Positions 1 through 58,352 of a stretch of 58,352 bases of DNA are shown here, piece by piece. Position numbers and translations under genes: made by a program. The notes below the pieces were generated by a model. That model had not been told where the DNA came from and ran no database searches. It was given only the letters and a program-made list of their open reading frames with translations. The stretch is taken from NCBI GenBank assembly GCA_025355965.1, contig JANXYR010000023.1:1-58352 (forward strand), given 5' to 3'. Source of the stretch: Geobacteraceae bacterium. GTDB lineage: Bacteria; Desulfobacterota; Desulfuromonadia; Geobacterales; Pseudopelobacteraceae. Position 1 is the first letter of the stretch; each line of letters starts with the position of its first letter.

Positions 1-85
1 CGAAGAAAATGTCCTGTTGCGCGTTGCCGCGCAGGATGACGTGGTAGAGTGCGCCGGGGTAATGTATGCGTTGCTTGCGAGCCAT
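1..85 (-). CDS. REP-associated Y1 transposase, N-terminal fragment (cut by window edge)
   Basis: On the minus strand an ATG at 85 opens a frame that runs off the window. Its 28 residues begin MARKQRIHYPGALYHV and continue ILRGNAQQDIFF. The YPGALYHVILRGN pattern is the usual N-terminus of IS200-like/REP-associated tyrosine transposases (Y1_Tnp, HUH single-strand transposases). These act on short palindromes and are usually single-copy, domesticated genes. Only the start is visible, so the catalytic HUH and Tyr residues cannot be checked. No clear ribosome binding site precedes the ATG. Confidence 0.75.
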   Translation of the reverse strand, partial: MARKQRIHYPGALYHVILRGNAQQDIFF

Positions 86-206
86 GGGGAGGTTATACGG
101 GATTTAAAGCAATAAAGCAAGCCTGACCCCGCTGAAAGCCCTGGGAACACAAAGACCGTAGCCAAGCACAGCAGCCCTATTCGCTTTACCGACTTCACAC
201 TTCTTG

Positions 207-926
207 TCACCCGATCTCAACCCAAAGATGGCGCAACTCGCATTCTGGCAAACCGCCCACCCTTCGATGTTCTGACTTCAGCATGCTGACCTTGGTGGCC
301 GTGTTGTCACGCACCAGTTGGAGACTATCTGAATCATTCCAAACAGAATCTTGCCCACCAGCCAAATCCTGTATCCAACCATTAACTCGTGTCAGCCAGT
401 AGGATAAAGCCTGCTCCTGAACGTATGCTATCATGGCCGCAAAAGTATGCGAGGCTCCATGATGACCAAACTTGTAACGCTGGATGCCACCAGTCGTACC
501 GGGTTCGTTGGTGACATATTCACGTTCATCCCGGTCTTTGTCTTTTGGCGTTGGCAGCCGTTTGCACTCAATAGGAAACAGCGCATCAAACTGACTATGG
601 CGGCGACCCTCAATGATGAAGGTGGCAGCGCACGGCTTCACTGATAGGTCTATTTTTCTACCGCCACGTGCTTCATCGGCTGTTTCAGTCCGGAATTGAA
701 CATGGCTCCATGAGGGTGAGGTATAAACGGCGCTATTGAGGTGATCGCACAAATGTTCCGTCAATGTGGTTTCAGCGGTTGCGGCTGGCCGGTCGGGATG
801 GTCACGCCACAGGGGAAGTTCCTCGGCTATAAAGCCCACTAGTGCCAACTTCACTGTGGCGGGGAGGTGAATATCCCTGTCGAGTCTGCCTGATTGAGGA
901 ATGATGTTGGCGCTATCCGCTAACAT
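207..926 (-). CDS. PD-(D/E)XK nuclease-like protein, partner of the adjacent DNA methylase
   Basis: A 239-residue protein I cannot match to a named family. It contains GGRKIDLSV (Asp93) followed by FPIECKRLP (Glu120, Lys122). That is the D...ExK arrangement of PD-(D/E)XK nucleases, with Glu54 in a helix upstream as the possible first acidic residue. A later GTTGGIQRYKFG stretch (about 144-154) could be a substrate or structural loop. It starts 6 nt after the methylase stop, with GAGGT just before the ATG, so the two are translated from one mRNA. The likely role is the endonuclease or specificity partner of the 961-residue methylase. That is inference from motif and context; a nuclease-dead accessory cannot be excluded. 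Confidence 0.6.
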   Translation of the reverse strand: MLADSANIIPQSGRLDRDIHLPATVKLALVGFIAEELPLWRDHPDRPAATAETTLTEHLCDHLNSAVYTSPSWSHVQFRTETADEARGGRKIDLSVKPCAATFIIEGRRHSQFDALFPIECKRLPTPKDKDRDEREYVTNEPGTTGGIQRYKFGHHGASHTFAAMIAYVQEQALSYWLTRVNGWIQDLAGGQDSVWNDSDSLQLVRDNTATKVSMLKSEHRRVGGLPECELRHLWVEIG

Positions 927-932
927 AATACC

Positions 933-3818
933 TCAAAACCCTTGTGCGGCCAGATCAGCCAGCGTTTCATCAGCATCACGTAGTGCGATTGAACGAAGCC
1001 AATAGCGTAGCCGGTTTGGTTTCAGCAGGTAAATACATGCGCCGTCGTAGATACGGGCAATACGGGTTACGTTCAAGCCACTGCCACGTTTCTCGCGCAA
1101 AAGAGAGTCGATCTTATGCTTGAGTTCATCAGCCCCTGACCAGTCAACTTTACCATTGCCGAAAACATAGGGCTGGCAAATCACACCAGGCCAACAATAC
1201 GCGTCCAATGCATGTAGTTCATTATTTTTGTAAATGCCGTTGATTCTTGGGGTGAAAACTTCGTTAAATGATGGCAGGGCAGAAACGCCTGGCGTGCTCA
1301 TCACAGCAGACTTTTCCCCAAGGCGAATGAGATCACAGTAATAGTCTACAATATCAGCTGAAATAAGAGACTCATGTGGCGTAAGTTGAAACTTGCCGGA
1401 CATATCAAGCGGAAGTGAGGCAATATCTTCCTTGCTGAGTGCTGTGGATTTCTGGGTAAAAATCCTCGGACTTGTTGCAGCAAGGTAGGCTTTTAATGGA
1501 GTTTTGAAGAGTTCAAGCCATTGAGATATTGCATGCAACTTCTCAGCATCTTTTTTGGGCCCACAAAAACCTATAATCCTTTGAGTATAAGTTAAGTAAT
1601 GCTTTTCCCATACACTGTGATGCAAATCAGATTGCGAACGAATCAGCAGCATGGGAGGAGTGAACCGTTTCTCTGTGTAAGATGATTTAAAAAGCCCTAT
1701 TTGGCAGGATGTAATGCCGTTTTCATCAATGCCGTTATGTGTAAGGTGTTTAGAAGAAAGATACGGTTTGTCCGTAATGTGAGGTGCCGGTATGCGTTTT
1801 CCGCGTTCGCCCTCAATCCAGCCTTCGCCAAAATCCCATTTGCGTTCTCCAGCATAGTGACCAATAGTATTCAGCCCTTTAAGTCTATTCACAAACGCCA
1901 GGACTCGTCCACCACCAACAGAATCTGCCCGCCAGACACCATCGTCTATAAGCACCGACTTCCTTGGCAGCCAGTTCATATCATAGTAATCAATGTCAAA
2001 ACCCTGTTCCGCATCAGTTCGGCCACTACGACGAAAGGTCGCATGAAGGATCTGACGCTCAGGTGGCGGTGTTTGCGCCTCGGCGACAACAACAACTATT
2101 TTGGTATCGGCATCGCCTTTGATGAAAAGACCTCGAACCGAGATGAAGTCGAGTATTTCACGAACATCCCAGCGTTCGATGAATCGACGCCGGAAGCCGA
2201 TTGACTTTTGGTTGTAAAGAAAATTGTACTGTTGGAGCATGGCGAGTACTCCGCCGGGCACCAGCATCTCCATGGATTCGTGCAGGAAAAGATAGGCGAT
2301 TTGCTTGTCAGGCAACGTACCGTGTTCCTTTTGGTATCTCTTGTAGGAACGTTGTGCGCCGCCAGTGTCAAGCTTTGAGGCAAATGGAGGATTGCCGACA
2401 ATTACGCCCACACGATCCTTGATGGTTTGTTTTTCCTGGGTTTCAAAAAAGCAGCCGGTGTGAATGATTGTTGCCTTTAAGGGTGGGAAAAGCTTGACAC
2501 TGGATCTGATTTCCATTGGCTCCAGTGCGTCGCACAGCGCCAGGCAAAGACTGAAGGATGCGAGTTCTACGGCGCCATCCTCCTTATCAACGCCACGCAA
2601 CCGTGACGTGAGCAACTCGCGAAGAATTTTCTGATTCGGCTGCACCCAGTTGTTGCGTAACCGCCAGTGCAGCACAAGCCGTTTGTACGCTTCGACCAGA
2701 AAAATACCGGAACCACATGCCGGATCAAGGATGACTTCGTTGTTTTCTTTCAGCCGATCCAGTCTCTCCCAGCTCAAGACTTCACTCAACATGAGGCGGA
2801 CAACGAAATGCGGTGTATAGACCGCAACATCGGCATCCTCGACAAAAAGCTGGTAGATATGGCTGATCAGCTCCACCGGCAGGTCGGCAAAGGAGTAGCG
2901 CTGCCAGAGCGTACGCTGACCGCCGGACTCCTGTCGGCCTTCCACCAATTGGGCAAAATGGGCAAGGTGATTATTGTTCTCAAGCAATACCTTGCGGTCT
3001 TCGTCGTCGATAACAAACACATGGCCGTTGAAGCGCTGTTCAAGGTGATCAAGCAAGCTCACAAGAGCCTGGCCATCGGCTAACACTTGAAAAAACTCGC
3101 CTGCGCCAGACCGGAAGCGGCTGAAGAAACCGTCCTCAAAAACTTCCCGCTTTTCAAGGTAGGCGATAAGCACCGACAGGATGAGCAAGCGCCGTATAAG
3201 CGGCTTGGGCAGGGAATTTTTATCCTGCCTGGTAAGCTTCAGATACAGTTTCTTGACGGCATCTATTAATGTTTTTTGGGCGGCCTGTTTGCTGGACAGA
3301 AGCTGTTTGCACACCGCCGGATCATCCCAGAGTGTGCCGGTGTGGAGTTGTTCAGCGTCCCACCATGGCTCTTCCTGGAGTTGAGAGGCGATGTCGGAAG
3401 CGAGTTTCAGTGTTTTGAACGGCTTGCAATCTATTTCGCCTTTGCGTTCGAAATCGGGACGGTGCGCACAACGGAAAAGCTGGACTAAACCGGGTGTAAC
3501 ACGATAAACGAGCGGGACGCCGCCCCAACTCCAAAGTCTCTGGTGCAGTTTGCCGAATTCAAGGTCATGTGCCGATCCGGTTGAGCGATAGATGAATGCT
3601 TGCGCCACTGGCGCTTTACCATCACGGGGTGCTTCGAAAAATACTGCGTCGGCGCCGTAATGCCTGGCCTTCTCCATGATCACGACTTCTTCGGCAGGCC
3701 GCCCGGCCTGTACGTAATCATGAACAGGCACGAGCCCATCCACGACAACATGGCGGTCAGCCGCACTGAAATCTGTCAGCCAATTGCCGGGATTATTCAT
3801 CTTTACAGTTTCACACAT
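933..3818 (-). CDS. N6-adenine DNA methyltransferase, type IIG/Eco57I-like restriction-modification protein
   Basis: A 961-residue protein. An N-terminal domain (about 20-125, with ADAVFFEAPRDGK and IYRSTG) precedes a helical linker (about 180-330). The methylase core has motif I DPACGSG (365-371) for S-adenosylmethionine and motif IV NPPF (476-479) for the target adenine. A long C-terminal part (about 600-961) resembles the target-recognition region of type IIG and BREX PglX-like enzymes. No PD-(D/E)XK motif is obvious in this chain, but the next gene supplies one, suggesting a split restriction-modification system. An alternative start at 3800 (residue 7) lies 2 nt after the stop of an upstream gene remnant, which suggests translational coupling. 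Neither start has a good Shine-Dalgarno sequence. Confidence 0.85.
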   Translation of the reverse strand: MCETVKMNNPGNWLTDFSAADRHVVVDGLVPVHDYVQAGRPAEEVVIMEKARHYGADAVFFEAPRDGKAPVAQAFIYRSTGSAHDLEFGKLHQRLWSWGGVPLVYRVTPGLVQLFRCAHRPDFERKGEIDCKPFKTLKLASDIASQLQEEPWWDAEQLHTGTLWDDPAVCKQLLSSKQAAQKTLIDAVKKLYLKLTRQDKNSLPKPLIRRLLILSVLIAYLEKREVFEDGFFSRFRSGAGEFFQVLADGQALVSLLDHLEQRFNGHVFVIDDEDRKVLLENNNHLAHFAQLVEGRQESGGQRTLWQRYSFADLPVELISHIYQLFVEDADVAVYTPHFVVRLMLSEVLSWERLDRLKENNEVILDPACGSGIFLVEAYKRLVLHWRLRNNWVQPNQKILRELLTSRLRGVDKEDGAVELASFSLCLALCDALEPMEIRSSVKLFPPLKATIIHTGCFFETQEKQTIKDRVGVIVGNPPFASKLDTGGAQRSYKRYQKEHGTLPDKQIAYLFLHESMEMLVPGGVLAMLQQYNFLYNQKSIGFRRRFIERWDVREILDFISVRGLFIKGDADTKIVVVVAEAQTPPPERQILHATFRRSGRTDAEQGFDIDYYDMNWLPRKSVLIDDGVWRADSVGGGRVLAFVNRLKGLNTIGHYAGERKWDFGEGWIEGERGKRIPAPHITDKPYLSSKHLTHNGIDENGITSCQIGLFKSSYTEKRFTPPMLLIRSQSDLHHSVWEKHYLTYTQRIIGFCGPKKDAEKLHAISQWLELFKTPLKAYLAATSPRIFTQKSTALSKEDIASLPLDMSGKFQLTPHESLISADIVDYYCDLIRLGEKSAVMSTPGVSALPSFNEVFTPRINGIYKNNELHALDAYCWPGVICQPYVFGNGKVDWSGADELKHKIDSLLREKRGSGLNVTRIARIYDGACIYLLKPNRLRYWLRSIALRDADETLADLAAQGF

Positions 3819-3995
3819 TTATTGGTGTCCAGAATGTATTCATATTCAACACTGCTCAAGCGCTTTTCGGGAATAACCACAATGATTTTTTAAACGCTCG
3901 TCCGCAGCCAGCGCCTCGACGGCCTTTCGTAGCGACAGGTTGTCGTTGCCGATTGCGGATTTTACGATGCTCAACAAAATATCGACCCTAGCCAT
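3803..3995 (-). pseudogene. Remnant of an AAA-ATPase gene start, frameshifted, upstream of the methylase
   Basis: From ATG 3995 the minus strand reads 49 residues beginning MARVDILLSIVKSAIGNDN and including LRKAVEALAADERLKNH, ending at 3846. The pattern resembles the N-terminus of AAA+ ATPases often paired with subtilisin-like proteases in accessory regions. After residue 36 the match stops. Dropping one A from the A6 run at about 3885-3891 would continue the frame through IIVVIPEKRLSSVEYEY to a stop at 3803, 2 nt before an ATG of the methylase. It therefore looks like a gene with a large internal deletion or a foreign 3' end. The family assignment is tentative. Confidence 0.4.
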
Positions 3996-4089
3996 TGGGT
4001 GCTCCAAAAATCAAGAAAATTAAGTGTCTGAAGAGTGATAAATGCATTGTGTATAGCATGGTTGGGCGGTGTAACGAAAGGGGTTTTGT

Positions 4090-4401
4090 CTATCTGATTG
4101 TAGCGAACAACTTCACCACAAAATACTCTTCCCGGTTCAACTCTTCCGGCAACTTATCCTTCAAAATCGATGCCACGAACTGAATCCCCTTGCCGTTCAC
4201 CAACTTGGCAATCTTCAGGAGCTGATTATCATGCATCAACTCCTTCTTGTCGTTCAGCAAAAAGTGCAGACACGGGACATTCTCCGCATCGGCAAACAGG
4301 GTGTAAGCAATATCAAAACAGGAAATCTCCCCCCTGTTTTTTGCCTGAACTGAGATTTGGTATTGAAAGCGCTGAACTCCTACAATGCTGCCCTTTTTTA
4401 T
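4090..4401 (-). pseudogene. C-terminal fragment of a DUF2326-like (SMC/RecF-type ATPase) protein
   Basis: The minus-strand frame is open from 4401 to a TAG at 4090, about 103 residues with no start codon of its own. It includes EISCFDIAYTLFADAENVPC, a HFLLNDKKELMHDN segment and GKGIQFVASILKDKLPEELN. The cFDiay...lHDn...gkgiQfv.silkDKLp pattern fits the C-terminal end of DUF2326 proteins. Those are coiled-coil ABC/SMC-like ATPases found in bacterial conflict (ABC-3C type) operons. The N-terminal ATPase half is missing, and the fragment follows directly after the SMEK fragment. This indicates a deletion joining the first and last genes of a former cassette. Confidence 0.5.
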
Positions 4402-4407
4402 TTACGG

Positions 4408-4542
4408 TCAGATCGACCGGTAGAAATTTTCGGAATGGAGGTGCAGGTCGAGGAAATTCAGTTTGCCGCGCAGCTCGATTTCTGTCGCAAGGGCAGAGAG
4501 CTTGCTGACGATGTAGTTGAAATAGCGCGGCCTGTACACCAT
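4408..4542 (-). pseudogene. SMEK-domain protein, N-terminal 44 residues only
   Basis: ATG 4542 is preceded by a good GGAG Shine-Dalgarno sequence and encodes 44 residues, including IELRGKLNFLDLHLHSENFY, then stops at 4408. This is the signature N-terminus of SMEK-domain proteins, found at the front of bacterial NLR-like and ABC-associated conflict proteins. The full domain is much longer, so the gene is truncated where it meets the DUF2326-like fragment. The signals for translation are intact, so a 44-residue peptide could still be made, but no function is expected. Confidence 0.55.
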
Positions 4543-4653
4543 ATGATCTCCGGGAGGTAAGGCTAAAACCGCGCTTTTTATGGCACTTTTACTTGGTCAA
4601 GTCAATGATTCTAATGTGGTTATTGAACACTGTTCTAGCAAATGAAGCGCGCC

Positions 4654-4702
4654 TTGACAAAGCCATCCGATAAGGTAATACTCTTGAATACCGAGTACTA
4701 CC
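4654..4702 (+). promoter_or_regulatory. Promoter and dyad operator of the toxin-antitoxin operon
   Basis: TTGACA (4654-4659) lies 16 nt before TAATAC (4676-4681). Overlapping the -10 box is an imperfect inverted repeat, GGTAATACTC (4674-4683) and GAGTACTACC (4693-4702), with one mismatch and a 9-nt spacer. GGAGG at about 4704-4708 serves the antitoxin start at 4715. The layout fits repression by the ribbon-helix-helix antitoxin or the toxin-antitoxin complex. Confidence 0.6.
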
Positions 4703-4714
4703 CGGAGGTGAAAT

Positions 4715-4999
4715 ATGCAGGCACAAGTAAAGCCGATGGCCATCAAACTGCCTCAACAAGACAGGGATCGTCTGCAACAGCTTGGCGTGGCGAAAAAACG
4801 TTCCGCTCATTGGCTTGCAAAAGAGGCGATTACCCAGTTTCTGGATCGTGAAGAGGCTGCGGAACAGTTTAAACAGGAGTCTGTGGCGCGATGGGAAGAG
4901 TATTGTGTCACCGGTAAATCCATACCGCATGACACCGTCATGAACTGGCTTGAATCGTGGGGTACCGATAACGAAACCGAGGCGCCAAAATGCGGATAG
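4715..4999 (+). CDS. Ribbon-helix-helix antitoxin (ParD/CopG-like)
   Basis: 94 residues. The N-terminal MAIKLPQQDRDRLQQLGV followed by SAHWLAKEAITQFLDREE is a ribbon-helix-helix DNA-binding fold of the ParD/CopG type (residues about 8-47). The C-terminal half (about 48-94) would wrap the toxin. The start is fixed by GGAGG 6 nt upstream. The stop overlaps the toxin gene by 10 nt, as is typical of coupled type II toxin-antitoxin pairs. It probably binds the dyad at 4674-4702 to autoregulate. Confidence 0.8.
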   Translation: MQAQVKPMAIKLPQQDRDRLQQLGVAKKRSAHWLAKEAITQFLDREEAAEQFKQESVARWEEYCVTGKSIPHDTVMNWLESWGTDNETEAPKCG

Positions 5000-5376
5000 T
5001 GTGGCTTGACTCCGCAATCCTTGACCTTCAACGTTTCAGGGAGTTTATCCAGCCGCACAATAAGGAAGCGGCACAACGGGCCGTCAGGATAATCAGGACT
5101 GCCGTCGCACAGATCGCAGCAAATCCCCGCATCGGAAAACCGGTGGAAGATTTGCCTGATTTCCACGATATAGTCGTCCCATTCGGCGCTTCAGGTTATC
5201 TGCTCCGTTATCGAATACAGGGTGAGACCATTATCATAATCGCTCTCAAACATTGCAAGGAGGCAGGCTTTTCAGAACAGTCTCCGGCATTGTGGGTAGT
5301 AAAGGAACCGGGCGAAACTGCTTATGGCATCATTTGTTCTTCAAAAGCGGGTGGATCTCCTAAGAAAACTGATTGA
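4990..5376 (+). CDS. ParE/RelE-superfamily toxin with a C-terminal extension
   Basis: 128 residues. MRIVWLDSAILDLQRFREFI, then NPRIGKPVEDL and ASGYLLRYRIQGETIII, then ALKHCKEAGF, follow the ParE/RelE fold. Family members usually end near the KEAGF motif (about residue 95). The last 30 or so residues here are extra, low in similarity, and may result from loss of the original stop. ParE toxins generally poison gyrase, and RelE relatives cut mRNA; the sequence suggests ParE. It overlaps its antitoxin by 10 nt. Confidence 0.8.
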   Translation: MRIVWLDSAILDLQRFREFIQPHNKEAAQRAVRIIRTAVAQIAANPRIGKPVEDLPDFHDIVVPFGASGYLLRYRIQGETIIIIALKHCKEAGFSEQSPALWVVKEPGETAYGIICSSKAGGSPKKTD

Positions 5377-5468
5377 TCAAGGCCGACGGACTCACTTCTC
5401 TAACAGCTGAAAAAATACGAAGTCCGAAGTTGAGGAACATCTTGACTCTTAACCAACCATGTAGTTTT

Positions 5469-7373
5469 TTACAGCGGAGAGGTGAGGAAGCATGGATTCT
5501 TTAACAGTTTTTTTGTAAAGTCATCAGCTGGTTCCGGTCGGCAGAAGTAGTACCCTTGTCCCATGCCGCAGCCGAGTTGCAGGAGTGCTTGACGCTGCTC
5601 TTCCGTCTCGACGCCTTCTGCAACAGTGGTGAGTCCCATCTGTTGGGCTATGGCAAGTATCGTGGAGATGATCGCCCTGTCGTTATTATCATCAAGCATG
5701 TTTCTCACGAAGGTTTGATCGATCTTCAGGGTGTCAATAGGGATTCGCTTGAGATAGACAAGAGACGAATACCCCGTGCCAAAATCATCGATTGCGATGC
5801 TAAAGCCCAGATTCCTGAGCTCTGCCATAAGCTCGAACATCCGCTCAGGATCGTCCATGAGACAACTTTCAGTCAGCTCCATTTCAACAGCTGAGGGTGA
5901 GACACCGGTTTCTTCCATGACCCTTGCGATCCGCTCAAGGAAATATGGATCTTCTAATTGACGGGCTGAAACGTTTACCGCAATTCTGCCACGACAGGTC
6001 AAACCCTGCTCTGTCCACAGTTTTATTTGCCCACACGCCTTCCTCAGAACCCACTCACCTATGGTGGACATCAGGCCCCGCCCTTCCGCAATCGGTATAA
6101 ACTCAGCCGGACTGATCGACCCAAGAATCGGATCGTGCCAACGAAGCAATGCCTCGGCGCCGATAATCTGCCCGGAACAGAGCTCCACTTTGGGCTGATA
6201 GTGGAGCTGCAAGTTTCTTTCTTCCACCGCACATTCCAGGCGTTGGAGGAGTTCCAGTTCCCTGTTAAGCTCATGGCTCATTTTACTCTTGTAAAAGCGG
6301 AAACCACCACCAGCTTCCTTCACCTTTGACATCGCAAGGTCTGCCTGCGACAGCAGATCAGTCGGATTATCCGAATCATTTGGGTATAATGCTATGCCAA
6401 TACTACCGCTTATGGAGAAGGAGTTAGCATCAAGCAGAAATGGCTGTTTGATTGCCGCCAGGATATGCTTTGCAAGGCTGATGGCTTTGCTCTGGTTGTT
6501 CTGGTTGCAGATAATAACGAAGTCGTCGCCACCAAACCGGGCAACTGTACAGTTGTCTTCGGACAAATCCTGCAACTTTTGTGCAACCTGCACCAGGACC
6601 TTGTCACCTGCCTCATGTCCGTAGGATTCGTTGATTTCACGGATATAGTCAAGATCCAGCAAGAGTAAAGCCAGTTGACTACAGTTGTCTCTTGCTGTGG
6701 CGACGGCATCCGTTAGCAGAGAGGAAAGATGATTTCTGTTTGGCAATCCGGTCAAACTGTCAAAAAAAGCTAATCGATGAATATGTGCATTGGCATATTC
6801 GTGGGCTCTGCGGAGACGAACAGTCTCGATTCCGAAGGACAGATCGCTGGCCAGCTCTTCAAGGAGTGTAATTTCCTTGCCATGGAAGGAGTTTGGTTCC
6901 GGTGCATATATTGCTATGGCGCCGATTGTTTCGCCATCCACCTTAAGCGGGAGGGCAATTGCAGATTGGTAATTTCTGCTTCTGGCGTCATCATGCCAGA
7001 CCGCGAGTCGAGGATCATCCAGAATGTCGAGTCTGAGTTGAGTTATTCCGGTACGTATGGCGGTACTCATTGCACTAAGCCCATGCTCGTTATCAGCCCA
7101 TGACATTTTGGCTGCAGAAAGGAACCCTTCATTATGGCCGCAGTAGGCGGCAGGGCGAACAGATTTAGAGTCGTCCATCTCCTTGTATCCGACCCAGCTG
7201 AGAGAGTATCCACCTATCTCCGTCGATATCCGACAGACCTCATAAAGAAGCGCGGTTTCATCATTAGTTCGTAGAAGCGTCTGGTTGCTTGCAGATAGCA
7301 GTCTTAGAGCACGATTAGTACGTTTGAGTTCATCTTCAATGTTTAGCAACTGCTGCATGTCTGCCTCTACCAT
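5469..7373 (-). CDS. GAF-GGDEF-EAL cyclic-di-GMP signalling protein
   Basis: 634 residues: a short coiled start, a GAF sensor domain (about 35-185), a GGDEF domain (about 200-360) and an EAL domain (about 375-630). The GGDEF signature reads GGDDF (281-285), a conservative change that may or may not retain cyclase activity. The EAL site looks complete: EALLRW, NVSARQLED, ELTES, IDDFGTGYSSL, LKIDQTFV and AEGVETEEQ. The protein is therefore at least a candidate c-di-GMP phosphodiesterase. It has no membrane segments, so it is cytosolic. A second start at residue 6 (7358) has GAGG upstream and may be the real one. Confidence 0.9.
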   Translation of the reverse strand: MVEADMQQLLNIEDELKRTNRALRLLSASNQTLLRTNDETALLYEVCRISTEIGGYSLSWVGYKEMDDSKSVRPAAYCGHNEGFLSAAKMSWADNEHGLSAMSTAIRTGITQLRLDILDDPRLAVWHDDARSRNYQSAIALPLKVDGETIGAIAIYAPEPNSFHGKEITLLEELASDLSFGIETVRLRRAHEYANAHIHRLAFFDSLTGLPNRNHLSSLLTDAVATARDNCSQLALLLLDLDYIREINESYGHEAGDKVLVQVAQKLQDLSEDNCTVARFGGDDFVIICNQNNQSKAISLAKHILAAIKQPFLLDANSFSISGSIGIALYPNDSDNPTDLLSQADLAMSKVKEAGGGFRFYKSKMSHELNRELELLQRLECAVEERNLQLHYQPKVELCSGQIIGAEALLRWHDPILGSISPAEFIPIAEGRGLMSTIGEWVLRKACGQIKLWTEQGLTCRGRIAVNVSARQLEDPYFLERIARVMEETGVSPSAVEMELTESCLMDDPERMFELMAELRNLGFSIAIDDFGTGYSSLVYLKRIPIDTLKIDQTFVRNMLDDNNDRAIISTILAIAQQMGLTTVAEGVETEEQRQALLQLGCGMGQGYYFCRPEPADDFTKKLLKNPCFLTSPL

Positions 7374-7459
7374 TTAAACTAAAGAACGCAATCTTAACAA
7401 TGGAGACCAAAAATGTATATTGCAAAATTGAAGTGGCTACAAACCTTTGTGAATCTCAC

Positions 7460-8302
7460 TCAAACATACTGCCCCGCATGATAGGAGCTCCGGACATAGG
7501 GGCCGCTCTCCACATGGCTGAACCCAATTTTCACCGCTTCACACCGGAGCGATTCGAACCGTTCCAGGCTGACAAACTCCTGTACCTGAAAATGCCTGCG
7601 ACTGGGGGCCAGATATTGGCCGATACTGAGATAAGAGCACCCAACACCGCGCAGATCACTTAACAGTTGCAGTACTTCATCCACCAGTTCCCCCATTCCG
7701 AGCATTATACCTGACTTGGTGCGGATATCAGGCGCCATCTCGGCACTGTTTCGCAACACCTCCAGCGATCGATGGTAATCTGCGCCGTTGCGAATCTGGT
7801 ACAGCCGTGGCACCGTTTCAAGGTTGTGAGCGATGATATCAGGGTGTGCTGCAACGACAGATTTCAGGCTTGACACAACTCCCTGAAAATCCGGAACCAA
7901 CAGTTCAATCCGCGTCGCGGGAGATGAAATGCGGATGGCAGCCACTACGGCAGCGTATATTTCTGCACCGCCATCAGGCAGATCGTCGCGGGTCGGGCTG
8001 GTGACAACCACATGAGAGAGCTTCAAGCGGGCAACCGCCTCAGCAACTCGTGCCGGTTCGCCGGTATCTACCGGTAGCGGCAAGGTCTTCTCCACATTAC
8101 AGAAGCTGCACAAACGCGTACAGTTCCTACCCAGGATGAGAAACGTTGCCTGACCACAGGCAAAACACTCTGAAATATTTGGGCAGAGCGCCTGCTGGCA
8201 GACTGTATTCAAGCGCAGTTCACCCAACAGTTGCCGCATTTCGTTCTGGTCACCGGGGTTGACCTTTTTCCGCAGCCACTCCGGTTTTCGTTGAATATTC
8301 AC
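7460..8302 (-). CDS. lipA: Lipoyl synthase (radical SAM)
   Basis: LipA inserts two sulfurs into octanoyl groups on lipoyl domains. From the GTG at 8302 the protein is 280 residues and begins (M)NIQRKPEWLRKK, as usual for LipA. The auxiliary-cluster cysteines are C35, C40 and C46. The radical SAM CxxxCxxC is C61, C65 and C68 (CTRLCSFC). The conserved RSSYHA near the C-terminus supplies the serine ligand. The GTG overlaps the stop of the upstream ligase gene (GTGA), with AAGGA about 10 nt upstream. A longer ATG start at 8326 would overlap that gene by 28 nt and is less likely. Confidence 0.93.
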   Translation of the reverse strand: MNIQRKPEWLRKKVNPGDQNEMRQLLGELRLNTVCQQALCPNISECFACGQATFLILGRNCTRLCSFCNVEKTLPLPVDTGEPARVAEAVARLKLSHVVVTSPTRDDLPDGGAEIYAAVVAAIRISSPATRIELLVPDFQGVVSSLKSVVAAHPDIIAHNLETVPRLYQIRNGADYHRSLEVLRNSAEMAPDIRTKSGIMLGMGELVDEVLQLLSDLRGVGCSYLSIGQYLAPSRRHFQVQEFVSLERFESLRCEAVKIGFSHVESGPYVRSSYHAGQYV

Positions 8303-9120
8303 GGCCCTGTTCCTTCCAGATTCCACTGTTCTGTTGAATATTTGTTAGATAACAACTCATTCATATCTGTCTGTTCGAGATCAGATAATGTATCTTTTTC
8401 GAACTCCACATTAAAATAACTGCTGAATGCTTCTGAAAGCCCCTGAAGCAAGCTGTTTCTGTCCGCACTGACTCCGTACTCGGCCAGACTTGCTGTGCCA
8501 TTTGCATATTCGGGAGATTGCTCTCGCATGTACGTCAGTCCGGTAACGGCGCGATTTTGCAATGGGATCGAACCATGCTGAAAGATAACCCCTTTAAGCC
8601 TGCGCTGGGCATTGCCGCCGATCTTGAGCCCCCCCGCAAGTATGTCAAAACTCTCCTTGCCGGCAAAACAGAAAGCGGTCCGTTCGCCTAGATGTGTCCC
8701 TTCAGGTACAACATCAGCTGCGTAGGCGGCATCAATACCGAGTGTATAGTAGAAGGCCAGCAAAAAGCCGGTCAGTACCCTGAAGGAGTCCTTGATTGAC
8801 AAAGCTGTCGGGATTTGGGAGGGAGCGCAAACCAGTGAATAGGTCAGTTCGTCTGCATGATAGATCACGCCCCCACCGGTCACTCGCCTTACAACCGCCA
8901 CACCGTCAGCACGGCAGCGCTCAAGCTCAAGTACTTCCGCCGCCTTCTGGAAGCGCCCCAACGACAGCGCCGGTGGATTCCAGCCGTACAACCTCAGGAC
9001 CGGCAGGGAGGATTCTGGCTCAAATGAACGGAGCAGCGACTCATCAATGGCCATGTTCTCTGCTCCGGGGAGCTGTGGGGTCTCGATGAGGCGCCATCTC
9101 TGATCGTTTTGTATTATCAT
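8299..9120 (-). CDS. Lipoate-protein ligase / octanoyltransferase family protein (LplA/LipM-like)
   Basis: 273 residues of the BPL/LplA/LipB fold. The lipoate/octanoate pocket motifs are RRVTGGGVIYHADELTYSLV (about 78-97), and GLKIGGNAQRR followed by IFQHGSIPL. A cysteine in AFCFAGKESFDIL sits where LipM-type octanoyltransferases carry their nucleophile, so an ACP-to-E2 octanoyltransferase is possible as well as an ATP-dependent ligase. It forms a translationally coupled operon with lipA, together giving a full route to lipoylated dehydrogenases and GcvH. Confidence 0.85.
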   Translation of the reverse strand: MIIQNDQRWRLIETPQLPGAENMAIDESLLRSFEPESSLPVLRLYGWNPPALSLGRFQKAAEVLELERCRADGVAVVRRVTGGGVIYHADELTYSLVCAPSQIPTALSIKDSFRVLTGFLLAFYYTLGIDAAYAADVVPEGTHLGERTAFCFAGKESFDILAGGLKIGGNAQRRLKGVIFQHGSIPLQNRAVTGLTYMREQSPEYANGTASLAEYGVSADRNSLLQGLSEAFSSYFNVEFEKDTLSDLEQTDMNELLSNKYSTEQWNLEGTGP

Positions 9121-9232
9121 AGTATGCTTGCCTAGTCTGTATTCTCTTCCGATAAATAACCAGGGGTTCTTTCATATCACACCTGTCAACGTGCATCAAA
9201 CTCAACCTTCTTCGACGCGTGTACAGCCAAAC

Positions 9233-9270
9233 AGAAAGCGCCGTGACGACTATTCGCCAGGGCGCTTTCT
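9233..9270. terminator. Hairpin downstream of the nitroreductase gene
   Basis: A 10-bp inverted repeat, AGAAAGCGCC (9233-9242) and GGCGCTTTCT (9261-9270), with an 18-nt loop. It lies 58 nt past the nitroreductase stop on the minus strand. The T-tract is short on both strands, so termination efficiency is uncertain. Confidence 0.45.
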
Positions 9271-9327
9271 TTCAGTACGCATCAAATAGGCCTATACTTA
9301 TCTGCCGCTTATTCTGCACCCATTCAA

Positions 9328-9930
9328 TCAGAATGTGTTTTCGATACAGATCTCATGCAGCGGCAACTTGCCGGTCCGGGGGAACGACTCCTGAGTACGT
9401 TTACCGACTGTGACCATCAAACAGACCGTATGATCATCAGGCAGATTGATCAGCTTGCCCACTGCATCAAAATCAAATCCGTCCATGGGGCAGGAGTGCC
9501 ACCCCTGTTCCTGTGCCAGCAGCATGATGCTCATGGCGATCAGACCGCAAGAACGCATCGCCTCGTCCCGTTGCACCTGGGGCTTGTCACGATAATAGGC
9601 GTCAATCGCCGGGATCAGCATCTCCTGATACATCTGCGGTGCTCCGGCCCAGTAGCGTGCGGGTTCCTTTGCCCAGGCATTCAGATCGGCGCAGAGCACG
9701 AACAGGAGAGAGGCATCGGTGACTTTGTCCTGATTCCACGCCACTTCGCGGATTTTCTGGCGCAGGGCAGGATCCTTAACCCTAACGATGCGCCAGTTCT
9801 GGATATTGAAGGCGGTTGGCGAAAGAATCGCTTTTTCAAGCAACTCTGCGACTTGTCCATCACTGATGGTGAAGGAGGGATCAAACATCTTCTCGGCTCT
9901 ACGCTCCATAATTGCTATCGATACATTCAT
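9328..9930 (-). CDS. Nitroreductase-family FMN oxidoreductase
   Basis: 200 residues from the ATG at 9930, which is preceded by AAGGAG; a longer reading frame starts at 9990 but lacks that signal. The sequence has MERRAEKMFD, then AILSPTAFNIQNWRIVRVKD (FMN contacts), LIAMSIMLLAQEQGWHSCPM and a C-terminal LMVTVGKR, all in nitroreductase order. These dimeric FMN enzymes reduce nitro, quinone or enone compounds with NAD(P)H. No partner gene is adjacent, so the substrate cannot be guessed. Confidence 0.85.
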   Translation of the reverse strand: MNVSIAIMERRAEKMFDPSFTISDGQVAELLEKAILSPTAFNIQNWRIVRVKDPALRQKIREVAWNQDKVTDASLLFVLCADLNAWAKEPARYWAGAPQMYQEMLIPAIDAYYRDKPQVQRDEAMRSCGLIAMSIMLLAQEQGWHSCPMDGFDFDAVGKLINLPDDHTVCLMVTVGKRTQESFPRTGKLPLHEICIENTF

Positions 9931-10032
9931 CTGTATTGCTCCTTTTGATTGGGAATAGATCGTTCTTAACCTTTGTATTATGGGTGCCAACTCATAAGTT
10001 TGTGTCGTGTAAAGGTCACCACGCCCTGCCTG

Positions 10033-11766
10033 TTATTGGCTGTTGCAAATGATTGCCTCTACCTTGTCCAGCAGAGACTGAGCGGTAAAAGGCTTTTGGA
10101 TATAGTTGGTGTTTATTCCGGAACTATTATTGATATGGATAAAGTTCTCGCTGTAGCCTGACATGTAAAGAACTTTCAGATCCGGTTGAATGTTTTTCAG
10201 CTCCTCATAGAGCATTATGCCGTTCTTAAGAGGCATTATCACATCCGAAAGGAGCAGATCCACATGTCGGTTGTGCGCCAGTAACATTTCAAGCCCTTGT
10301 TGTGGTCCGTCAGCCGAAAGCACAGTATAACCGCTCTCTGTAAGCAGCTCTGCGGTCAACTCCCGTACCATCTGGTTGTCCTCTACCACCAGAATGGTCG
10401 CATTACCACACACCGTCTTCCGTATCGTGTTGTCATAACTTGCAACGTCCTCAACAGGGGATTCCTCAACGGAGGGAAGATAGATTCTGAAGGTCGATCC
10501 GTTATCCGGTTCACTGTAGAGAGAGATTGAACCGCCATGCTGTTTGACGATTCCGAATACAGTCGCCAACCCCAGTCCGGTCCCCTTACCCTTCGCCTTG
10601 GTGGTGAAGAATGGTTCAAAAACACGGCCTCTGGTCTCTTCGTCCATACCTATACCGGTGTCGCTGACAGTGAAAAGAATGTATCTGCCCGGCTGCAGGT
10701 CTGGATGCCCGATGGCTGCCTGTTGGAGCGTAAGGGATGAAGTCTCAATCAGAAGCGTGCCACCATCCGGCATCGCGTCCTGGGCATTAACGGCCAGATT
10801 CATGATGATCTGTTCGATCTGCGACTTGTCAGCCAGTATGTTTGCCGGATCAGCATCAAGCCGTAGAGAAATACTAATATTTTCCCTGATGGTCCGTTCA
10901 AGCATGAGGGAAAATGCCTTAATGGTTTGATTAAGATCGATCGTCTTCATCTCCATGATCTGTTTACGCCCAAAGGCCAGTAGCTGGCGTGTCAGATCGC
11001 GCGCTTTGCCCGCAGCCGCCAGAATCCCATCTATTTTATTAAGGCTGTTTTCGTCGCAGGCACAAGCAGAGCGCAACATTTCCCCATACACCATCATCGG
11101 AGTCAGGAGATTGTTGAAATCATGGGCGATGCCGCCCGCAAGACGACCGATGGAGTCGATCTTCTGCGCGTGCAGCAGACTCTGAGCCATCTTTTCCTTT
11201 TCCTCTTCGGCCACTCTTTGCCTGGTGATATCCTCGGCAATGCCGAGGAAACCGGTGATATTGCCCAGTTCATCCAGTATGGGCGTTACGGTCAGGCTGA
11301 CCAGAAGGCGGTAACCATCCTTGTGTATATAGGTCCATTCGTGCTGTTCAGCCCCCGCATCCCGGGCATGCTCAACAAACACCATGAATCCTGTAACTTC
11401 CCTCCCCAACTCACTGCTAAGCTCTTTCTCCCTAGCTTCAATTTCTGATGAGAGGTGAAGGGCAAGTGTAGTTTGTTTTCCGACCATCTCATCAGCCCTG
11501 TAGCCAAGCATTTTCTCCGACCCACGGTTAAAGATCGTAATCAGGCCATCTCTATCGGTCGCAATGATTGAAAACTCTGAGGCAGCGTTGAGAACCGCCT
11601 GGAGCTGGCGGTTTGTGACGGCAAGAGCGGATTTTGTCGTTTCCAGTTCTTGAATGCGCTGCTGCAGTTCCGGGTAATAGCTTTTGCGGGCAGAATGTTC
11701 CCCCAGCCCGATAATCTGCTCCCGGCGCTGCTCCCAATTATCTTCTTCGCTAGAGGGCTTGTTCAT
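10033..11766 (-). CDS. PAS hybrid sensor histidine kinase with receiver domain
   Basis: 577 residues: coiled region, PAS domain (about 55-185), histidine phosphoacceptor in [13 protein letters not shown] (His215), HATPase with N-box [15 protein letters not shown]-boxes [12 protein letters not shown] and [11 protein letters not shown], and a C-terminal receiver with phosphorylatable Asp508 in SDVIMP and the KPF lysine near 558. No membrane segment is seen, so it senses cytosolic signals. It overlaps the upstream ErcA-like gene by 17 nt, so the two are co-translated. In other bacteria ErcA-type proteins act with PAS kinases in controlling alcohol oxidation genes, which is the likely context here. 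Confidence 0.9.
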
Positions 11767-12910
11767 AAATTGACTCTATGTCCGCCATCGATGGGCGTTT
11801 TGGATTTGTAACCATGCAGGCGTCTTTCATCGCTTTTTCAGCCAAAACCGGGATTGTTGTCTTCGTTACCCCGACGCTTTGCAGTGAATTTGTAATACCG
11901 GCCTTAGTCCGAAGATTGCGAATAGCTCCCGTAAGTGTAGAGAGACATTCTCCGGATTCCAATCTGTTTTCTGGAATCCCCATGGCCATGGCAATGTCGT
12001 GAAAACGCCCTGCGGCAGCCGGAAAATTATATGCAATCACATGTTCCAGAAGCAGGGCGTTGCACTCCCCATGAGGTAGATCGAGATAACCGCCCAGACT
12101 GTGGGCCATGGCATGAACTGCACCCAGACTGGCATTGGAGAAAGCCAGACCTGCCTCAAGACTGGCCAGCATCATCGAGTCACGGGCAGCCATGTTATGG
12201 GGTTCGGCAATGGCGGTAAGAAGGTTCGCATTGATCAAGCGAATAGACTGAAGGGCGTGCAGATCAGTCAAAGGGGAACTCGCGTCAGAGACATACGCCT
12301 CAATGGCATGCACCAACGCATCCATGCCGGTACACGCAGTGAGATATGGGTCCATGGTTGTCGTGGTTTCCGGGTCGATCAGAGCCACATCCGGTACGGT
12401 GGATTTACTGATAATTGCGATCTTTACACGCTCGTCGGAGTTGTTGATGATGGCAAACTGGGAAACATCGGCAGAGGTTCCGGCAGTAGTAGGGATGCAG
12501 ATCAGCGGGGGCATAGGGTTTGATATATTATCGACCCCTTCGCAATCCAGGATATGGCAGTTATTTGTACTGACTATGCCGATCCCTTTGGCGCAGTCTA
12601 TCGGGCTGCCACCTCCGACAACGATGATGGCGTCACACTTCGCACTACGATAGAGCTCAGCGCCGTTCATGACTTCTGAAGCCCTTGGGTTTGGGGAAAC
12701 TGCCGAGAACAGCACGCTATCGATACCAGCTTTGTCCAGGCTGGCGATGACCCGATCCGCCCAGCCGGCTGCGATCACACCGGGGTCGGATACTAGCAGC
12801 AACCTGCGAACCCCATAGGTACGCGCATATTGTCCGGCAAGGCCTAAGGCGCTGATTCCGTAGACAATTTCCGGATTAACAAACTTTCGTATCGGCGACG
12901 TGTACCCCAT
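11750..12910 (-). CDS. ercA: ErcA-like iron-containing alcohol dehydrogenase family regulator
   Basis: 386 residues from the ATG at 12910, which has AGGGGG 7 nt upstream; an earlier ATG at 12925 overlaps that signal. It is a group III Fe-ADH fold with GGGSPIDCAKG and PTTAGTSADVSQFAIIN. Metal-site residues lie in GMDALVHAIEAYVSD, GAVHAMAHSLGG and DLPHGECNALL. The whole sequence, including the tail [20 protein letters not shown], follows the ErcA subgroup, described in pseudomonads as a regulator of ethanol oxidation rather than a simple catabolic enzyme. The metal ligands are intact, so enzymatic activity is still possible. It is followed by and overlaps a PAS histidine kinase. Confidence 0.8.
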   Translation of the reverse strand: MGYTSPIRKFVNPEIVYGISALGLAGQYARTYGVRRLLLVSDPGVIAAGWADRVIASLDKAGIDSVLFSAVSPNPRASEVMNGAELYRSAKCDAIIVVGGGSPIDCAKGIGIVSTNNCHILDCEGVDNISNPMPPLICIPTTAGTSADVSQFAIINNSDERVKIAIISKSTVPDVALIDPETTTTMDPYLTACTGMDALVHAIEAYVSDASSPLTDLHALQSIRLINANLLTAIAEPHNMAARDSMMLASLEAGLAFSNASLGAVHAMAHSLGGYLDLPHGECNALLLEHVIAYNFPAAAGRFHDIAMAMGIPENRLESGECLSTLTGAIRNLRTKAGITNSLQSVGVTKTTIPVLAEKAMKDACMVTNPKRPSMADIESIYEQAL

Positions 12911-13186
12911 AACATTCCCCCTCATGTTTGAAAGTGAGAATTATACCATAGATTATAGATAACACCATAAGACTGACCAGACCGCCCAGCTTTTCCGAAA
13001 GGACCGAAAACCCCGCTTGACTTTTGATTCGCCCTGATAGAAATATCCGGGGAAGTTTTTTTTGCATGAGATCCGACCGGGATACCGGCTACAATAATGC
13101 ATCAAACAGTTAACATATCGGTGCTACATTATGCAGACAGTCAAACTCTGCGAAACCCTTTACATCCATGCACACAGGTCACCCAC
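12911..13186. other. Divergent intergenic region between ercA and mutS2
   Basis: 276 bases that must hold both promoters. An AT-rich stretch lies at about 12938-12968. A CCCCG ... CGGGGAAG pair (about 13011-13056) followed by T8 could be a weak hairpin. No convincing operator or riboswitch is visible. Confidence 0.4.
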
Positions 13187-15562
13187 ATGATAGCTTCTGA
13201 AACGCTTGCAAGACTCGAATTTGACAAGCTCCTGGTTGAAATATCCCGCCATGCCCACAGTTCCTGCACCGTTGAGCGGGTCCACAACATCAGGCCGCTC
13301 AATGAACTATTGGAAATCAGAACCACATCAGGGCGGATCGGCGAGATTCGCGCCCTTGATCGCTCAGGCATTACTCTTGCCCTGGGGAGTTTTGAAGATA
13401 TCCGCCCGTCTCTTGAACTCTCAAGGCCGGTCGGAGCGGTTTTGCCGCCGTTTGAACTGCTACTGTTTATTCCGGTGCTGCGTTTGTACGCAGACTTGGG
13501 ACGTCAATTTATCCATCGTGATGATATTCCCCTGCTGAAATCAATTGAGCCTCAATTGCGGGGCTTTCCCGATATTCTGGAACCGCTTGTGGCATCAATC
13601 GATAGCGACGGCAGTATCATGGATTCGGCTTCGACATTGCTTAAGGAGATCCGCCGCGCCAAACGTGGCCTGGCGGGACGAATCCGCAAAAAGATCGAGG
13701 AGATCATTCGCGACAGCAGCATCGAGAAATTCCTACAGGATGATTTTATTACGCAGCGCTCCGGGCGCTGGGTCATTCCGGTGCGGATGGATTCCAAAGG
13801 GATGGTTAAGGGTGTTGTACATGATGTTTCTTCCTCCGGCGAAACCGCTTTCATGGAGCCGTTGGAGATTATTCCTTTCGTTAATGAACTGGAAAACCTG
13901 ACCGCCGAAGAGAAGGCAGAAGAGATCCGCATCCTGCGCCAGCTCTCAAGCTGGATACGCGAAGATGCCGATCAGATTGCCGCCTGCTTTGAAACCTTGC
14001 TGGACCTGGATCAACTGGGGAGTATGGCGCGCTTCGCGATCGAGTTTGAGCTGGAGCCGGCAACGCTTAATGAGCAAGGCAAACTGAGCTTGGTGGCGGC
14101 GCGTCACCCGTTGCTGCTGCTGATGCAGAAACGGGGGATGGTGAAAAATGTCGAGCCTCTCGGGCTGGAGCTGGGCGGAACTGATCCGGACTCCGCCTCG
14201 GTCATGGTTATCACCGGTCCCAATGCCGGCGGCAAGACCATCGCCCTCAAAACGGCCGGAATGCTGGCAATGATGGCGCTCTCCGGTATTCCGGTTCCAG
14301 CGGGACCGAGCTCGACTTTTCCGCTTATTGATTCGCTTCTGGTTGATATCGGTGATGAACAGTCTATAGAGCAGAGTCATTCCACCTTTTCTGCCCATGC
14401 CGCACGTATTACCGCAATTCTTGGGCAGAGCAGCGCCCGCACCCTGGTGCTGCTGGACGAGCTTGGTGCCGGTACCGAGCCGTTGCAGGGTGCGGCAATT
14501 GCCTGCGGAGTGCTGCACGAGCTGCAGCAGCAGGAGAGTATGGTGATTGCTACCACCCACCTGAGCGATATCATCGGTTTCGTCCATCAGACTCCCGGAA
14601 TGATCAACGCGGGGATGGAGTTTGATGATGCCAACTTTACACCGCTTTACCGGTTGATCGTCGGTGAACCTGGGCAGTCTCATGCTGTGGAGATCGCACG
14701 CCGTTTCGGGATGCCGGAACGAGTGATAGCGTTTGCCCGCCAGATGCTCGGCAATGCCGGCAGTGAATTTGCCGGGCTGCTAACCGAGCTGCGCCAGCGG
14801 CGGAAAGAGTTTGAAGATCTTCGCAAGGCTCTTGAAGTGCGCCAGTTATCGCTTGATCAGCGGAGTTCAGAGCTTGATGCCAGGGCTGATGAAGTTCTCC
14901 AGATCCGTAAGGAGGCCGCCGAAAAAGGGTGGGATGACGCCAAAGAGCTGATCTCTGCTACGAGGCGACGTACAAACGCCCTGCTGGACGAGTTGAAACG
15001 TGAAAAGCGAAGTGAAATTGTCGATGAATTGCGCCGCGCTGAAACAGATCTTACGGAACAGCTTAAGCCGCAGGATGTGCGGTCCGTACTACTGCCGCTA
15101 AAGGCTGTCAAGCCGGGTGACACGGTTCATATCCGCTCATTAGGGTGTGACGGCACTGTCCTCTCTTTTGATCTGCGGAGCGGCAAAACGAGGGTCAGGG
15201 CTGGCCGGATGGAATTGGATGTGCCTCTCGCGGAGCTAGCCAGGCCGCAAACAAAAACCGAGAGGGGGAAGGGCAGGCCCGCCGCCGCTTCTTGGAAGAT
15301 GGATGTTGTTGAGAGTGAACAGCGTGAGTTGAAACTGATCGGAATGAGGGTGGATGAAGCTCTGGCGGAGCTGGAGCCTTTCATTAATCACGCATCCGCT
15401 GCCGGTCTGCGCGAAGTGCGTGTTATACATGGAGTTGGTACCGGTCGGCTGCGGGATGCCGTGCGTGAAGAGCTGGAACGTCATCCGCTTGTTGAGGGAC
15501 ACCGGCCCGGTGAACCGCACGAAGGTCGGGATGGCGCTACAGTGGTGACTTTGAAAGCTTAA
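13187..15562 (+). CDS. mutS2: MutS2 ATPase with C-terminal Smr endonuclease domain
   Basis: 791 residues from ATG 13187 (MIASETLARLEFDKLL, the usual MutS2 start); a reading frame extending 30 codons upstream is not conserved in character. It has helical core and clamp regions (about 1-310), then an ATPase with Walker A GPNAGGKTIALK and Walker B LVLLDELGAGTEP, a charged coiled coil (about 515-630) rich in Glu/Arg/Lys, and an Smr domain (about 715-791) with IHGVGTGRLRDAV. MutS2 proteins suppress recombination in some species and split collided ribosomes in others. No mutL or ribosome-rescue gene is adjacent, so the role here stays open. Confidence 0.93.
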   Translation: MIASETLARLEFDKLLVEISRHAHSSCTVERVHNIRPLNELLEIRTTSGRIGEIRALDRSGITLALGSFEDIRPSLELSRPVGAVLPPFELLLFIPVLRLYADLGRQFIHRDDIPLLKSIEPQLRGFPDILEPLVASIDSDGSIMDSASTLLKEIRRAKRGLAGRIRKKIEEIIRDSSIEKFLQDDFITQRSGRWVIPVRMDSKGMVKGVVHDVSSSGETAFMEPLEIIPFVNELENLTAEEKAEEIRILRQLSSWIREDADQIAACFETLLDLDQLGSMARFAIEFELEPATLNEQGKLSLVAARHPLLLLMQKRGMVKNVEPLGLELGGTDPDSASVMVITGPNAGGKTIALKTAGMLAMMALSGIPVPAGPSSTFPLIDSLLVDIGDEQSIEQSHSTFSAHAARITAILGQSSARTLVLLDELGAGTEPLQGAAIACGVLHELQQQESMVIATTHLSDIIGFVHQTPGMINAGMEFDDANFTPLYRLIVGEPGQSHAVEIARRFGMPERVIAFARQMLGNAGSEFAGLLTELRQRRKEFEDLRKALEVRQLSLDQRSSELDARADEVLQIRKEAAEKGWDDAKELISATRRRTNALLDELKREKRSEIVDELRRAETDLTEQLKPQDVRSVLLPLKAVKPGDTVHIRSLGCDGTVLSFDLRSGKTRVRAGRMELDVPLAELARPQTKTERGKGRPAAASWKMDVVESEQRELKLIGMRVDEALAELEPFINHASAAGLREVRVIHGVGTGRLRDAVREELERHPLVEGHRPGEPHEGRDGATVVTLKA

Positions 15563-15710
15563 CTGGTCTCTTTTAGATTGCATTGATCATATCAGTATAA
15601 TAATGCAATAATTCATATTAATCGATATGTTAGCCGTATTTTAACCCATTGCCTTTGGATTTTATTGGTGCTAGTTTGCTACAGTTTATTTCGATAGGCG
15701 GGTGATCCGA

Positions 15711-17021
15711 GTGAAAGAATGGGTATTACGTTATAAGGAGCAGCAACTCCAGGCGGTTCTGGATATGTCACAGGCCGGAATACTAATGGCTGATGCCAAC
15801 AATTGGACCATTTCGTATGCCAATAGGCGTATGGAAGAAATGTTCGGATACGATTTATATGATTTTAACGGCACTCCATTTATCAATTATATTCATCCTG
15901 CCGAAATTGAAAGTGCTAAATTCGATATGCAGATGATGGTTACCGGGGAAGTCGAGCAGATCAAGACAAAACGTCGATTAATCCGCAAAGATGGCAGCGA
16001 ATTTTGGGGGGCATTCACTGCACAATCGCTTGTTACGGAAGATGGTGCCCTTCAAGGTATAGTGGTTACCATTTACGACAATACGGAACTTAGGGAAACA
16101 GAACTAACACTGAATATGGTTGAAAATAACTATTGGGAAATATTCAACGCTACAAATGATGCGGTGTTTGTGCATGATGCTTATACCGGCGCCATTATCG
16201 AGGCTAATAAGGCTGTTGAAAAGATGTACGGGTACTCCCGTGAAGAAGTATTCTTCATGAATGTTCATGACTTCAGTTCCGGCACCTCACCTTATTCATT
16301 GAATGAGGCTATCAGCAGGATAAGAAAGGCATCAGAAGAGGGGCCGCAGTCTTATGAATGGCTCGGCAAGAAGAAAAACGGGGAACTTTTCTGGGCAGAG
16401 GTTTCGCTTACTTCATCCCATATCGGTGGGGAGGGGCGTGTTCTGTCCGTAATAAGAGACATTAGCGACCGTAAGGAGATCGAGAAAAAACTCCAGTATC
16501 TCAGTTCACATGACTCTTTGACCGGATTATACAACCGATCGTTTTTTGAGACAGAGTTTGAGCGCATTGAGAAAGGGAGAAAGTATCCTGTCAGTGTCAT
16601 TGTAGCTGATATCGACGGTCTGAAATCGGTAAATGATACACACGGGCATGTGGCTGGTGATGTGTTGATTAAATCGGCAGCAAATATTCTAAGCAGTGTG
16701 TTCAGGTCTGACGATATTGTAGCGCGAATAGGTGGTGATGAATTCGCTGTATTGTTAATTGAGTCCGATGATAATAAAACGTCTTCTCTGCTGTGGCGGA
16801 TTCGCGAAGCAGAACATTGGCTGAACTTTGAAAACAAGGTACTTCAGGTTCGGCTCTCTCTCGGTAGTGCAACTGCCAATCAGCACAAAGAGATGGTAAA
16901 CCTTATAAATGAGGCTGATAAACGTATGTATGCAGACAAATCCGCCTATAAGCTAAGTGGCAACGTGTTGAGTTCCTATTGCTCCACTGCGGCTAATTCA
17001 GAACCGTCCATTGCCACATGA
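15711..17021 (+). CDS. PAS-PAS-GGDEF diguanylate cyclase
   Basis: About 436 residues. A first PAS (about 8-125; ILMADANNWTISYANRRMEE) and a second PAS (about 133-260; EIFNATNDAVFVHDAYTG) are followed by a GGDEF domain (about 270-425) with SHDSLTGLYNRSFFE and the intact signature ARIGGDEFAVLL. RSDD lies five residues before GGDEF, an intact RxxD inhibitory site, so product feedback is expected. No membrane helices are seen, so it is a cytosolic sensor. GTG at 15711 is chosen because AGGCGGG ends 8 nt before it; GTG 15702 is in frame but too close to that signal. Confidence 0.9.
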   Translation: MKEWVLRYKEQQLQAVLDMSQAGILMADANNWTISYANRRMEEMFGYDLYDFNGTPFINYIHPAEIESAKFDMQMMVTGEVEQIKTKRRLIRKDGSEFWGAFTAQSLVTEDGALQGIVVTIYDNTELRETELTLNMVENNYWEIFNATNDAVFVHDAYTGAIIEANKAVEKMYGYSREEVFFMNVHDFSSGTSPYSLNEAISRIRKASEEGPQSYEWLGKKKNGELFWAEVSLTSSHIGGEGRVLSVIRDISDRKEIEKKLQYLSSHDSLTGLYNRSFFETEFERIEKGRKYPVSVIVADIDGLKSVNDTHGHVAGDVLIKSAANILSSVFRSDDIVARIGGDEFAVLLIESDDNKTSSLLWRIREAEHWLNFENKVLQVRLSLGSATANQHKEMVNLINEADKRMYADKSAYKLSGNVLSSYCSTAANSEPSIAT

Positions 17022-17073
17022 CCTGCCTGAAAATGCATTGACCTTCCAAACTACGAGTTTTATAACATAATTC

Positions 17074-18426
17074 ATGCCGTTTCCATTTGCTACATCTACC
17101 AGCTCACATCGCAAGCCGGTCTCCATTCGACGTAACGTACTTCGCCTCTCACTGCCTGTTCTGCTCTCATCGCTTTTTCAACGGCTGGTATCGATTGTTG
17201 ACGTTTTTCTGACCGGCGGACTTGGTGCCTCTGCTATTGCTGCAACCGGTTTGGGGCAACTTCTGATGGTCACCACGATGACGGTTTTCTGGGGGCTTTC
17301 GACCGGTGTGACAGTCGTGATATCGCACCTATGGGGTGCTGGGCGGCGCGAAGATGCCGGACGGGCGGCATATGTGGCTTGTCTGGCGGGCCTGGTCATG
17401 ACAGCACTCTGCTCACTGGCCGGTTCGCGCTGGGGGGGCGATATAACCCGGCTTATGGGGGCGGCGCCGAATGTTCAGGATTTAGCTACAGAATACATCC
17501 GGCTAATTTTCCTCTGGATGATCTGGACGACCGGATTGAATCTTCTCTCGGCAATTATGCATGGCACAGGTGACACCCGCACCCCGATGGAGGCTATCAT
17601 TCTGGTTAATATCCTCCACGTATTACTGGCCTGGCCGCTGATTTACGGGAAATGGGGCATGCCGGCGTTGGGAGTCAAGGGGGCGGCAATCGCCATCAAC
17701 AGCTCCGAGTTCATCGGCTTCACCTATCTGCTGATACAGGCCCTGCGTAAACGCTACATCACCTTCAGCCGTCCCGATTTCACCATATTCGGAAAGATCT
17801 GGAAAGTAGGTTGGCCGGTAGCGCTGGAGCGGGTGGCACAGCAGAGTGGGCAACTGTTCTACTCCAGCTTCATCATTGCCTACGGCACAACCGCTTATGC
17901 TGCCCATCAGATCGGTCTTTCCATCGAGTCACTCTCGTTCATGCCGGGGGCGGGAATGGGAATCGCTGCGGCAACGCTTATGGGGCAATCGCTTGGTGCC
18001 GGTAAGATCCGTCGTGCCCGGATCAGCCACAATGAGGCGTTGCGGTTGGCGGTCGGTGTGATGACAGTCATGGCGCTGCTGTTCTTTTTCGCTCCGCACA
18101 TTCTGATCGGTCTATTCAGCCAGGATCCGGATGTTATCGAGAAGGGGAGCATGTTTCTAAAGCTGGTTGCCTTTGCCCAGGTGCCGCTGGCAATATCTTT
18201 CGTTTATGCCGGCAGCCTGCGCGGCACCGGCGACACATTTTACGTATTCATCGTCACGCTGATTGCCATGTGGGGGATCAGGGTGGCGTTTTCATGGGTG
18301 GCGGCGAGCTGGTTACATCTTTCTCTATACGCCGTGTGGGGGGTTTTTCTGATCGACTGGTATTTCCGCGGGGCGGCTTTTGCGTGGCGCTATCACCGGC
18401 GGGATTTGCATGGGGTTGTGCTATAG
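17074..18426 (+). CDS. MATE-family multidrug/Na+ antiporter
   Basis: 450 residues, almost entirely hydrophobic, fitting 12 membrane helices in two pseudo-repeats. NVLRLSLPVLLSSLFQRLV, then FLTGGLGASAIAATGLGQLL in the first half, and VGWPVALERVAQQSGQLFYS, then HQIGLSIESLSFMPGAGMGI in the second, are MatE/NorM hallmarks. These inner-membrane pumps export cationic drugs or other metabolites using Na+ or H+ gradients. There is no Shine-Dalgarno sequence of note before the ATG. The gene ends 13 nt before the convergent baeR stop. Confidence 0.88.
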   Translation: MPFPFATSTSSHRKPVSIRRNVLRLSLPVLLSSLFQRLVSIVDVFLTGGLGASAIAATGLGQLLMVTTMTVFWGLSTGVTVVISHLWGAGRREDAGRAAYVACLAGLVMTALCSLAGSRWGGDITRLMGAAPNVQDLATEYIRLIFLWMIWTTGLNLLSAIMHGTGDTRTPMEAIILVNILHVLLAWPLIYGKWGMPALGVKGAAIAINSSEFIGFTYLLIQALRKRYITFSRPDFTIFGKIWKVGWPVALERVAQQSGQLFYSSFIIAYGTTAYAAHQIGLSIESLSFMPGAGMGIAAATLMGQSLGAGKIRRARISHNEALRLAVGVMTVMALLFFFAPHILIGLFSQDPDVIEKGSMFLKLVAFAQVPLAISFVYAGSLRGTGDTFYVFIVTLIAMWGIRVAFSWVAASWLHLSLYAVWGVFLIDWYFRGAAFAWRYHRRDLHGVVL

Positions 18427-18439
18427 CAGGTAAAATGCC

Positions 18440-19108
18440 TTATTCGCTTTCATACTTGTAGCCGACACCGTACACGGAATGAATCCATTCCTGACCAGGC
18501 TCGACTGCAGCGATTTTTTTGCGCAGTTTTTTGATATGGCTGTCGATAGTCCGATCTGCCACGATCCGGTCATCGGAATAAATATGATCCATCAATGTTT
18601 CACGACCGTAAATGCGCCCCGGATTGGAGGCAAGGAATTGAAGCAGCTTGAATTCAACGGCTGTAAGTTCCAGTTTATGTCCTTGCAAGGTCGCCTGATA
18701 GCGTGTCTCGTCCAGGGTTATGCCACTGATTGTCTGCTGTGCCCCGCCGTTCCTGCGCAGCACAGCTTTGACCCTGGCTACCACCTCGCGGGGACTAAAA
18801 GGCTTGCAGATGTAGTCATCAGCCCCAAGTTCAAGGCCAAGTAAGCGGTCAATCTCCTCAACTCTCGCTGTCGTCATGATGATTGGCGTCGTTGAAAAAG
18901 CACGTATCTCCTTGCAGATTTCCAGTCCCCCCTTTCCCGGCAGCATCAGATCAAGCAGAATCAAGCGGGGATGATGCTCCTGAACCCACGGAACTACCGC
19001 CAGTCCGTCACCGAGGCAGTGTATCTCAAAACCCGCCTGTTGCAGATAATCAGCCAGAATGCGTGCCAGTTTACCTTCGTCTTCCACGATCAGAATAATT
19101 CCACTCAT
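18440..19108 (-). CDS. baeR: OmpR/BaeR-type response regulator
   Basis: 222 residues: receiver domain (1-120) with acidic pocket VEDEGKLA, phosphorylated Asp in LILLDLMLPGKGG and Lys in ICKPFSPREV; winged-helix DNA-binding domain (about 130-222) with LELTAVEFKLLQFLASNPG, RTIDSHIKKLRKKI and YGVGYKYE. The sequence matches the BaeR subgroup, which in enterobacteria activates efflux pumps upon envelope stress. It overlaps the kinase gene by 4 nt (ATGA). The target here may be the EF-hand/TPR genes or the MacAB-TolC operon a few kilobases downstream; that link is inference. Confidence 0.88.
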   Translation of the reverse strand: MSGIILIVEDEGKLARILADYLQQAGFEIHCLGDGLAVVPWVQEHHPRLILLDLMLPGKGGLEICKEIRAFSTTPIIMTTARVEEIDRLLGLELGADDYICKPFSPREVVARVKAVLRRNGGAQQTISGITLDETRYQATLQGHKLELTAVEFKLLQFLASNPGRIYGRETLMDHIYSDDRIVADRTIDSHIKKLRKKIAAVEPGQEWIHSVYGVGYKYESE

Positions 19109-20547
19109 GGGGTGACTCCTGGCAACTCAATTCTGATCCAAAGGCCGCCAAGCGGTGATGTCTTTGCTAAGATGCTTCCCCCATGAGCCTCAACAATATT
19201 GCGACAGATGGCAAGACCAAGCCCTGCCCCACCTGTCGATCTGTTACGGGATGATTCCACCCGGTAGAGGCGTTCAAACAGACGCTCCAACTCTGACGTG
19301 GAGACGCCTGGAGCCGAATCCTTGAAATCTATCGATACAACGCCGTCACTGGTCTGCATTCCTATCTGCAATTTCCCCCCGGCATCGGTATATTTAAGGG
19401 CGTTGTCAAGCAGATTGGAAAACAGCTGGTGCAAGCGTTCCTTGTCACCAAACACAGTGTCAATTCCTTTTCCAGGAATCGACACTTCAAGCAGTATGTT
19501 CTTGGAGAAAAACTCGATCCGGTAAAGCGCAACTATTTCTGCCAATACTTCAGCCAGATCCAGCTCGGTTTTCCGGTAGGTGAGGGCTCCGACGTCCGAC
19601 AGCGACAGCTGATATAGGTCATCAACCAATCTGCCAAGACGTTGTACTTCGTCGTGCAGCGAGTTGATGGTTTCATGATTAGGTTGGCGAATGCCGTCTT
19701 GAAGCGCTTCTATCTCGCCCCGAAGAATGGCCAGCGGGGTGCGCAGTTCGTGTGAGATATCTGCAACCCATTGGCGCCTGGTCAGCTCACTCTTTTCCAG
19801 CGACAATGCCAATGAATTGAAGTCACTCGCAAGCTGACCCAGTTCATCTTGTGACGTGACCGGCACCCGGACAGTGAAGCTCCCTGCCGCCAGTTGATGG
19901 GTTGCCCGAGCCAGTTCATCAAGAGGCCGCACAAGACGCCTGGCAAGCAGGAGAGATAAAATAGCCGACAGAAGAACCACTACTCCTGCAACCAATGAAA
20001 ATGCCAGCTTTTGCTCATGTAAAAAACGCTGTTGCGGTGTATCCAATATTTTTGTACGTGGCAGAAGCCCCAGATATCCCACAACCTTCCCCTGAGATAA
20101 TATGGGCGTCACTGCGCTGTCAACTGGTACTTTCCCATGATCTACAAGCGACTTCCTGTCGGCATCAAGTAGAAAGAGGCGCTGATCAAACTGTCGTGCC
20201 AGATGCTGCGGCAACGGCCCGGGTTTACCTCCACTAAAGCGTTCTGTTGGTTGCCCGGCAGGGGGTCTCTCTCCCGGCGGTGGCGGTGGCGCTTCGGGCA
20301 GAGAAGCAGCAACCAGCTGGCGCCACTGCGCTGGATCTCGGTTAAGGAACTCCCAGCTCTGCTCTGTGCTGTAGCTCTTTTCAAGTTCGGCAGCCAGCCT
20401 GGATATCCCCGTTTTTTCCATCGCATTGATAAACTTGAGAAAGCCTCTGCTGAGGCTCCATTGCATGATCAGGGCAGAACTGACCACAGCAAGGCCTGCT
20501 GCAGTAAGGATGACTAAAAACAACTTGTGAGCAACACCTATTTTCAT
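19105..20547 (-). CDS. baeS: BaeS-type membrane sensor histidine kinase
   Basis: 480 residues. It has a first membrane helix (about 9-29), a periplasmic sensor (about 30-175) with a proline-rich APPPPPGERPPAG loop, a second helix (about 182-203), a HAMP domain (about 204-255), the phosphoacceptor in VADISHELRTPLAIL, N-box LFSNLLDNALKYTDAGG and G-box GGAGLGLAICRNIVEAHGG. GGAGG before the ATG fixes the start. The BaeS family senses envelope-damaging compounds. It is co-translated with baeR and divergent from the EF-hand gene. Confidence 0.88.
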   Translation of the reverse strand: MKIGVAHKLFLVILTAAGLAVVSSALIMQWSLSRGFLKFINAMEKTGISRLAAELEKSYSTEQSWEFLNRDPAQWRQLVAASLPEAPPPPPGERPPAGQPTERFSGGKPGPLPQHLARQFDQRLFLLDADRKSLVDHGKVPVDSAVTPILSQGKVVGYLGLLPRTKILDTPQQRFLHEQKLAFSLVAGVVVLLSAILSLLLARRLVRPLDELARATHQLAAGSFTVRVPVTSQDELGQLASDFNSLALSLEKSELTRRQWVADISHELRTPLAILRGEIEALQDGIRQPNHETINSLHDEVQRLGRLVDDLYQLSLSDVGALTYRKTELDLAEVLAEIVALYRIEFFSKNILLEVSIPGKGIDTVFGDKERLHQLFSNLLDNALKYTDAGGKLQIGMQTSDGVVSIDFKDSAPGVSTSELERLFERLYRVESSRNRSTGGAGLGLAICRNIVEAHGGSILAKTSPLGGLWIRIELPGVTP

Positions 20548-20854
20548 GACTTCACCTCCCGTGTCGCTTTATTTTTATCACAGGTTTACGCCTCAGAGAC
20601 ACCCCCTTTCGGACAGGCATTCATATTTCCTCATTTCTTCCACATTTCCTGCACATTCTATTGGTAAGCAGTACCCTGAGGATATTAAGCGAAAGGGGGT
20701 GATACAACGAGCGGGACCAAATCTATCGGGAAAGGAGCCAAGCATCAGAATTAAATGGATACGGAAACAAGAAATCTTCAATTGAGTGGCGCTAGCGTAT
20801 GCATCCCGGTTGCAGGGTGTCTTCAGGCGCCATAAAAAGAAAGGAGCGAACAAT
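20548..20854. promoter_or_regulatory. Divergent control region between baeS and the EF-hand gene, with a long inverted repeat
   Basis: 307 bases without a gene. It contains a perfect 12-bp inverted repeat, CACCCCCTTTCG (20600-20611) and CGAAAGGGGGTG (20690-20701), separated by 78 nt. These may be two half-sites for a regulator, possibly BaeR itself, acting on both directions, or a large stem-loop in a leader. AAAGGAG at about 20840-20845 serves the EF-hand start. Confidence 0.5.
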
Positions 20855-21847
20855 ATGGTAAGTTCAATTGGCAGCAGTTCAAGCGGATTATCCGCAGCCG
20901 CATTGAAGAAGATGCAGGAAGAGATGTTCAAGGCGGTTGACAGCAACAGCGACAACAAGATCGACAAAACAGAGATGAGTGCGTACCAGCAGACCCAGCA
21001 GGCGAATGGCGCGCAGGGTGGACCAAGTGTTGACGAAATATTCAAGAATCTGGATACCGACAATGACAGCGCCATCAGCAGGCTTGAGTCAGATGCCGGA
21101 ATTGCCAAGATGGCCCAGCAGATGCAAAGCCGGAAAGCGGAATCAGGTTCATCCTCGGACCTGAAGACCAAGGTATTCAACAGTGCTGACCAGAACGGGG
21201 ATGGCAGCATCAGTGAGGATGAATTGACGACTTTGATGGCCGACTCTAATCAAAGCAGTACAGACGTCGCTAAAATATTCGATGCTCTGGATACGAATCA
21301 GGACGGCTCTATCAGCAAGAGTGAATCCGATACCGCCGTTGACAAGGCCGGCCAGCAGCGGAAGGCTCAGGGGCCGCCTCCGCCACCCCCTCCTCAGGAG
21401 GAGAGCAGTTCATCGTCATCTGACAGTACATCCAGCTCTTTGGTCTTTGATGACCTGGATACGAATCAGGACGGGACCGTCAGTGCCAGTGAGTTATTGG
21501 CAGCGTTTATAAACAACGATAGCAGTTCGTCTGACAGCAGCACTTCGTCATCTGGCGCTTCAGCTGAAAGTTCCGCCGTCAAAAAAATCTTTGACGCCAT
21601 GGATACCAACCAGGATGGCAGTGTCAGCAAGAGCGAATTGGCGGCAGCGCTTGCCAAAACCGGCAAGCAGAGTGATGCACAGGGGACGACGGATAGCTCT
21701 TCTTCTGTATCAGCCACCGGCACTTCAACGGCCAAGGACTCAACAATCTTTGCCGCTGCAATAAAAAGTTATATGCAGGCAAGCATGAATAGTTTTGCTC
21801 AAAATTCCACGGCTGCAACATTCTCTTCTTCCGCCGTGTACGGGTAA
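20855..21847 (+). CDS. Serine-rich six-EF-hand calcium-binding protein
   Basis: 330 residues from ATG 20855 with AAAGGAG upstream. Six canonical calcium loops are visible, each with Asp at loop position 1: DSNSDNKIDKTE, DTDNDSAISRLE, DQNGDGSISEDE, DTNQDGSISKSE, DTNQDGTVSASE and DTNQDGSVSKSE. They are arranged as three pairs separated by Ser/Gln-rich and poly-proline (PPPPPPP) linkers. There is no signal peptide; the N-terminus MVSSIGSSSSGLSAAALK resembles that of flagellar or type I/III-secreted substrates, so export without a cleaved leader is possible. It is divergent from baeSR, suggesting Ca2+- or envelope-linked control. The function is not known to me. Confidence 0.85.
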   Translation: MVSSIGSSSSGLSAAALKKMQEEMFKAVDSNSDNKIDKTEMSAYQQTQQANGAQGGPSVDEIFKNLDTDNDSAISRLESDAGIAKMAQQMQSRKAESGSSSDLKTKVFNSADQNGDGSISEDELTTLMADSNQSSTDVAKIFDALDTNQDGSISKSESDTAVDKAGQQRKAQGPPPPPPPQEESSSSSSDSTSSSLVFDDLDTNQDGTVSASELLAAFINNDSSSSDSSTSSSGASAESSAVKKIFDAMDTNQDGSVSKSELAAALAKTGKQSDAQGTTDSSSSVSATGTSTAKDSTIFAAAIKSYMQASMNSFAQNSTAATFSSSAVYG

Positions 21848-22035
21848 GCCTTGCTGGACTTTGAAAACAGATGAAAGCAGGCTGGACCTCTTTGAGGGAG
21901 CCTTAGTGAATGCCGACCGACTGACGCATTCAACTATCTCTATTTGAATCAACACAGCCGTTATCAAAGATGACGTCACTAAGTGTCGTCACAGCCTGCT
22001 TCTCATGGGAGCAACAGATCGAAAGGAATCACTAC

Positions 22036-22358
22036 ATGCCTATTTCAACTGTTTCATCGGCACTACTTATCAAACAAGCAGCAGTAACCCTATGGAACAA
22101 ATGAAACAGAATTATGATGATTTGAAGACTGCCTTGAAATTGGAGAATCTTGGCGAAGCTAAGAATACATTTTCCACGCTCCAGTCGGAAAAACTCACAA
22201 AACCTGTGGGATATTGTGAACCGGAGGAACTGGCAAGGATTATTCTCGAAGAATCTACTGATGCAATAGAACCCTTTGGTACATTGGAAGAGATGATTGA
22301 GTATATACGCAAAGCGATGGCTGTTAATTACGTACCCACTGCCGAGCTGGTTCCGTAA
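22036..22358 (+). pseudogene. Small Ser/Gln-rich protein gene with an apparent frameshift near its start
   Basis: ATG 22036 follows a good AAAGGA signal and reads MPISTVSSALLIKQ, then stops after 22 codons. The +1 frame from about 22060 reads TYQTSSSNPMEQMKQNYDDL, then KTALKLENLGEAKNTFSTLQ, to a stop at 22358. Together they would form one protein of the same style as its neighbour (short polar start, then one helical repeat). A single-base change around 22058-22066 explains it. The long frame also extends upstream to 22005, but that part has no ribosome binding site. Either a decayed gene, a sequencing error, or translation from the internal ATG at 22092. Confidence 0.5.
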
Positions 22359-22467
22359 AATATTTAATTTTGTGGCAGTCTGTCAAACTGCTCATATTTT
22401 CTGAGGATAAACAGCACAGAGGGCAGGATGGCTTATAACTACAAAAGGAATTATCGAAGAGTTCTCC

Positions 22468-23721
22468 ATGGGTAGTGATTGGCTTAGTGCAAGCACTTCT
22501 GACACATTGGGTCTCGCAGCAGCGAGCCAAAGTGCGGAGTCCACACGTGCCCAGAACGCTCAATATGCAATTGCCGTGGCATCATCAGCTCTGAGTGATG
22601 GGAATTACGATAAAGCAATCAAAGCTTTCAAAACGGCAGCAGCCTTTGATCCCAATAATACGACAGCCTATAACTATTTAGGTAAACTCTACCTTTCACA
22701 GAGCAACACCGATGAAGCTATCAAAGCGTATAAACAACTTGTCAGCATACAATCCAACCTGTCTACGAAAGATACATCTTCAAGCGCACCTACTTTGGAA
22801 GAAGCTACTATCAGCTTGGGTAACGCCTATTTACAGGCAAAACAGTACGACCAATCTGAAAAGCAATTTAAAGCCGCAGCAAAGTTGGCCCCAAAAGATC
22901 CGGTGCCGGTTTACACACTGGGACAGCTGTATCTTACTCAAGGCAGGCTCGATGAATCCTTGACTCAGCTCCAGCAAGCAAAGACGTTGTCGCCAAAAGA
23001 CGGCAACGTATATTATGCATTGGGATCGGTCTATAATGCCCAGGGCAACTATCTGGATGCAGCGCTGGCATTGCAAACATCCATTCAGCTCAAACCGGAT
23101 TTTCCGGATGCAAACTATGAACTGGGCGTCGCTTATAATGGCCTCAACTATACCGAAGGAGTACAGGAACAGCAGACTATACTAAACAGTTCCGACTATA
23201 CCCTCGCATCACAGCTCAGCGCCATTACAAAACCCCAAATAGTGGGCTTCGACGAAACCAATAGCCGGACCACATTTTTTACTTCACTTCTGGGGCCAGG
23301 CACACCTGTTTGGATGTTTGACACTTCGCTGATAACCCCAAACAGTTCTAAATTAGTAACAACCACTATTCAGTTTAGTAAGGACATGGATTACGACTCA
23401 GTCACAAATGTATTGAATTGGTCAATATCACGTGGGAACAATTCTGAATCAGGCTACTACAATAACACCCTACCAATATCCAGCAGCGATGCTGTATTAC
23501 CACCGACGCCTGAATCGGTAACCTATGATTCTAGCACTGGAGAGGCTTTCGTGAGTTTTCGGCTCAAGCAAAATAGCAGCGGTAACGCGAAGATTGATCC
23601 CAAGCATCTTGTTTTTACTTTTTATGGCGAAGATGCATATGGTCAGACAATGGATCTAACCGCAAATTCAATAGACGGATATGCCTCGGATCCATTCGGT
23701 TCTATTGATACTATAGCGTAG
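22468..23721 (+). CDS. TPR-repeat protein with a C-terminal beta-rich domain
   Basis: 417 residues. After a polar start (MGSDWLSASTSDTLGLAAAS) come about five tetratricopeptide repeats (about 30-235): NYDKAIKAFKTAAAFDPNNT, NTDEAIKAYKQLVSIQ, QYDQSEKQFKAAAKLAPKDP, RLDESLTQLQQAKTLSPKDG, NYLDAALALQTSIQLKPDFP. The rest (about 260-417) is Ser/Thr/Asn-rich with alternating hydrophobic residues (TIQFSKDMDYDSVTNVLNWS), like an extracellular Ig-like fold. There is no signal peptide. Same N-terminal style and orientation as the EF-hand gene suggest a shared export route; no specific function can be assigned. Confidence 0.75.
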   Translation: MGSDWLSASTSDTLGLAAASQSAESTRAQNAQYAIAVASSALSDGNYDKAIKAFKTAAAFDPNNTTAYNYLGKLYLSQSNTDEAIKAYKQLVSIQSNLSTKDTSSSAPTLEEATISLGNAYLQAKQYDQSEKQFKAAAKLAPKDPVPVYTLGQLYLTQGRLDESLTQLQQAKTLSPKDGNVYYALGSVYNAQGNYLDAALALQTSIQLKPDFPDANYELGVAYNGLNYTEGVQEQQTILNSSDYTLASQLSAITKPQIVGFDETNSRTTFFTSLLGPGTPVWMFDTSLITPNSSKLVTTTIQFSKDMDYDSVTNVLNWSISRGNNSESGYYNNTLPISSSDAVLPPTPESVTYDSSTGEAFVSFRLKQNSSGNAKIDPKHLVFTFYGEDAYGQTMDLTANSIDGYASDPFGSIDTIA

Positions 23722-23781
23722 TTATTTAAGTATTCAGGCGAACGCATGGTATTATTTGCGTTACAGAATAAATACTATCTG

Positions 23782-23816
23782 AAAGCCGCTAATCGCAGAG
23801 AGTGATCAGCGGCTTT
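23782..23816 (+). terminator. Rho-independent terminator after the TPR gene
   Basis: AAAGCCGCT (23782-23790) pairs with AGCGGCTTT (23808-23816) around a 17-nt loop. It lies 60 nt past the TPR stop and separates that gene from the efflux operon. Confidence 0.65.
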
Positions 23817-23861
23817 GTATTGCGTGTATGCTTATTTTGAAACGTGTAGCGTGGAGTTATA

Positions 23862-25325
23862 ATGACGACGTCACCATATTCAGCCGGTATATTCAGCAGC
23901 ATCTTCCTGGTCTTTCTGTCCGGTTGCGTAGTCGGGCCCGATTACCGCACACCTTTTGTGGCAACCTCACCGGCATGGCATAGCGAAATATCAGGCAGCT
24001 TGAAAAACAGTGGAAGTGAATCAGCTCAACTTGCCCAGTGGTGGCAGACCCTTGGTGACCCGCTACTCTCACACCTGATTGAAGAGGCAGCAGAAAACAA
24101 CCTTGACCTGAAGCTTGCAGGTGCACGGTTGCGGGAATCCCGTGCCCGGCGTGGAGTTTCCGAGGCTGACCGTGTACCCACGGTGAACGCCGGCGTCGGC
24201 GCCGGACGTAATCGATCCAGCGCGGAGACCGGGGCGGGAGTGAGCCGAACGACTGACACCTATTCCGCCCAGTTTGACGCCAGCTGGGAGTTGGACCTGT
24301 TCGGCGGCAAACGTCGCGCTCTGGAAGCCGCTTCAGCTACCGTTGAGGCTTCTCTGGAGAATGTGCGTGATGTCCAGGTAAGCCTGCTGGCTGAAGTCGT
24401 ACTTGCCTACATCGGGATCCGTTCTTATCAGGCACAGATTGACAGCACCGGTGCCACCATCGCCAGCCTGGCGGAAACAGAACAGATTGCCGACTGGCGC
24501 TTTGAGGCCGGTCTGGTCAACCAGCTGGACGTTGAGCAGGCCCGGCTGAATCTGGAGCAGACCCGTGCCCAACTTCCGACACTTCTCAGTAACCTGGAAC
24601 AGTCCAAAAACAACCTTGCCCTGCTACTGGGGCGAAGTAGCACTACTTTGAAGGAATTACAGATAAAAACGCCGATTCCGGTGGTTCCTGCCGAGGTGGC
24701 TATCGGTGTCCCCGCCGAGACACTGCGACAGCGCCCGGATATCCGCAGGGCCGAACGTCAACTGGCGGCGGCAACCGCACAGATCGGCGAGGCTGAGGCT
24801 GCACGCTATCCCAACTTAACCCTCTCCGGCACCCTTGGCTTACAGGCGGTATCACTCGGCAATCTGCTCAACTCCGGCGCTTTTATGTACTCTCTTGCCG
24901 CCAACACGGCTGCCACGATCTTTGATGGTGGTCGTCTCAAACAAAAGGTTGAAATACAAAACGCACTTCAGGAACAGGCATTGATCACTTATCAATCTGC
25001 CGTACAGGGTGCGCTACGTGACGTGGAAAACGGGCTGGTGGCATATGCCGAGGAACAGAACCGGAACAGCAGGCTAAAGGATGCTGTAAAGTCGGCGCAG
25101 AACGCGGAAGGACTTGCACTCAACCAGTATTCCTCCGGTCTGATTGATTTTGTTACGGTGCTTGATACCCAGCGTTCGCTCCTTTCACTTCAAGATCAAC
25201 TCATCCAGAGCGATGCTGCCGTTACATCCAACCTTGCGCGGCTCTATAAAGCCCTGGGCGGAGGCTGGAGCCATAATGCCGAACTTACCGCGCCACCATC
25301 CGCTTCAGCAGGAGTAAAAAGATGA
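23862..25325 (+). CDS. TolC/NodT-family outer-membrane efflux lipoprotein
   Basis: 487 residues. The signal peptide ends in the lipobox LSGC (Cys22), followed by VVGPDYRTP, the standard start of OprM/NodT lipoproteins. Two OEP repeats follow, with WWQTLGDPLL, NNLDLKLAGARLRESRARRG, PAETLRQRPDIRRAERQLAA and a C-terminal LDTQRSLLSLQDQLIQSDAA. It forms the trimeric outer-membrane channel of a tripartite pump. The start has GGAG 6 nt upstream, and the stop overlaps the adaptor gene (ATGA). It serves the MacA/MacB genes that follow. Confidence 0.92.
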   Translation: MTTSPYSAGIFSSIFLVFLSGCVVGPDYRTPFVATSPAWHSEISGSLKNSGSESAQLAQWWQTLGDPLLSHLIEEAAENNLDLKLAGARLRESRARRGVSEADRVPTVNAGVGAGRNRSSAETGAGVSRTTDTYSAQFDASWELDLFGGKRRALEAASATVEASLENVRDVQVSLLAEVVLAYIGIRSYQAQIDSTGATIASLAETEQIADWRFEAGLVNQLDVEQARLNLEQTRAQLPTLLSNLEQSKNNLALLLGRSSTTLKELQIKTPIPVVPAEVAIGVPAETLRQRPDIRRAERQLAAATAQIGEAEAARYPNLTLSGTLGLQAVSLGNLLNSGAFMYSLAANTAATIFDGGRLKQKVEIQNALQEQALITYQSAVQGALRDVENGLVAYAEEQNRNSRLKDAVKSAQNAEGLALNQYSSGLIDFVTVLDTQRSLLSLQDQLIQSDAAVTSNLARLYKALGGGWSHNAELTAPPSASAGVKR

Positions 25326-26626
25326 CAGATTCAACAAAAGCGGAATCGAAGGTTCCAGCCAACGACATTACCCAAACTCTGGGACTTGACCGGCAGACAA
25401 CCCTGTATATTCGTTTGAAGCCTTATCTGCTCTGGGGCGCAGCGTTGCTGCTGGTGGCGATTGTCGCACTGCTGGTCTGGAAAAAACGGGCTGCAGACAG
25501 TCAGATAAGTTACCAGACCCAGGAGGTCAGTCGCGGTAGCTTAACCATTACCGTCTCCGCCACCGGCACACTCCAGCCTAACAATCAGGTGGATGTGGGG
25601 AGCGAAATTTCAGGCACTTTCAAGACGGTTGAAGTCAATTATAACGACCGGGTCAAACGTGGGCAGGTACTGGGGCGGATAGACACGGCAAAGCAGGAGG
25701 CGCTGGTCAAGCAGACGGTCGCTTCGCTTGAAGCTGCCCACGCCAAGGTGCTGCAAGCCCATGCGACCGTTAGTGAAGCAAAGGCAAAACTTGCACGCTT
25801 GGTACAGGTACAGGAGGCCAGCGGCGGTAAAGTGCCGTCAAAATCCGAGATGGAATCGGCGAGAGCTACGCTTGAACGCGCTATTGCCGATGAAGCAAAT
25901 ACAAAAGCGACTGTGACACAGGCGGAAGCCTCTCTTGAAGTGCAGCGAATAGATCTTTCTAAATCCGTCCTCCGCTCGCCGATTAATGGGATTGTCCTGA
26001 AACGGGCTGTAGAGCCGGGACAGACAGTGGCCGCCTCGCTCCAGACATCGGTGCTGTTTACGCTAGCGGAGGACTTGACCCAGATGGAGCTGCAGGTTGA
26101 CGTGGATGAGGCCGATGTCGGAAAAGTGCAACCGGGTCAGAATGCCACTTTTACCGTTTCCGCCTATCCTGACCGGACATTCCCGGCAGTTGTCAGCCAG
26201 GTGCGCTTCGGCTCCAAAACCGTGGCCGGTGTCGTCACCTATACAACGGTTCTCAAAGTTAATAATTCGGACCTGCTGCTGCGCCCCGGCATGACCGGGA
26301 CGGCGGGCATCACCGTGCAAAAAGTTGATAACGCCACGCTTGTGCCCAATACGGCGCTGCGTTTCTCACCTCCCGCAGCACCGGTGGTTAAGCAGTCAAG
26401 CGGCAGTCTGATTGGCAAACTGATGCCGCGCCCCCCCAGCTCCGCCCCCAAGCCGCAGGAGAGTGCCACGGACAAGCAGCAACATGTATGGACCTTGACT
26501 GCCGGGCAGCTGCAGAAGATCACCGTAACAACGGGAATGACCGATGGTGTCAAAACTGAAGTGAAGGCAGGCAAGTTAGAGCCCGGTATGCCGGTTGTAG
26601 TGGATCTGGTTGAGGTGAAAAAATAG
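25322..26626 (+). CDS. macA: MacA-like periplasmic adaptor (membrane fusion protein)
   Basis: 434 residues: a short cytosolic start, one membrane helix (about 36-55, LLWGAALLLVAIVALLVW), then barrel-sandwich halves (TLQPNNQVDVGSEISGTFK and SPINGIVLKRAVEPGQTV) flanking an alpha-hairpin (about 120-205), followed by a beta-barrel region. A Pro/Ser-rich insert (PPAAPVVKQ ... MPRPPSSAPKPQES, about 355-390) is longer than usual. It bridges the MacB ATPase pump to the TolC-like channel encoded just upstream. Confidence 0.9.
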   Translation: MTDSTKAESKVPANDITQTLGLDRQTTLYIRLKPYLLWGAALLLVAIVALLVWKKRAADSQISYQTQEVSRGSLTITVSATGTLQPNNQVDVGSEISGTFKTVEVNYNDRVKRGQVLGRIDTAKQEALVKQTVASLEAAHAKVLQAHATVSEAKAKLARLVQVQEASGGKVPSKSEMESARATLERAIADEANTKATVTQAEASLEVQRIDLSKSVLRSPINGIVLKRAVEPGQTVAASLQTSVLFTLAEDLTQMELQVDVDEADVGKVQPGQNATFTVSAYPDRTFPAVVSQVRFGSKTVAGVVTYTTVLKVNNSDLLLRPGMTGTAGITVQKVDNATLVPNTALRFSPPAAPVVKQSSGSLIGKLMPRPPSSAPKPQESATDKQQHVWTLTAGQLQKITVTTGMTDGVKTEVKAGKLEPGMPVVVDLVEVKK

Positions 26627-26628
26627 CC

Positions 26629-27372
26629 ATGAACGAAGCGGTCGCAACAGACAGCAAGCCGTTGATCGAGCTGAGTGGAGTAACCAAGACCTACGGCAAG
26701 GGAACGGCGGCTATGCAGGCGCTACGCGGTGTGGATCTGCACATCGAATCCGGCGAATTTGTTGCCGTAATGGGGCCATCCGGCTCCGGCAAGAGCACCT
26801 CTATGAACATCCTCGGCTGTCTTGACACACCGACAGTCGGCAGTTATCGATTCATGGGGGTGGAGGTCGGGACTCTCAGTCGCGACCAACGGGCACTGCT
26901 GCGGAGACAATATCTCGGCTTCGTGTTTCAGGGGTTCAACCTGCTCAACCGTACCACGGCGCTGGAAAATGTTGAGTTGCCGCTTGTGTACCGCGGTGAG
27001 CCTATTGCTGTCCGCCATCGGAAAGCGCGTGAGGCGCTTGCATCCGTCGGGCTTGCTGGCTGGGAAGATCACACTCCGGGAGAATTGTCCGGCGGTCAGC
27101 AGCAACGGGTTGCCATTGCCCGGGCTATTGTCACCCAACCTGCCGTGCTGTTTGCCGATGAACCTACCGGCAGCCTGGATACTACCCGCAGTCGGGAGAT
27201 CATGGAAATCCTGACGAAGCTCAATCAGGAACAGGGGATCACTGTTGTTATGGTCACGCATGAGGCAGATATGGCGATCTACGCCAGGCGCACGATTCAT
27301 TTTCGCGATGGCCTGGTAATGCAGGAGCATGACACAGAAGAACATGCGGCTGGCAACGGGGGTGTGCAGTGA
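26629..27372 (+). CDS. MacB-type ABC transporter ATP-binding subunit
   Basis: 247 residues with Walker [11 protein letters not shown]-loop FQGFNLL, signature [16 protein letters not shown], Walker [13 protein letters not shown] and switch histidine in VTHEAD. It belongs to the LolD/MacB-N group, in which ATP hydrolysis drives a mechanotransmission permease. The start is 2 nt after macA, and the stop overlaps the permease start (TGATG). ATPase and permease are separate chains here rather than fused as in E. coli MacB. Confidence 0.93.
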
Positions 27373-28577
27373 TGTTCTGGAATGCTCTGATATTGGCCCT
27401 GAGAGAAATACGGCGCAATGTACTCCGCTCAATCCTCACAATTCTCGGGATTGTAATCGGCGTTGCTGCCGTCATCGTCATGGTTACACTTGGAGGTGGT
27501 GCCACAGCCCAGGTTACACAGCAGATCGCCAGCCTGGGAAGCAACCTGCTGGTTGTCAGCCCCGGTAAAAGGATGGGGCCGGGACAGAATGTCGGTGCGG
27601 CGCCATTTACGCTGGACGATGCCGAGGCTTTGCGCCGCGATATTCCGCAACTGGTGGCGGTGGCACCCATGGCTTCCAAATCGATGTCGGTTATCTACGG
27701 AAATGCCAACTGGTCAACCCAGATTACCAGCAGCACGAACGCATATTTTGATGCCCGTAATTGGAAGGTCAAAGAGGGGCGGCTTTTTACCGATAGCGAA
27801 CTCCGCTCGGGAGCCGCAACCTGCGTCATCGGCAGTACGGTCCGCACCAAACTGTTCGGCAATCAGAACCCGATCGGCACCAACATCCGCTTGCAAAGCA
27901 TCTCTTGCCAGGTGATCGGGCTGCTTGAATCAAAGGGGCAATCCTCGATGGGTTCGGACCAGGACGATGTCGTCGTCATACCGCTGCGCGCCTTCCAGCG
28001 CCGTATTGCCGGCAATCAGGATGTCAATCTCATCCAGGTTTCGGTACGTGATGGCGTATCGACGACGAGGGTTCAGCAGGATATCGAACGCTTGATGCGT
28101 GAACGAAGGCATCTCTCCGCCGCCGATGAGAACAACTTTAATGTCATGGATATGAAGGAAATTGCCACGATGCTTACCTCCACCACCAAGGTGCTAACCG
28201 CCCTGTTAAGTGCTGTAGCAGCGGTCAGCCTGCTGGTGGGTGGTATCGGTATTATGAATATAATGCTGGTGTCGGTAACCGAACGAACCCGTGAGATCGG
28301 CATTCGGCTGGCTATCGGTGCGTTTGAGCGGGAAGTATTGATGCAGTTTCTCGTGGAGGCGGCTGTACTCTCTTCTTTGGGTGGAGTTGTCGGAATTGTG
28401 CTGGCGCTTGTCAGTTCTGTGCTGCTGGCATCGGTTTTAAATGTGCCGTTTATATTCAATGCACCGATCGTCGCGGTCGCTTTTGCTTTCTCCACAGCAA
28501 CCGGACTTGTCTTCGGTTATTTCCCGGCAAGAAAGGCAGCGCAGCTGGACCCGATTGAGGCATTGCGCTATGAGTAA
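27372..28577 (+). CDS. MacB-type ABC transporter permease (FtsX fold)
   Basis: 401 residues from ATG 27372; an in-frame GTG directly before it is also possible. An N-terminal membrane helix (about 20-43, ILTILGIVIGVAAVIVMVTL), a large periplasmic MacB-PCD domain (about 45-265), and three C-terminal helices with SLLVGGIGIMNIMLVSVTER, TREIGIRLAIGA and FGYFPARKAAQLDPIEALRY. These are standard for MacB/FtsX permeases exporting macrolides, lipids or peptides from the periplasm. It is the last gene of the four-gene efflux operon and converges on pcrA. Confidence 0.92.
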   Translation: MFWNALILALREIRRNVLRSILTILGIVIGVAAVIVMVTLGGGATAQVTQQIASLGSNLLVVSPGKRMGPGQNVGAAPFTLDDAEALRRDIPQLVAVAPMASKSMSVIYGNANWSTQITSSTNAYFDARNWKVKEGRLFTDSELRSGAATCVIGSTVRTKLFGNQNPIGTNIRLQSISCQVIGLLESKGQSSMGSDQDDVVVIPLRAFQRRIAGNQDVNLIQVSVRDGVSTTRVQQDIERLMRERRHLSAADENNFNVMDMKEIATMLTSTTKVLTALLSAVAAVSLLVGGIGIMNIMLVSVTERTREIGIRLAIGAFEREVLMQFLVEAAVLSSLGGVVGIVLALVSSVLLASVLNVPFIFNAPIVAVAFAFSTATGLVFGYFPARKAAQLDPIEALRYE

Positions 28578-28625
28578 CCTAAAGGGAAGCCGCATTTAAA
28601 ATGCTGTGCAGCCTCCGTATACATG

Positions 28626-30911
28626 TCAGGCCCGCTCCAGTCCGGCAAAACGGAGCATGAGTTTTTTCGGGCCGACCGAGTTGAACCAAACGACCACCTT
28701 CTGTCCGTCCCCCTCCCCTTCCATTTTGCGAATGGTCCCGACACCGAATTTGCCATGCCTTACTTTCATGCCAATATAGACGCAGTCATGCTCTTCTGCC
28801 GGTTCCGGAATAATTTCAACGTCATCGTTAAAAGCAGCGGCGATGGCCGACAGGTTGTGAGAGGATGAAGACTCAATACGGATTGACGGTGCAGAGTCGC
28901 TTCGCATCCGGCCTGCAGCGCTAAAGTGAGTTCTCTCTGTAGCAGTTGGATAGGGGGTGGCGAACTGTGAATGGTTGGAGACGCATCCAACTCCACCATC
29001 CTCCAGCAATTCAGGCGGAATATCATTCAAAAAACGCGATGGCGGATTGCACTGTTCCTGGCCGAACAGATATCTTCTCCGGGCGTTCAGCAGGTAGAGC
29101 CGTTCGCGGGCCCGTGTCATGCCGACGTAACAGAGACGCCGTTCCTCCTCCATGCCATCTAAGTCGTCCAGAGTACGGGCATGCGGAAAGAGGCGTTCCT
29201 CCATACCGATCATGAACACCGCCTTGAACTCCAACCCCTTGGCGGCATGCAGGGTCATAAGTGTAACAGAAGGCTGACCGACCTCTCCCTGTTCAAGGTC
29301 TGAAACCAGTGACACCTGCTCCAGAAATTCGGATAGCCCCGCATCAGGGTTCTTTTCACTGAACTCCTCGATCGCAGCCAGAAGCTGCTCCAGGTTTTCC
29401 AGTCGCTCGGCATCATCTTCGTCGCGACTACTCTTCAGCCGGTCCAGATAGCCACTACCCTGCATGATCGACCTGGCCAACTCCGCCAGGCTGGACTTGG
29501 AAGCGGTCTCACAAAAATCTTGCAGCAGAGCGGCAAAGGCAGCGACCTTGCCACGGACACCGGTGGCCAGGAGGTTATCCCTTGTTGCATCTTGCAGAGC
29601 ATCAAAAAAAGTCCCCCCCTGACGGGTCGCATGTGCGGAGATCTTGTCAACGGTAGTGTTGCCGATCCCACGTGCCGGGACGTTGATGATCCGTTTCAGC
29701 GACACTTCGTCTGCCGGGTTATCCAGCACCCGCAGATAGGCCAGGATATCCTTGACCTCCATGCGGGAGTAAAAACGAACTCCACCGACGATGTGGTAAG
29801 GAAGTGCGCTGCCAACCAGTGCTTCCTCGATCAGGCGCGACTGGGCGTTGGTACGGTAAAAAACAGCCATCTCCTCAAGCGGAACAGCGCTGTTTCTCAG
29901 CAACCCTATCTCGCGGCTGACAAAACGAGCCTCTTCGCGGTCGGATTCGACCCGCTCGTAACGAATCTTCTCGCCGGCAGGGTTTTCGGTCCAAAGTGTT
30001 TTACCCTTGCGGCCAAAGTTCTGTTTAACGACTTCTCCTGCCGCCGCCAGGATGGTAGCGGTGGAGCGGTAGTTCTGTTCAAGCCGGACTATTTTTACCC
30101 CGGGAAAATCCTTTTCAAACTCCATAATGTTGCGGATATCAGCGCCGCGCCAAGAGTAGATTGACTGGTCATCGTCACCCACAACGCAGAGATTTTTACG
30201 CTCCCCCGCCAGTAAGCGGATCAGATTGTACTGCACAGGGTTGGTATCTTGATACTCGTCCACCAGCAGCCACTGAAAGCGTTCCCGGTAATAGCTGCAG
30301 ACTTCTGGAAAGCTCGTCAGGAGGCGCACGGTCTGGATCATCATGTCGCCGAAGTCGAGAGCATTACATTTTTTGAGGCGTTCCTGATAAACTGCGTAAA
30401 TCTCTACTACTTTCTGGTTGTAGACGTCGCCTGGGGGGATTGAACCGATATCTTCCGGAAAAAGTCCACGGTTCTTGAAGTCATCGATCCTGGCGGAAAC
30501 AGCTTTAACGGCAAAGCGCTTTTCATCAAGATCCATCTCGGCAATGACGTCCTTAAGCAGCCGATTGCTGTCGCGGTCATCATAAATTGCAAATGAAGAT
30601 TGGAAACCGAGATGGTGTACGTCACGACGCAGTATGCGCCCGCAAGCGGCGTGAAAAGTGGAAATAAGCGGCAGATCCCCACCTCCAAGAAGTTTGTCAA
30701 CCCGTTCGGACATCTCTCTGGCAGCCTTGTTAGTAAAGGTTACCGCCATGATATTCCAGGGGCGTATCCCCCGTTCGAGGATCAGGTAGGCAATACGGTT
30801 GGTAATGACACGGGTTTTGCCGGATCCGGCACAGGCAAGGATCAGTAATGGCCCTTCAGAGTGCAGTACAGCTTCTTTTTGTGGGGAGTTTAAATGTTTG
30901 AGAAGATCCAT
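28626..30911 (-). CDS. pcrA: UvrD/PcrA-type superfamily 1 DNA helicase
   Basis: 761 residues. Motif Q region LNSPQKEAV, Walker A CAGSGKTRVI, motif Ia TFTNKAAREM, motif II LVDEYQDTN, motif III GDDDQSIYSWRGADI, motif IV LEQNYRSTATIL, motif V TLMTLHAAKGLEFKAVF and motif VI EEERRLCYVGMTRARERLYL are all present. The C-terminal Tudor-like domain (about 700-761, FGVGTIRKMEGEG) is that of PcrA and binds RNA polymerase in other species. The protein unwinds DNA 3'-5' in repair and replication-transcription conflicts. It is probably monocistronic. Confidence 0.94.
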   Translation of the reverse strand: MDLLKHLNSPQKEAVLHSEGPLLILACAGSGKTRVITNRIAYLILERGIRPWNIMAVTFTNKAAREMSERVDKLLGGGDLPLISTFHAACGRILRRDVHHLGFQSSFAIYDDRDSNRLLKDVIAEMDLDEKRFAVKAVSARIDDFKNRGLFPEDIGSIPPGDVYNQKVVEIYAVYQERLKKCNALDFGDMMIQTVRLLTSFPEVCSYYRERFQWLLVDEYQDTNPVQYNLIRLLAGERKNLCVVGDDDQSIYSWRGADIRNIMEFEKDFPGVKIVRLEQNYRSTATILAAAGEVVKQNFGRKGKTLWTENPAGEKIRYERVESDREEARFVSREIGLLRNSAVPLEEMAVFYRTNAQSRLIEEALVGSALPYHIVGGVRFYSRMEVKDILAYLRVLDNPADEVSLKRIINVPARGIGNTTVDKISAHATRQGGTFFDALQDATRDNLLATGVRGKVAAFAALLQDFCETASKSSLAELARSIMQGSGYLDRLKSSRDEDDAERLENLEQLLAAIEEFSEKNPDAGLSEFLEQVSLVSDLEQGEVGQPSVTLMTLHAAKGLEFKAVFMIGMEERLFPHARTLDDLDGMEEERRLCYVGMTRARERLYLLNARRRYLFGQEQCNPPSRFLNDIPPELLEDGGVGCVSNHSQFATPYPTATERTHFSAAGRMRSDSAPSIRIESSSSHNLSAIAAAFNDDVEIIPEPAEEHDCVYIGMKVRHGKFGVGTIRKMEGEGDGQKVVVWFNSVGPKKLMLRFAGLERA

Positions 30912-30972
30912 CTAGTTGTTGTAGCCGCTGAGGCCGGCATCGTCAAGTGGAAAGGAAAGCCGGTTTATTGAG

Positions 30973-31023
30973 ATACCATACTAAAAAAGCCCGGCAACTT
31001 GCCAAGCTTTTTTAGTATGGTAT
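30973..31023 (-). terminator. Strong terminator hairpin after gdhA
   Basis: A perfect 18-bp inverted repeat (30973-30990 and 31006-31023) with arms ending in GCTTTTTT and a 15-nt loop. It lies 18 nt past the gdhA stop and ahead of pcrA. Its T/A runs would let it work on either strand. Confidence 0.8.
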
Positions 31024-31040
31024 ATTTAATCTACGGAAGA

Positions 31041-32396
<1,356 letters not shown>

Positions 32397-32466
32397 CTAC
32401 TGAGTAAAATATATGCATGAGTGCACAAATTAAATGCAGACCGCAATCTTTATTGCGCAATTTGTA

Positions 32467-32482
32467 AGCAGATTGTATGCCA
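32467..32482 (-). promoter_or_regulatory. Sigma-54-like promoter of gdhA
   Basis: On the minus strand the sequence TGGCATACAATCTGCT has GG and GC exactly 10 nt apart, as required by sigma-54 (-24/-12). It lies about 80 nt upstream of the gdhA start, giving a predicted transcription start near 32456. Confidence 0.55.
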
Positions 32483-32836
32483 TAGATGGTCAGTGGAGGG
32501 TATAAAATAGGCAGATGACTAAATATCAAGCAGTTACGAATTATGGTTGCATGGTCGACAACAAAGTTACTGCTTGGTAACAGAATAAGTCTGAGTGGTT
32601 TTTAGACACAACAGGGTATGTATTAGTTTGTTTGAGTAACTAGAGACTGAAAGCAGTTTTATGGTCAGCATTAACCATAACCAATAATATCACTCATTTC
32701 CACTCATCAGTGTTTCAAACATACTCATTAAAGTAAAGATGCATATGATTATCTTGGGCATGGTGCGGTAGCAGAAAAAGATAACTATCCAATACGCTGA
32801 TTGAAATTATGCAGTTGCACTCCGGTTTGTCCGGTA

Positions 32837-32852
32837 TGGCACGTTCCCTGCT
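32837..32852 (+). promoter_or_regulatory. Sigma-54-like promoter of gltBD
   Basis: TGGCACGTTCCCTGCT matches the sigma-54 consensus with GG-N10-GC spacing. The predicted transcription start near 32863 leaves a 56-nt leader before gltB. Confidence 0.65.
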
Positions 32853-32918
32853 TAGTAAACCTAGATTACGCTCGTTGCGTAACATAGATACTTAGGAATA
32901 CAGACAAAGGTTATTACA

Positions 32919-35900
32919 ATGAAAAACAACCGACCACCAGCAAAACAGGGCCTTTACGATCCTCAATTCGAGCATGACGCCTGCGGCATCGGCTTTGTAG
33001 TTAACATAAAAGGGAAAAAGTCCCACGAGATTGTCCGGCAGGCACTCGAGATTCTTGTAAATCTTGATCATCGTGGCGCCTGCGGTTGCGAAGCCAATAC
33101 CGGAGACGGTGCGGGCATTCTCATGCAGATGCCGGACAACTTTCTGCGCTCTGTCTGCGCTCCGCTTGGCATTGAGCTGCCCGAGCCGTTTCATTATGGC
33201 GCCGGCATGGTCTTTACCTCGCCTAAAGCGACCGAGCGCAACGCCGCCAGACATATTCTGGAAAAAATACTGGTTGAGGAAGGGGTTGAACTCCTCGGCT
33301 GGCGCAATGTACCGACCGACAACTCTTCTTTGGGGAACACCGCCTGGGAAGGGGAACCGATGGTACGGCAACTGTTCCTCAAACGACCGCTTGACTGTGC
33401 CGACGAGCAGGCATTCGACCGCAAACTCTATATTATCAATCAGCGGGCAATCAACGAGATTCGGCGTGCCGGAGTTGATGAACACTGGTATGTCTGCAGT
33501 CTCTCCACCCGGACCATGATCTACAAAGGCATGCTTATGCCGGTGCAGGTCGACAAGTATTTTCCTGAACTGTGTGATCCCGCCATGGAAAGTGCCATTG
33601 CTCTGGTACACTCCCGCTTCTCCACCAATACATTCCCAAGCTGGGACCGCGCCCACCCATATCACTTCCTGGCCCACAACGGCGAAATCAACACCTTGCG
33701 CGGCAACGTCAACTGGATGAACGCCCGCCAGAACCACCTTACAAGCGAACTGTTTGGTGATGACATCAAGAAGATTTTACCGATTATCAACTCCAATAGT
33801 TCCGATTCAGGCATGTTCGATAACTGCCTGGAGCTGCTTGTTATGAGTGGCCGCTCCCTGCCGCATGCCATTATGATGATGGTACCGGAACCGTGGGAAA
33901 ACCACACCGAGATGAGCGAAGAGAAGAAGGCTTTTTATGAATACCACTCCTGCCTGATAGCACCGTGGGATGGTCCGGCAGCAATTGCCTTTACCGATGG
34001 CCGCAGTATCGGAGCGGTTCTTGACCGTAACGGGCTGCGTCCTTCACGTTATTACATTACCAATGACGATCTTGTCATCATGGCCTCCGAAGCCGGAGTC
34101 CTGCAGATCGAGCCGGAGCGTATTCTGCGTAAAGGTCGGCTCCAGCCGGGTCAGATGTTCCTGGTCGATACGGAGCAGGGGCGTATCATTCCGGACGAAG
34201 AGATCAAGCAGGGGCTGGTGGCCGCCAACCCTTACGGCAAGTGGCTGAAAGAGAACTATATACTGTTGGAAGATCTGCCGTACGCATCTGACATACCTCT
34301 CCCAGAACAGAGCACTTTGACTCAGCGCCAGCAGGCTTTCGGCTATACATACGAAGATCAGCGGGTTGTGCTCGGGCCGATGGCTCGTGACGGCATCCAG
34401 CCACTCGGCTCCATGGGGACGGATACTCCGCTGGCGGTCCTTTCTGATCACTCCCAACTGTTGTACAATTATTTCAAGCAGCTGTTCGCTCAGGTCACCA
34501 ATCCTCCTATCGACCCGATCCGTGAAGAAATTGTCACCTCTACCATCACGTTGATCGGTTCAGAAGGAAACCTGCTGGAGCCGACAGCAATGAACGCCCG
34601 GAGGATCAAACTTCAGAATCCACTACTCTGCAATCAGGAACTGGAGCAACTGCGTCAGATTGACCGTTCAGGATTCAAAGCGGCAACGTTGCCACTCCTC
34701 TTTCCTGTGACCCGTGGCGCCGCAGGAATGGAGCGTGGGTTGGAGGCGCTTTTTGCGGCTGCCGATGTAGCCGTTGAGGCCGGAAACAATATCCTGATCC
34801 TCTCCGACCGTGGTGTAGATAAGAATAATGCTGCTGTTCCGGCATTGCTGGCAGTTTCCGGTTTGCACCACCATCTGGTAAGCAGTGGTACACGCACACA
34901 GGTATCTCTGATTCTGGAATCAGGTGAACCACGCGAAGTTCATCACTTTGCCGTGCTGCTCGGTTACGGTGTCAATGCCATTAACCCCTATCTGGCTTTC
35001 GAGTCTCTTGATGACATGATTCTTCAGGGGATGCTGCCGGATCTTGACCATAAGAAAGCGGTCAAGAACTTTATAAAGGCGTCGATCAAGGGCGTCGTTA
35101 AAACCATGGCCAAAATGGGGATCTCCACCGTTCAGAGCTATCGTGGCGCCCAGATATTCGAGGCGGTGGGCTTGCATAGCTCCGTCATTGACCGCTATTT
35201 TACCTGGACACCATCGCGTATCGGAGGAATCGATATCGACGGAATTGCGGCCGAGCTGATGACCAGGCACGCGCAGGCTTATCCGGAGCGGGTTGCCCCG
35301 GAGGTTACTCTTCCCGCTGGCGGTGTCTATCAATGGCGCAAGGATGGGGAGGAGCATCAGTATAACCCGCTGACAATCACTTCGCTGCAGAAAGCGACCC
35401 GCACTAACGATTATAGTGAGTTCAAAACGTTCTCTTCATTGATTGATGAGCAGAACACACGCCACTATACCCTGCGCGGCCTGCTTGGGTTTAAGGATAA
35501 TATGCCTTCTGTCCCTCTCGACGAGGTTGAACCGGTAGAAACTATCATGAAGCGCTTCAAGACCGGTGCCATGTCCTACGGTTCTATCAGCAAGGAAGCG
35601 CATGAAACGCTGGCAATCGCCATGAACCGCATCGGCGGACGTTCCAACACCGGTGAGGGGGGCGAGGATCCGGAACGCTTTACCTGGACCAACGAAGAGG
35701 GTGACTCGAAGAATAGTAACATCAAGCAGGTTGCTTCGGGACGTTTCGGTGTTACCAGTGATTACCTGACCAATGCCGGCGAGTTGCAGATAAAGATGGC
35801 TCAGGGGGCCAAGCCTGGCGAAGGGGGCGAACTCCCCGGCCACAAGGTTTATCCCTGGATCGCAAAAACCCGTCATACCACACCGGGTGTCGGCCTGGTG

Positions 35901-37499
35901 TCACCGCCGCCGCACCATGATATCTACTCCATCGAGGATTTAGCGGAACTGATCCACGATCTGAAAAATGCCAACCGCCGCGCCCGTATCAGTGTCAAGC
36001 TGGTGTCGGAAGTCGGTGTCGGCACGATTGCAGCGGGTGTTGCCAAAGCTCATGCCGATGTCGTTCTGATCAGCGGCTATGATGGTGGTACCGGCGCATC
36101 ACCGATCTCCAGCATCAAACATGCCGGTCTCCCCTGGGAACTCGGCCTGGCCGAAACGCACCAGACTCTGCTGCTAAACAACCTGCGTAGTCGAATCATC
36201 ATCGAAGCCGATGGTCAGCTGAAGACCGGCCGCGATGTTGCCATCGCCGCCCTGCTTGGTGCCGAGGAGTTCGGTTTTGCCACCGCCCCGCTGGTGACTC
36301 TGGGATGCGTCATGATGCGTGTCTGCCACAGCAACACCTGTCCAACCGGAGTGGCTACGCAGGATCCAGAACTGCGCAAGAATTTTAGCGGCAAGCCGGA
36401 GTATGTTGTCAACTTCATGCGCTTTGTTGCACAGGAGCTGCGTGAAATCATGGCTCAACTCGGTTTCCGCACCCTGAACGAAATGGTTGGCCGCTGCGAT
36501 GTGCTGGAGGCGAATAAGGCCATCGAACACTGGAAAACGCAGGGGCTCGATTTTTCCAACATACTTCATCAGCCGAAGGTTGCGCTCAATGTGGGCCGGT
36601 ACTGTACGGAACAGCAGGATCACGGCCTGGAAAAGTCGATCGACATGACCAGGCTGCTGGATCTCTGCCAACCGGCTATCGAACTGGGTGAAAAGGTCAG
36701 CGCTGAGCTGCCGATTACTAATGTAAATCGAGTGGTTGGAACCATTATCGGCAATGAAATCACCCGCCACCATGGAGCCAAGGGGCTGCCGGACGATACG
36801 GTTTGCCTTACCTTTAATGGTTCTGCCGGGCAGAGCTTCGGGGCATTTATACCTTGCGGCATAACCATGAAGCTGTCCGGAGATGCTAATGACTATCTTG
36901 GTAAAGGGCTGAGCGGCGGCAAGATCATTGTCTATCCGCCGGAGGGGTCAACCTTCAAAGCAGAAGAGAATATCATCGCCGGCAATGTTGCCTTTTACGG
37001 TGCCACAAGCGGCACGGCTTATATTCGTGGTATGGCCGGAGAACGGTTCTGTGTGCGCAACTCAGGAGTCAACGCGGTTGTTGAAGGAGTTGGCGATCAT
37101 GGCTGCGAATACATGACCGGTGGGGCCGTAGTAATCCTCGGTCAGACCGGGCGGAACTTTGCTGCAGGTATGAGTGGCGGAGTAGCATATGTACTCGACG
37201 AGCAAGGGGATTTCGCATCCCGTTGTAACACGGAAATGGCAGGTCTGGAACCGCTTGATGAATCAGATCTTGCGACCGTCAAATCAATGATCGAAAAACA
37301 TGCCGAATATACCGGAAGTTCACGTGCTACGATGGTTTTGATTAACTGGGAACGTTACCAGTCACGTTTTGTGAAAGTAATGCCGATGGATTACAAACGA
37401 GTATTGCAGGCGCTTGAGCGGGCAAAAGCTGCCGGCCTCAGCGGTGACGATGCACTGACTGCTGCATTTGAGGAAAACTCTCACATGGTCGGGCACTGA
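32919..37499 (+). CDS. gltB: Glutamate synthase large subunit
   Basis: 1526 residues, full length for the NADPH-GOGAT alpha subunit. An N-terminal glutamine amidotransferase domain with the nucleophile in HDACGIGF (the Cys exposed by removal of about 21 residues), a central domain, the FMN-binding synthase domain (about 860-1230) with [29 protein letters not shown] and [19 protein letters not shown], the 3Fe-4S cysteines in [14 protein letters not shown], and a C-terminal beta-helix with [20 protein letters not shown]. It channels ammonia from glutamine to 2-oxoglutarate. AAAGG before the ATG; likely transcribed with gltD from the sigma-54-like promoter. Confidence 0.96.
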
Positions 37500-37568
37500 C
37501 AGCCGATCGGAATTACTTTGAAAAGTAACACTCAATCTTACTGAAACGTTACAATACAGGAAGCGATT

Positions 37569-39050
37569 ATGGGAAAACCTACTGGATTCATGGAGTATAA
37601 ACGCGAAGTGCCGGCTGACAGGGCACCTTTGGAGCGTATCAACGATTGGAACGAATTCCATCTGCACATGCCGGATGATGATCTGCGCAGCCAGGGGGCC
37701 CGCTGCATGGATTGCGGCGTGCCGTTCTGTCATAGTGGCGTGCTGATCAGCGGCATGGCAAGCGGTTGCCCGATCAACAACCTGATCCCGGAGTGGAATG
37801 ATCTGGTCTATAGCAATCTTTGGCATCAGGCGCTGGACAGACTGCTCAAAACCAATAACTTTCCCGAGTTTACCGGACGCGTCTGTCCGGCCCCATGCGA
37901 AGGTTCCTGTACATTAGCCAGTATTGATCCGGCTGTTACGATCAAAAATATCGAAGTCAGCATTGTTGAACGCGGTTTTGACGAAGGGTGGATCGTTCCA
38001 GCCCCCCCAGCAATCCGCACCGGCAAAAAAGTTGCTGTAGTCGGCTCCGGCCCCGCCGGTCTCTCTGCTGCCGCCCAGCTCAACAAGGTTGGCCACAGTG
38101 TGACGGTTTTTGAACGCGCCGATCTGCCGGGCGGCCTACTGATGTACGGCATTCCCAATATGAAACTTGACAAGCGTCAGGTTGTGCTTCGGCGTATCAA
38201 ACTGATGGAAGAAGAAGGGATTGCCTTCGTCTGCAATACCGAAGTAGGTGGCAACGAGTTTCCGACGGCAAAGTTGCGTAGCGAGTATGATGCTGTAGTC
38301 GTTACGACCGGTGCTACCCTGCCGCGTGATCTCCCGATCAATGGTCGTGCCCTGAAAGGAATCCATTTCGCCATGGATTTTCTGACCGCCAACACCAAGG
38401 CGCTGCTGAGTGGCGGTGAAGATTTTATCTCTGCCAAAGGGAAAGATGTGATTATCATCGGCGGCGGCGATACCGGAACAGACTGTGTCGGCACCTCGCT
38501 TCGCCATGGCTGCAACAGTGTGACCCAGCTGGAAATCATGCCGCGTTCTCCTGATCTGCGCGCTGACGACAACCCTTGGCCGGAGTGGCCAAAAACCCAT
38601 AAGGTGGATTATGGGCAGGAAGAGGCGGCGGCTAAATTCGGCAACGATCCTCGTATTTACCTGACGACCGCCACGCGGTTCGAGGGTGATGAAGATGGGA
38701 CGCTCAAGGCCGTTCATACTGTTGAAGTGGCGTGGCAAATGAATGATAAGGGGCAGTTTGTTCCACAGCCTGTTCCAGGCACGGAGCGGGTACGCCCTGC
38801 ACAACTGGTACTGCTGGCGATGGGTTTTCTCGGACCAGAGAAGTCTTTGATCGACTCTTTTGGTCTGGAACAGGATCAGCGCAGCAACATCAAAGCTGAG
38901 TTCGAAAAGTACAGCACGAACATTCCTGGCATATTTGCTGCAGGTGACTGCCGTCGTGGTCAGAGTCTTGTTGTATGGGCCTTCAACGAGGGGCGCGGTG
39001 CCGCCCGCGAGTGCGACCGCTACCTCATGGGGAACAGTGAACTGCCGTAA
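37569..39050 (+). CDS. gltD: Glutamate synthase small subunit
   Basis: 493 residues. The N-terminal part ligates two 4Fe-4S clusters ([33 protein letters not shown]). The FAD domain has [15 protein letters not shown] and [20 protein letters not shown], and the NADPH site is [20 protein letters not shown]. The C-terminal FAD motif is [19 protein letters not shown]. It supplies electrons from NADPH to GltB. A 69-nt gap follows gltB, and a strong terminator follows the stop, so gltBD is a closed two-gene operon. Confidence 0.96.
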
Positions 39051-39082
39051 CTATTGATTTGAGATATGTTTAAATGTGAGGC

Positions 39083-39119
39083 AAAGAGGCCCACCCGACG
39101 TCATCGGGTGGGCCTCTTT
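39083..39119 (+). terminator. Terminator after gltD
   Basis: A 16-bp perfect stem (39083-39098 with 39104-39119, arms starting AAAGAGGCCC) with a 5-nt loop, followed by TTTG. It is a textbook intrinsic terminator and is symmetric enough to act in both directions. Confidence 0.88.
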
Positions 39120-39365
39120 TTGTTGATCGAATCTCTCTATCACACTATTCTGCTCAAATAAACGGCATGCTGCCTTTATTTTCATCAAACTAAATAACTT
39201 TTGTTAAAGTATAATATCTTGCAACTTGTTATAGATATGGGGTAAGAGACGACATTCCGGTTAGCTGGTTAACTCGGACGATAAGTTGCAGTTTGCTGGA
39301 CAAGCTTTTGTTTGCAGATATAATTGAGGATTAATACAGGTATTGACCTCACAAGGAAGGGCTTC

Positions 39366-40181
39366 ATGCTGATAGTTGTCTGCATCAAACAGGTTCCGGA
39401 TACGACCCAGGTTCAGATTGACCCGGTGACAAACACACTGGTTCGAGACGGCATTCCGTTTATAGTCAACCCTTACGACACCCATGCTCTGGAGGAGGCT
39501 TTGCGACTGAAAGATCGTTTTGGTTGCAAAGTCGCAGCCATTTCGATGGGGCCTCCGAACGCAGAGGGAACGCTCAAGAAAGCTCTGGCGCTGGGTGTCG
39601 ATTATGCCATTCTGCTTTCTGATCGTGTGTTTGGCGGTGCCGATACCCTTGCAACCAGCAATGTTCTGGCCGCAGCTATTGCCAAGCTGCATACGGAAGT
39701 GGATGAGGTCGTTCTGGTGCTTTGCGGCAAACAGACTATTGATGGCGACACCGCCCAGGTCGGCCCCGGCATCGCCAGTCGCCTCGATTATCGTCAGCTG
39801 ACTCTGGTAGACAAAATTGTCAACTTGGATCTTCCGGCAAAGAAAATACGTGTCAGCCGCAAGCTGGAAGGGCGTCACGAAATTGTCGATGCCCCGCTAC
39901 CGGCCATGCTGACTGTGGTTCGGGAACTGAACCGGCCGCGCTATCCAAGGGTACAGATGAGACTGGCTGCTGCCGATACCGTTGTCGAAGTCTGGAATAA
40001 CCAAATCCTGCAGTTGGATGAACAGAAAATCGGCTTGAAGGGATCGCCTACCTGGGTCTCCAAAATATTTTCTCCGGAACGCGACAAAGGAGAAATTCTT
40101 GGTGACGGCTACGCCGATCCGGCTGGAACCGCTGCGCTGCTGATTGATAAACTGATGGCGAAGGATATGCTACCGTTATGA
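39366..40181 (+). CDS. etfB: Electron transfer flavoprotein beta subunit
   Basis: 271 residues from ATG 39366 (MLIVVCIKQVPDT), with AAGGAAGG just upstream; a frame extending to 39324 lacks that. The ETF beta fold contains VNPYDTHALEEALRLKD, SMGPPNAEGTLKKALALGVD, LCGKQTIDGDTAQVGPGIAS and the recognition-loop-like tail ERDKGEILGDGYADPAGTAA. Together with EtfA it carries electrons from acyl-CoA dehydrogenases. It overlaps etfA by 4 nt (ATGA) and is first in a three-gene operon ending in a membrane quinone oxidoreductase. Confidence 0.93.
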   Translation: MLIVVCIKQVPDTTQVQIDPVTNTLVRDGIPFIVNPYDTHALEEALRLKDRFGCKVAAISMGPPNAEGTLKKALALGVDYAILLSDRVFGGADTLATSNVLAAAIAKLHTEVDEVVLVLCGKQTIDGDTAQVGPGIASRLDYRQLTLVDKIVNLDLPAKKIRVSRKLEGRHEIVDAPLPAMLTVVRELNRPRYPRVQMRLAAADTVVEVWNNQILQLDEQKIGLKGSPTWVSKIFSPERDKGEILGDGYADPAGTAALLIDKLMAKDMLPL

Positions 40182-41575
40182 GCGAACTAAAACCAAAACC
40201 GAGCCCTGATAAACAGGATAAGTGCGTGAACGACAGTATTTCCAGCCAAAAGAACGCTGAAAATTCAGTCTCACGCACTAAAAAACCGCGTGGTGTGGCC
40301 CAACTGATCGCTGGCGCCTGCATCGCCTGCGGTGCCCGCTGTCAGAGCGTCTGCCCGGTTAATTGTGTCGAAATGACTGACAGCGGCGAACCGATCATCG
40401 ACACTGCTAAATGTATTGGCTGTCAGAAGTGCGTCAAGGTCTGTCCGGCATCGGCGCTGGAGATGTTCTTCACCCCTGAAGAGAAGAGAATTCTCGAACA
40501 GCTGGCCGCCAGCGCTGCCCCTGTCGAAGAAGAAATCGACCCGGAAGCCGCCGCCATTGCCGCCAAGCTGGCGGCGTATCGGGGTGTCTGGGTCTTTGTT
40601 GAACAGACCGAGGGAGAGCCGGCCAAGGTTTCCTGGGAACTGCTCGGGGTCGGAGCCGGCCTTGCCCGCACTCTTGGTGTAGAGCTCTCTGCACTCGTGG
40701 TCGGGGAGAACGTCGAGCATCTTTGCCATGAGGCTTTTGCCTACGGCGCAGCCAAGGCCTATCTGCTTGATGCCCCGGTTTATTACCACTACCGCACCGA
40801 AGCTTATGTGGAGGGGTGCTGTCATCTGATCGAGAAATATAAGCCGGAGGTCATTCTGATGGGGGCGACCGGCATGGGGCGCGATCTGGCCGGAGCGATT
40901 GCTACCCGCGTTGGTACCGGCCTGACGGCCGATTGCACTGGCCTTGCCATAGACGACAAGCGTAATCTGATGCAGACCCGCCCTGCCTTTGGCGGGAACA
41001 TCATGGCAACGATCATGTGCGACAAATATCGCCCACAGATGTCTACCGTTCGCCCCAATGTCATGCAGATGCCGGAGCGAAAGGAGGGGGCGGAGGGGAC
41101 CATTATCCGCGATCCTTTTACCGTTCCCGAAGAGAGCGTTCTTACCAAGGTTATCGAGATAATCCGCGATTCGCACAGCAAGGGAGCGGTCGATATAACC
41201 GGTGCTGAGTTTATAATATCAGGTGGACGCGGCATGATGGCTCCGGAGAACTTTGCGATACTGCAGGAGCTGGCAGATGAACTGGGGGGGGTAGTGGGTG
41301 CTTCCCGCAGTGCCGTCGATGCCGGATGGATGGCGGGTGACCGTCAGGTCGGTCAGACCGGCAAGACCGTGCGCCCGAAAATCTACATCGCCTGCGGAAT
41401 TTCCGGCGCTATCCAGCATCTGGTCGGCATGCAGGATTCCGATATGGTAATCGCCATCAACCGCGACAGCAGCGCCCCTATCTTTGAGGTTGCCACCTAC
41501 GGCATCGTCGGTGATCTGTTTCAGGTTGTCCCGGCGATTACGGCGAAAATTCGGGAATTGAAGCAAAAAAAATGA
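40178..41575 (+). CDS. etfA: Electron transfer flavoprotein alpha subunit with N-terminal ferredoxin domain
   Basis: 465 residues, about 140 longer than a plain EtfA because of an N-terminal extension (1-100) with two 4Fe-4S motifs: C48-C51-C55-C59 (CIACGARCQSVCP) and C79-C82-C85-C89 (CIGCQKCVKVCP). The ETF alpha part has GATGMGRDLAGAIATRVGTG, and the FAD-binding GGRGMMAPENF, VGASRSAVDAGW, GQTGKTVRPKIYIACGISGA and QVVPAI. Ferredoxin-fused EtfA proteins occur in anaerobes using ETF for energy-linked electron transfer. The extra clusters may connect to the Fe-S oxidoreductase encoded next. Confidence 0.94.
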   Translation: MSELKPKPSPDKQDKCVNDSISSQKNAENSVSRTKKPRGVAQLIAGACIACGARCQSVCPVNCVEMTDSGEPIIDTAKCIGCQKCVKVCPASALEMFFTPEEKRILEQLAASAAPVEEEIDPEAAAIAAKLAAYRGVWVFVEQTEGEPAKVSWELLGVGAGLARTLGVELSALVVGENVEHLCHEAFAYGAAKAYLLDAPVYYHYRTEAYVEGCCHLIEKYKPEVILMGATGMGRDLAGAIATRVGTGLTADCTGLAIDDKRNLMQTRPAFGGNIMATIMCDKYRPQMSTVRPNVMQMPERKEGAEGTIIRDPFTVPEESVLTKVIEIIRDSHSKGAVDITGAEFIISGGRGMMAPENFAILQELADELGGVVGASRSAVDAGWMAGDRQVGQTGKTVRPKIYIACGISGAIQHLVGMQDSDMVIAINRDSSAPIFEVATYGIVGDLFQVVPAITAKIRELKQKK

Positions 41576-41585
41576 GGTTTTAGAC

Positions 41586-43583
41586 ATGACACCAACTCCT
41601 TCCATATTCGCTCCGCTCCTGATCGCATCACTTGCCGTATTCGCCTGGGGGTGCTGGAAACGGCTCAGTCTTATTTCGCTTGGTCAGCCGGAAAATCGTT
41701 CCGATAACATCGGAACACGTTTCGGCGACATGCTGCGTTATGCTTTTTGCCAGAAGCGGGTGGTCGCAAAACCGTTCGGCTTCAACCATTTCATCATCTT
41801 CTGGTCGTTTCTGATACTGATAATAGCAAACACCGAGTTCATTCTGAATGGGCTTTTTCCCCACACGGTCAAACTTGTCAAACTTCCCTTTGAACTGTAC
41901 GTGCCGCTCGCCTTCATGATCGATATTGCATCATTGCTGGCTCTGATTGCGGTAACGGTGGCGGCTGTGAGGCGGATTTTTTCACCCCCCTACCCGGAAG
42001 CACGTACTCTGGAAGCCTTTTTTATCCTGGGGCTGATCGCAACACTCATGCTCGCCTCCTTTGGCCTCAATGCCACTGAGCTCGCCGCATACATGTTCAA
42101 GTCCGGAGCTGATCCGGCTTCATTCATTACCACGGCGCAAAGGATCATGCCGATATCGGCACAGGTAGCCTGGGTACTACCGCAGATGTATCTGGGAGCA
42201 ATACATACCGCCGCCTGGTGGGCCCATGCCCTCGCATTAATGGCCTTTATCTGCTATCTGCCGAACAGCAAGCATATGCACATCCTGACCGCCATCCCGA
42301 ACTGTTTTTTTCACCGTTTGGAGAAACCGAATACTCAGCCGAGAGAAAAATTTGCCGTAGGAAATACGTTCGGCGTCGGCACGGTTGATCGTTACAGCTG
42401 GAAAGACCTGCTGGACTCCTTTTCTTGCACCGAATGCGGCCGCTGTCAGAACGTCTGCCCAGCCAGCATCACCGGCAAGCCGCTCAATCCGCGCGCTCTG
42501 ATTCATGATATCAAGGTTAACCTGCTGGAGAACGGAGCTGCTCTTAAAAAAGGCGGGACAGTACAGACTCCGCTGATTGGTGGGGGGGGTGAAGGAAGTG
42601 TTTCCGAGGATTCTATCTGGTCCTGTACAACCTGTGGGGCCTGTATGGAAGCCTGTCCGGTCCTGATTGAACAGATGCCCAAAATCATCCAGCTGCGTCG
42701 GCACCTTGTAGAAAGTGAGGCTAAATTTCCGGAAGAGCTGCTGAACCTTTTTGAAAATATGGAGGGGCGCAGCAACCCTTGGGGAATTGCACCGTCAGAA
42801 CGAACCAAGTGGTGTAGCCAGCTTGACATTAAGCCATTCGACAAAAATACGACGGAATACCTTTTCTTTGTCGGCTGTGCCGGTTCGTTCGATTCGCGCA
42901 ACAAACATGTCAGCATTGCAATGTCTCAGCTGCTGGACAAGGCCGGTGTCTCATGGGGTATCCTCGGCAAGGATGAAAAATGCTGTGGCGACAGCGTGCG
43001 CAGACTGGGGAATGAGTATGTCTTCGACAAGATGGCAAGGGAAAATGTTGCAACGTTCATTGAGCGCGGTGTTAAAAAGGTAATCACTCAATGCCCGCAC
43101 TGTTTTACGACCCTGAAAAACGATTATCAGCAGTACGGCCTTGAGCTGGAAGTCATACACCATAGCGAGCTGCTGCGCAATCTGGTTCAGGATGGGCGGC
43201 TGGTAATGGATAAGACGACAGGAGAAATGGGAACGACCGTTTTTCATGACTCCTGCTATCTAGGGCGACATAACGATATATATGATGCTCCGCGCGCTGT
43301 CATTGAGATGGCAACCGGCCAGGCTCCGTCTGAAATGGAGCGGAACCGGAACAATGCGTTTTGTTGCGGCGCTGGTGGCGGCAGGATGTGGATGGAGGAA
43401 CATGTCGGGGAGCGGATCAACCTGACCCGCGTCAACGAGGCGCTCACACAAAAGCCGGATACGATTTGCGTCGCCTGTCCTTATTGCCTGACCATGTTCG
43501 AGGATGGGCTTAAAGACGTCAAAGCGGATAATGTCAAAGTGCGTGACGTTGCTGAGGTTATGGCTGAAGCCCTGCTGCGTTGA
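41586..43583 (+). CDS. Membrane ETF:quinone oxidoreductase-like Fe-S protein (EMO type, CCG domains)
   Basis: 665 residues. The N-terminal third (about 1-235) has five or six membrane helices resembling NarI-type haem b domains, followed by two 4Fe-4S sites (CTECGRCQNVCP and CTTCGACMEACP). Two CCG domains follow as in heterodisulfide reductase HdrB/D: FFVGCAGSF with KCCGDSVRRLG and CPHCFTTLKND, then HDSCYLGRHN with FCCGAGGGRMW and CPYCLTMFEDG. Proteins of this layout next to etfBA are the membrane ETF:menaquinone oxidoreductases of Geobacter and syntrophs (EMO). The operon therefore passes acyl-CoA electrons to quinone. It starts 10 nt after etfA. Confidence 0.9.
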   Translation: MTPTPSIFAPLLIASLAVFAWGCWKRLSLISLGQPENRSDNIGTRFGDMLRYAFCQKRVVAKPFGFNHFIIFWSFLILIIANTEFILNGLFPHTVKLVKLPFELYVPLAFMIDIASLLALIAVTVAAVRRIFSPPYPEARTLEAFFILGLIATLMLASFGLNATELAAYMFKSGADPASFITTAQRIMPISAQVAWVLPQMYLGAIHTAAWWAHALALMAFICYLPNSKHMHILTAIPNCFFHRLEKPNTQPREKFAVGNTFGVGTVDRYSWKDLLDSFSCTECGRCQNVCPASITGKPLNPRALIHDIKVNLLENGAALKKGGTVQTPLIGGGGEGSVSEDSIWSCTTCGACMEACPVLIEQMPKIIQLRRHLVESEAKFPEELLNLFENMEGRSNPWGIAPSERTKWCSQLDIKPFDKNTTEYLFFVGCAGSFDSRNKHVSIAMSQLLDKAGVSWGILGKDEKCCGDSVRRLGNEYVFDKMARENVATFIERGVKKVITQCPHCFTTLKNDYQQYGLELEVIHHSELLRNLVQDGRLVMDKTTGEMGTTVFHDSCYLGRHNDIYDAPRAVIEMATGQAPSEMERNRNNAFCCGAGGGRMWMEEHVGERINLTRVNEALTQKPDTICVACPYCLTMFEDGLKDVKADNVKVRDVAEVMAEALLR

Positions 43584-43839
43584 GATTTAACGCACATCAT
43601 TCCATTATTCTCAATTTTATATGAAGTCGGATATTCCTTGCAGAGTATCCGGCTTCCTTGTCCCTATAATGTCTCTCCCTGATTTTTCAGCAGCTATCTG
43701 ACCCGCCCTGCAGCTAAACCCCTTTGGTAAAACGATGTAGAAAGAATTATGAATACGGCCCATATAAGTTCTTTTTTTTTAGCCATCATTATGTTATTTA
43801 ATCGAAACTAAATTTTAATACCTCAACTGGGGAGGCGGC
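43584..43839. promoter_or_regulatory. Leader region of pckG, with a possible terminator for the etf operon
   Basis: 256 bases. AAGTCGGATA (43624-43633) and TATCCGGCTT (43646-43655) form a 10-bp stem with one non-Watson-Crick pair, with no T-tract after it. An AT-rich run with T8 lies at about 43772-43779. GGGGAGG precedes pckG. No riboswitch-like element is recognised. Confidence 0.35.
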
Positions 43840-45687
43840 ATGAGTAACCAAGGTAAAAATGAGCAACTGACTAAGTGGGTAGCAGAAGTGGCAGCATTGT
43901 GTGAGCCTGAAACAATCCATTGGTGCAGTGGTTCTCAGGAGGAGTATGATGCGCTCTGCAAACAATTAGTGGAGAGCGGCACTTTCAAGAAGCTGAATCA
44001 GGAAAAACGTCCGAATAGTTATTTGGCTTGTTCTGATCCGGGTGACGTGGCGCGAGTTGAAGACCGCACGTTCATCTGCAGCATATCCAAGCAGGATGCC
44101 GGCCCGACCAATAACTGGATGGCCCCAAAAGAGATGAAGGAGACTTTGAATAAGCTCTTCAAAGGTTGTATGCGCGGTCGTACCATGTATGTTGTCCCGT
44201 TCAGCATGGGGCCGCTCGGCTCGCCGATTGCAAAAATCGGGGTTGAAATTACTGACTCCCCCTATGTTGCCGTTAATATGCGCATCATGACCCGTATGGG
44301 CACGGCAGTACTCGACGTACTTGGCAATGGCGAATTCGTCCCTTGTCTGCATTCGGTTGGCGCCCCGCTTGAACCTGGTCAAAAAGATGTGCCATGGCCT
44401 TGCAATAAGGAAAAATACATCGTCCACTTCCCCGAAGAACGCTCGATATGGTCTTATGGCAGCGGCTACGGCGGCAATGCTCTGCTCGGTAAAAAATGTC
44501 TGGCGCTGCGCATAGCTTCCAAGATAGCAAAGGATGAGGGATGGCTGGCTGAACATATGTTGATCTTGGGAATCGAATCTCCGGAAGGGGAAAAAACCTA
44601 TCTTGGAGCTGCATTCCCGAGCGCCTGCGGCAAGACCAACCTCGCGATGCTTGTGCCGCCGGAAAGTTTTAACAAGAGCGGCTGGAAGATTACGACTGTT
44701 GGAGATGACATCGCCTGGATTAAGCCTGGTCAGGATGGTCGGTTGTATGCCATAAATCCGGAGTACGGTTTTTTTGGTGTTGCTCCGGGAACTTCTGTCA
44801 AAACAAATCCAAATGCCATGATTTCATGTGCTTCCAACTCAATTTTCACCAATGTGGCTTTGACTCCGGATGGCGATGTTTGGTGGGAAGGAATGACCGA
44901 TGTCAAGCCACCAATGCTGACCGATTGGCAAGGGAACAAATGGACACCGGATTGCGGCAGGAATGCCGCGCACCCGAACTCACGTTTCACCTCACCTGCA
45001 GGTCAATGTCCGTCAATTGACCCTGAATGGGAAAACCCCAAAGGGGTGCCGATGGCAGCATTTATCTTTGGTGGTCGCAGAAACGATGTAATTCCGCTGG
45101 TCTATCAATCATTCAACTGGAGCTTCGGTGTATATCTGGCCGCGACTATGGGGTCTGAAACAACGGCTGCCGCAACTGGTGCGGTCGGAACCGTTCGCCG
45201 CGATCCGTTTGCCATGCTCCCCTTCTGTGGTTATCACGTTGCCGATTATTTTGCTCACTGGCTTCAGGTTGGTCGCACAACACCGAAGCCGCCTCGCATT
45301 TTTAGCGTCAACTGGTTCCGCAAGGATGCCAATGGTAATTTCCTCTGGCCGGGATACGGTGAAAATATGCGCATCCTGAAATGGGTGGTTGAACGCTGTA
45401 ACGGGAATGCAGCTGCGGTGGAAAGCCCCTTGGGATGGATGCCGCGCTACGAGGATCTCGATTGGACCGGTCTTGACAGCGTCAGTCGTGAGCAGTTTTA
45501 CGAACTGATGTCGGTTGATCGTGATGTCTGGAAGGAAGAAATAGTTTCTCACGAGGAGCTGTTTGTCAAGATGTACGATCGGCTACCGAAAGAGTTTCTA
45601 CACCTTCGTCAGCTGATTCTGTCCGGCTTGTGGCGTTCACCGGAGCATTGGGAACAGTTCCATCCTACAACAGACGAGAATAATTAA
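43840..45687 (+). CDS. pckG: GTP-dependent phosphoenolpyruvate carboxykinase
   Basis: 615 residues, the GTP-type length. [40 protein letters not shown], the P-loop [13 protein letters not shown] with the active cysteine, the metal site [19 protein letters not shown] and the C-terminal [20 protein letters not shown] are all intact. It interconverts oxaloacetate and PEP, here probably for gluconeogenesis from acetate. It has a strong GGGGAGG Shine-Dalgarno sequence and its own terminator. Confidence 0.96.
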
Positions 45688-45721
45688 CCGTAAATTCAAT
45701 ACTGTTTCAGTTTAAAACATT

Positions 45722-45753
45722 AAAGGGGCGCTGCTACTGCAGTGCCCCTTTTT
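45722..45753. terminator. Bidirectional terminator between pckG and hypA
   Basis: AAGGGGC-G-CTGC and GCAG-T-GCCCCTT form a stem (about 45723-45751) with a TACT loop, followed by T5. It sits between converging pckG and hypA stops and can serve both. Confidence 0.75.
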
Positions 45754-46087
45754 AATCGTCAACTTCAATCTCACGCACCCTGAGTTCTTCCCCTGACACA
45801 ATGGTAACCCTGTTGCTGCCGCACTGTTGGCATGAACCGTATAGTTCCGTTAGCGGCGTTTCCCGTCCGCATTCCAGACACTGTCCCATGCCAGGAATGC
45901 GAATTATATTCAGTCTGGCCCCTTCAAGGAGGGTTTCCCGGCTACACGCCTCAAAACAGAATTCAATCGCTTCCGGTACTACGTTACTCAGCTCCCCGAT
46001 TTCGACATCGAGCGAGCGGACCCGGCGAAGGCCGGCATGCTCAAGACAAAGGTCAATGATCCCCTGGGTTATGGACATCTCATGCAT
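45752..46087 (-). CDS. hypA: HypA, nickel chaperone for [NiFe]-hydrogenase maturation
   Basis: 111 residues. The N-terminus MHEMSITQGIIDLCLEHA carries the Ni-binding His2 and Glu3. The zinc ribbon has two CxxC pairs (CLECG and CQQCG), and a conserved VPEAIEFCFEACSRETLLEG lies in between. HypA hands nickel to hydrogenase large subunits with HypB. No other hyp or hydrogenase gene is in the window, so it stands alone, as seen when maturation genes are scattered. Confidence 0.93.
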   Translation of the reverse strand: MHEMSITQGIIDLCLEHAGLRRVRSLDVEIGELSNVVPEAIEFCFEACSRETLLEGARLNIIRIPGMGQCLECGRETPLTELYGSCQQCGSNRVTIVSGEELRVREIEVDD

Positions 46088-46106
46088 AGTGTCTCCAATC
46101 TCAAAT

Positions 46107-46144
46107 AAAAAAAGCCTGCGAGGTGTAACCTCGCAGGCTTTTTT
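46107..46144. terminator. Intrinsic terminator between the lipoprotein gene and hypA
   Basis: A long perfect stem, A6-GCCTGCGAGG pairing with CCTCGCAGGC-T6, with a TGTAA loop (about 46108-46144). It ends the minus-strand lipoprotein transcript before hypA. Confidence 0.85.
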
Positions 46145-46168
46145 GCACTCCCCGAGGGGGAAAGCGAA

Positions 46169-46351
46169 TTACTTCTTAGGAGCTTCTGCAGGAGCAGCAG
46201 GAGCAGCTTTTGCAGCAGACATAGGAGCCTGAACAGGCTTAGGTGCCTCAACAGCAGGAGCAGGAGCAGGAGCTTCTTCTTTTTTCTTGCAGCCAGCTGC
46301 AAAAACAGTTGCGAGTGCCAGTACCAGTGTCAGGGAGATCAGCTTTTTCAT
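46169..46351 (-). CDS. Small Ala/Pro/Lys-rich lipoprotein
   Basis: 60 residues from ATG 46351 with GAGGT upstream. The signal peptide MKKLISLTLVLALATVFAAG ends in a lipobox with Cys21, followed by KKKEEAPAPAPAVEAPKPV and an Ala/Pro-rich tail. After processing about 40 residues remain, an extended low-complexity anchor such as a spacer between outer membrane and peptidoglycan. The function is unknown. It has its own terminator and is monocistronic. Confidence 0.8.
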   Translation of the reverse strand: MKKLISLTLVLALATVFAAGCKKKEEAPAPAPAVEAPKPVQAPMSAAKAAPAAPAEAPKK

Positions 46352-46483
46352 GTGTATTACCTCTTTCGTCTGTGAATTTACCATTTGAACGCTATGCGCA
46401 TGGTTTCTAAATCGACCTAGGAATATACGCAGATTATTTTAGGAGTCAAGAGTTTTTTTGCATGCATTCAATGTTTTTGATGC

Positions 46484-46939
46484 CTACCGATTTTTCTGCA
46501 TGCCAATCTCTGCTTTATGAACAAGCAAATCAAGGTCAAGCAAGGTCGCTTTACCGTCAACCAGGCTCAGTGTGGCAGCCGCAAACTTGCTGTCAGGAGC
46601 AGGGCTGGAGGAGGCTGAAAGTTCCTCCTCGGGAATAATTCTGATTACCGTATCAATAAGAAAAGCAAGTGAGGCAACATTCTGGTGGAGTATAATCATT
46701 TTCCCACATTGGTTGTGTCCGCTCATTCCAAGAAAGAGGGACAGGTTCATTACTGCGATGATGTCACCATGAAAATTTATGGCACCACTATAGCAGGTTG
46801 GAGCAAGCGGTATAGGACACATCTGCGGCAGATCACCCACTTCGGCGACTTGGCTTAAGTCGAGCGCAAAGAGTGAACCCTGAACTGAAAATATCAAAAA
46901 TTTTCTGTTGTGGGAGGTAATAGCAGGCACATTATCCAT
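46484..46939 (-). CDS. CheW-like chemotaxis coupling protein
   Basis: 151 residues from ATG 46939, whose codon lies just inside the end of the preceding receptor gene. The CheW fold is shown by [40 protein letters not shown] and [19 protein letters not shown]. Such proteins link methyl-accepting receptors to the CheA kinase. No cheA lies nearby; the cheR-receptor-cheW trio is a satellite set that must use a kinase encoded elsewhere. Confidence 0.85.
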
Positions 46940-48197
46940 GATCGACCTGAAAACGTTCCACAACAGTCATCAGCTCTTCTGCAAGATTGGCAAGCTCTTT
47001 GGTTGCAAGAGCCATATCCTGCATTGCCGCAAGCTGCTCTTCCGTTGCTGCAGAAACCTGCTCCGTTGATGCAGCGTTATCATCTGCCAGTCGTGCAATT
47101 TCGTCAACAGCCGTTACCATCTTGGCTGAACCTTCTTTCTGCATCAGGGATAGATCTGCAATACTTGAAGCTTTTCGCTCGGTGTCAAGGACGGTCTTGA
47201 GTATTTCCTGAAAGGCGCTGGCGGTAATATCGATATTTTTCTTCCCCTCTTTTATGCTACGTGAACTCTCCACTATGACTTCATGAACCTTACGACTCTC
47301 TTCACGCAGGTTTTCGATCATGTCATTGATGTCAGCGGCTGATTGCGAAGAGCCATCTGCGAGTTTGCGAACCTCTTCGGCAACTACGGCAAAACCCTTG
47401 CCGTATTCCCCAGCTCTGGCAGCCTCAATTGACGCATTAAGCGCGAGCAGATTGGTTTGTCTGGCAATGTCCCCAATGCAATCAGCTACTTTGCCGACTT
47501 TCTGGAGCTTGCTGTTAAACGTGTCAAACTGTTGGCCTATAAGCTCCTGCTTTTCAAAAAACTCTTTCATCCTCTCTAGTGAGTCATTTGCAAGTGATCC
47601 TCCATTTTGGGCCGTCAGGCTGGTTTCTCGGGCGGCCTTGGCAGTCTCACGCGCACGTGCTGCAACCAGCTCGATTGAAACGGCCATTTCCCGAATAGTC
47701 TCGGATCCTTTTTCAACAAGTTCTGCCTGAGTTTCCGCGCCACGCGAAATCTGCTCAATCGCTTGGGCAACCTCTTCGGTAGATGCATTTATTTCCAGGG
47801 CGGTTGAGTTTATCTCACGGGCTGATTCGGAAAGTTGAGTGGATGTTTTTTTTATGTGTCGGACCAGCTCCCGTAGGCTCTGAAGCATTAGATTGATAAG
47901 GTCTGCCAACTCATGACTCTCATCAGGAATTAGAGACGGGTGAATAGTCACATCTTTAGTCAGATCGCCACGGCTGATGGATTCAGCAGAATCTGTCAAT
48001 CTTCCTATGTTGGCGGTGAATCCTTTTGAAAACAGCCACCCCAGAATCAGTCCGATCGTCAAGGCAACCACGTAGCCTAGAATGCTGCTGACTTCTGCAG
48101 AATAGCCAAGCAGTCCAACCAGTCGTGGGCTGAAAGCTACAGCCGCGACAACAACTACAAAACCGATAATAAATTTATGCCCTATGGGAATGCGCAT
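46932..48197 (-). CDS. Methyl-accepting chemotaxis protein lacking a large periplasmic domain
   Basis: 421 residues. Two membrane helices close together (about 9-30 and 37-57) leave almost no periplasmic sensor. A HAMP domain (about 58-110) and a signalling coiled coil follow; the hairpin region has [40 protein letters not shown] and the tip-flanking [27 protein letters not shown] precedes the ATG. With no ligand domain it may sense membrane or cytosolic state. It lies between cheR and cheW in the same orientation. Confidence 0.9.
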
Positions 48198-48243
48198 GAT
48201 CTACCCTCCACAGAAAAATAAACAAATATAATTATCCTTAATT

Positions 48244-49095
48244 TCACAGCCTGCGATAGATCCGCTCAACTGGGCAAACCGTTGTAAAAAGAGTTCGTAC
48301 ATTGCCCACTAATGTTTCTGATTTTCCGAGGACCAGTATACCACCGGTCGGCAAAATGTGTGCAATACCGGATAATATTTTTTCTTGCTCCGGACGAGTA
48401 AAGTAAATGAGTGTGTTTCGGCACAAGGCCAGTTGGCAAGGTTCAAAAGACCTGACATCCATGATGTTCTGGTGATGAAACGTGACCATCCGTCGGATTT
48501 TTGATGAAAGTTGCATCCGTGGGCCATTCGGGATGAAATAGCTATCCTTAATGGAATCCGGGAGTTCCCTCAGGTGGTCCTCGTTATATTCCGCACGTAC
48601 TGCAGCCAGTAAAATATCGGCGTCTATGTCGTTGCCATGAATTTCTACCGATTTGTGCAAAAGTTCCCGGGCAAAAAACTCTTGCAGGATTATGCCCAAA
48701 CTATAGGCCTCTTCACCACCTGCACAGCCGAGACTCCAGAACCTGAGCTGAGTCTGCAATGTATCTGTTTTTTGAAAGAGGTAAGGGAGTACAGAAATTC
48801 GCAGCTTTTCAAACACTGAAGGATTACGAAAAAAATGACTTACATGAATAGTAAGAGTTTTTTTCAGCAAGTCGAGTTCTTGCTCGCTTTGTCGCAACAG
48901 ATTGCAATATTCAGCTGCATCAAGACAGCGGCAAGAGCGCATTCTTATTGCGACGCGCCGCTTCATACACTTGTCCTTGTAGATTGACATGCTGAAATTG
49001 CGTTGCTTTTCAAGGATCAGGCTGATATCTGCCAGCGCATCATCACCTATTTCCAGTGAATCAATCAAGGCATGTCCAGGCAGAATATTTGTCAC
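48244..49095 (-). CDS. CheR-type protein-glutamate methyltransferase
   Basis: 283 residues from a GTG at 49095; a longer frame begins with TTG at 49158 and is less likely. The N-terminal helical domain has FSMSIYKDKCMKRRVAIRMR. The SAM-binding domain has RFWSLGCAGGEEAYSLGIIL, EIHGNDIDADILLAAVRAEY and LCRNTLIYFTRPEQEKIL. It methylates glutamates on chemoreceptors, very likely the receptor encoded next. It is the first gene of the cheR-mcp-cheW set. Confidence 0.87.
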   Translation of the reverse strand: MTNILPGHALIDSLEIGDDALADISLILEKQRNFSMSIYKDKCMKRRVAIRMRSCRCLDAAEYCNLLRQSEQELDLLKKTLTIHVSHFFRNPSVFEKLRISVLPYLFQKTDTLQTQLRFWSLGCAGGEEAYSLGIILQEFFARELLHKSVEIHGNDIDADILLAAVRAEYNEDHLRELPDSIKDSYFIPNGPRMQLSSKIRRMVTFHHQNIMDVRSFEPCQLALCRNTLIYFTRPEQEKILSGIAHILPTGGILVLGKSETLVGNVRTLFTTVCPVERIYRRL

Positions 49096-49219
49096 GGTAA
49101 TCCAGCCATCACGTTCCTCACAATATCTGTAAGTAACACGAAGCGCTGTGCTTCGCAACTGCTAGAAAATGGCAGAATTCGCCAATAATTCACGGTTCTG
49201 TATTTGGCGGGAAAATTAT

Positions 49220-49264
49220 TGCGGCAGCATATGCCGCAGTGCTACATTGTGAATAGTTATTCAC
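49220..49264. promoter_or_regulatory. Two palindromes in the divergent region between cheR and the helical protein gene
   Basis: TGCGGCA-N5-TGCCGCA (49220-49238) and GTGAATA-GT-TATTCAC (49249-49264) are both perfect. They lie 20-60 nt upstream of the plus-strand gene at 49283 and could be operators for one or both directions. Confidence 0.5.
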
Positions 49265-49282
49265 GGCAGAAGAGAGCAGGGT

Positions 49283-50101
49283 ATGTCACAGGAATCATTA
49301 AACAATACGGCAGTAGCCCGTATGGAAAATTCAGGCGATGCTCTGAATCATGCGGATGCATTGCTGGAAGCTATAACAGCCGACAAAGATCGCCTCTTTA
49401 CCGTCCTACAAAATTGCCGGGAAGAGGTTCTGCTTGCCGCATTGCGCAACCCGGGCCTTGACCCGCAACACATACTGACGCTCCTTAAACGGCGCGGAAT
49501 TGGGCCTCTCATAACCGCAATCTATACGCGTAAATATCTCGTTGAAGCATATTCCGTTAAATTCGCTCTGGTTGCCCATCATGATACTCCGCCTCATATT
49601 GCTCAAGCCCTGCTTCCTCTTCTTTATATTTTCGATCTGTTGAAGCTTTGTCAGATTTCCGGCGTCTCTGCCGATATCCGCTTGGCCGCTGAACGAAAAA
49701 TCGTCCAGCAGATACCAACCCAGCCGCTTGGAAACAAGTTAACGCTGGCGCGGCGCGGAACCGCCGCAATTTTGGATGCGCTGCTCAGAGAAGGTGTGCA
49801 AAATATTCTGGAAGCATGTCTCGACAACCCACATCTGAAGGAGGGTTCTCTGCATCAGTTTTTAGCTTCATCACACGCGACAGCAGAAGCCGTTTCGACA
49901 GTGGCTCGAAACAGCCGATGGAAAAGTCACCCCAATATTCGCCTGGTAATTCTCAAAAATCCTCGTACACCTTTGATTTGGTTCACAACCATATTGCCGG
50001 GACTCTCTGCTGCGACCTTACGCGACCTGCAGTCATCTCCCCGCCTGACATTCGCTCAAAAAGAGTTGGTGCGCCAGGCCCGCTCCGGTTCTCATACATG
50101 A
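49283..50101 (+). CDS. Alpha-helical repeat protein of unknown function
   Basis: 272 residues, nearly all predicted helical, with regularly spaced LLEAIT, VLLAALRNPGLDPQHILTLL, AILDALLREGVQNILEACLD and LRLVILKNPRT-like units. The alternation of short helices with N-P turns resembles HEAT-like scaffolds. No catalytic motif or signal peptide is seen, so it is probably cytosolic. GAGCAGGG lies just upstream of the ATG. The stop overlaps the next gene by 4 nt, so it is co-translated with a secreted NlpC/P60 hydrolase. A regulator or cofactor for that enzyme or for the chemotaxis set is possible. Confidence 0.7.
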   Translation: MSQESLNNTAVARMENSGDALNHADALLEAITADKDRLFTVLQNCREEVLLAALRNPGLDPQHILTLLKRRGIGPLITAIYTRKYLVEAYSVKFALVAHHDTPPHIAQALLPLLYIFDLLKLCQISGVSADIRLAAERKIVQQIPTQPLGNKLTLARRGTAAILDALLREGVQNILEACLDNPHLKEGSLHQFLASSHATAEAVSTVARNSRWKSHPNIRLVILKNPRTPLIWFTTILPGLSAATLRDLQSSPRLTFAQKELVRQARSGSHT

Positions 50102-50979
50102 TGCGAATTATAATTCTTATTATGTTGCTTGGATATTTTTGTCTCATTTCGGCTGAGGCTGCTGAATATGGAGTGGCACTTACTTCAACGCCTGTTTTGA
50201 ACGTCCCTGATTTCAAAGCGGTTTTCGGAGGGACAGACGGACAAAGCCTGAAGAGTGATCGCTGCGGTCAGGTCCGTGAGCTTGAATATATCGCATTGCC
50301 TAGTTCAGTATTCACAATTTTAAAAAAACATCGTTCCGGAACGACAGACATATACCAGGTTGAAACTAAGGAATACGAGGCTTCGCCAAACGTTCGACTG
50401 TATATCGAAGGTCGCTTTATAAAGCTTGAGAAAACCGCCCCCGCACAGCGCAGGCCGTTGTTGCCGCCACGTGAGGAAATCTTGTTGGCACTCAGGGCAT
50501 CTGTTGGGAGTCCTTATGTCTGGGGTGGGAACATTATTGAAGGAGTCCCTGAGCTGGCGACATGGTTCTATAGAGACATCAGGGAGGATGAGAGGAAGAG
50601 GCTTACGCTGGCTGGATTGGATTGTTCAGGGCTATTGTATCATGCTACCGACGGCTGGACTCCTCGTAATACAAGTCAGCTGATTACTTTTGGTAAGGGT
50701 GTGGCAATTGCCGGAAAACAGGCCGCAGAAATTGTGAAGATGCTCCATCCACTTGATTTGATTGTCTGGAATGGCCATGTTATTATTGTGCTGGACCAAC
50801 AGAATGCCATAGAAAGTCGCCTTGAATGTGGTAAACCGCATAACGGCGGTGTGGTGCTGACGCAATTGACTAAGCGAACAACTGAAATCATGCATACGCG
50901 TCAGCCGGCAGATAACTGGCCTACCGGTAAAACAAGACAGGACACGTTTGTTGTCAGGCGCTGGTATGGCCAGAGATAA
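50098..50979 (+). CDS. Secreted NlpC/P60-family cysteine peptidase
   Basis: 293 residues from ATG 50098, overlapping the preceding stop (ATGA). The signal peptide is MMRIIILIMLLGYFCLISAE with cleavage near AEA-AEYG. An SH3-like N-terminal part (about 25-120) precedes the peptidase domain, which has SPYVWGGNI, the nucleophile in AGLDCSGLLYHATDG, and the histidine in DLIVWNGHVIIVLD. These enzymes cut peptide cross-links in peptidoglycan. A longer frame starting at 49816 only overlaps the upstream gene and is rejected. Confidence 0.85.
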   Translation: MMRIIILIMLLGYFCLISAEAAEYGVALTSTPVLNVPDFKAVFGGTDGQSLKSDRCGQVRELEYIALPSSVFTILKKHRSGTTDIYQVETKEYEASPNVRLYIEGRFIKLEKTAPAQRRPLLPPREEILLALRASVGSPYVWGGNIIEGVPELATWFYRDIREDERKRLTLAGLDCSGLLYHATDGWTPRNTSQLITFGKGVAIAGKQAAEIVKMLHPLDLIVWNGHVIIVLDQQNAIESRLECGKPHNGGVVLTQLTKRTTEIMHTRQPADNWPTGKTRQDTFVVRRWYGQR

Positions 50980-51021
50980 ACTGTTCCAGGCGACAAAATA
51001 CACGTTCCAACAAAAAAACAA

Positions 51022-51050
51022 TTGACAGAGATAAAATAGTTGGGTATAAA
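51022..51050 (+). promoter_or_regulatory. Sigma-70 promoter of tRNA-Glu
   Basis: TTGACA (51022-51027) and TATAAA (51045-51050) with the ideal 17-nt spacing, about 63 nt upstream of the tRNA. Confidence 0.75.
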
Positions 51051-51112
51051 ACTCATCCTTCCGCGCTTCATGGGCCTGATTCCTTAAATGGAACAGCGTG
51101 GCAGTTTTATAC

Positions 51113-51190
<78 letters not shown>

Positions 51191-51196
51191 AATTTC

Positions 51197-51233
51197 AAAA
51201 AGGTCACTTTTCGCAAGAGAAGTGACCTTTTTT
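51197..51233. terminator. Terminator after tRNA-Glu
   Basis: AAAAAGGTCACTT (51197-51209) pairs with AAGTGACCTTTTT (51220-51232) around a 10-nt loop and is followed by further T residues. It can also end the minus-strand tetR transcript. Confidence 0.88.
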
Positions 51234-51267
51234 CTTTTGTACTCACTGTTAGTTTCTGCAATCAAAA

Positions 51268-51951
51268 TCAGAGGGTTTTCGAAGAAAAATCTACTCTAAG
51301 TCTTCCGTATAGTTCTTTGTATTTATCAGACACGATACCGTTCAGATATATTCTAACCATTTTTGTAATCAGTTTTTCCAGATCAAATGCTCCATCTGCC
51401 GTACACCACTCAAAAATAGCACCTTTAGCAAGAGTTACCAAGTCTTCCCCTACTTCCATAGTACTAATATCCGGCTGAATAAACCCTTCGTTTTTTGCTA
51501 TTTCAAGATATTTGGCTGATTTTGCAATAAACTTGTTTGAGCTTTCTTGGTAATCTCTTCGAGTGCCTCTAAACTTATTCTTTACGTTATAATAGATACT
51601 CATAAACTCAACGCCGCTTTCCACACAATATTTTGCATATTGAGCATAAAAGAACGCCACCAGTTCAAGCATATTTCTGTCAACCTTATCCTGCTCGAGG
51701 TTGGTTTCGAAATAATTACGAAATGACTCACAATGCAGCCCCACCTTGTTCTGCAAATACTGCAATAACATCTCTTCTTTAGAACTAAAAAAATGGAAAA
51801 AAGTACCGTTCGAAATTTCTGCCATTTCGCATAAATTTTTTACTGTCAAATATTGATGACCATGATTGTTAATTAGCTGTTCAGCAGTGTCAAATATCTT
51901 TTCTCTTGTCTGTCTTGATTTGATTTCGCGCTTGGTTTCCAAAGTATTCAT
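51268..51951 (-). CDS. TetR/AcrR-family transcriptional repressor
   Basis: 227 residues from ATG 51951, set by GGAG 8 nt upstream. The N-terminal helix-turn-helix has REKIFDTAEQLINNHGHQYL and VKNLCEMAEISNGTFFHFFS. The C-terminal ligand domain (about 75-227) is low in recognisable identity, with GAIFEWCTADGAFDLEKLI typical of the family. The gene is AT-rich and divergent from the cytochrome/flavoprotein operon, which it probably represses until an inducer, perhaps the terminal acceptor, binds. An upstream extension of the frame to 52104 covers the promoter region and is not coding. Confidence 0.88.
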   Translation of the reverse strand: MNTLETKREIKSRQTREKIFDTAEQLINNHGHQYLTVKNLCEMAEISNGTFFHFFSSKEEMLLQYLQNKVGLHCESFRNYFETNLEQDKVDRNMLELVAFFYAQYAKYCVESGVEFMSIYYNVKNKFRGTRRDYQESSNKFIAKSAKYLEIAKNEGFIQPDISTMEVGEDLVTLAKGAIFEWCTADGAFDLEKLITKMVRIYLNGIVSDKYKELYGRLRVDFSSKTL

Positions 51952-52042
51952 ATTTTCTCCTATAAATCTAGATATCACATAACCTTGACAATCGACAATT
52001 CCAAAAACTAGATTGTAATCTATTTTTGTATCTAGATTTTGA

Positions 52043-52088
52043 TTGACATACGTTTTTAAATACGTATAAAGTCGAATACAAAGTGTAT
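52043..52088 (+). promoter_or_regulatory. Promoter of the reductase operon with a candidate TetR operator
   Basis: TTGACA (52043-52048), 16-nt spacer, TATAAA (52065-52070). The dyad ATACA-AAG-TGTAT (52076-52088) covers the expected transcription start. TCTAGAT motifs recur at about 51967, 52031 and 52094 in the same region and may be additional sites. Confidence 0.6.
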
Positions 52089-52165
52089 GTGATTCTAGAT
52101 TCAAGTGTCAGACAAGTGATTTGTTGAACCTTTATCAATAAAAAATAATCGTGCAGGAGCTAAAA

Positions 52166-52546
52166 ATGAAAAATTTATTACGGTTCAAGTTTATTGCGAT
52201 GTGCCTTCTTGCTTTTTCTGTAACAGTTTCTATTGCGGCTGTATCAGTTGCAATGACAGCAGAGCTTTTGGAGTCAAAGCATAAGGGCGTTAAGTGTTCG
52301 GTATGTCATGAAAAGGACAATCCAGACTCTCCGCCTAGCAGTGACGGGGCTTGCATGGAGTGTCATGGCAGTCACAAAGATGTTATTGCGTTAACCGCAA
52401 AAAAATCCCCGAATCGTCATCAGTCTGCCCACTCTGAAATGCCCGGTTTTGTAGACCCTTGCATGAATTGCCATAACATGCACAAGCCGTCGGTCCTTTC
52501 ATGTGTAAAATGCCATAAAGACGTCAAGCCAGAACGAGTACCATAA
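52166..52546 (+). CDS. Periplasmic tetrahaem cytochrome c
   Basis: 126 residues from ATG 52166, which has AGGAG 6 nt upstream. A Sec signal peptide (about 1-32) is followed by four CxxCH haem-binding motifs: CSVCH, CMECH, CMNCH and CVKCH. Several extra histidines (HKG, HGSHKD, HQSAHSE, HNMHKP) could be distal ligands. The size and haem pattern fit the cytochrome domain of flavocytochrome c fumarate reductases and the separate cytochrome of two-component systems such as methacrylate reductase. It starts the operon and lies 16 nt before the flavoprotein, so it most likely feeds electrons from the quinone pool into it. Confidence 0.9.
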   Translation: MKNLLRFKFIAMCLLAFSVTVSIAAVSVAMTAELLESKHKGVKCSVCHEKDNPDSPPSSDGACMECHGSHKDVIALTAKKSPNRHQSAHSEMPGFVDPCMNCHNMHKPSVLSCVKCHKDVKPERVP

Positions 52547-52562
52547 CTAAAGGAGGGTAACG

Positions 52563-54017
52563 ATGAATCGGAGAGATTTTGTAAAATTTGCAGCACTAGG
52601 GGCAGTCACTGCTCTGGGAAGCAACACATTAGTAAATGCGGCAAACCTGCCAAAGCCCAAAAAATCTGAAAAGTTTGATGTGGTGGTTATTGGAGCTGGT
52701 TTTTCTGGTTTGATGACGGCCTGCGCTGCGGCGGAAGCGGGCGCAAAAGTGGCTGTTGTTGAAAAAGCTCCATTTGAAAGAACTGGCGGCCTTTCCCGAT
52801 TAACAGGAGGAACATTTATCTTTCCAGCTTCTGAGTCTGAAAGAGATGTGAAGTTGTTTTACGACGCTGTGATGGCAAAAAGTTTAAATCGTGGTAATGG
52901 CGAAATCTGCATGGCCATGTCTCGAAATATCATACCGGGTATAAAATGGCTCCGGAAAATAGGCGTCGAATACACAGATCCTATGCCACAACCGGGCCTT
53001 GTGGGAAAAACCTCCGCTTTCCTCCCATCAGCATACAGAGGTGGTCCTGTTGTTCTGAAAAAACTGAGAGAAGTTTTGGCTGGCATGGGAGGAAAGGTGT
53101 TTCACGATACACGTGTCCGTCAACTTGTGTTTGATGATAATGGAGTTGTGTGTGGTGCACGGGCAATGACACCAGACGGAATGAAGGACTTCTTAGGTGA
53201 AAGGGTTGTCATTGCAGCTGGCGGATATCCAGGCAATAAAGAACTTTTAGAAGCATTCATAGATCCTGACGCAGATATGATGTTGGTCAGGGGAGATATA
53301 AATGCAACGGGTGATGGCCTGATGCTTGCCAAAGAAGCCGGTGCCGCGTGGGTGAATATGGGTGGTTTGCAGTCAATACATATCGCTGCAGTAAGCCCGA
53401 GCAATCCTTCCGCTGGCAATCCGTTTAAATCAGTTATTTACTGCCTTGGGATAAATCAGGATGGTAAGCGCTACGTTGATGAGTCATTGGGGTATGTGTC
53501 TCATGGAAAAGCATCCATGAAACAGCCAGGGCAAAAAGTAGCCCTTGTGTTTGATGAAAATGTATACAAGCAGAATGGAATTCAGTTTGGGGTCAAACTG
53601 TTTGAAGATATAAAGCTGCCCCTGGTTGAAGCTCACTCGCTGGAAGAACTAGCAAAAAAGATAAATGTCCCTGCAAATGAGCTTAAAAAAACTATCGATG
53701 AATTCAATAAAGCTGTTGAGCCAGGCAATAAAGCGCCTAAAGCAATTCCGCCTAAAAGCGAATTTGCCTATAAACTGGATGCACCGAAATACTACGCTTT
53801 TTATCCAATGGTACCCGGAATAACTCTGACATTTGGTGGTATAAAGGTCGACAAATCTGGAAAAGCGCTGGAGGCTGACGGCACTCCTGTCCCAGGTTTG
53901 TATGCGGTTGGTGAAGGTGCAGGCGGTTCATATTATCATGATTATATTGGGGGCGCTTCAATTTCCAACTGTATTTCCTCGGCTTACCGTGTTGGGACGA
54001 CTATTTTTAAAAAGTAA
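52563..54017 (+). CDS. Tat-exported FAD reductase of the fumarate reductase/flavocytochrome c superfamily
   Basis: 484 residues. The N-terminal MNRRDFVKFAALGA is a twin-arginine signal. FAD binding is shown by VVVIGAGFSGLMTACAAAEA (41-60), ATGDGLMLAKEAGA (about 248-261) and the C-terminal GLYAVGEGAGGS. The active-site cap has LQSIHIAAV (His273). Where fumarate reductases carry the proton-donor arginine, this one reads YVSHGKAS (311-318), and where they carry the second carboxylate-binding arginine it reads YYHDYIGG (457-464). A fumarate-type substrate is therefore doubtful; a neutral enone or a monocarboxylate is more likely. AAAGGAGGG precedes the ATG. It would accept electrons from the tetrahaem cytochrome encoded just upstream. 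Confidence 0.88.
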   Translation: MNRRDFVKFAALGAVTALGSNTLVNAANLPKPKKSEKFDVVVIGAGFSGLMTACAAAEAGAKVAVVEKAPFERTGGLSRLTGGTFIFPASESERDVKLFYDAVMAKSLNRGNGEICMAMSRNIIPGIKWLRKIGVEYTDPMPQPGLVGKTSAFLPSAYRGGPVVLKKLREVLAGMGGKVFHDTRVRQLVFDDNGVVCGARAMTPDGMKDFLGERVVIAAGGYPGNKELLEAFIDPDADMMLVRGDINATGDGLMLAKEAGAAWVNMGGLQSIHIAAVSPSNPSAGNPFKSVIYCLGINQDGKRYVDESLGYVSHGKASMKQPGQKVALVFDENVYKQNGIQFGVKLFEDIKLPLVEAHSLEELAKKINVPANELKKTIDEFNKAVEPGNKAPKAIPPKSEFAYKLDAPKYYAFYPMVPGITLTFGGIKVDKSGKALEADGTPVPGLYAVGEGAGGSYYHDYIGGASISNCISSAYRVGTTIFKK

Positions 54018-54031
54018 TTTTATCATGCTTT

Positions 54032-54067
54032 ACCTTAAAAACCCCAAAATTCTGGGGTTTTTAAGGT
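54032..54067 (+). terminator. Hairpin between the flavoprotein and tatA genes
   Basis: A 14-bp stem, ACCTTAAAAACCCC (54032-54045) with GGGGTTTTTAAGGT (54054-54067), and an 8-nt loop. The T-tract is inside the stem, so partial termination or mRNA protection of the upstream pair is as likely as full termination. Confidence 0.6.
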
Positions 54068-54130
54068 TACTCTATTTACAGCGCAATCACTGTAGTAGAT
54101 TTAGATTCTCAAGGCAGAAGGAGGTCGATT

Positions 54131-54304
54131 ATGTTTGGTTTTGGAGTCCCGGAGTTAGCAATAATTGCAGCTATAGTAATGATGGTATTTGGTGTTGGAA
54201 AGTTACCAGAAATTGGCAACTCATTTGGCAAAGCGATCAGTAACTTCAGAAAGGCTTCTGAGGGCAAGGATATGGTTGAACTTGATTCAAAAAAAGATAT
54301 CTGA
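54131..54304 (+). CDS. tatA: TatA/TatE-type twin-arginine translocase subunit
   Basis: 57 residues, short and easily missed. The start MFGFGVPELAIIAAIVMMVF gives the short membrane helix, then comes the hinge FGVGKLPEIG and an amphipathic helix GNSFGKAISNFRKASEG. The F-G-K-L-P and G-x-x-x-G-x-x-I-x-x-F spacing is diagnostic of TatA. AGGAGG lies 6 nt upstream. No tatB or tatC is present. Placement directly after a Tat substrate suggests a dedicated subunit that works with the host TatC, boosting export of the folded FAD enzyme. Confidence 0.88.
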   Translation: MFGFGVPELAIIAAIVMMVFGVGKLPEIGNSFGKAISNFRKASEGKDMVELDSKKDI

Positions 54305-54383
54305 GTTCTAATAATTCACCTGTTCTTTACTGCGTTTATTTATCTGTGACCAACAATATCTCTTTAAAAAAGGAAAAAAACTT

Positions 54384-55409
54384 ATGTTCTCCTGTCTCAA
54401 AAACAATGTAAAAAAATGGCGCACTTTACTTTCTACAACTCTTGCGATCTGCATCATAGGCATCGCAGGTGGTTTACACGCCGCAGAAAACACTTCAACA
54501 ATCTCTGCCAAGATATCAACAGCAGGTGTTATGTCTCAGGAACCACACATCTATAGCATAAACGTTGGTGGCGCGAAAATCACATCCATCTCGGATGGAA
54601 CTATTCCGCTCAATATTCCTAAACTTATGCACGGGAATGCTGCCTTCATGAAGAAGCAGCTAAAAAATTCCTTCTTGTCTGAAGACGTTGAAACTTCTAT
54701 CTACCTATTCCTGATTGAAAAGGATGGCCGTAAAATCCTTGTTGACACAGGGGCAGGTGAGTTGTTGAGAAAGGTAAACATAGGCGGCAAGCTATTTGAT
54801 GGTCTAAAGGCTGCTGGTATTAGCCCAAGTGATATTACGGACATTCTTATCACGCATATCCATCTTGACCATTCTGGTGGATTAACTATTGCTGGTAAAA
54901 GAATGTTTCCAAATGCTGTTGTGCATATCGGGAAACCAGACGTAGATTTTTTTCTTAATCCTGATATAGCGAAAACTTCTACCTATCGCCCAGCAGCTTT
55001 ACCAACTGCTTTTGAAGAAGCGGTGCAGACAGTAAAGCCGTACGTAGATTCAGGGCAAGTCCGTACTTTTGATAAAACTACAGAAATCCTACCTGGCATA
55101 ACTGCAACGCTTCATCCTGGGCATACTCCTGGTTCTGCTTTCTACACACTGGTTAGCAATGAACAGACTATTGTTTTCATGGCTGATACCGTCCATGTCG
55201 CCGAATTACAATTTGCAAATCCGAAGATTACTATTGAGTTTGACTACAATCGGAAGCAGGCAGCAGCCAGCCGCGCCAAGGCTTTTGCTGATTTTTCTCG
55301 TTCCGGCGTACTTGTTGCCGGAGCGCACCTGCCTTATCCAGGGATCGGTCATATCCAGGCAACAGGTAAGTCTTACCGATTTGTGTCAGTGCCTTTTAAT
55401 GATCGTTAA
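54384..55409 (+). CDS. Secreted metallo-beta-lactamase-fold hydrolase
   Basis: 341 residues with a Sec-type signal peptide (about 1-34, helix TLLSTTLAICIIGIAGGLHA). The zinc motif ITHIHLDHSGG (His158, His160, Asp162, His163), a third His in LHPGHTPGS and Asp in FMADTVHV place it in the MBL superfamily. The GHTPGS and IFxMADTVH pattern is like quorum-quenching lactonases and periplasmic MBL hydrolases. It would hydrolyse an ester, lactone or similar group in the periplasm; the substrate is unknown. AAAGG lies upstream of the ATG. Co-location with the reductase suggests it prepares or processes the same compound. Confidence 0.85.
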   Translation: MFSCLKNNVKKWRTLLSTTLAICIIGIAGGLHAAENTSTISAKISTAGVMSQEPHIYSINVGGAKITSISDGTIPLNIPKLMHGNAAFMKKQLKNSFLSEDVETSIYLFLIEKDGRKILVDTGAGELLRKVNIGGKLFDGLKAAGISPSDITDILITHIHLDHSGGLTIAGKRMFPNAVVHIGKPDVDFFLNPDIAKTSTYRPAALPTAFEEAVQTVKPYVDSGQVRTFDKTTEILPGITATLHPGHTPGSAFYTLVSNEQTIVFMADTVHVAELQFANPKITIEFDYNRKQAAASRAKAFADFSRSGVLVAGAHLPYPGIGHIQATGKSYRFVSVPFNDR

Positions 55410-55458
55410 ATGAAGATGGAGAGGACACACCATCGAAATAAATAAGTCATGAAAGAGA

Positions 55459-56277
55459 ATGGAAATGATTAAAATTGATGAAAATAAATGTATCGGATGT
55501 GGACTATGTGCGAAAGATTGTTTCACAAAAGATATAGAAGTGATTGGGCAAAAGGCAAAGTCTAAAAGAATACGATGTATCGAGTGCGGGCATTGTATTG
55601 CAGTCTGTCCTAAAAACGCAATTATATTAGAAGATTATCCTATGTCAGAAATATTAGAATATGAGAAGGGCAAATTTGAGTTAGATGAAGATCAATATTT
55701 ACGGGCACTGAAATACAGAAGAACAATACGGCAGTTTTCGAAAAAACAAGTGGAAACTCAGAAAATCGAAAAAATTATTGAAGCTGGAAGATATTCTCCA
55801 ACAAGTGGAAATCAGCAGAATGTATCCTATTGTGTTGTGAGAGATGACATTGACCCATTAAGAAATATGGCAATTGATGAGCTGAATAAAATAGCCAACC
55901 TTTCAGATGAGGAAAAAGAAAAGCTGAATATATCTTGGTACGGAGATATGTGGAAGCAAATGTATCTGGATTATCATGGTCCGAACAGGAAAGATGGTTT
56001 GTTTTTTGATGCGGGAACCTTGATATTGGTTTTATCAAAATCCGTACAAAATGCATATGTCGCAGCAGCTCATATGGAAACAATGGCGTATGCGCAGGGA
56101 TTAGGAATGTTATATAGCGGATTCTTTGCAAGAGCAGTGGCACATTCTAAAGAAATGAAAGGGTATTTAAAGCTTAATCAGGGGCAAGAAGTATTTGCAT
56201 GTTTAGTAATAGGCTACCCTGGTATTAAGTATCAGCGAACAGTGCCAAGAAAAGAAGCTAAAATAGTTTGGAGATAA
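55459..56277 (+). CDS. Ferredoxin-nitroreductase fusion protein
   Basis: 272 residues. Two 4Fe-4S motifs (CIGCGLCAKDC and CIECGHCIAVCP, about 11-53) precede a nitroreductase domain (about 80-272) with KYRRTIRQFSKKQV, AGRYSPTSGNQQNVSYCVV and YAQGLGMLYSGFFARA. Such proteins take electrons from ferredoxin rather than NADH to reduce nitro, quinone or related groups. The gene is strikingly A-rich compared with the core genes, with codon use like that of Firmicutes, consistent with transfer. It is followed one base later by the yqhD-type gene. Confidence 0.88.
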   Translation: MEMIKIDENKCIGCGLCAKDCFTKDIEVIGQKAKSKRIRCIECGHCIAVCPKNAIILEDYPMSEILEYEKGKFELDEDQYLRALKYRRTIRQFSKKQVETQKIEKIIEAGRYSPTSGNQQNVSYCVVRDDIDPLRNMAIDELNKIANLSDEEKEKLNISWYGDMWKQMYLDYHGPNRKDGLFFDAGTLILVLSKSVQNAYVAAAHMETMAYAQGLGMLYSGFFARAVAHSKEMKGYLKLNQGQEVFACLVIGYPGIKYQRTVPRKEAKIVWR

Positions 56278-56278
56278 T

Positions 56279-57421
56279 ATGAACAACTTCTCGTATGCTA
56301 ATCCGACAGTCATTCAGTTTGGGAAAGGGCAAATCGCTTCTTTAGCTGATTTGATCGATCCTGCCCATAAGATTCTTGTTGTCTATGGTGGCGGCTCCAT
56401 CAAGCGAAACGGGGTCTACGATCAGATTGCAAAAGCTCTGGGCAACCACTCTTTGGCAGAGTTTTCCGGTGTAGAGGCCAACCCCTGTATTGAAACACTG
56501 GATAAGGGGGTAATGCTTGCGCGCAAGGAAAAGGTTACCTTTCTTCTGGCGGTGGGTGGTGGTTCAGTTATTGACGGCTGCAAGTATATTGCCGGGGCAC
56601 TTTGTTACGACGGGCCTGGTTGGGACATCCTGACAGGTAAACATAACGTAACCAATGCCGTGCCCATTGGGGTTGTGCTCACAATTCCTGCTACCGGGTC
56701 GGAATCCAACAGCGGGGCGGTTGTCTCTCGCGCTGAAACACAAGAAAAATGCATTTTCAAATCCCCCGCTGTGCAGCCACGCTTTGCAATCATGGATCCG
56801 GATGTCATGCTGTCTTTGTCTGAACGTCAGCTGGCAAACGGCCTTGTCGATACATTTGTTCATGTATGCGAACAGTATATAACTTGCTCCAGCAAAGCAC
56901 TTGTACAGGACGGTTATGCGGAAACCTTGCTACGCACCATTGTACAACTCGCAGCCAGCTTTCAGCGCGACAACTACCAATGGCGGGCCAACCTTATGTG
57001 GGCCGCGAATCAGGCACTGAACGGGCTTATTGGTCTTGGTATGCCACGTGATTTTGCTACGCATATGATCGGCCATGAACTGACCGCATTATTCGGTATC
57101 GATCATGCTCGATCACTGGCTGTCGTACAGCCGGCCTTGTTACGTTCACAGATAAATGTCAAACGAGCAAAACTAGAACAGATGGGGCGCAACGTCTTTC
57201 AACTTGCGGAAGGCGATGACCTTGCTGAACGTACTATTCAGTCCATCGAAGCCTTGTATTGTTCCGTTGGGGTTGCAACCCGTCTGTCTGCCTATGGTGC
57301 CACTGCCGCGGATATAGAAAACGTGATCGTACAATTGAAAAAACACGGCATGGATAAGCTAGGTGAACATCAAGCAATCACCCCTGCCGTGAGCAGGGAA
57401 ATTCTCACCAGTGCCATGTAA
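56279..57421 (+). CDS. yqhD: YqhD-type NADPH-dependent alcohol dehydrogenase/aldehyde reductase
   Basis: 380 residues, colinear with E. coli YqhD: MNNFSYANPTVIQFGKGQIA, VTFLLAVGGGSVIDGCKYIA, TIPATGSESNSGAVVSR, metal ligands in GLVDTFVHVCEQY and THMIGHELTALFGIDHARSL. The protein reduces aldehydes, including short reactive ones, with NADPH. The start is one base after the nitroreductase stop, so they are co-translated. A role in detoxifying or reducing an aldehyde linked to the periplasmic reductase is possible. Its base composition is closer to average than that of its immediate neighbour. Confidence 0.92.
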   Translation: MNNFSYANPTVIQFGKGQIASLADLIDPAHKILVVYGGGSIKRNGVYDQIAKALGNHSLAEFSGVEANPCIETLDKGVMLARKEKVTFLLAVGGGSVIDGCKYIAGALCYDGPGWDILTGKHNVTNAVPIGVVLTIPATGSESNSGAVVSRAETQEKCIFKSPAVQPRFAIMDPDVMLSLSERQLANGLVDTFVHVCEQYITCSSKALVQDGYAETLLRTIVQLAASFQRDNYQWRANLMWAANQALNGLIGLGMPRDFATHMIGHELTALFGIDHARSLAVVQPALLRSQINVKRAKLEQMGRNVFQLAEGDDLAERTIQSIEALYCSVGVATRLSAYGATAADIENVIVQLKKHGMDKLGEHQAITPAVSREILTSAM

Positions 57422-57671
57422 TAGTATATGGTAGGTCAGTTCTCGAAAGGTTTCCGTAGGCCGAAGATGTTGCCCTTTCTGGTCTCTTGTCGGGAGGGGA
57501 ACACGTACTCGCTCGACGTTGTCCGAGGTTCCGGTCTCTCCGATCCATTTCCGGCACAGGGCCTTCCGATCTGCGATGAAACCTTACCCATGATTGTTGT
57601 CGGTTATAGTGGTTTGTAGAAGTAGATGCTCGGATTTGCTGCTGTTTAGCCAGAAAGGACGACGTCTCAAC
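57422..57671. other. Intergenic region with no supported gene
   Basis: 250 bases between the yqhD-type gene and the shikimate-dehydrogenase-like gene. Short frames occur on both strands (for example plus 57428-57619), but none has a ribosome binding site or recognisable motif. It may hold a decayed gene or the promoter of the next gene. AAAGGAC at 57654-57660 is a possible, somewhat distant Shine-Dalgarno sequence for it. Confidence 0.4.
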
Positions 57672-58352
57672 ATGATTACCGGAAAGACCAAGCTTTATGC
57701 CATCATCGCCGACCCCATTTCCCACGTCCGCACACCAGAGGTGTTCAATGAGCTTTTCTCAATGAACTGCTGTGATGCGGTTCTTGTTCCAATACAGGTT
57801 GCTCCTGAGGGGCTTGAGGCCGTCCTGACCGCTTTTCGTACCATGAAGAATCTAGGAGGTTTTGTCACGACGGTTCCGCACAAGACTGCGGTCACCGCCC
57901 TCTGTGATGAACTTGGCGATGCCGGGCGTGCAATTGGTGCCGTTAATGCGGTGCGACGGGAAGCGGATGGAAGGCTGATCGGTAACATGTTTGACGGTGC
58001 TGGTTTTGTAGCTGGGTTGCGCTCCCAGGGGTACGATCCGGTTGGTCGCCGGGCATTGCTTATAGGTGCGGGCGGTGCAGCCGCAGCCATCGCTTTTGCT
58101 CTGGCAGAGGCTGGCGTAGCATCCCTGACGGTTGCCAACCGTACCCGTTCGAAGGCCGAAGAGATTGCGATGCGAGTAGACAAATTCTTTCCAGATCGGC
58201 CGATTATGGTGGGAAATGCAGATCCGACCGGTCACGATCTGGTGATAAACGCCACCTCGCTCGGTCTGAAAGCTGATGATCCGCTGCCGATTGATACCAC
58301 AAGGTTGACACCCGCCATGACCGTTGCCGAAATCATTATGAAGCCAGAAACC
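57672..58352 (+). CDS. Shikimate dehydrogenase-like protein (AroE family), 3' end outside window
   Basis: 227 residues visible. The shikimate site reads ISHVRTPEVFNELF, a variant of the SKSPxxHN motif of AroE. The catalytic lysine is in TTVPHK. The NAD(P) motif is LIGAGGAAAAIAFALAEAG with the NRT that usually signals NADP. The usual N-T-D-G-x-G reads NMFDGAGF, a form seen in the Sdh-like subgroup associated with catabolic clusters rather than in biosynthetic AroE. It may therefore act on shikimate, quinate or a related hydroxy acid. The reading frame is open to the window end. Confidence 0.85.
   Translation, partial: MITGKTKLYAIIADPISHVRTPEVFNELFSMNCCDAVLVPIQVAPEGLEAVLTAFRTMKNLGGFVTTVPHKTAVTALCDELGDAGRAIGAVNAVRREADGRLIGNMFDGAGFVAGLRSQGYDPVGRRALLIGAGGAAAAIAFALAEAGVASLTVANRTRSKAEEIAMRVDKFFPDRPIMVGNADPTGHDLVINATSLGLKADDPLPIDTTRLTPAMTVAEIIMKPET

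Follow-up and report, generated by a model that had tools for sequence, protein, structure and literature searches.

A tetrahaem cytochrome and a Tat-motif flavoprotein beside a tRNA-Glu gene of a Geobacteraceae bacterium: a probable two-subunit C=C reductase related to TcuA

Near the end of a 58,352-nucleotide stretch of DNA from a Geobacteraceae bacterium (hereafter the window), genes for a tetrahaem cytochrome, a flavoprotein and a TatA protein stand behind a divergent TetR gene, raising the question of whether the whole run forms one respiratory system, as a sequence-only reading had proposed, and on what its flavoprotein would act. The open reading frames and Pfam matches confirmed the gene set of that reading: seven genes are present, namely TetR on the minus strand, tetrahaem cytochrome c3, Tat flavoprotein (FAD_binding_2), tatA, MBL hydrolase, ferredoxin-nitroreductase (NTR) and YqhD-like dehydrogenase (Table 1), with cytochrome, flavoprotein and tatA all on the plus strand and reading away from the TetR gene. 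We consider it moderately likely that the cytochrome and flavoprotein are a stand-alone, horizontally gained two-subunit periplasmic oxidoreductase of a TcuA-related clade, probably a C=C reductase that receives its electrons from the tetrahaem subunit; its substrate and reductive direction are what we infer from the comparisons below.

Table 1. Features of the variable segment and its flanks (window coordinates)
Feature	Position	Strand	Basis and remarks
tRNA-Glu	51113..51190	+	ARAGORN; left edge of variable segment, before TetR gene
Hairpin of tRNA-Glu	51197-51232		
TetR-family regulator, divergent	51268..51951	-	Pfam TetR_N 7e-9
Four CTAGAT(A/T) sites, candidate TetR operators	51965..52101	between divergent genes	motif matches
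Tetrahaem cytochrome c3, putative electron partner subunit	52166..52546	+	126 aa; Pfam Cytochrom_c3_2 E 2e-12
Tat-motif FAD oxidoreductase, putative catalytic subunit	52563..54017	+	484 aa; Pfam FAD_binding_2 E 2e-41
Intrinsic-terminator-like hairpin, 15 pairs	54032..54067	+	between flavoprotein and tatA
tatA paralogue	54131..54304	+	57 aa; Pfam TatA_B_E E 8e-16; neighbour
MBL-fold hydrolase	54384..55409	+	signal-like N-terminus by eye; AidB-lactonase-like below cut-off; neighbour
Ferredoxin-nitroreductase fusion	55459..56277	+	Pfam; neighbour
YqhD-like iron alcohol dehydrogenase	56279..57421	+	Pfam Fe-ADH; neighbour
Shikimate-dehydrogenase-like gene, named by eye	57672..58352	+	cut by contig end at 58352; right flank

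The cytochrome carries four CXXCH motifs (residues 44, 63, 99 and 113) and five further histidines, and would be exported by Sec, while the flavoprotein begins with the Tat motif MNRRDFVKF, recognised by eye. This split layout, as earlier claimed, is adjacent in the window and recurs elsewhere. We compared 19 loci of the flavoprotein clade (17 from one search plus L131 and L135), spanning up to 8 kb on each side and much less in L040, L046, L131 and L135. In L040, L046 and L135 the upstream DNA is too short to judge the cytochrome, which leaves 16 loci. Nine of these 16 relatives have a multihaem cytochrome immediately 5' of the flavoprotein and seven do not, and the loci with the pair include Thermodesulfobacteriota, Pseudomonadota and Bacillota. 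The window cytochrome is homologous to the cytochromes 5' of the flavoprotein in the nine relatives, as well as to the fused flavocytochrome of its own genome (E 3e-9).

The search for conserved neighbourhoods that the sequence-only reading had suggested returned the pair, and nowhere the proposed set of six genes, which was absent from the 19 clade loci and from 57 other near genomes (the contigs of the relatives P0002 and P0003 lay outside the search). In the 19 loci, the flavoprotein gene never has tatA next to it, and the search found no relative of MBL, YqhD or TetR; the nitroreductase query gave weak matches of 18 to 28 bits in L031, L033 and L045, the L033 frame looking ferredoxin-like by eye. 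A relative of the MBL protein occurs in only two of the 57 other near genomes (39%). NTR has matches at E <= 1e-15 in 36 of 58 genomes, its own included, the best other full-length match being 32% and one partial match 35% identical, and the YqhD-like protein scores 444 bits against NF011717 (cut-off 645). The genome holds three TatA/B/E-family genes, with one TatC elsewhere, and the window tatA shares 73% DNA identity with another of its TatA genes. Judged by its sequence, the hairpin at 54032-54067 likely ends a two-gene unit, and read-through from the pair into tatA may occur. This hairpin and the missing adjacency in the 19 loci leave a dedicated TatA unsupported, the close paralogue also speaking against it. 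A terminator after the flavoprotein is no general feature of the clade, since nine of the 19 loci lack any stem of 7 or more and only three of the nine pair loci have a long one (13 or more); perfect stems of at least 13 within 150 bases of the flavoprotein stop occur in five of the 19 (L031, L032, L033, L034 and L038).

We accordingly regard as decidedly unlikely the alternative of six or seven co-regulated genes, in which a dedicated TatA would export the flavoprotein and accessory enzymes would process the product. Its six genes do lie on the plus strand behind one TetR-linked region, the apparently secreted MBL protein is joined by two further reductases, NTR and YqhD, and in two congeners the right-flank gene is retained among genes for old yellow enzyme, YqhD-like protein or ferredoxin-nitroreductase. 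Against it stand the hairpin, the absence of the set from the clade loci, the rarity of the MBL relative, the two other TatA/B/E-family genes and a GC content that is uneven across the genes (TetR 35.8, cytochrome 44.4, flavoprotein 45.2, tatA 38.5, NTR 35.9 and YqhD 50.0%), and the 57 other near genomes lack a clade flavoprotein. The genes from tatA to YqhD, those for MBL and nitroreductase included, probably arrived in this variable region by separate acquisition and are neighbours of the pair.

Two observations suggest that the pair itself was acquired: no flavoprotein match exceeds 160 bits in the 57 other near genomes (self 1086), and the GC of the pair, 44-45%, deviates from the 50% of the window. 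The region, or at least tRNA-Glu, was matched in 57 of 58 genomes, its own included. Among 19 fetched tRNA-Glu loci of other genomes, five of which hold under 450 bases downstream, an integrase-like frame follows the tRNA in seven (by motif; one confirmed with Pfam). On the right, the shikimate-dehydrogenase-like protein is 93-94% identical in two congeners, and the shared DNA starts at 57647 in both. A repeat search within 50900-58352 gave no convincing attachment repeats flanking an island, no plasmid relatives appeared at E 1e-60, and a first scan of genome contigs with a single protein as query confirmed no relative. Horizontal gain of the pair beside tRNA-Glu is the best reading.

The TetR protein reached no NCBIfam cut-off. 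The gap between its gene and the cytochrome holds six of the nine CTAGATW matches of the window, forming four sites, and shuffling the gap 20,000 times at constant composition never gave as many as six (mean 0.11), which is no fair probability because the motif was picked after the gap had been read; over the whole window the nine matches are at chance level (mean 8.6). Promoter matches show no excess (15 vs 13.9 in shuffles). Control of the cytochrome/flavoprotein pair by TetR, as claimed earlier, is plausible.

What kind of enzyme is the flavoprotein? Fumarate reductases share its Pfam domain, and Foldseek ranks UrdA and Fcc3 first, followed by KstD, delta4-ketosteroid and cyclohexanone dehydrogenase. 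Fcc3 and Ifc3 also use a tetrahaem domain as electron feed, but theirs is fused whereas that of the window is split, and their catalytic residues differ. In our tree Fcc3, Ifc3, UrdA and fused flavocytochromes form a separate clade without the window protein (support 99/94), whose own clade has 100/99. The latter joins the TcuA-like rows and L053 at 99/97; L053 groups with TcuA at 72/18 only, and the sister group of the clade is not firm. The first tree was built without L009, L011 and L012, and the one giving these supports also without L003 and L004. Of the tree foreseen in the sequence-only reading, Fcc3 and UrdA were thus covered, together with Ifc3: the protein falls outside the characterised clades that the tree includes, and near TcuA.

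The clade has its own signature, Arg243, His273, Tyr311, Thr421 and Tyr461. Among the best 120 of 182 homologues, minus the window's own, Tyr311 is kept in 117 of 119, Thr421 in 114 and Tyr461 in 118; seven duplicate rows had been removed before the alignment behind these counts was made. Among the loci, duplicates are L048 and L127 of L033, L132 and L136 of L031, L133 and L137 of L034, L134 and L138 of L032, and L139 of L035. Arg243 occurs in 41/41 clade rows and 5/5 TcuA-like rows, and in 0/12 Fcc3/UrdA and 0/2 KstD rows. The AlphaFold model is too poor for positioning these residues, with pLDDT below 50 in the active-site loops (310-320 and 419-424).

The layout recalls Mrd/Mcc of Geobacter sulfurreducens AM-1 (PMC4427408, partial text), a split Tat flavoprotein and c-type cytochrome likewise horizontally acquired in Geobacter, and its hallmark of a Tat flavoprotein with an adjacent exported multihaem cytochrome is present in the window (signal types by eye). 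However, mrd precedes mcc in AM-1 while the cytochrome comes first here, and Mcc has seven haem motifs against four; since four haems were measured in Mcc despite its seven motifs (PMC4427408, partial text), it is no plain tetrahaem protein. According to the same partial text, Mrd retains the Fcc3-type R353, H461 and R501; in the corresponding Fcc3 columns the window has Tyr311, Thr421 and Tyr461, all three replaced, which leaves the likeness to the methacrylate reductase group unsupported. UrdA carries R411, H520 and R560, and its R411A and R560A variants are inactive (PMC7921117, partial text); both the proton-donor Arg and the carboxylate-binding Arg of Fcc3/Ifc3/UrdA are replaced in the window protein. 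A split-form methacrylate-, acrylate- or cinnamate-type reductase of the Mrd/UrdA/Fcc3 clade, for which the mrd/mcc-like layout and the common domain speak, is therefore highly improbable given these missing residues and a position outside the Fcc3/Ifc3/UrdA clade, the tree being without Mrd. By its sequence the flavoprotein is not of the fumarate, urocanate or methacrylate reductase type; reduction of methacrylate, acrylate, urocanate or fumarate is disfavoured by catalytic residues and tree alike.

A further two-gene cytochrome and Tat flavoprotein, Cgr1/Cgr2 of Eggerthella lenta, reduces an alpha,beta-unsaturated lactone, and Cgr2, compared here by description, also departs from the fumarate reductase residues; it depends on a [4Fe-4S] cluster, and even its nearest homologues in that paper fall below 28% identity (PMC5953540, partial text). 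Against the Cgr1 model NF051471 the window scores 25.9 bits (cut-off 340).

The best-scoring NCBIfam family is TcuA, NF006130, at 231.9 bits and hence below the curated cut-off of 369, as are the clade relatives P0002 (239.1), L031 (264.9) and L035 (259.2). All five TcuA-like rows share Arg243, Tyr311, Thr421, Tyr461 and Lys398, the Arg243/Tyr311/Thr421/Tyr461 set being read off these rows and not from a published definition of TcuA. The window protein differs from TcuA in its Tat motif and tetrahaem partner. In an unguided alignment, with numbering that assumes a 20-residue chain offset, Tyr318 and Tyr487 of KstD1 fall on Tyr311 and Tyr461; of Gly491 and Tyr119, which we take to be further KstD residues, the former aligns with Gly464 and the latter falls on a gap. 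The two tyrosines serve proton uptake and keto-group binding in KstD1, a dehydrogenase (PMC8220720, partial text), and cyclohexanone dehydrogenase, likened by description and not by alignment, also uses active-site tyrosines, its ketone being bound by Tyr570 and Gly574 (PMC10966990, partial text). The Tyr/Thr/Tyr set alone does not mean a ketone substrate, since TcuA-like proteins share it. The two KstD rows branch at a great distance from the clade and have no equivalent of Arg243 or Thr421. We therefore rejected a ketone-only reading and keep a ketone as one of two guesses: because the clade is distinct and close to TcuA (tricarballylate/aconitate), the likeliest substrates would be an aconitate-type unsaturated carboxylate or an enone. 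Fumarate, urocanate and methacrylate would be less likely.

TcuA and KstD are dehydrogenases, and the opposite direction is conceivable for the pair: a periplasmic dehydrogenase that desaturates a C-C bond, as TcuA, KstD and cyclohexanone dehydrogenase do, with the electrons leaving through the cytochrome towards metals. Relatives of the host bear names such as Geobacteraceae, a group in which metal reduction is common. However, c3-type cytochromes are low-potential, and couples of saturated and unsaturated carboxylates or ketones lie near or above zero mV, which favours reduction. In three of the 19 loci (L035, L041 and L042), a ferric-reductase-like membrane protein linked to NAD(P)H is encoded 0.2-0.6 kb away from the flavoprotein gene; these neighbours also point outward and might bring electrons out of the cell. 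TcuA, the best-scoring curated kin, is a tricarballylate-oxidising enzyme according to the title of a work cited in PMC10468695, and passes electrons via TcuB, an FADH2:quinone oxidoreductase (PMC10468695, partial text), and KstD1 with its two aligned tyrosines is a dehydrogenase as well; weighing both sides, we consider the oxidative direction unlikely.

In the favoured reductive direction, a menaquinol-linked periplasmic haem pool would supply the cytochrome with electrons, which it would relay to the partner's FAD; this in turn would deliver a hydride to one of the two carbons of an activated C=C bond. Proton donation, the task of an Arg in Fcc3, would fall to Tyr311, and Tyr461, Arg243 and Thr421 would hold an oxygen group of the substrate. 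TetR and the four operator-like sites would probably induce the pair when substrate is present.

More tentatively, the pair might stand for a kind of periplasmic respiratory reductase not described before, tetrahaem-fed, with a tyrosine as proton donor where fumarate reductases use an arginine, and with a new organic acceptor (an aconitate-like acid or enone), spread as a mobile two-gene cassette in anaerobes of at least three phyla; this broader claim is possible rather than likely. If true, it would be a second proton-donor solution in a textbook enzyme family. Anaerobes in the environment may draw on many organic electron acceptors that are not yet known. The differing, near-invariant catalytic set, the frequent cytochrome partner and the two-gene size make the clade directly testable. 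We found no description of this TcuA-related clade in the literature searched. Among the best 120 of 182 homologues the closest are P0002 (69%) and P0003 (58%), and several carry only the names 'flavocytochrome c' or 'FAD-dependent oxidoreductase'.

All the genes named in the sequence-only reading, which had proposed an undescribed six-gene system with its own TatA behind a TetR-controlled promoter, were present as open reading frames and in Pfam scans. In the cytochrome, four CXXCH motifs are accompanied by five further histidines, which would be sufficient for four bis-His haems. A Tat motif was recognized by eye in the N-terminus of the flavoprotein (MNRRDFVKFAALG) and, given this motif and the one TatC gene in the genome, periplasmic export is plausible. 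The window TatA is one of three TatA/B/E-family members in this genome, and its gene is 73% identical at the DNA level to the copy on contig C86.

Coordinates and GC content of the features discussed
Feature	Location	Position	Strand	GC (%)
ORF 5' of tRNA	window	49283-50101		
ORF 5' of tRNA	window	49816-50979		
tRNA-Glu	window	51113-51190		
TetR	window	51268-51951	-	35.8
Tetrahaem cytochrome	window	52166-52546	+	44.4
Flavoprotein	window	52563-54017	+	45.2
15-pair hairpin	window	54032-54067		
tatA	window			38.5
MBL hydrolase	window			43.8
Ferredoxin-nitroreductase	window			35.9
YqhD-like	window			50.0
Stretch between YqhD and right flank	window	57422-57646		
Start of DNA common to window and both congeners	window	57647		
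Contig end	window	58352		
Whole window	window			50.4
Fused tetrahaem flavocytochrome (L126)	G000:C79 (own genome)	1117-2898		
Ligase-flavoprotein fusion	L044	6297-9386		
TcuA-family gene	L038	9608-11149		
TcuA-family gene	L036	4759-6315		

In a protein search with the flavoprotein, 182 of 7999 scored candidates reached E <= 1e-40, the top two at 69% and 58%, followed by about 54%. The 57 other near genomes gave no flavoprotein match above 160 bits. Of 395 genomes in the phylum, 13 had a match at E <= 1e-60, counting the window's own, the sole clade-level score outside the own genome being that of G345 (870 bits; others at most 252). Among the named homologues of the window's PEP carboxykinase are proteins of Geobacteraceae, Desulfuromonadaceae, Geotalea and Oryzomonas, which makes the host a relative of these. 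In the order of G345, 6 of 155 genomes matched at E <= 1e-100, four of them identical to earlier loci. Genome scans provided 17 clade loci, to which L131 and L135 were added from the order of G345. In a tree of 62 rows, the window clade comprised 41 rows (support 100/99), with the two closest homologues, P0002 and P0003, as nearest rows (100/100). A separate group (99/94) comprised Fcc3, Ifc3 and UrdA along with the fused flavocytochromes from relatives of the window. Five rows similar to the tricarballylate dehydrogenase TcuA grouped at 100/100 and, together with the single row L053, joined the window clade at 99/97; their NF006130 scores (478.6, 504.6, 531, 571.6 and 592.5 bits) all exceed the curated cut-off of 369. 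For the window protein itself, no NCBIfam family among the best 25 of 97 was over its cut-off.

In unguided L-INS-i alignments, Arg402, His504 and Arg544 of Fcc3 align with Tyr311, Thr421 and Tyr461 of the window flavoprotein. Of the 119 listed homologues (the best 120 of the 182, minus the window's own), 117, 114 and 118, respectively, have the same residue as the window at these positions. In contrast, all three Fcc3 residues are kept by the methacrylate reductase flavoprotein Mrd (excerpt of PMC4427408) and by the urocanate reductase UrdA, whose R411A and R560A variants are inactive (excerpt of PMC7921117). Also encoded in the own genome are a fused tetrahaem flavocytochrome, in which the Fcc3-type residues are intact, and two vinyl-phenol-reductase-like flavoproteins (G000:C73, L066; G000:C42, L069) scoring 345 and 349 bits, below the curated cut-off of 600. 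Tyr318 and Tyr487 of the 3-ketosteroid dehydrogenase KstD1, which in that enzyme accept the proton and bind the ketone (excerpt of PMC8220720), align with Tyr311 and Tyr461 (unguided, numbering assuming an offset of 20). However, equivalents of both tyrosines were also found in TcuA-like proteins, which speaks against a ketone-only reading. Arg243 occurs in 41/41 clade and 5/5 TcuA-like rows (Fcc3/UrdA 0/12, KstD 0/2), while His273 occurs in 40/41 clade rows and is absent from the TcuA-like, Fcc3/UrdA and KstD rows. The clade thus combines a residue set like that of TcuA with a histidine of its own. As TcuA converts tricarballylate to cis-aconitate (according to a reference title in PMC10468695) and the tyrosines are common to KstD1, our guess at the substrate would be an aconitate-like acid or an enone. 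The AlphaFold model (mean pLDDT 76, active-site loops poor) gave UrdA and Fcc3 as top Foldseek matches, followed by KstD, 3-ketosteroid-delta4-dehydrogenase and cyclohexanone dehydrogenase; these matches fit the family and leave the substrate undecided.

A multihaem cytochrome gene (4-6 CXXCH) lies immediately 5' of the flavoprotein gene in L031, L032, L034, L035, L037, L039, L045, L047 and L131, but not in L033, L036, L038 and L041-L044, with 3/19 loci not judgeable. Relatives of MBL, YqhD or TetR were found in none of the 19 clade loci at E <= 1e-3. A dedicated TatA is not supported either: tatA adjoins the flavoprotein gene in 0/19 loci (one lies about 6 kb off in L045), and in the window a 15-pair hairpin precedes it. 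Hairpin sites in the region number 9 against 6.4 expected, a count that carries little meaning by itself; the longest stems by far are this one and a 16-pair stem after tRNA-Glu, all others listed having 5 or 6 pairs. Within 150 bases 3' of the flavoprotein stop, a perfect stem of at least 13 occurs in L031, L032, L033, L034 and L038; stems of 8 or 9 follow the stop in 5/19 loci, and 9/19 have no stem of at least 7 within 150 bases. A strong hairpin is thus common to some relatives, not general. Two loci, L038 and L036, have a TcuA-family gene near the clade flavoprotein gene, making a substrate link between the two enzymes possible. In L044 (Pigmentiphaga kullae), the flavoprotein is fused C-terminal to an AMP-binding acyl-CoA-ligase-like domain; the fusion probably works in the cytosol, and either a CoA ester or an acid awaiting activation may serve as its substrate.

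L035, L041 and L042 encode a ferric-reductase-like transmembrane NAD(P)H oxidoreductase, with 612, 512 and 164 bases separating its gene from that of the flavoprotein; none was seen in the other 16 clade loci. It may provide an alternative or additional electron feed. c3 cytochromes are usually of low potential and, together with these outward-feeding neighbours in three relatives, this leads us to favor reduction over a serious rival, namely that the pair works as a dehydrogenase. As a reductase, electrons would pass from the cytochrome haem to FAD in the periplasm, and the FAD hydride would be transferred to a C=C bond of the substrate, with Tyr311 as proton source. TetR would mediate induction of the pair. 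Between the TetR and cytochrome genes lie four CTAGAT(A/T) sites, which account for six of the window's nine matches to this motif, a number reached in 0 of 20,000 gap shuffles, with the motif having been selected after inspection of the gap. A cytochrome-linked TcuA-like enzyme was not described among the titles and openings of abstracts listed (in one case 12 of 112 matches), subscription journals lying mostly outside the search; on this basis the pair is classed as a split flavocytochrome c variant and not as a new system.

The variable segment carrying these genes begins 3' of tRNA-Glu. The tRNA-Glu region, or at minimum the tRNA gene, was matched in 57 of the 58 genomes searched, own included, and 7 of 19 loci fetched from other genomes (L144-L162, five containing <450 bases downstream) have an integrase-like ORF 3' of it (by motif, one confirmed by Pfam), so the site looks like an integration hot spot within the genus. 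On the right, two congeners have a counterpart of the shikimate-dehydrogenase-like gene, with 93-94% identity. Both flanks being of the genus argues against a chimeric contig, and the gene-to-gene GC variation between them makes the segment look like a mosaic of acquisitions. The 225 bases between YqhD and the right flank matched none of the other loci compared and are perhaps an insertion remnant. Two ORFs 5' of the tRNA had no Pfam match at E <= 0.001. In the congeners G025 (L123) and G017 (L124), the shikimate-dehydrogenase-like gene sits amid old yellow enzyme, YqhD plus AraC regulator, FMN-reductase-like and ferredoxin-nitroreductase genes (Pfam-confirmed in part), which together form a variable group of reductases for carbonyls and electrophiles.
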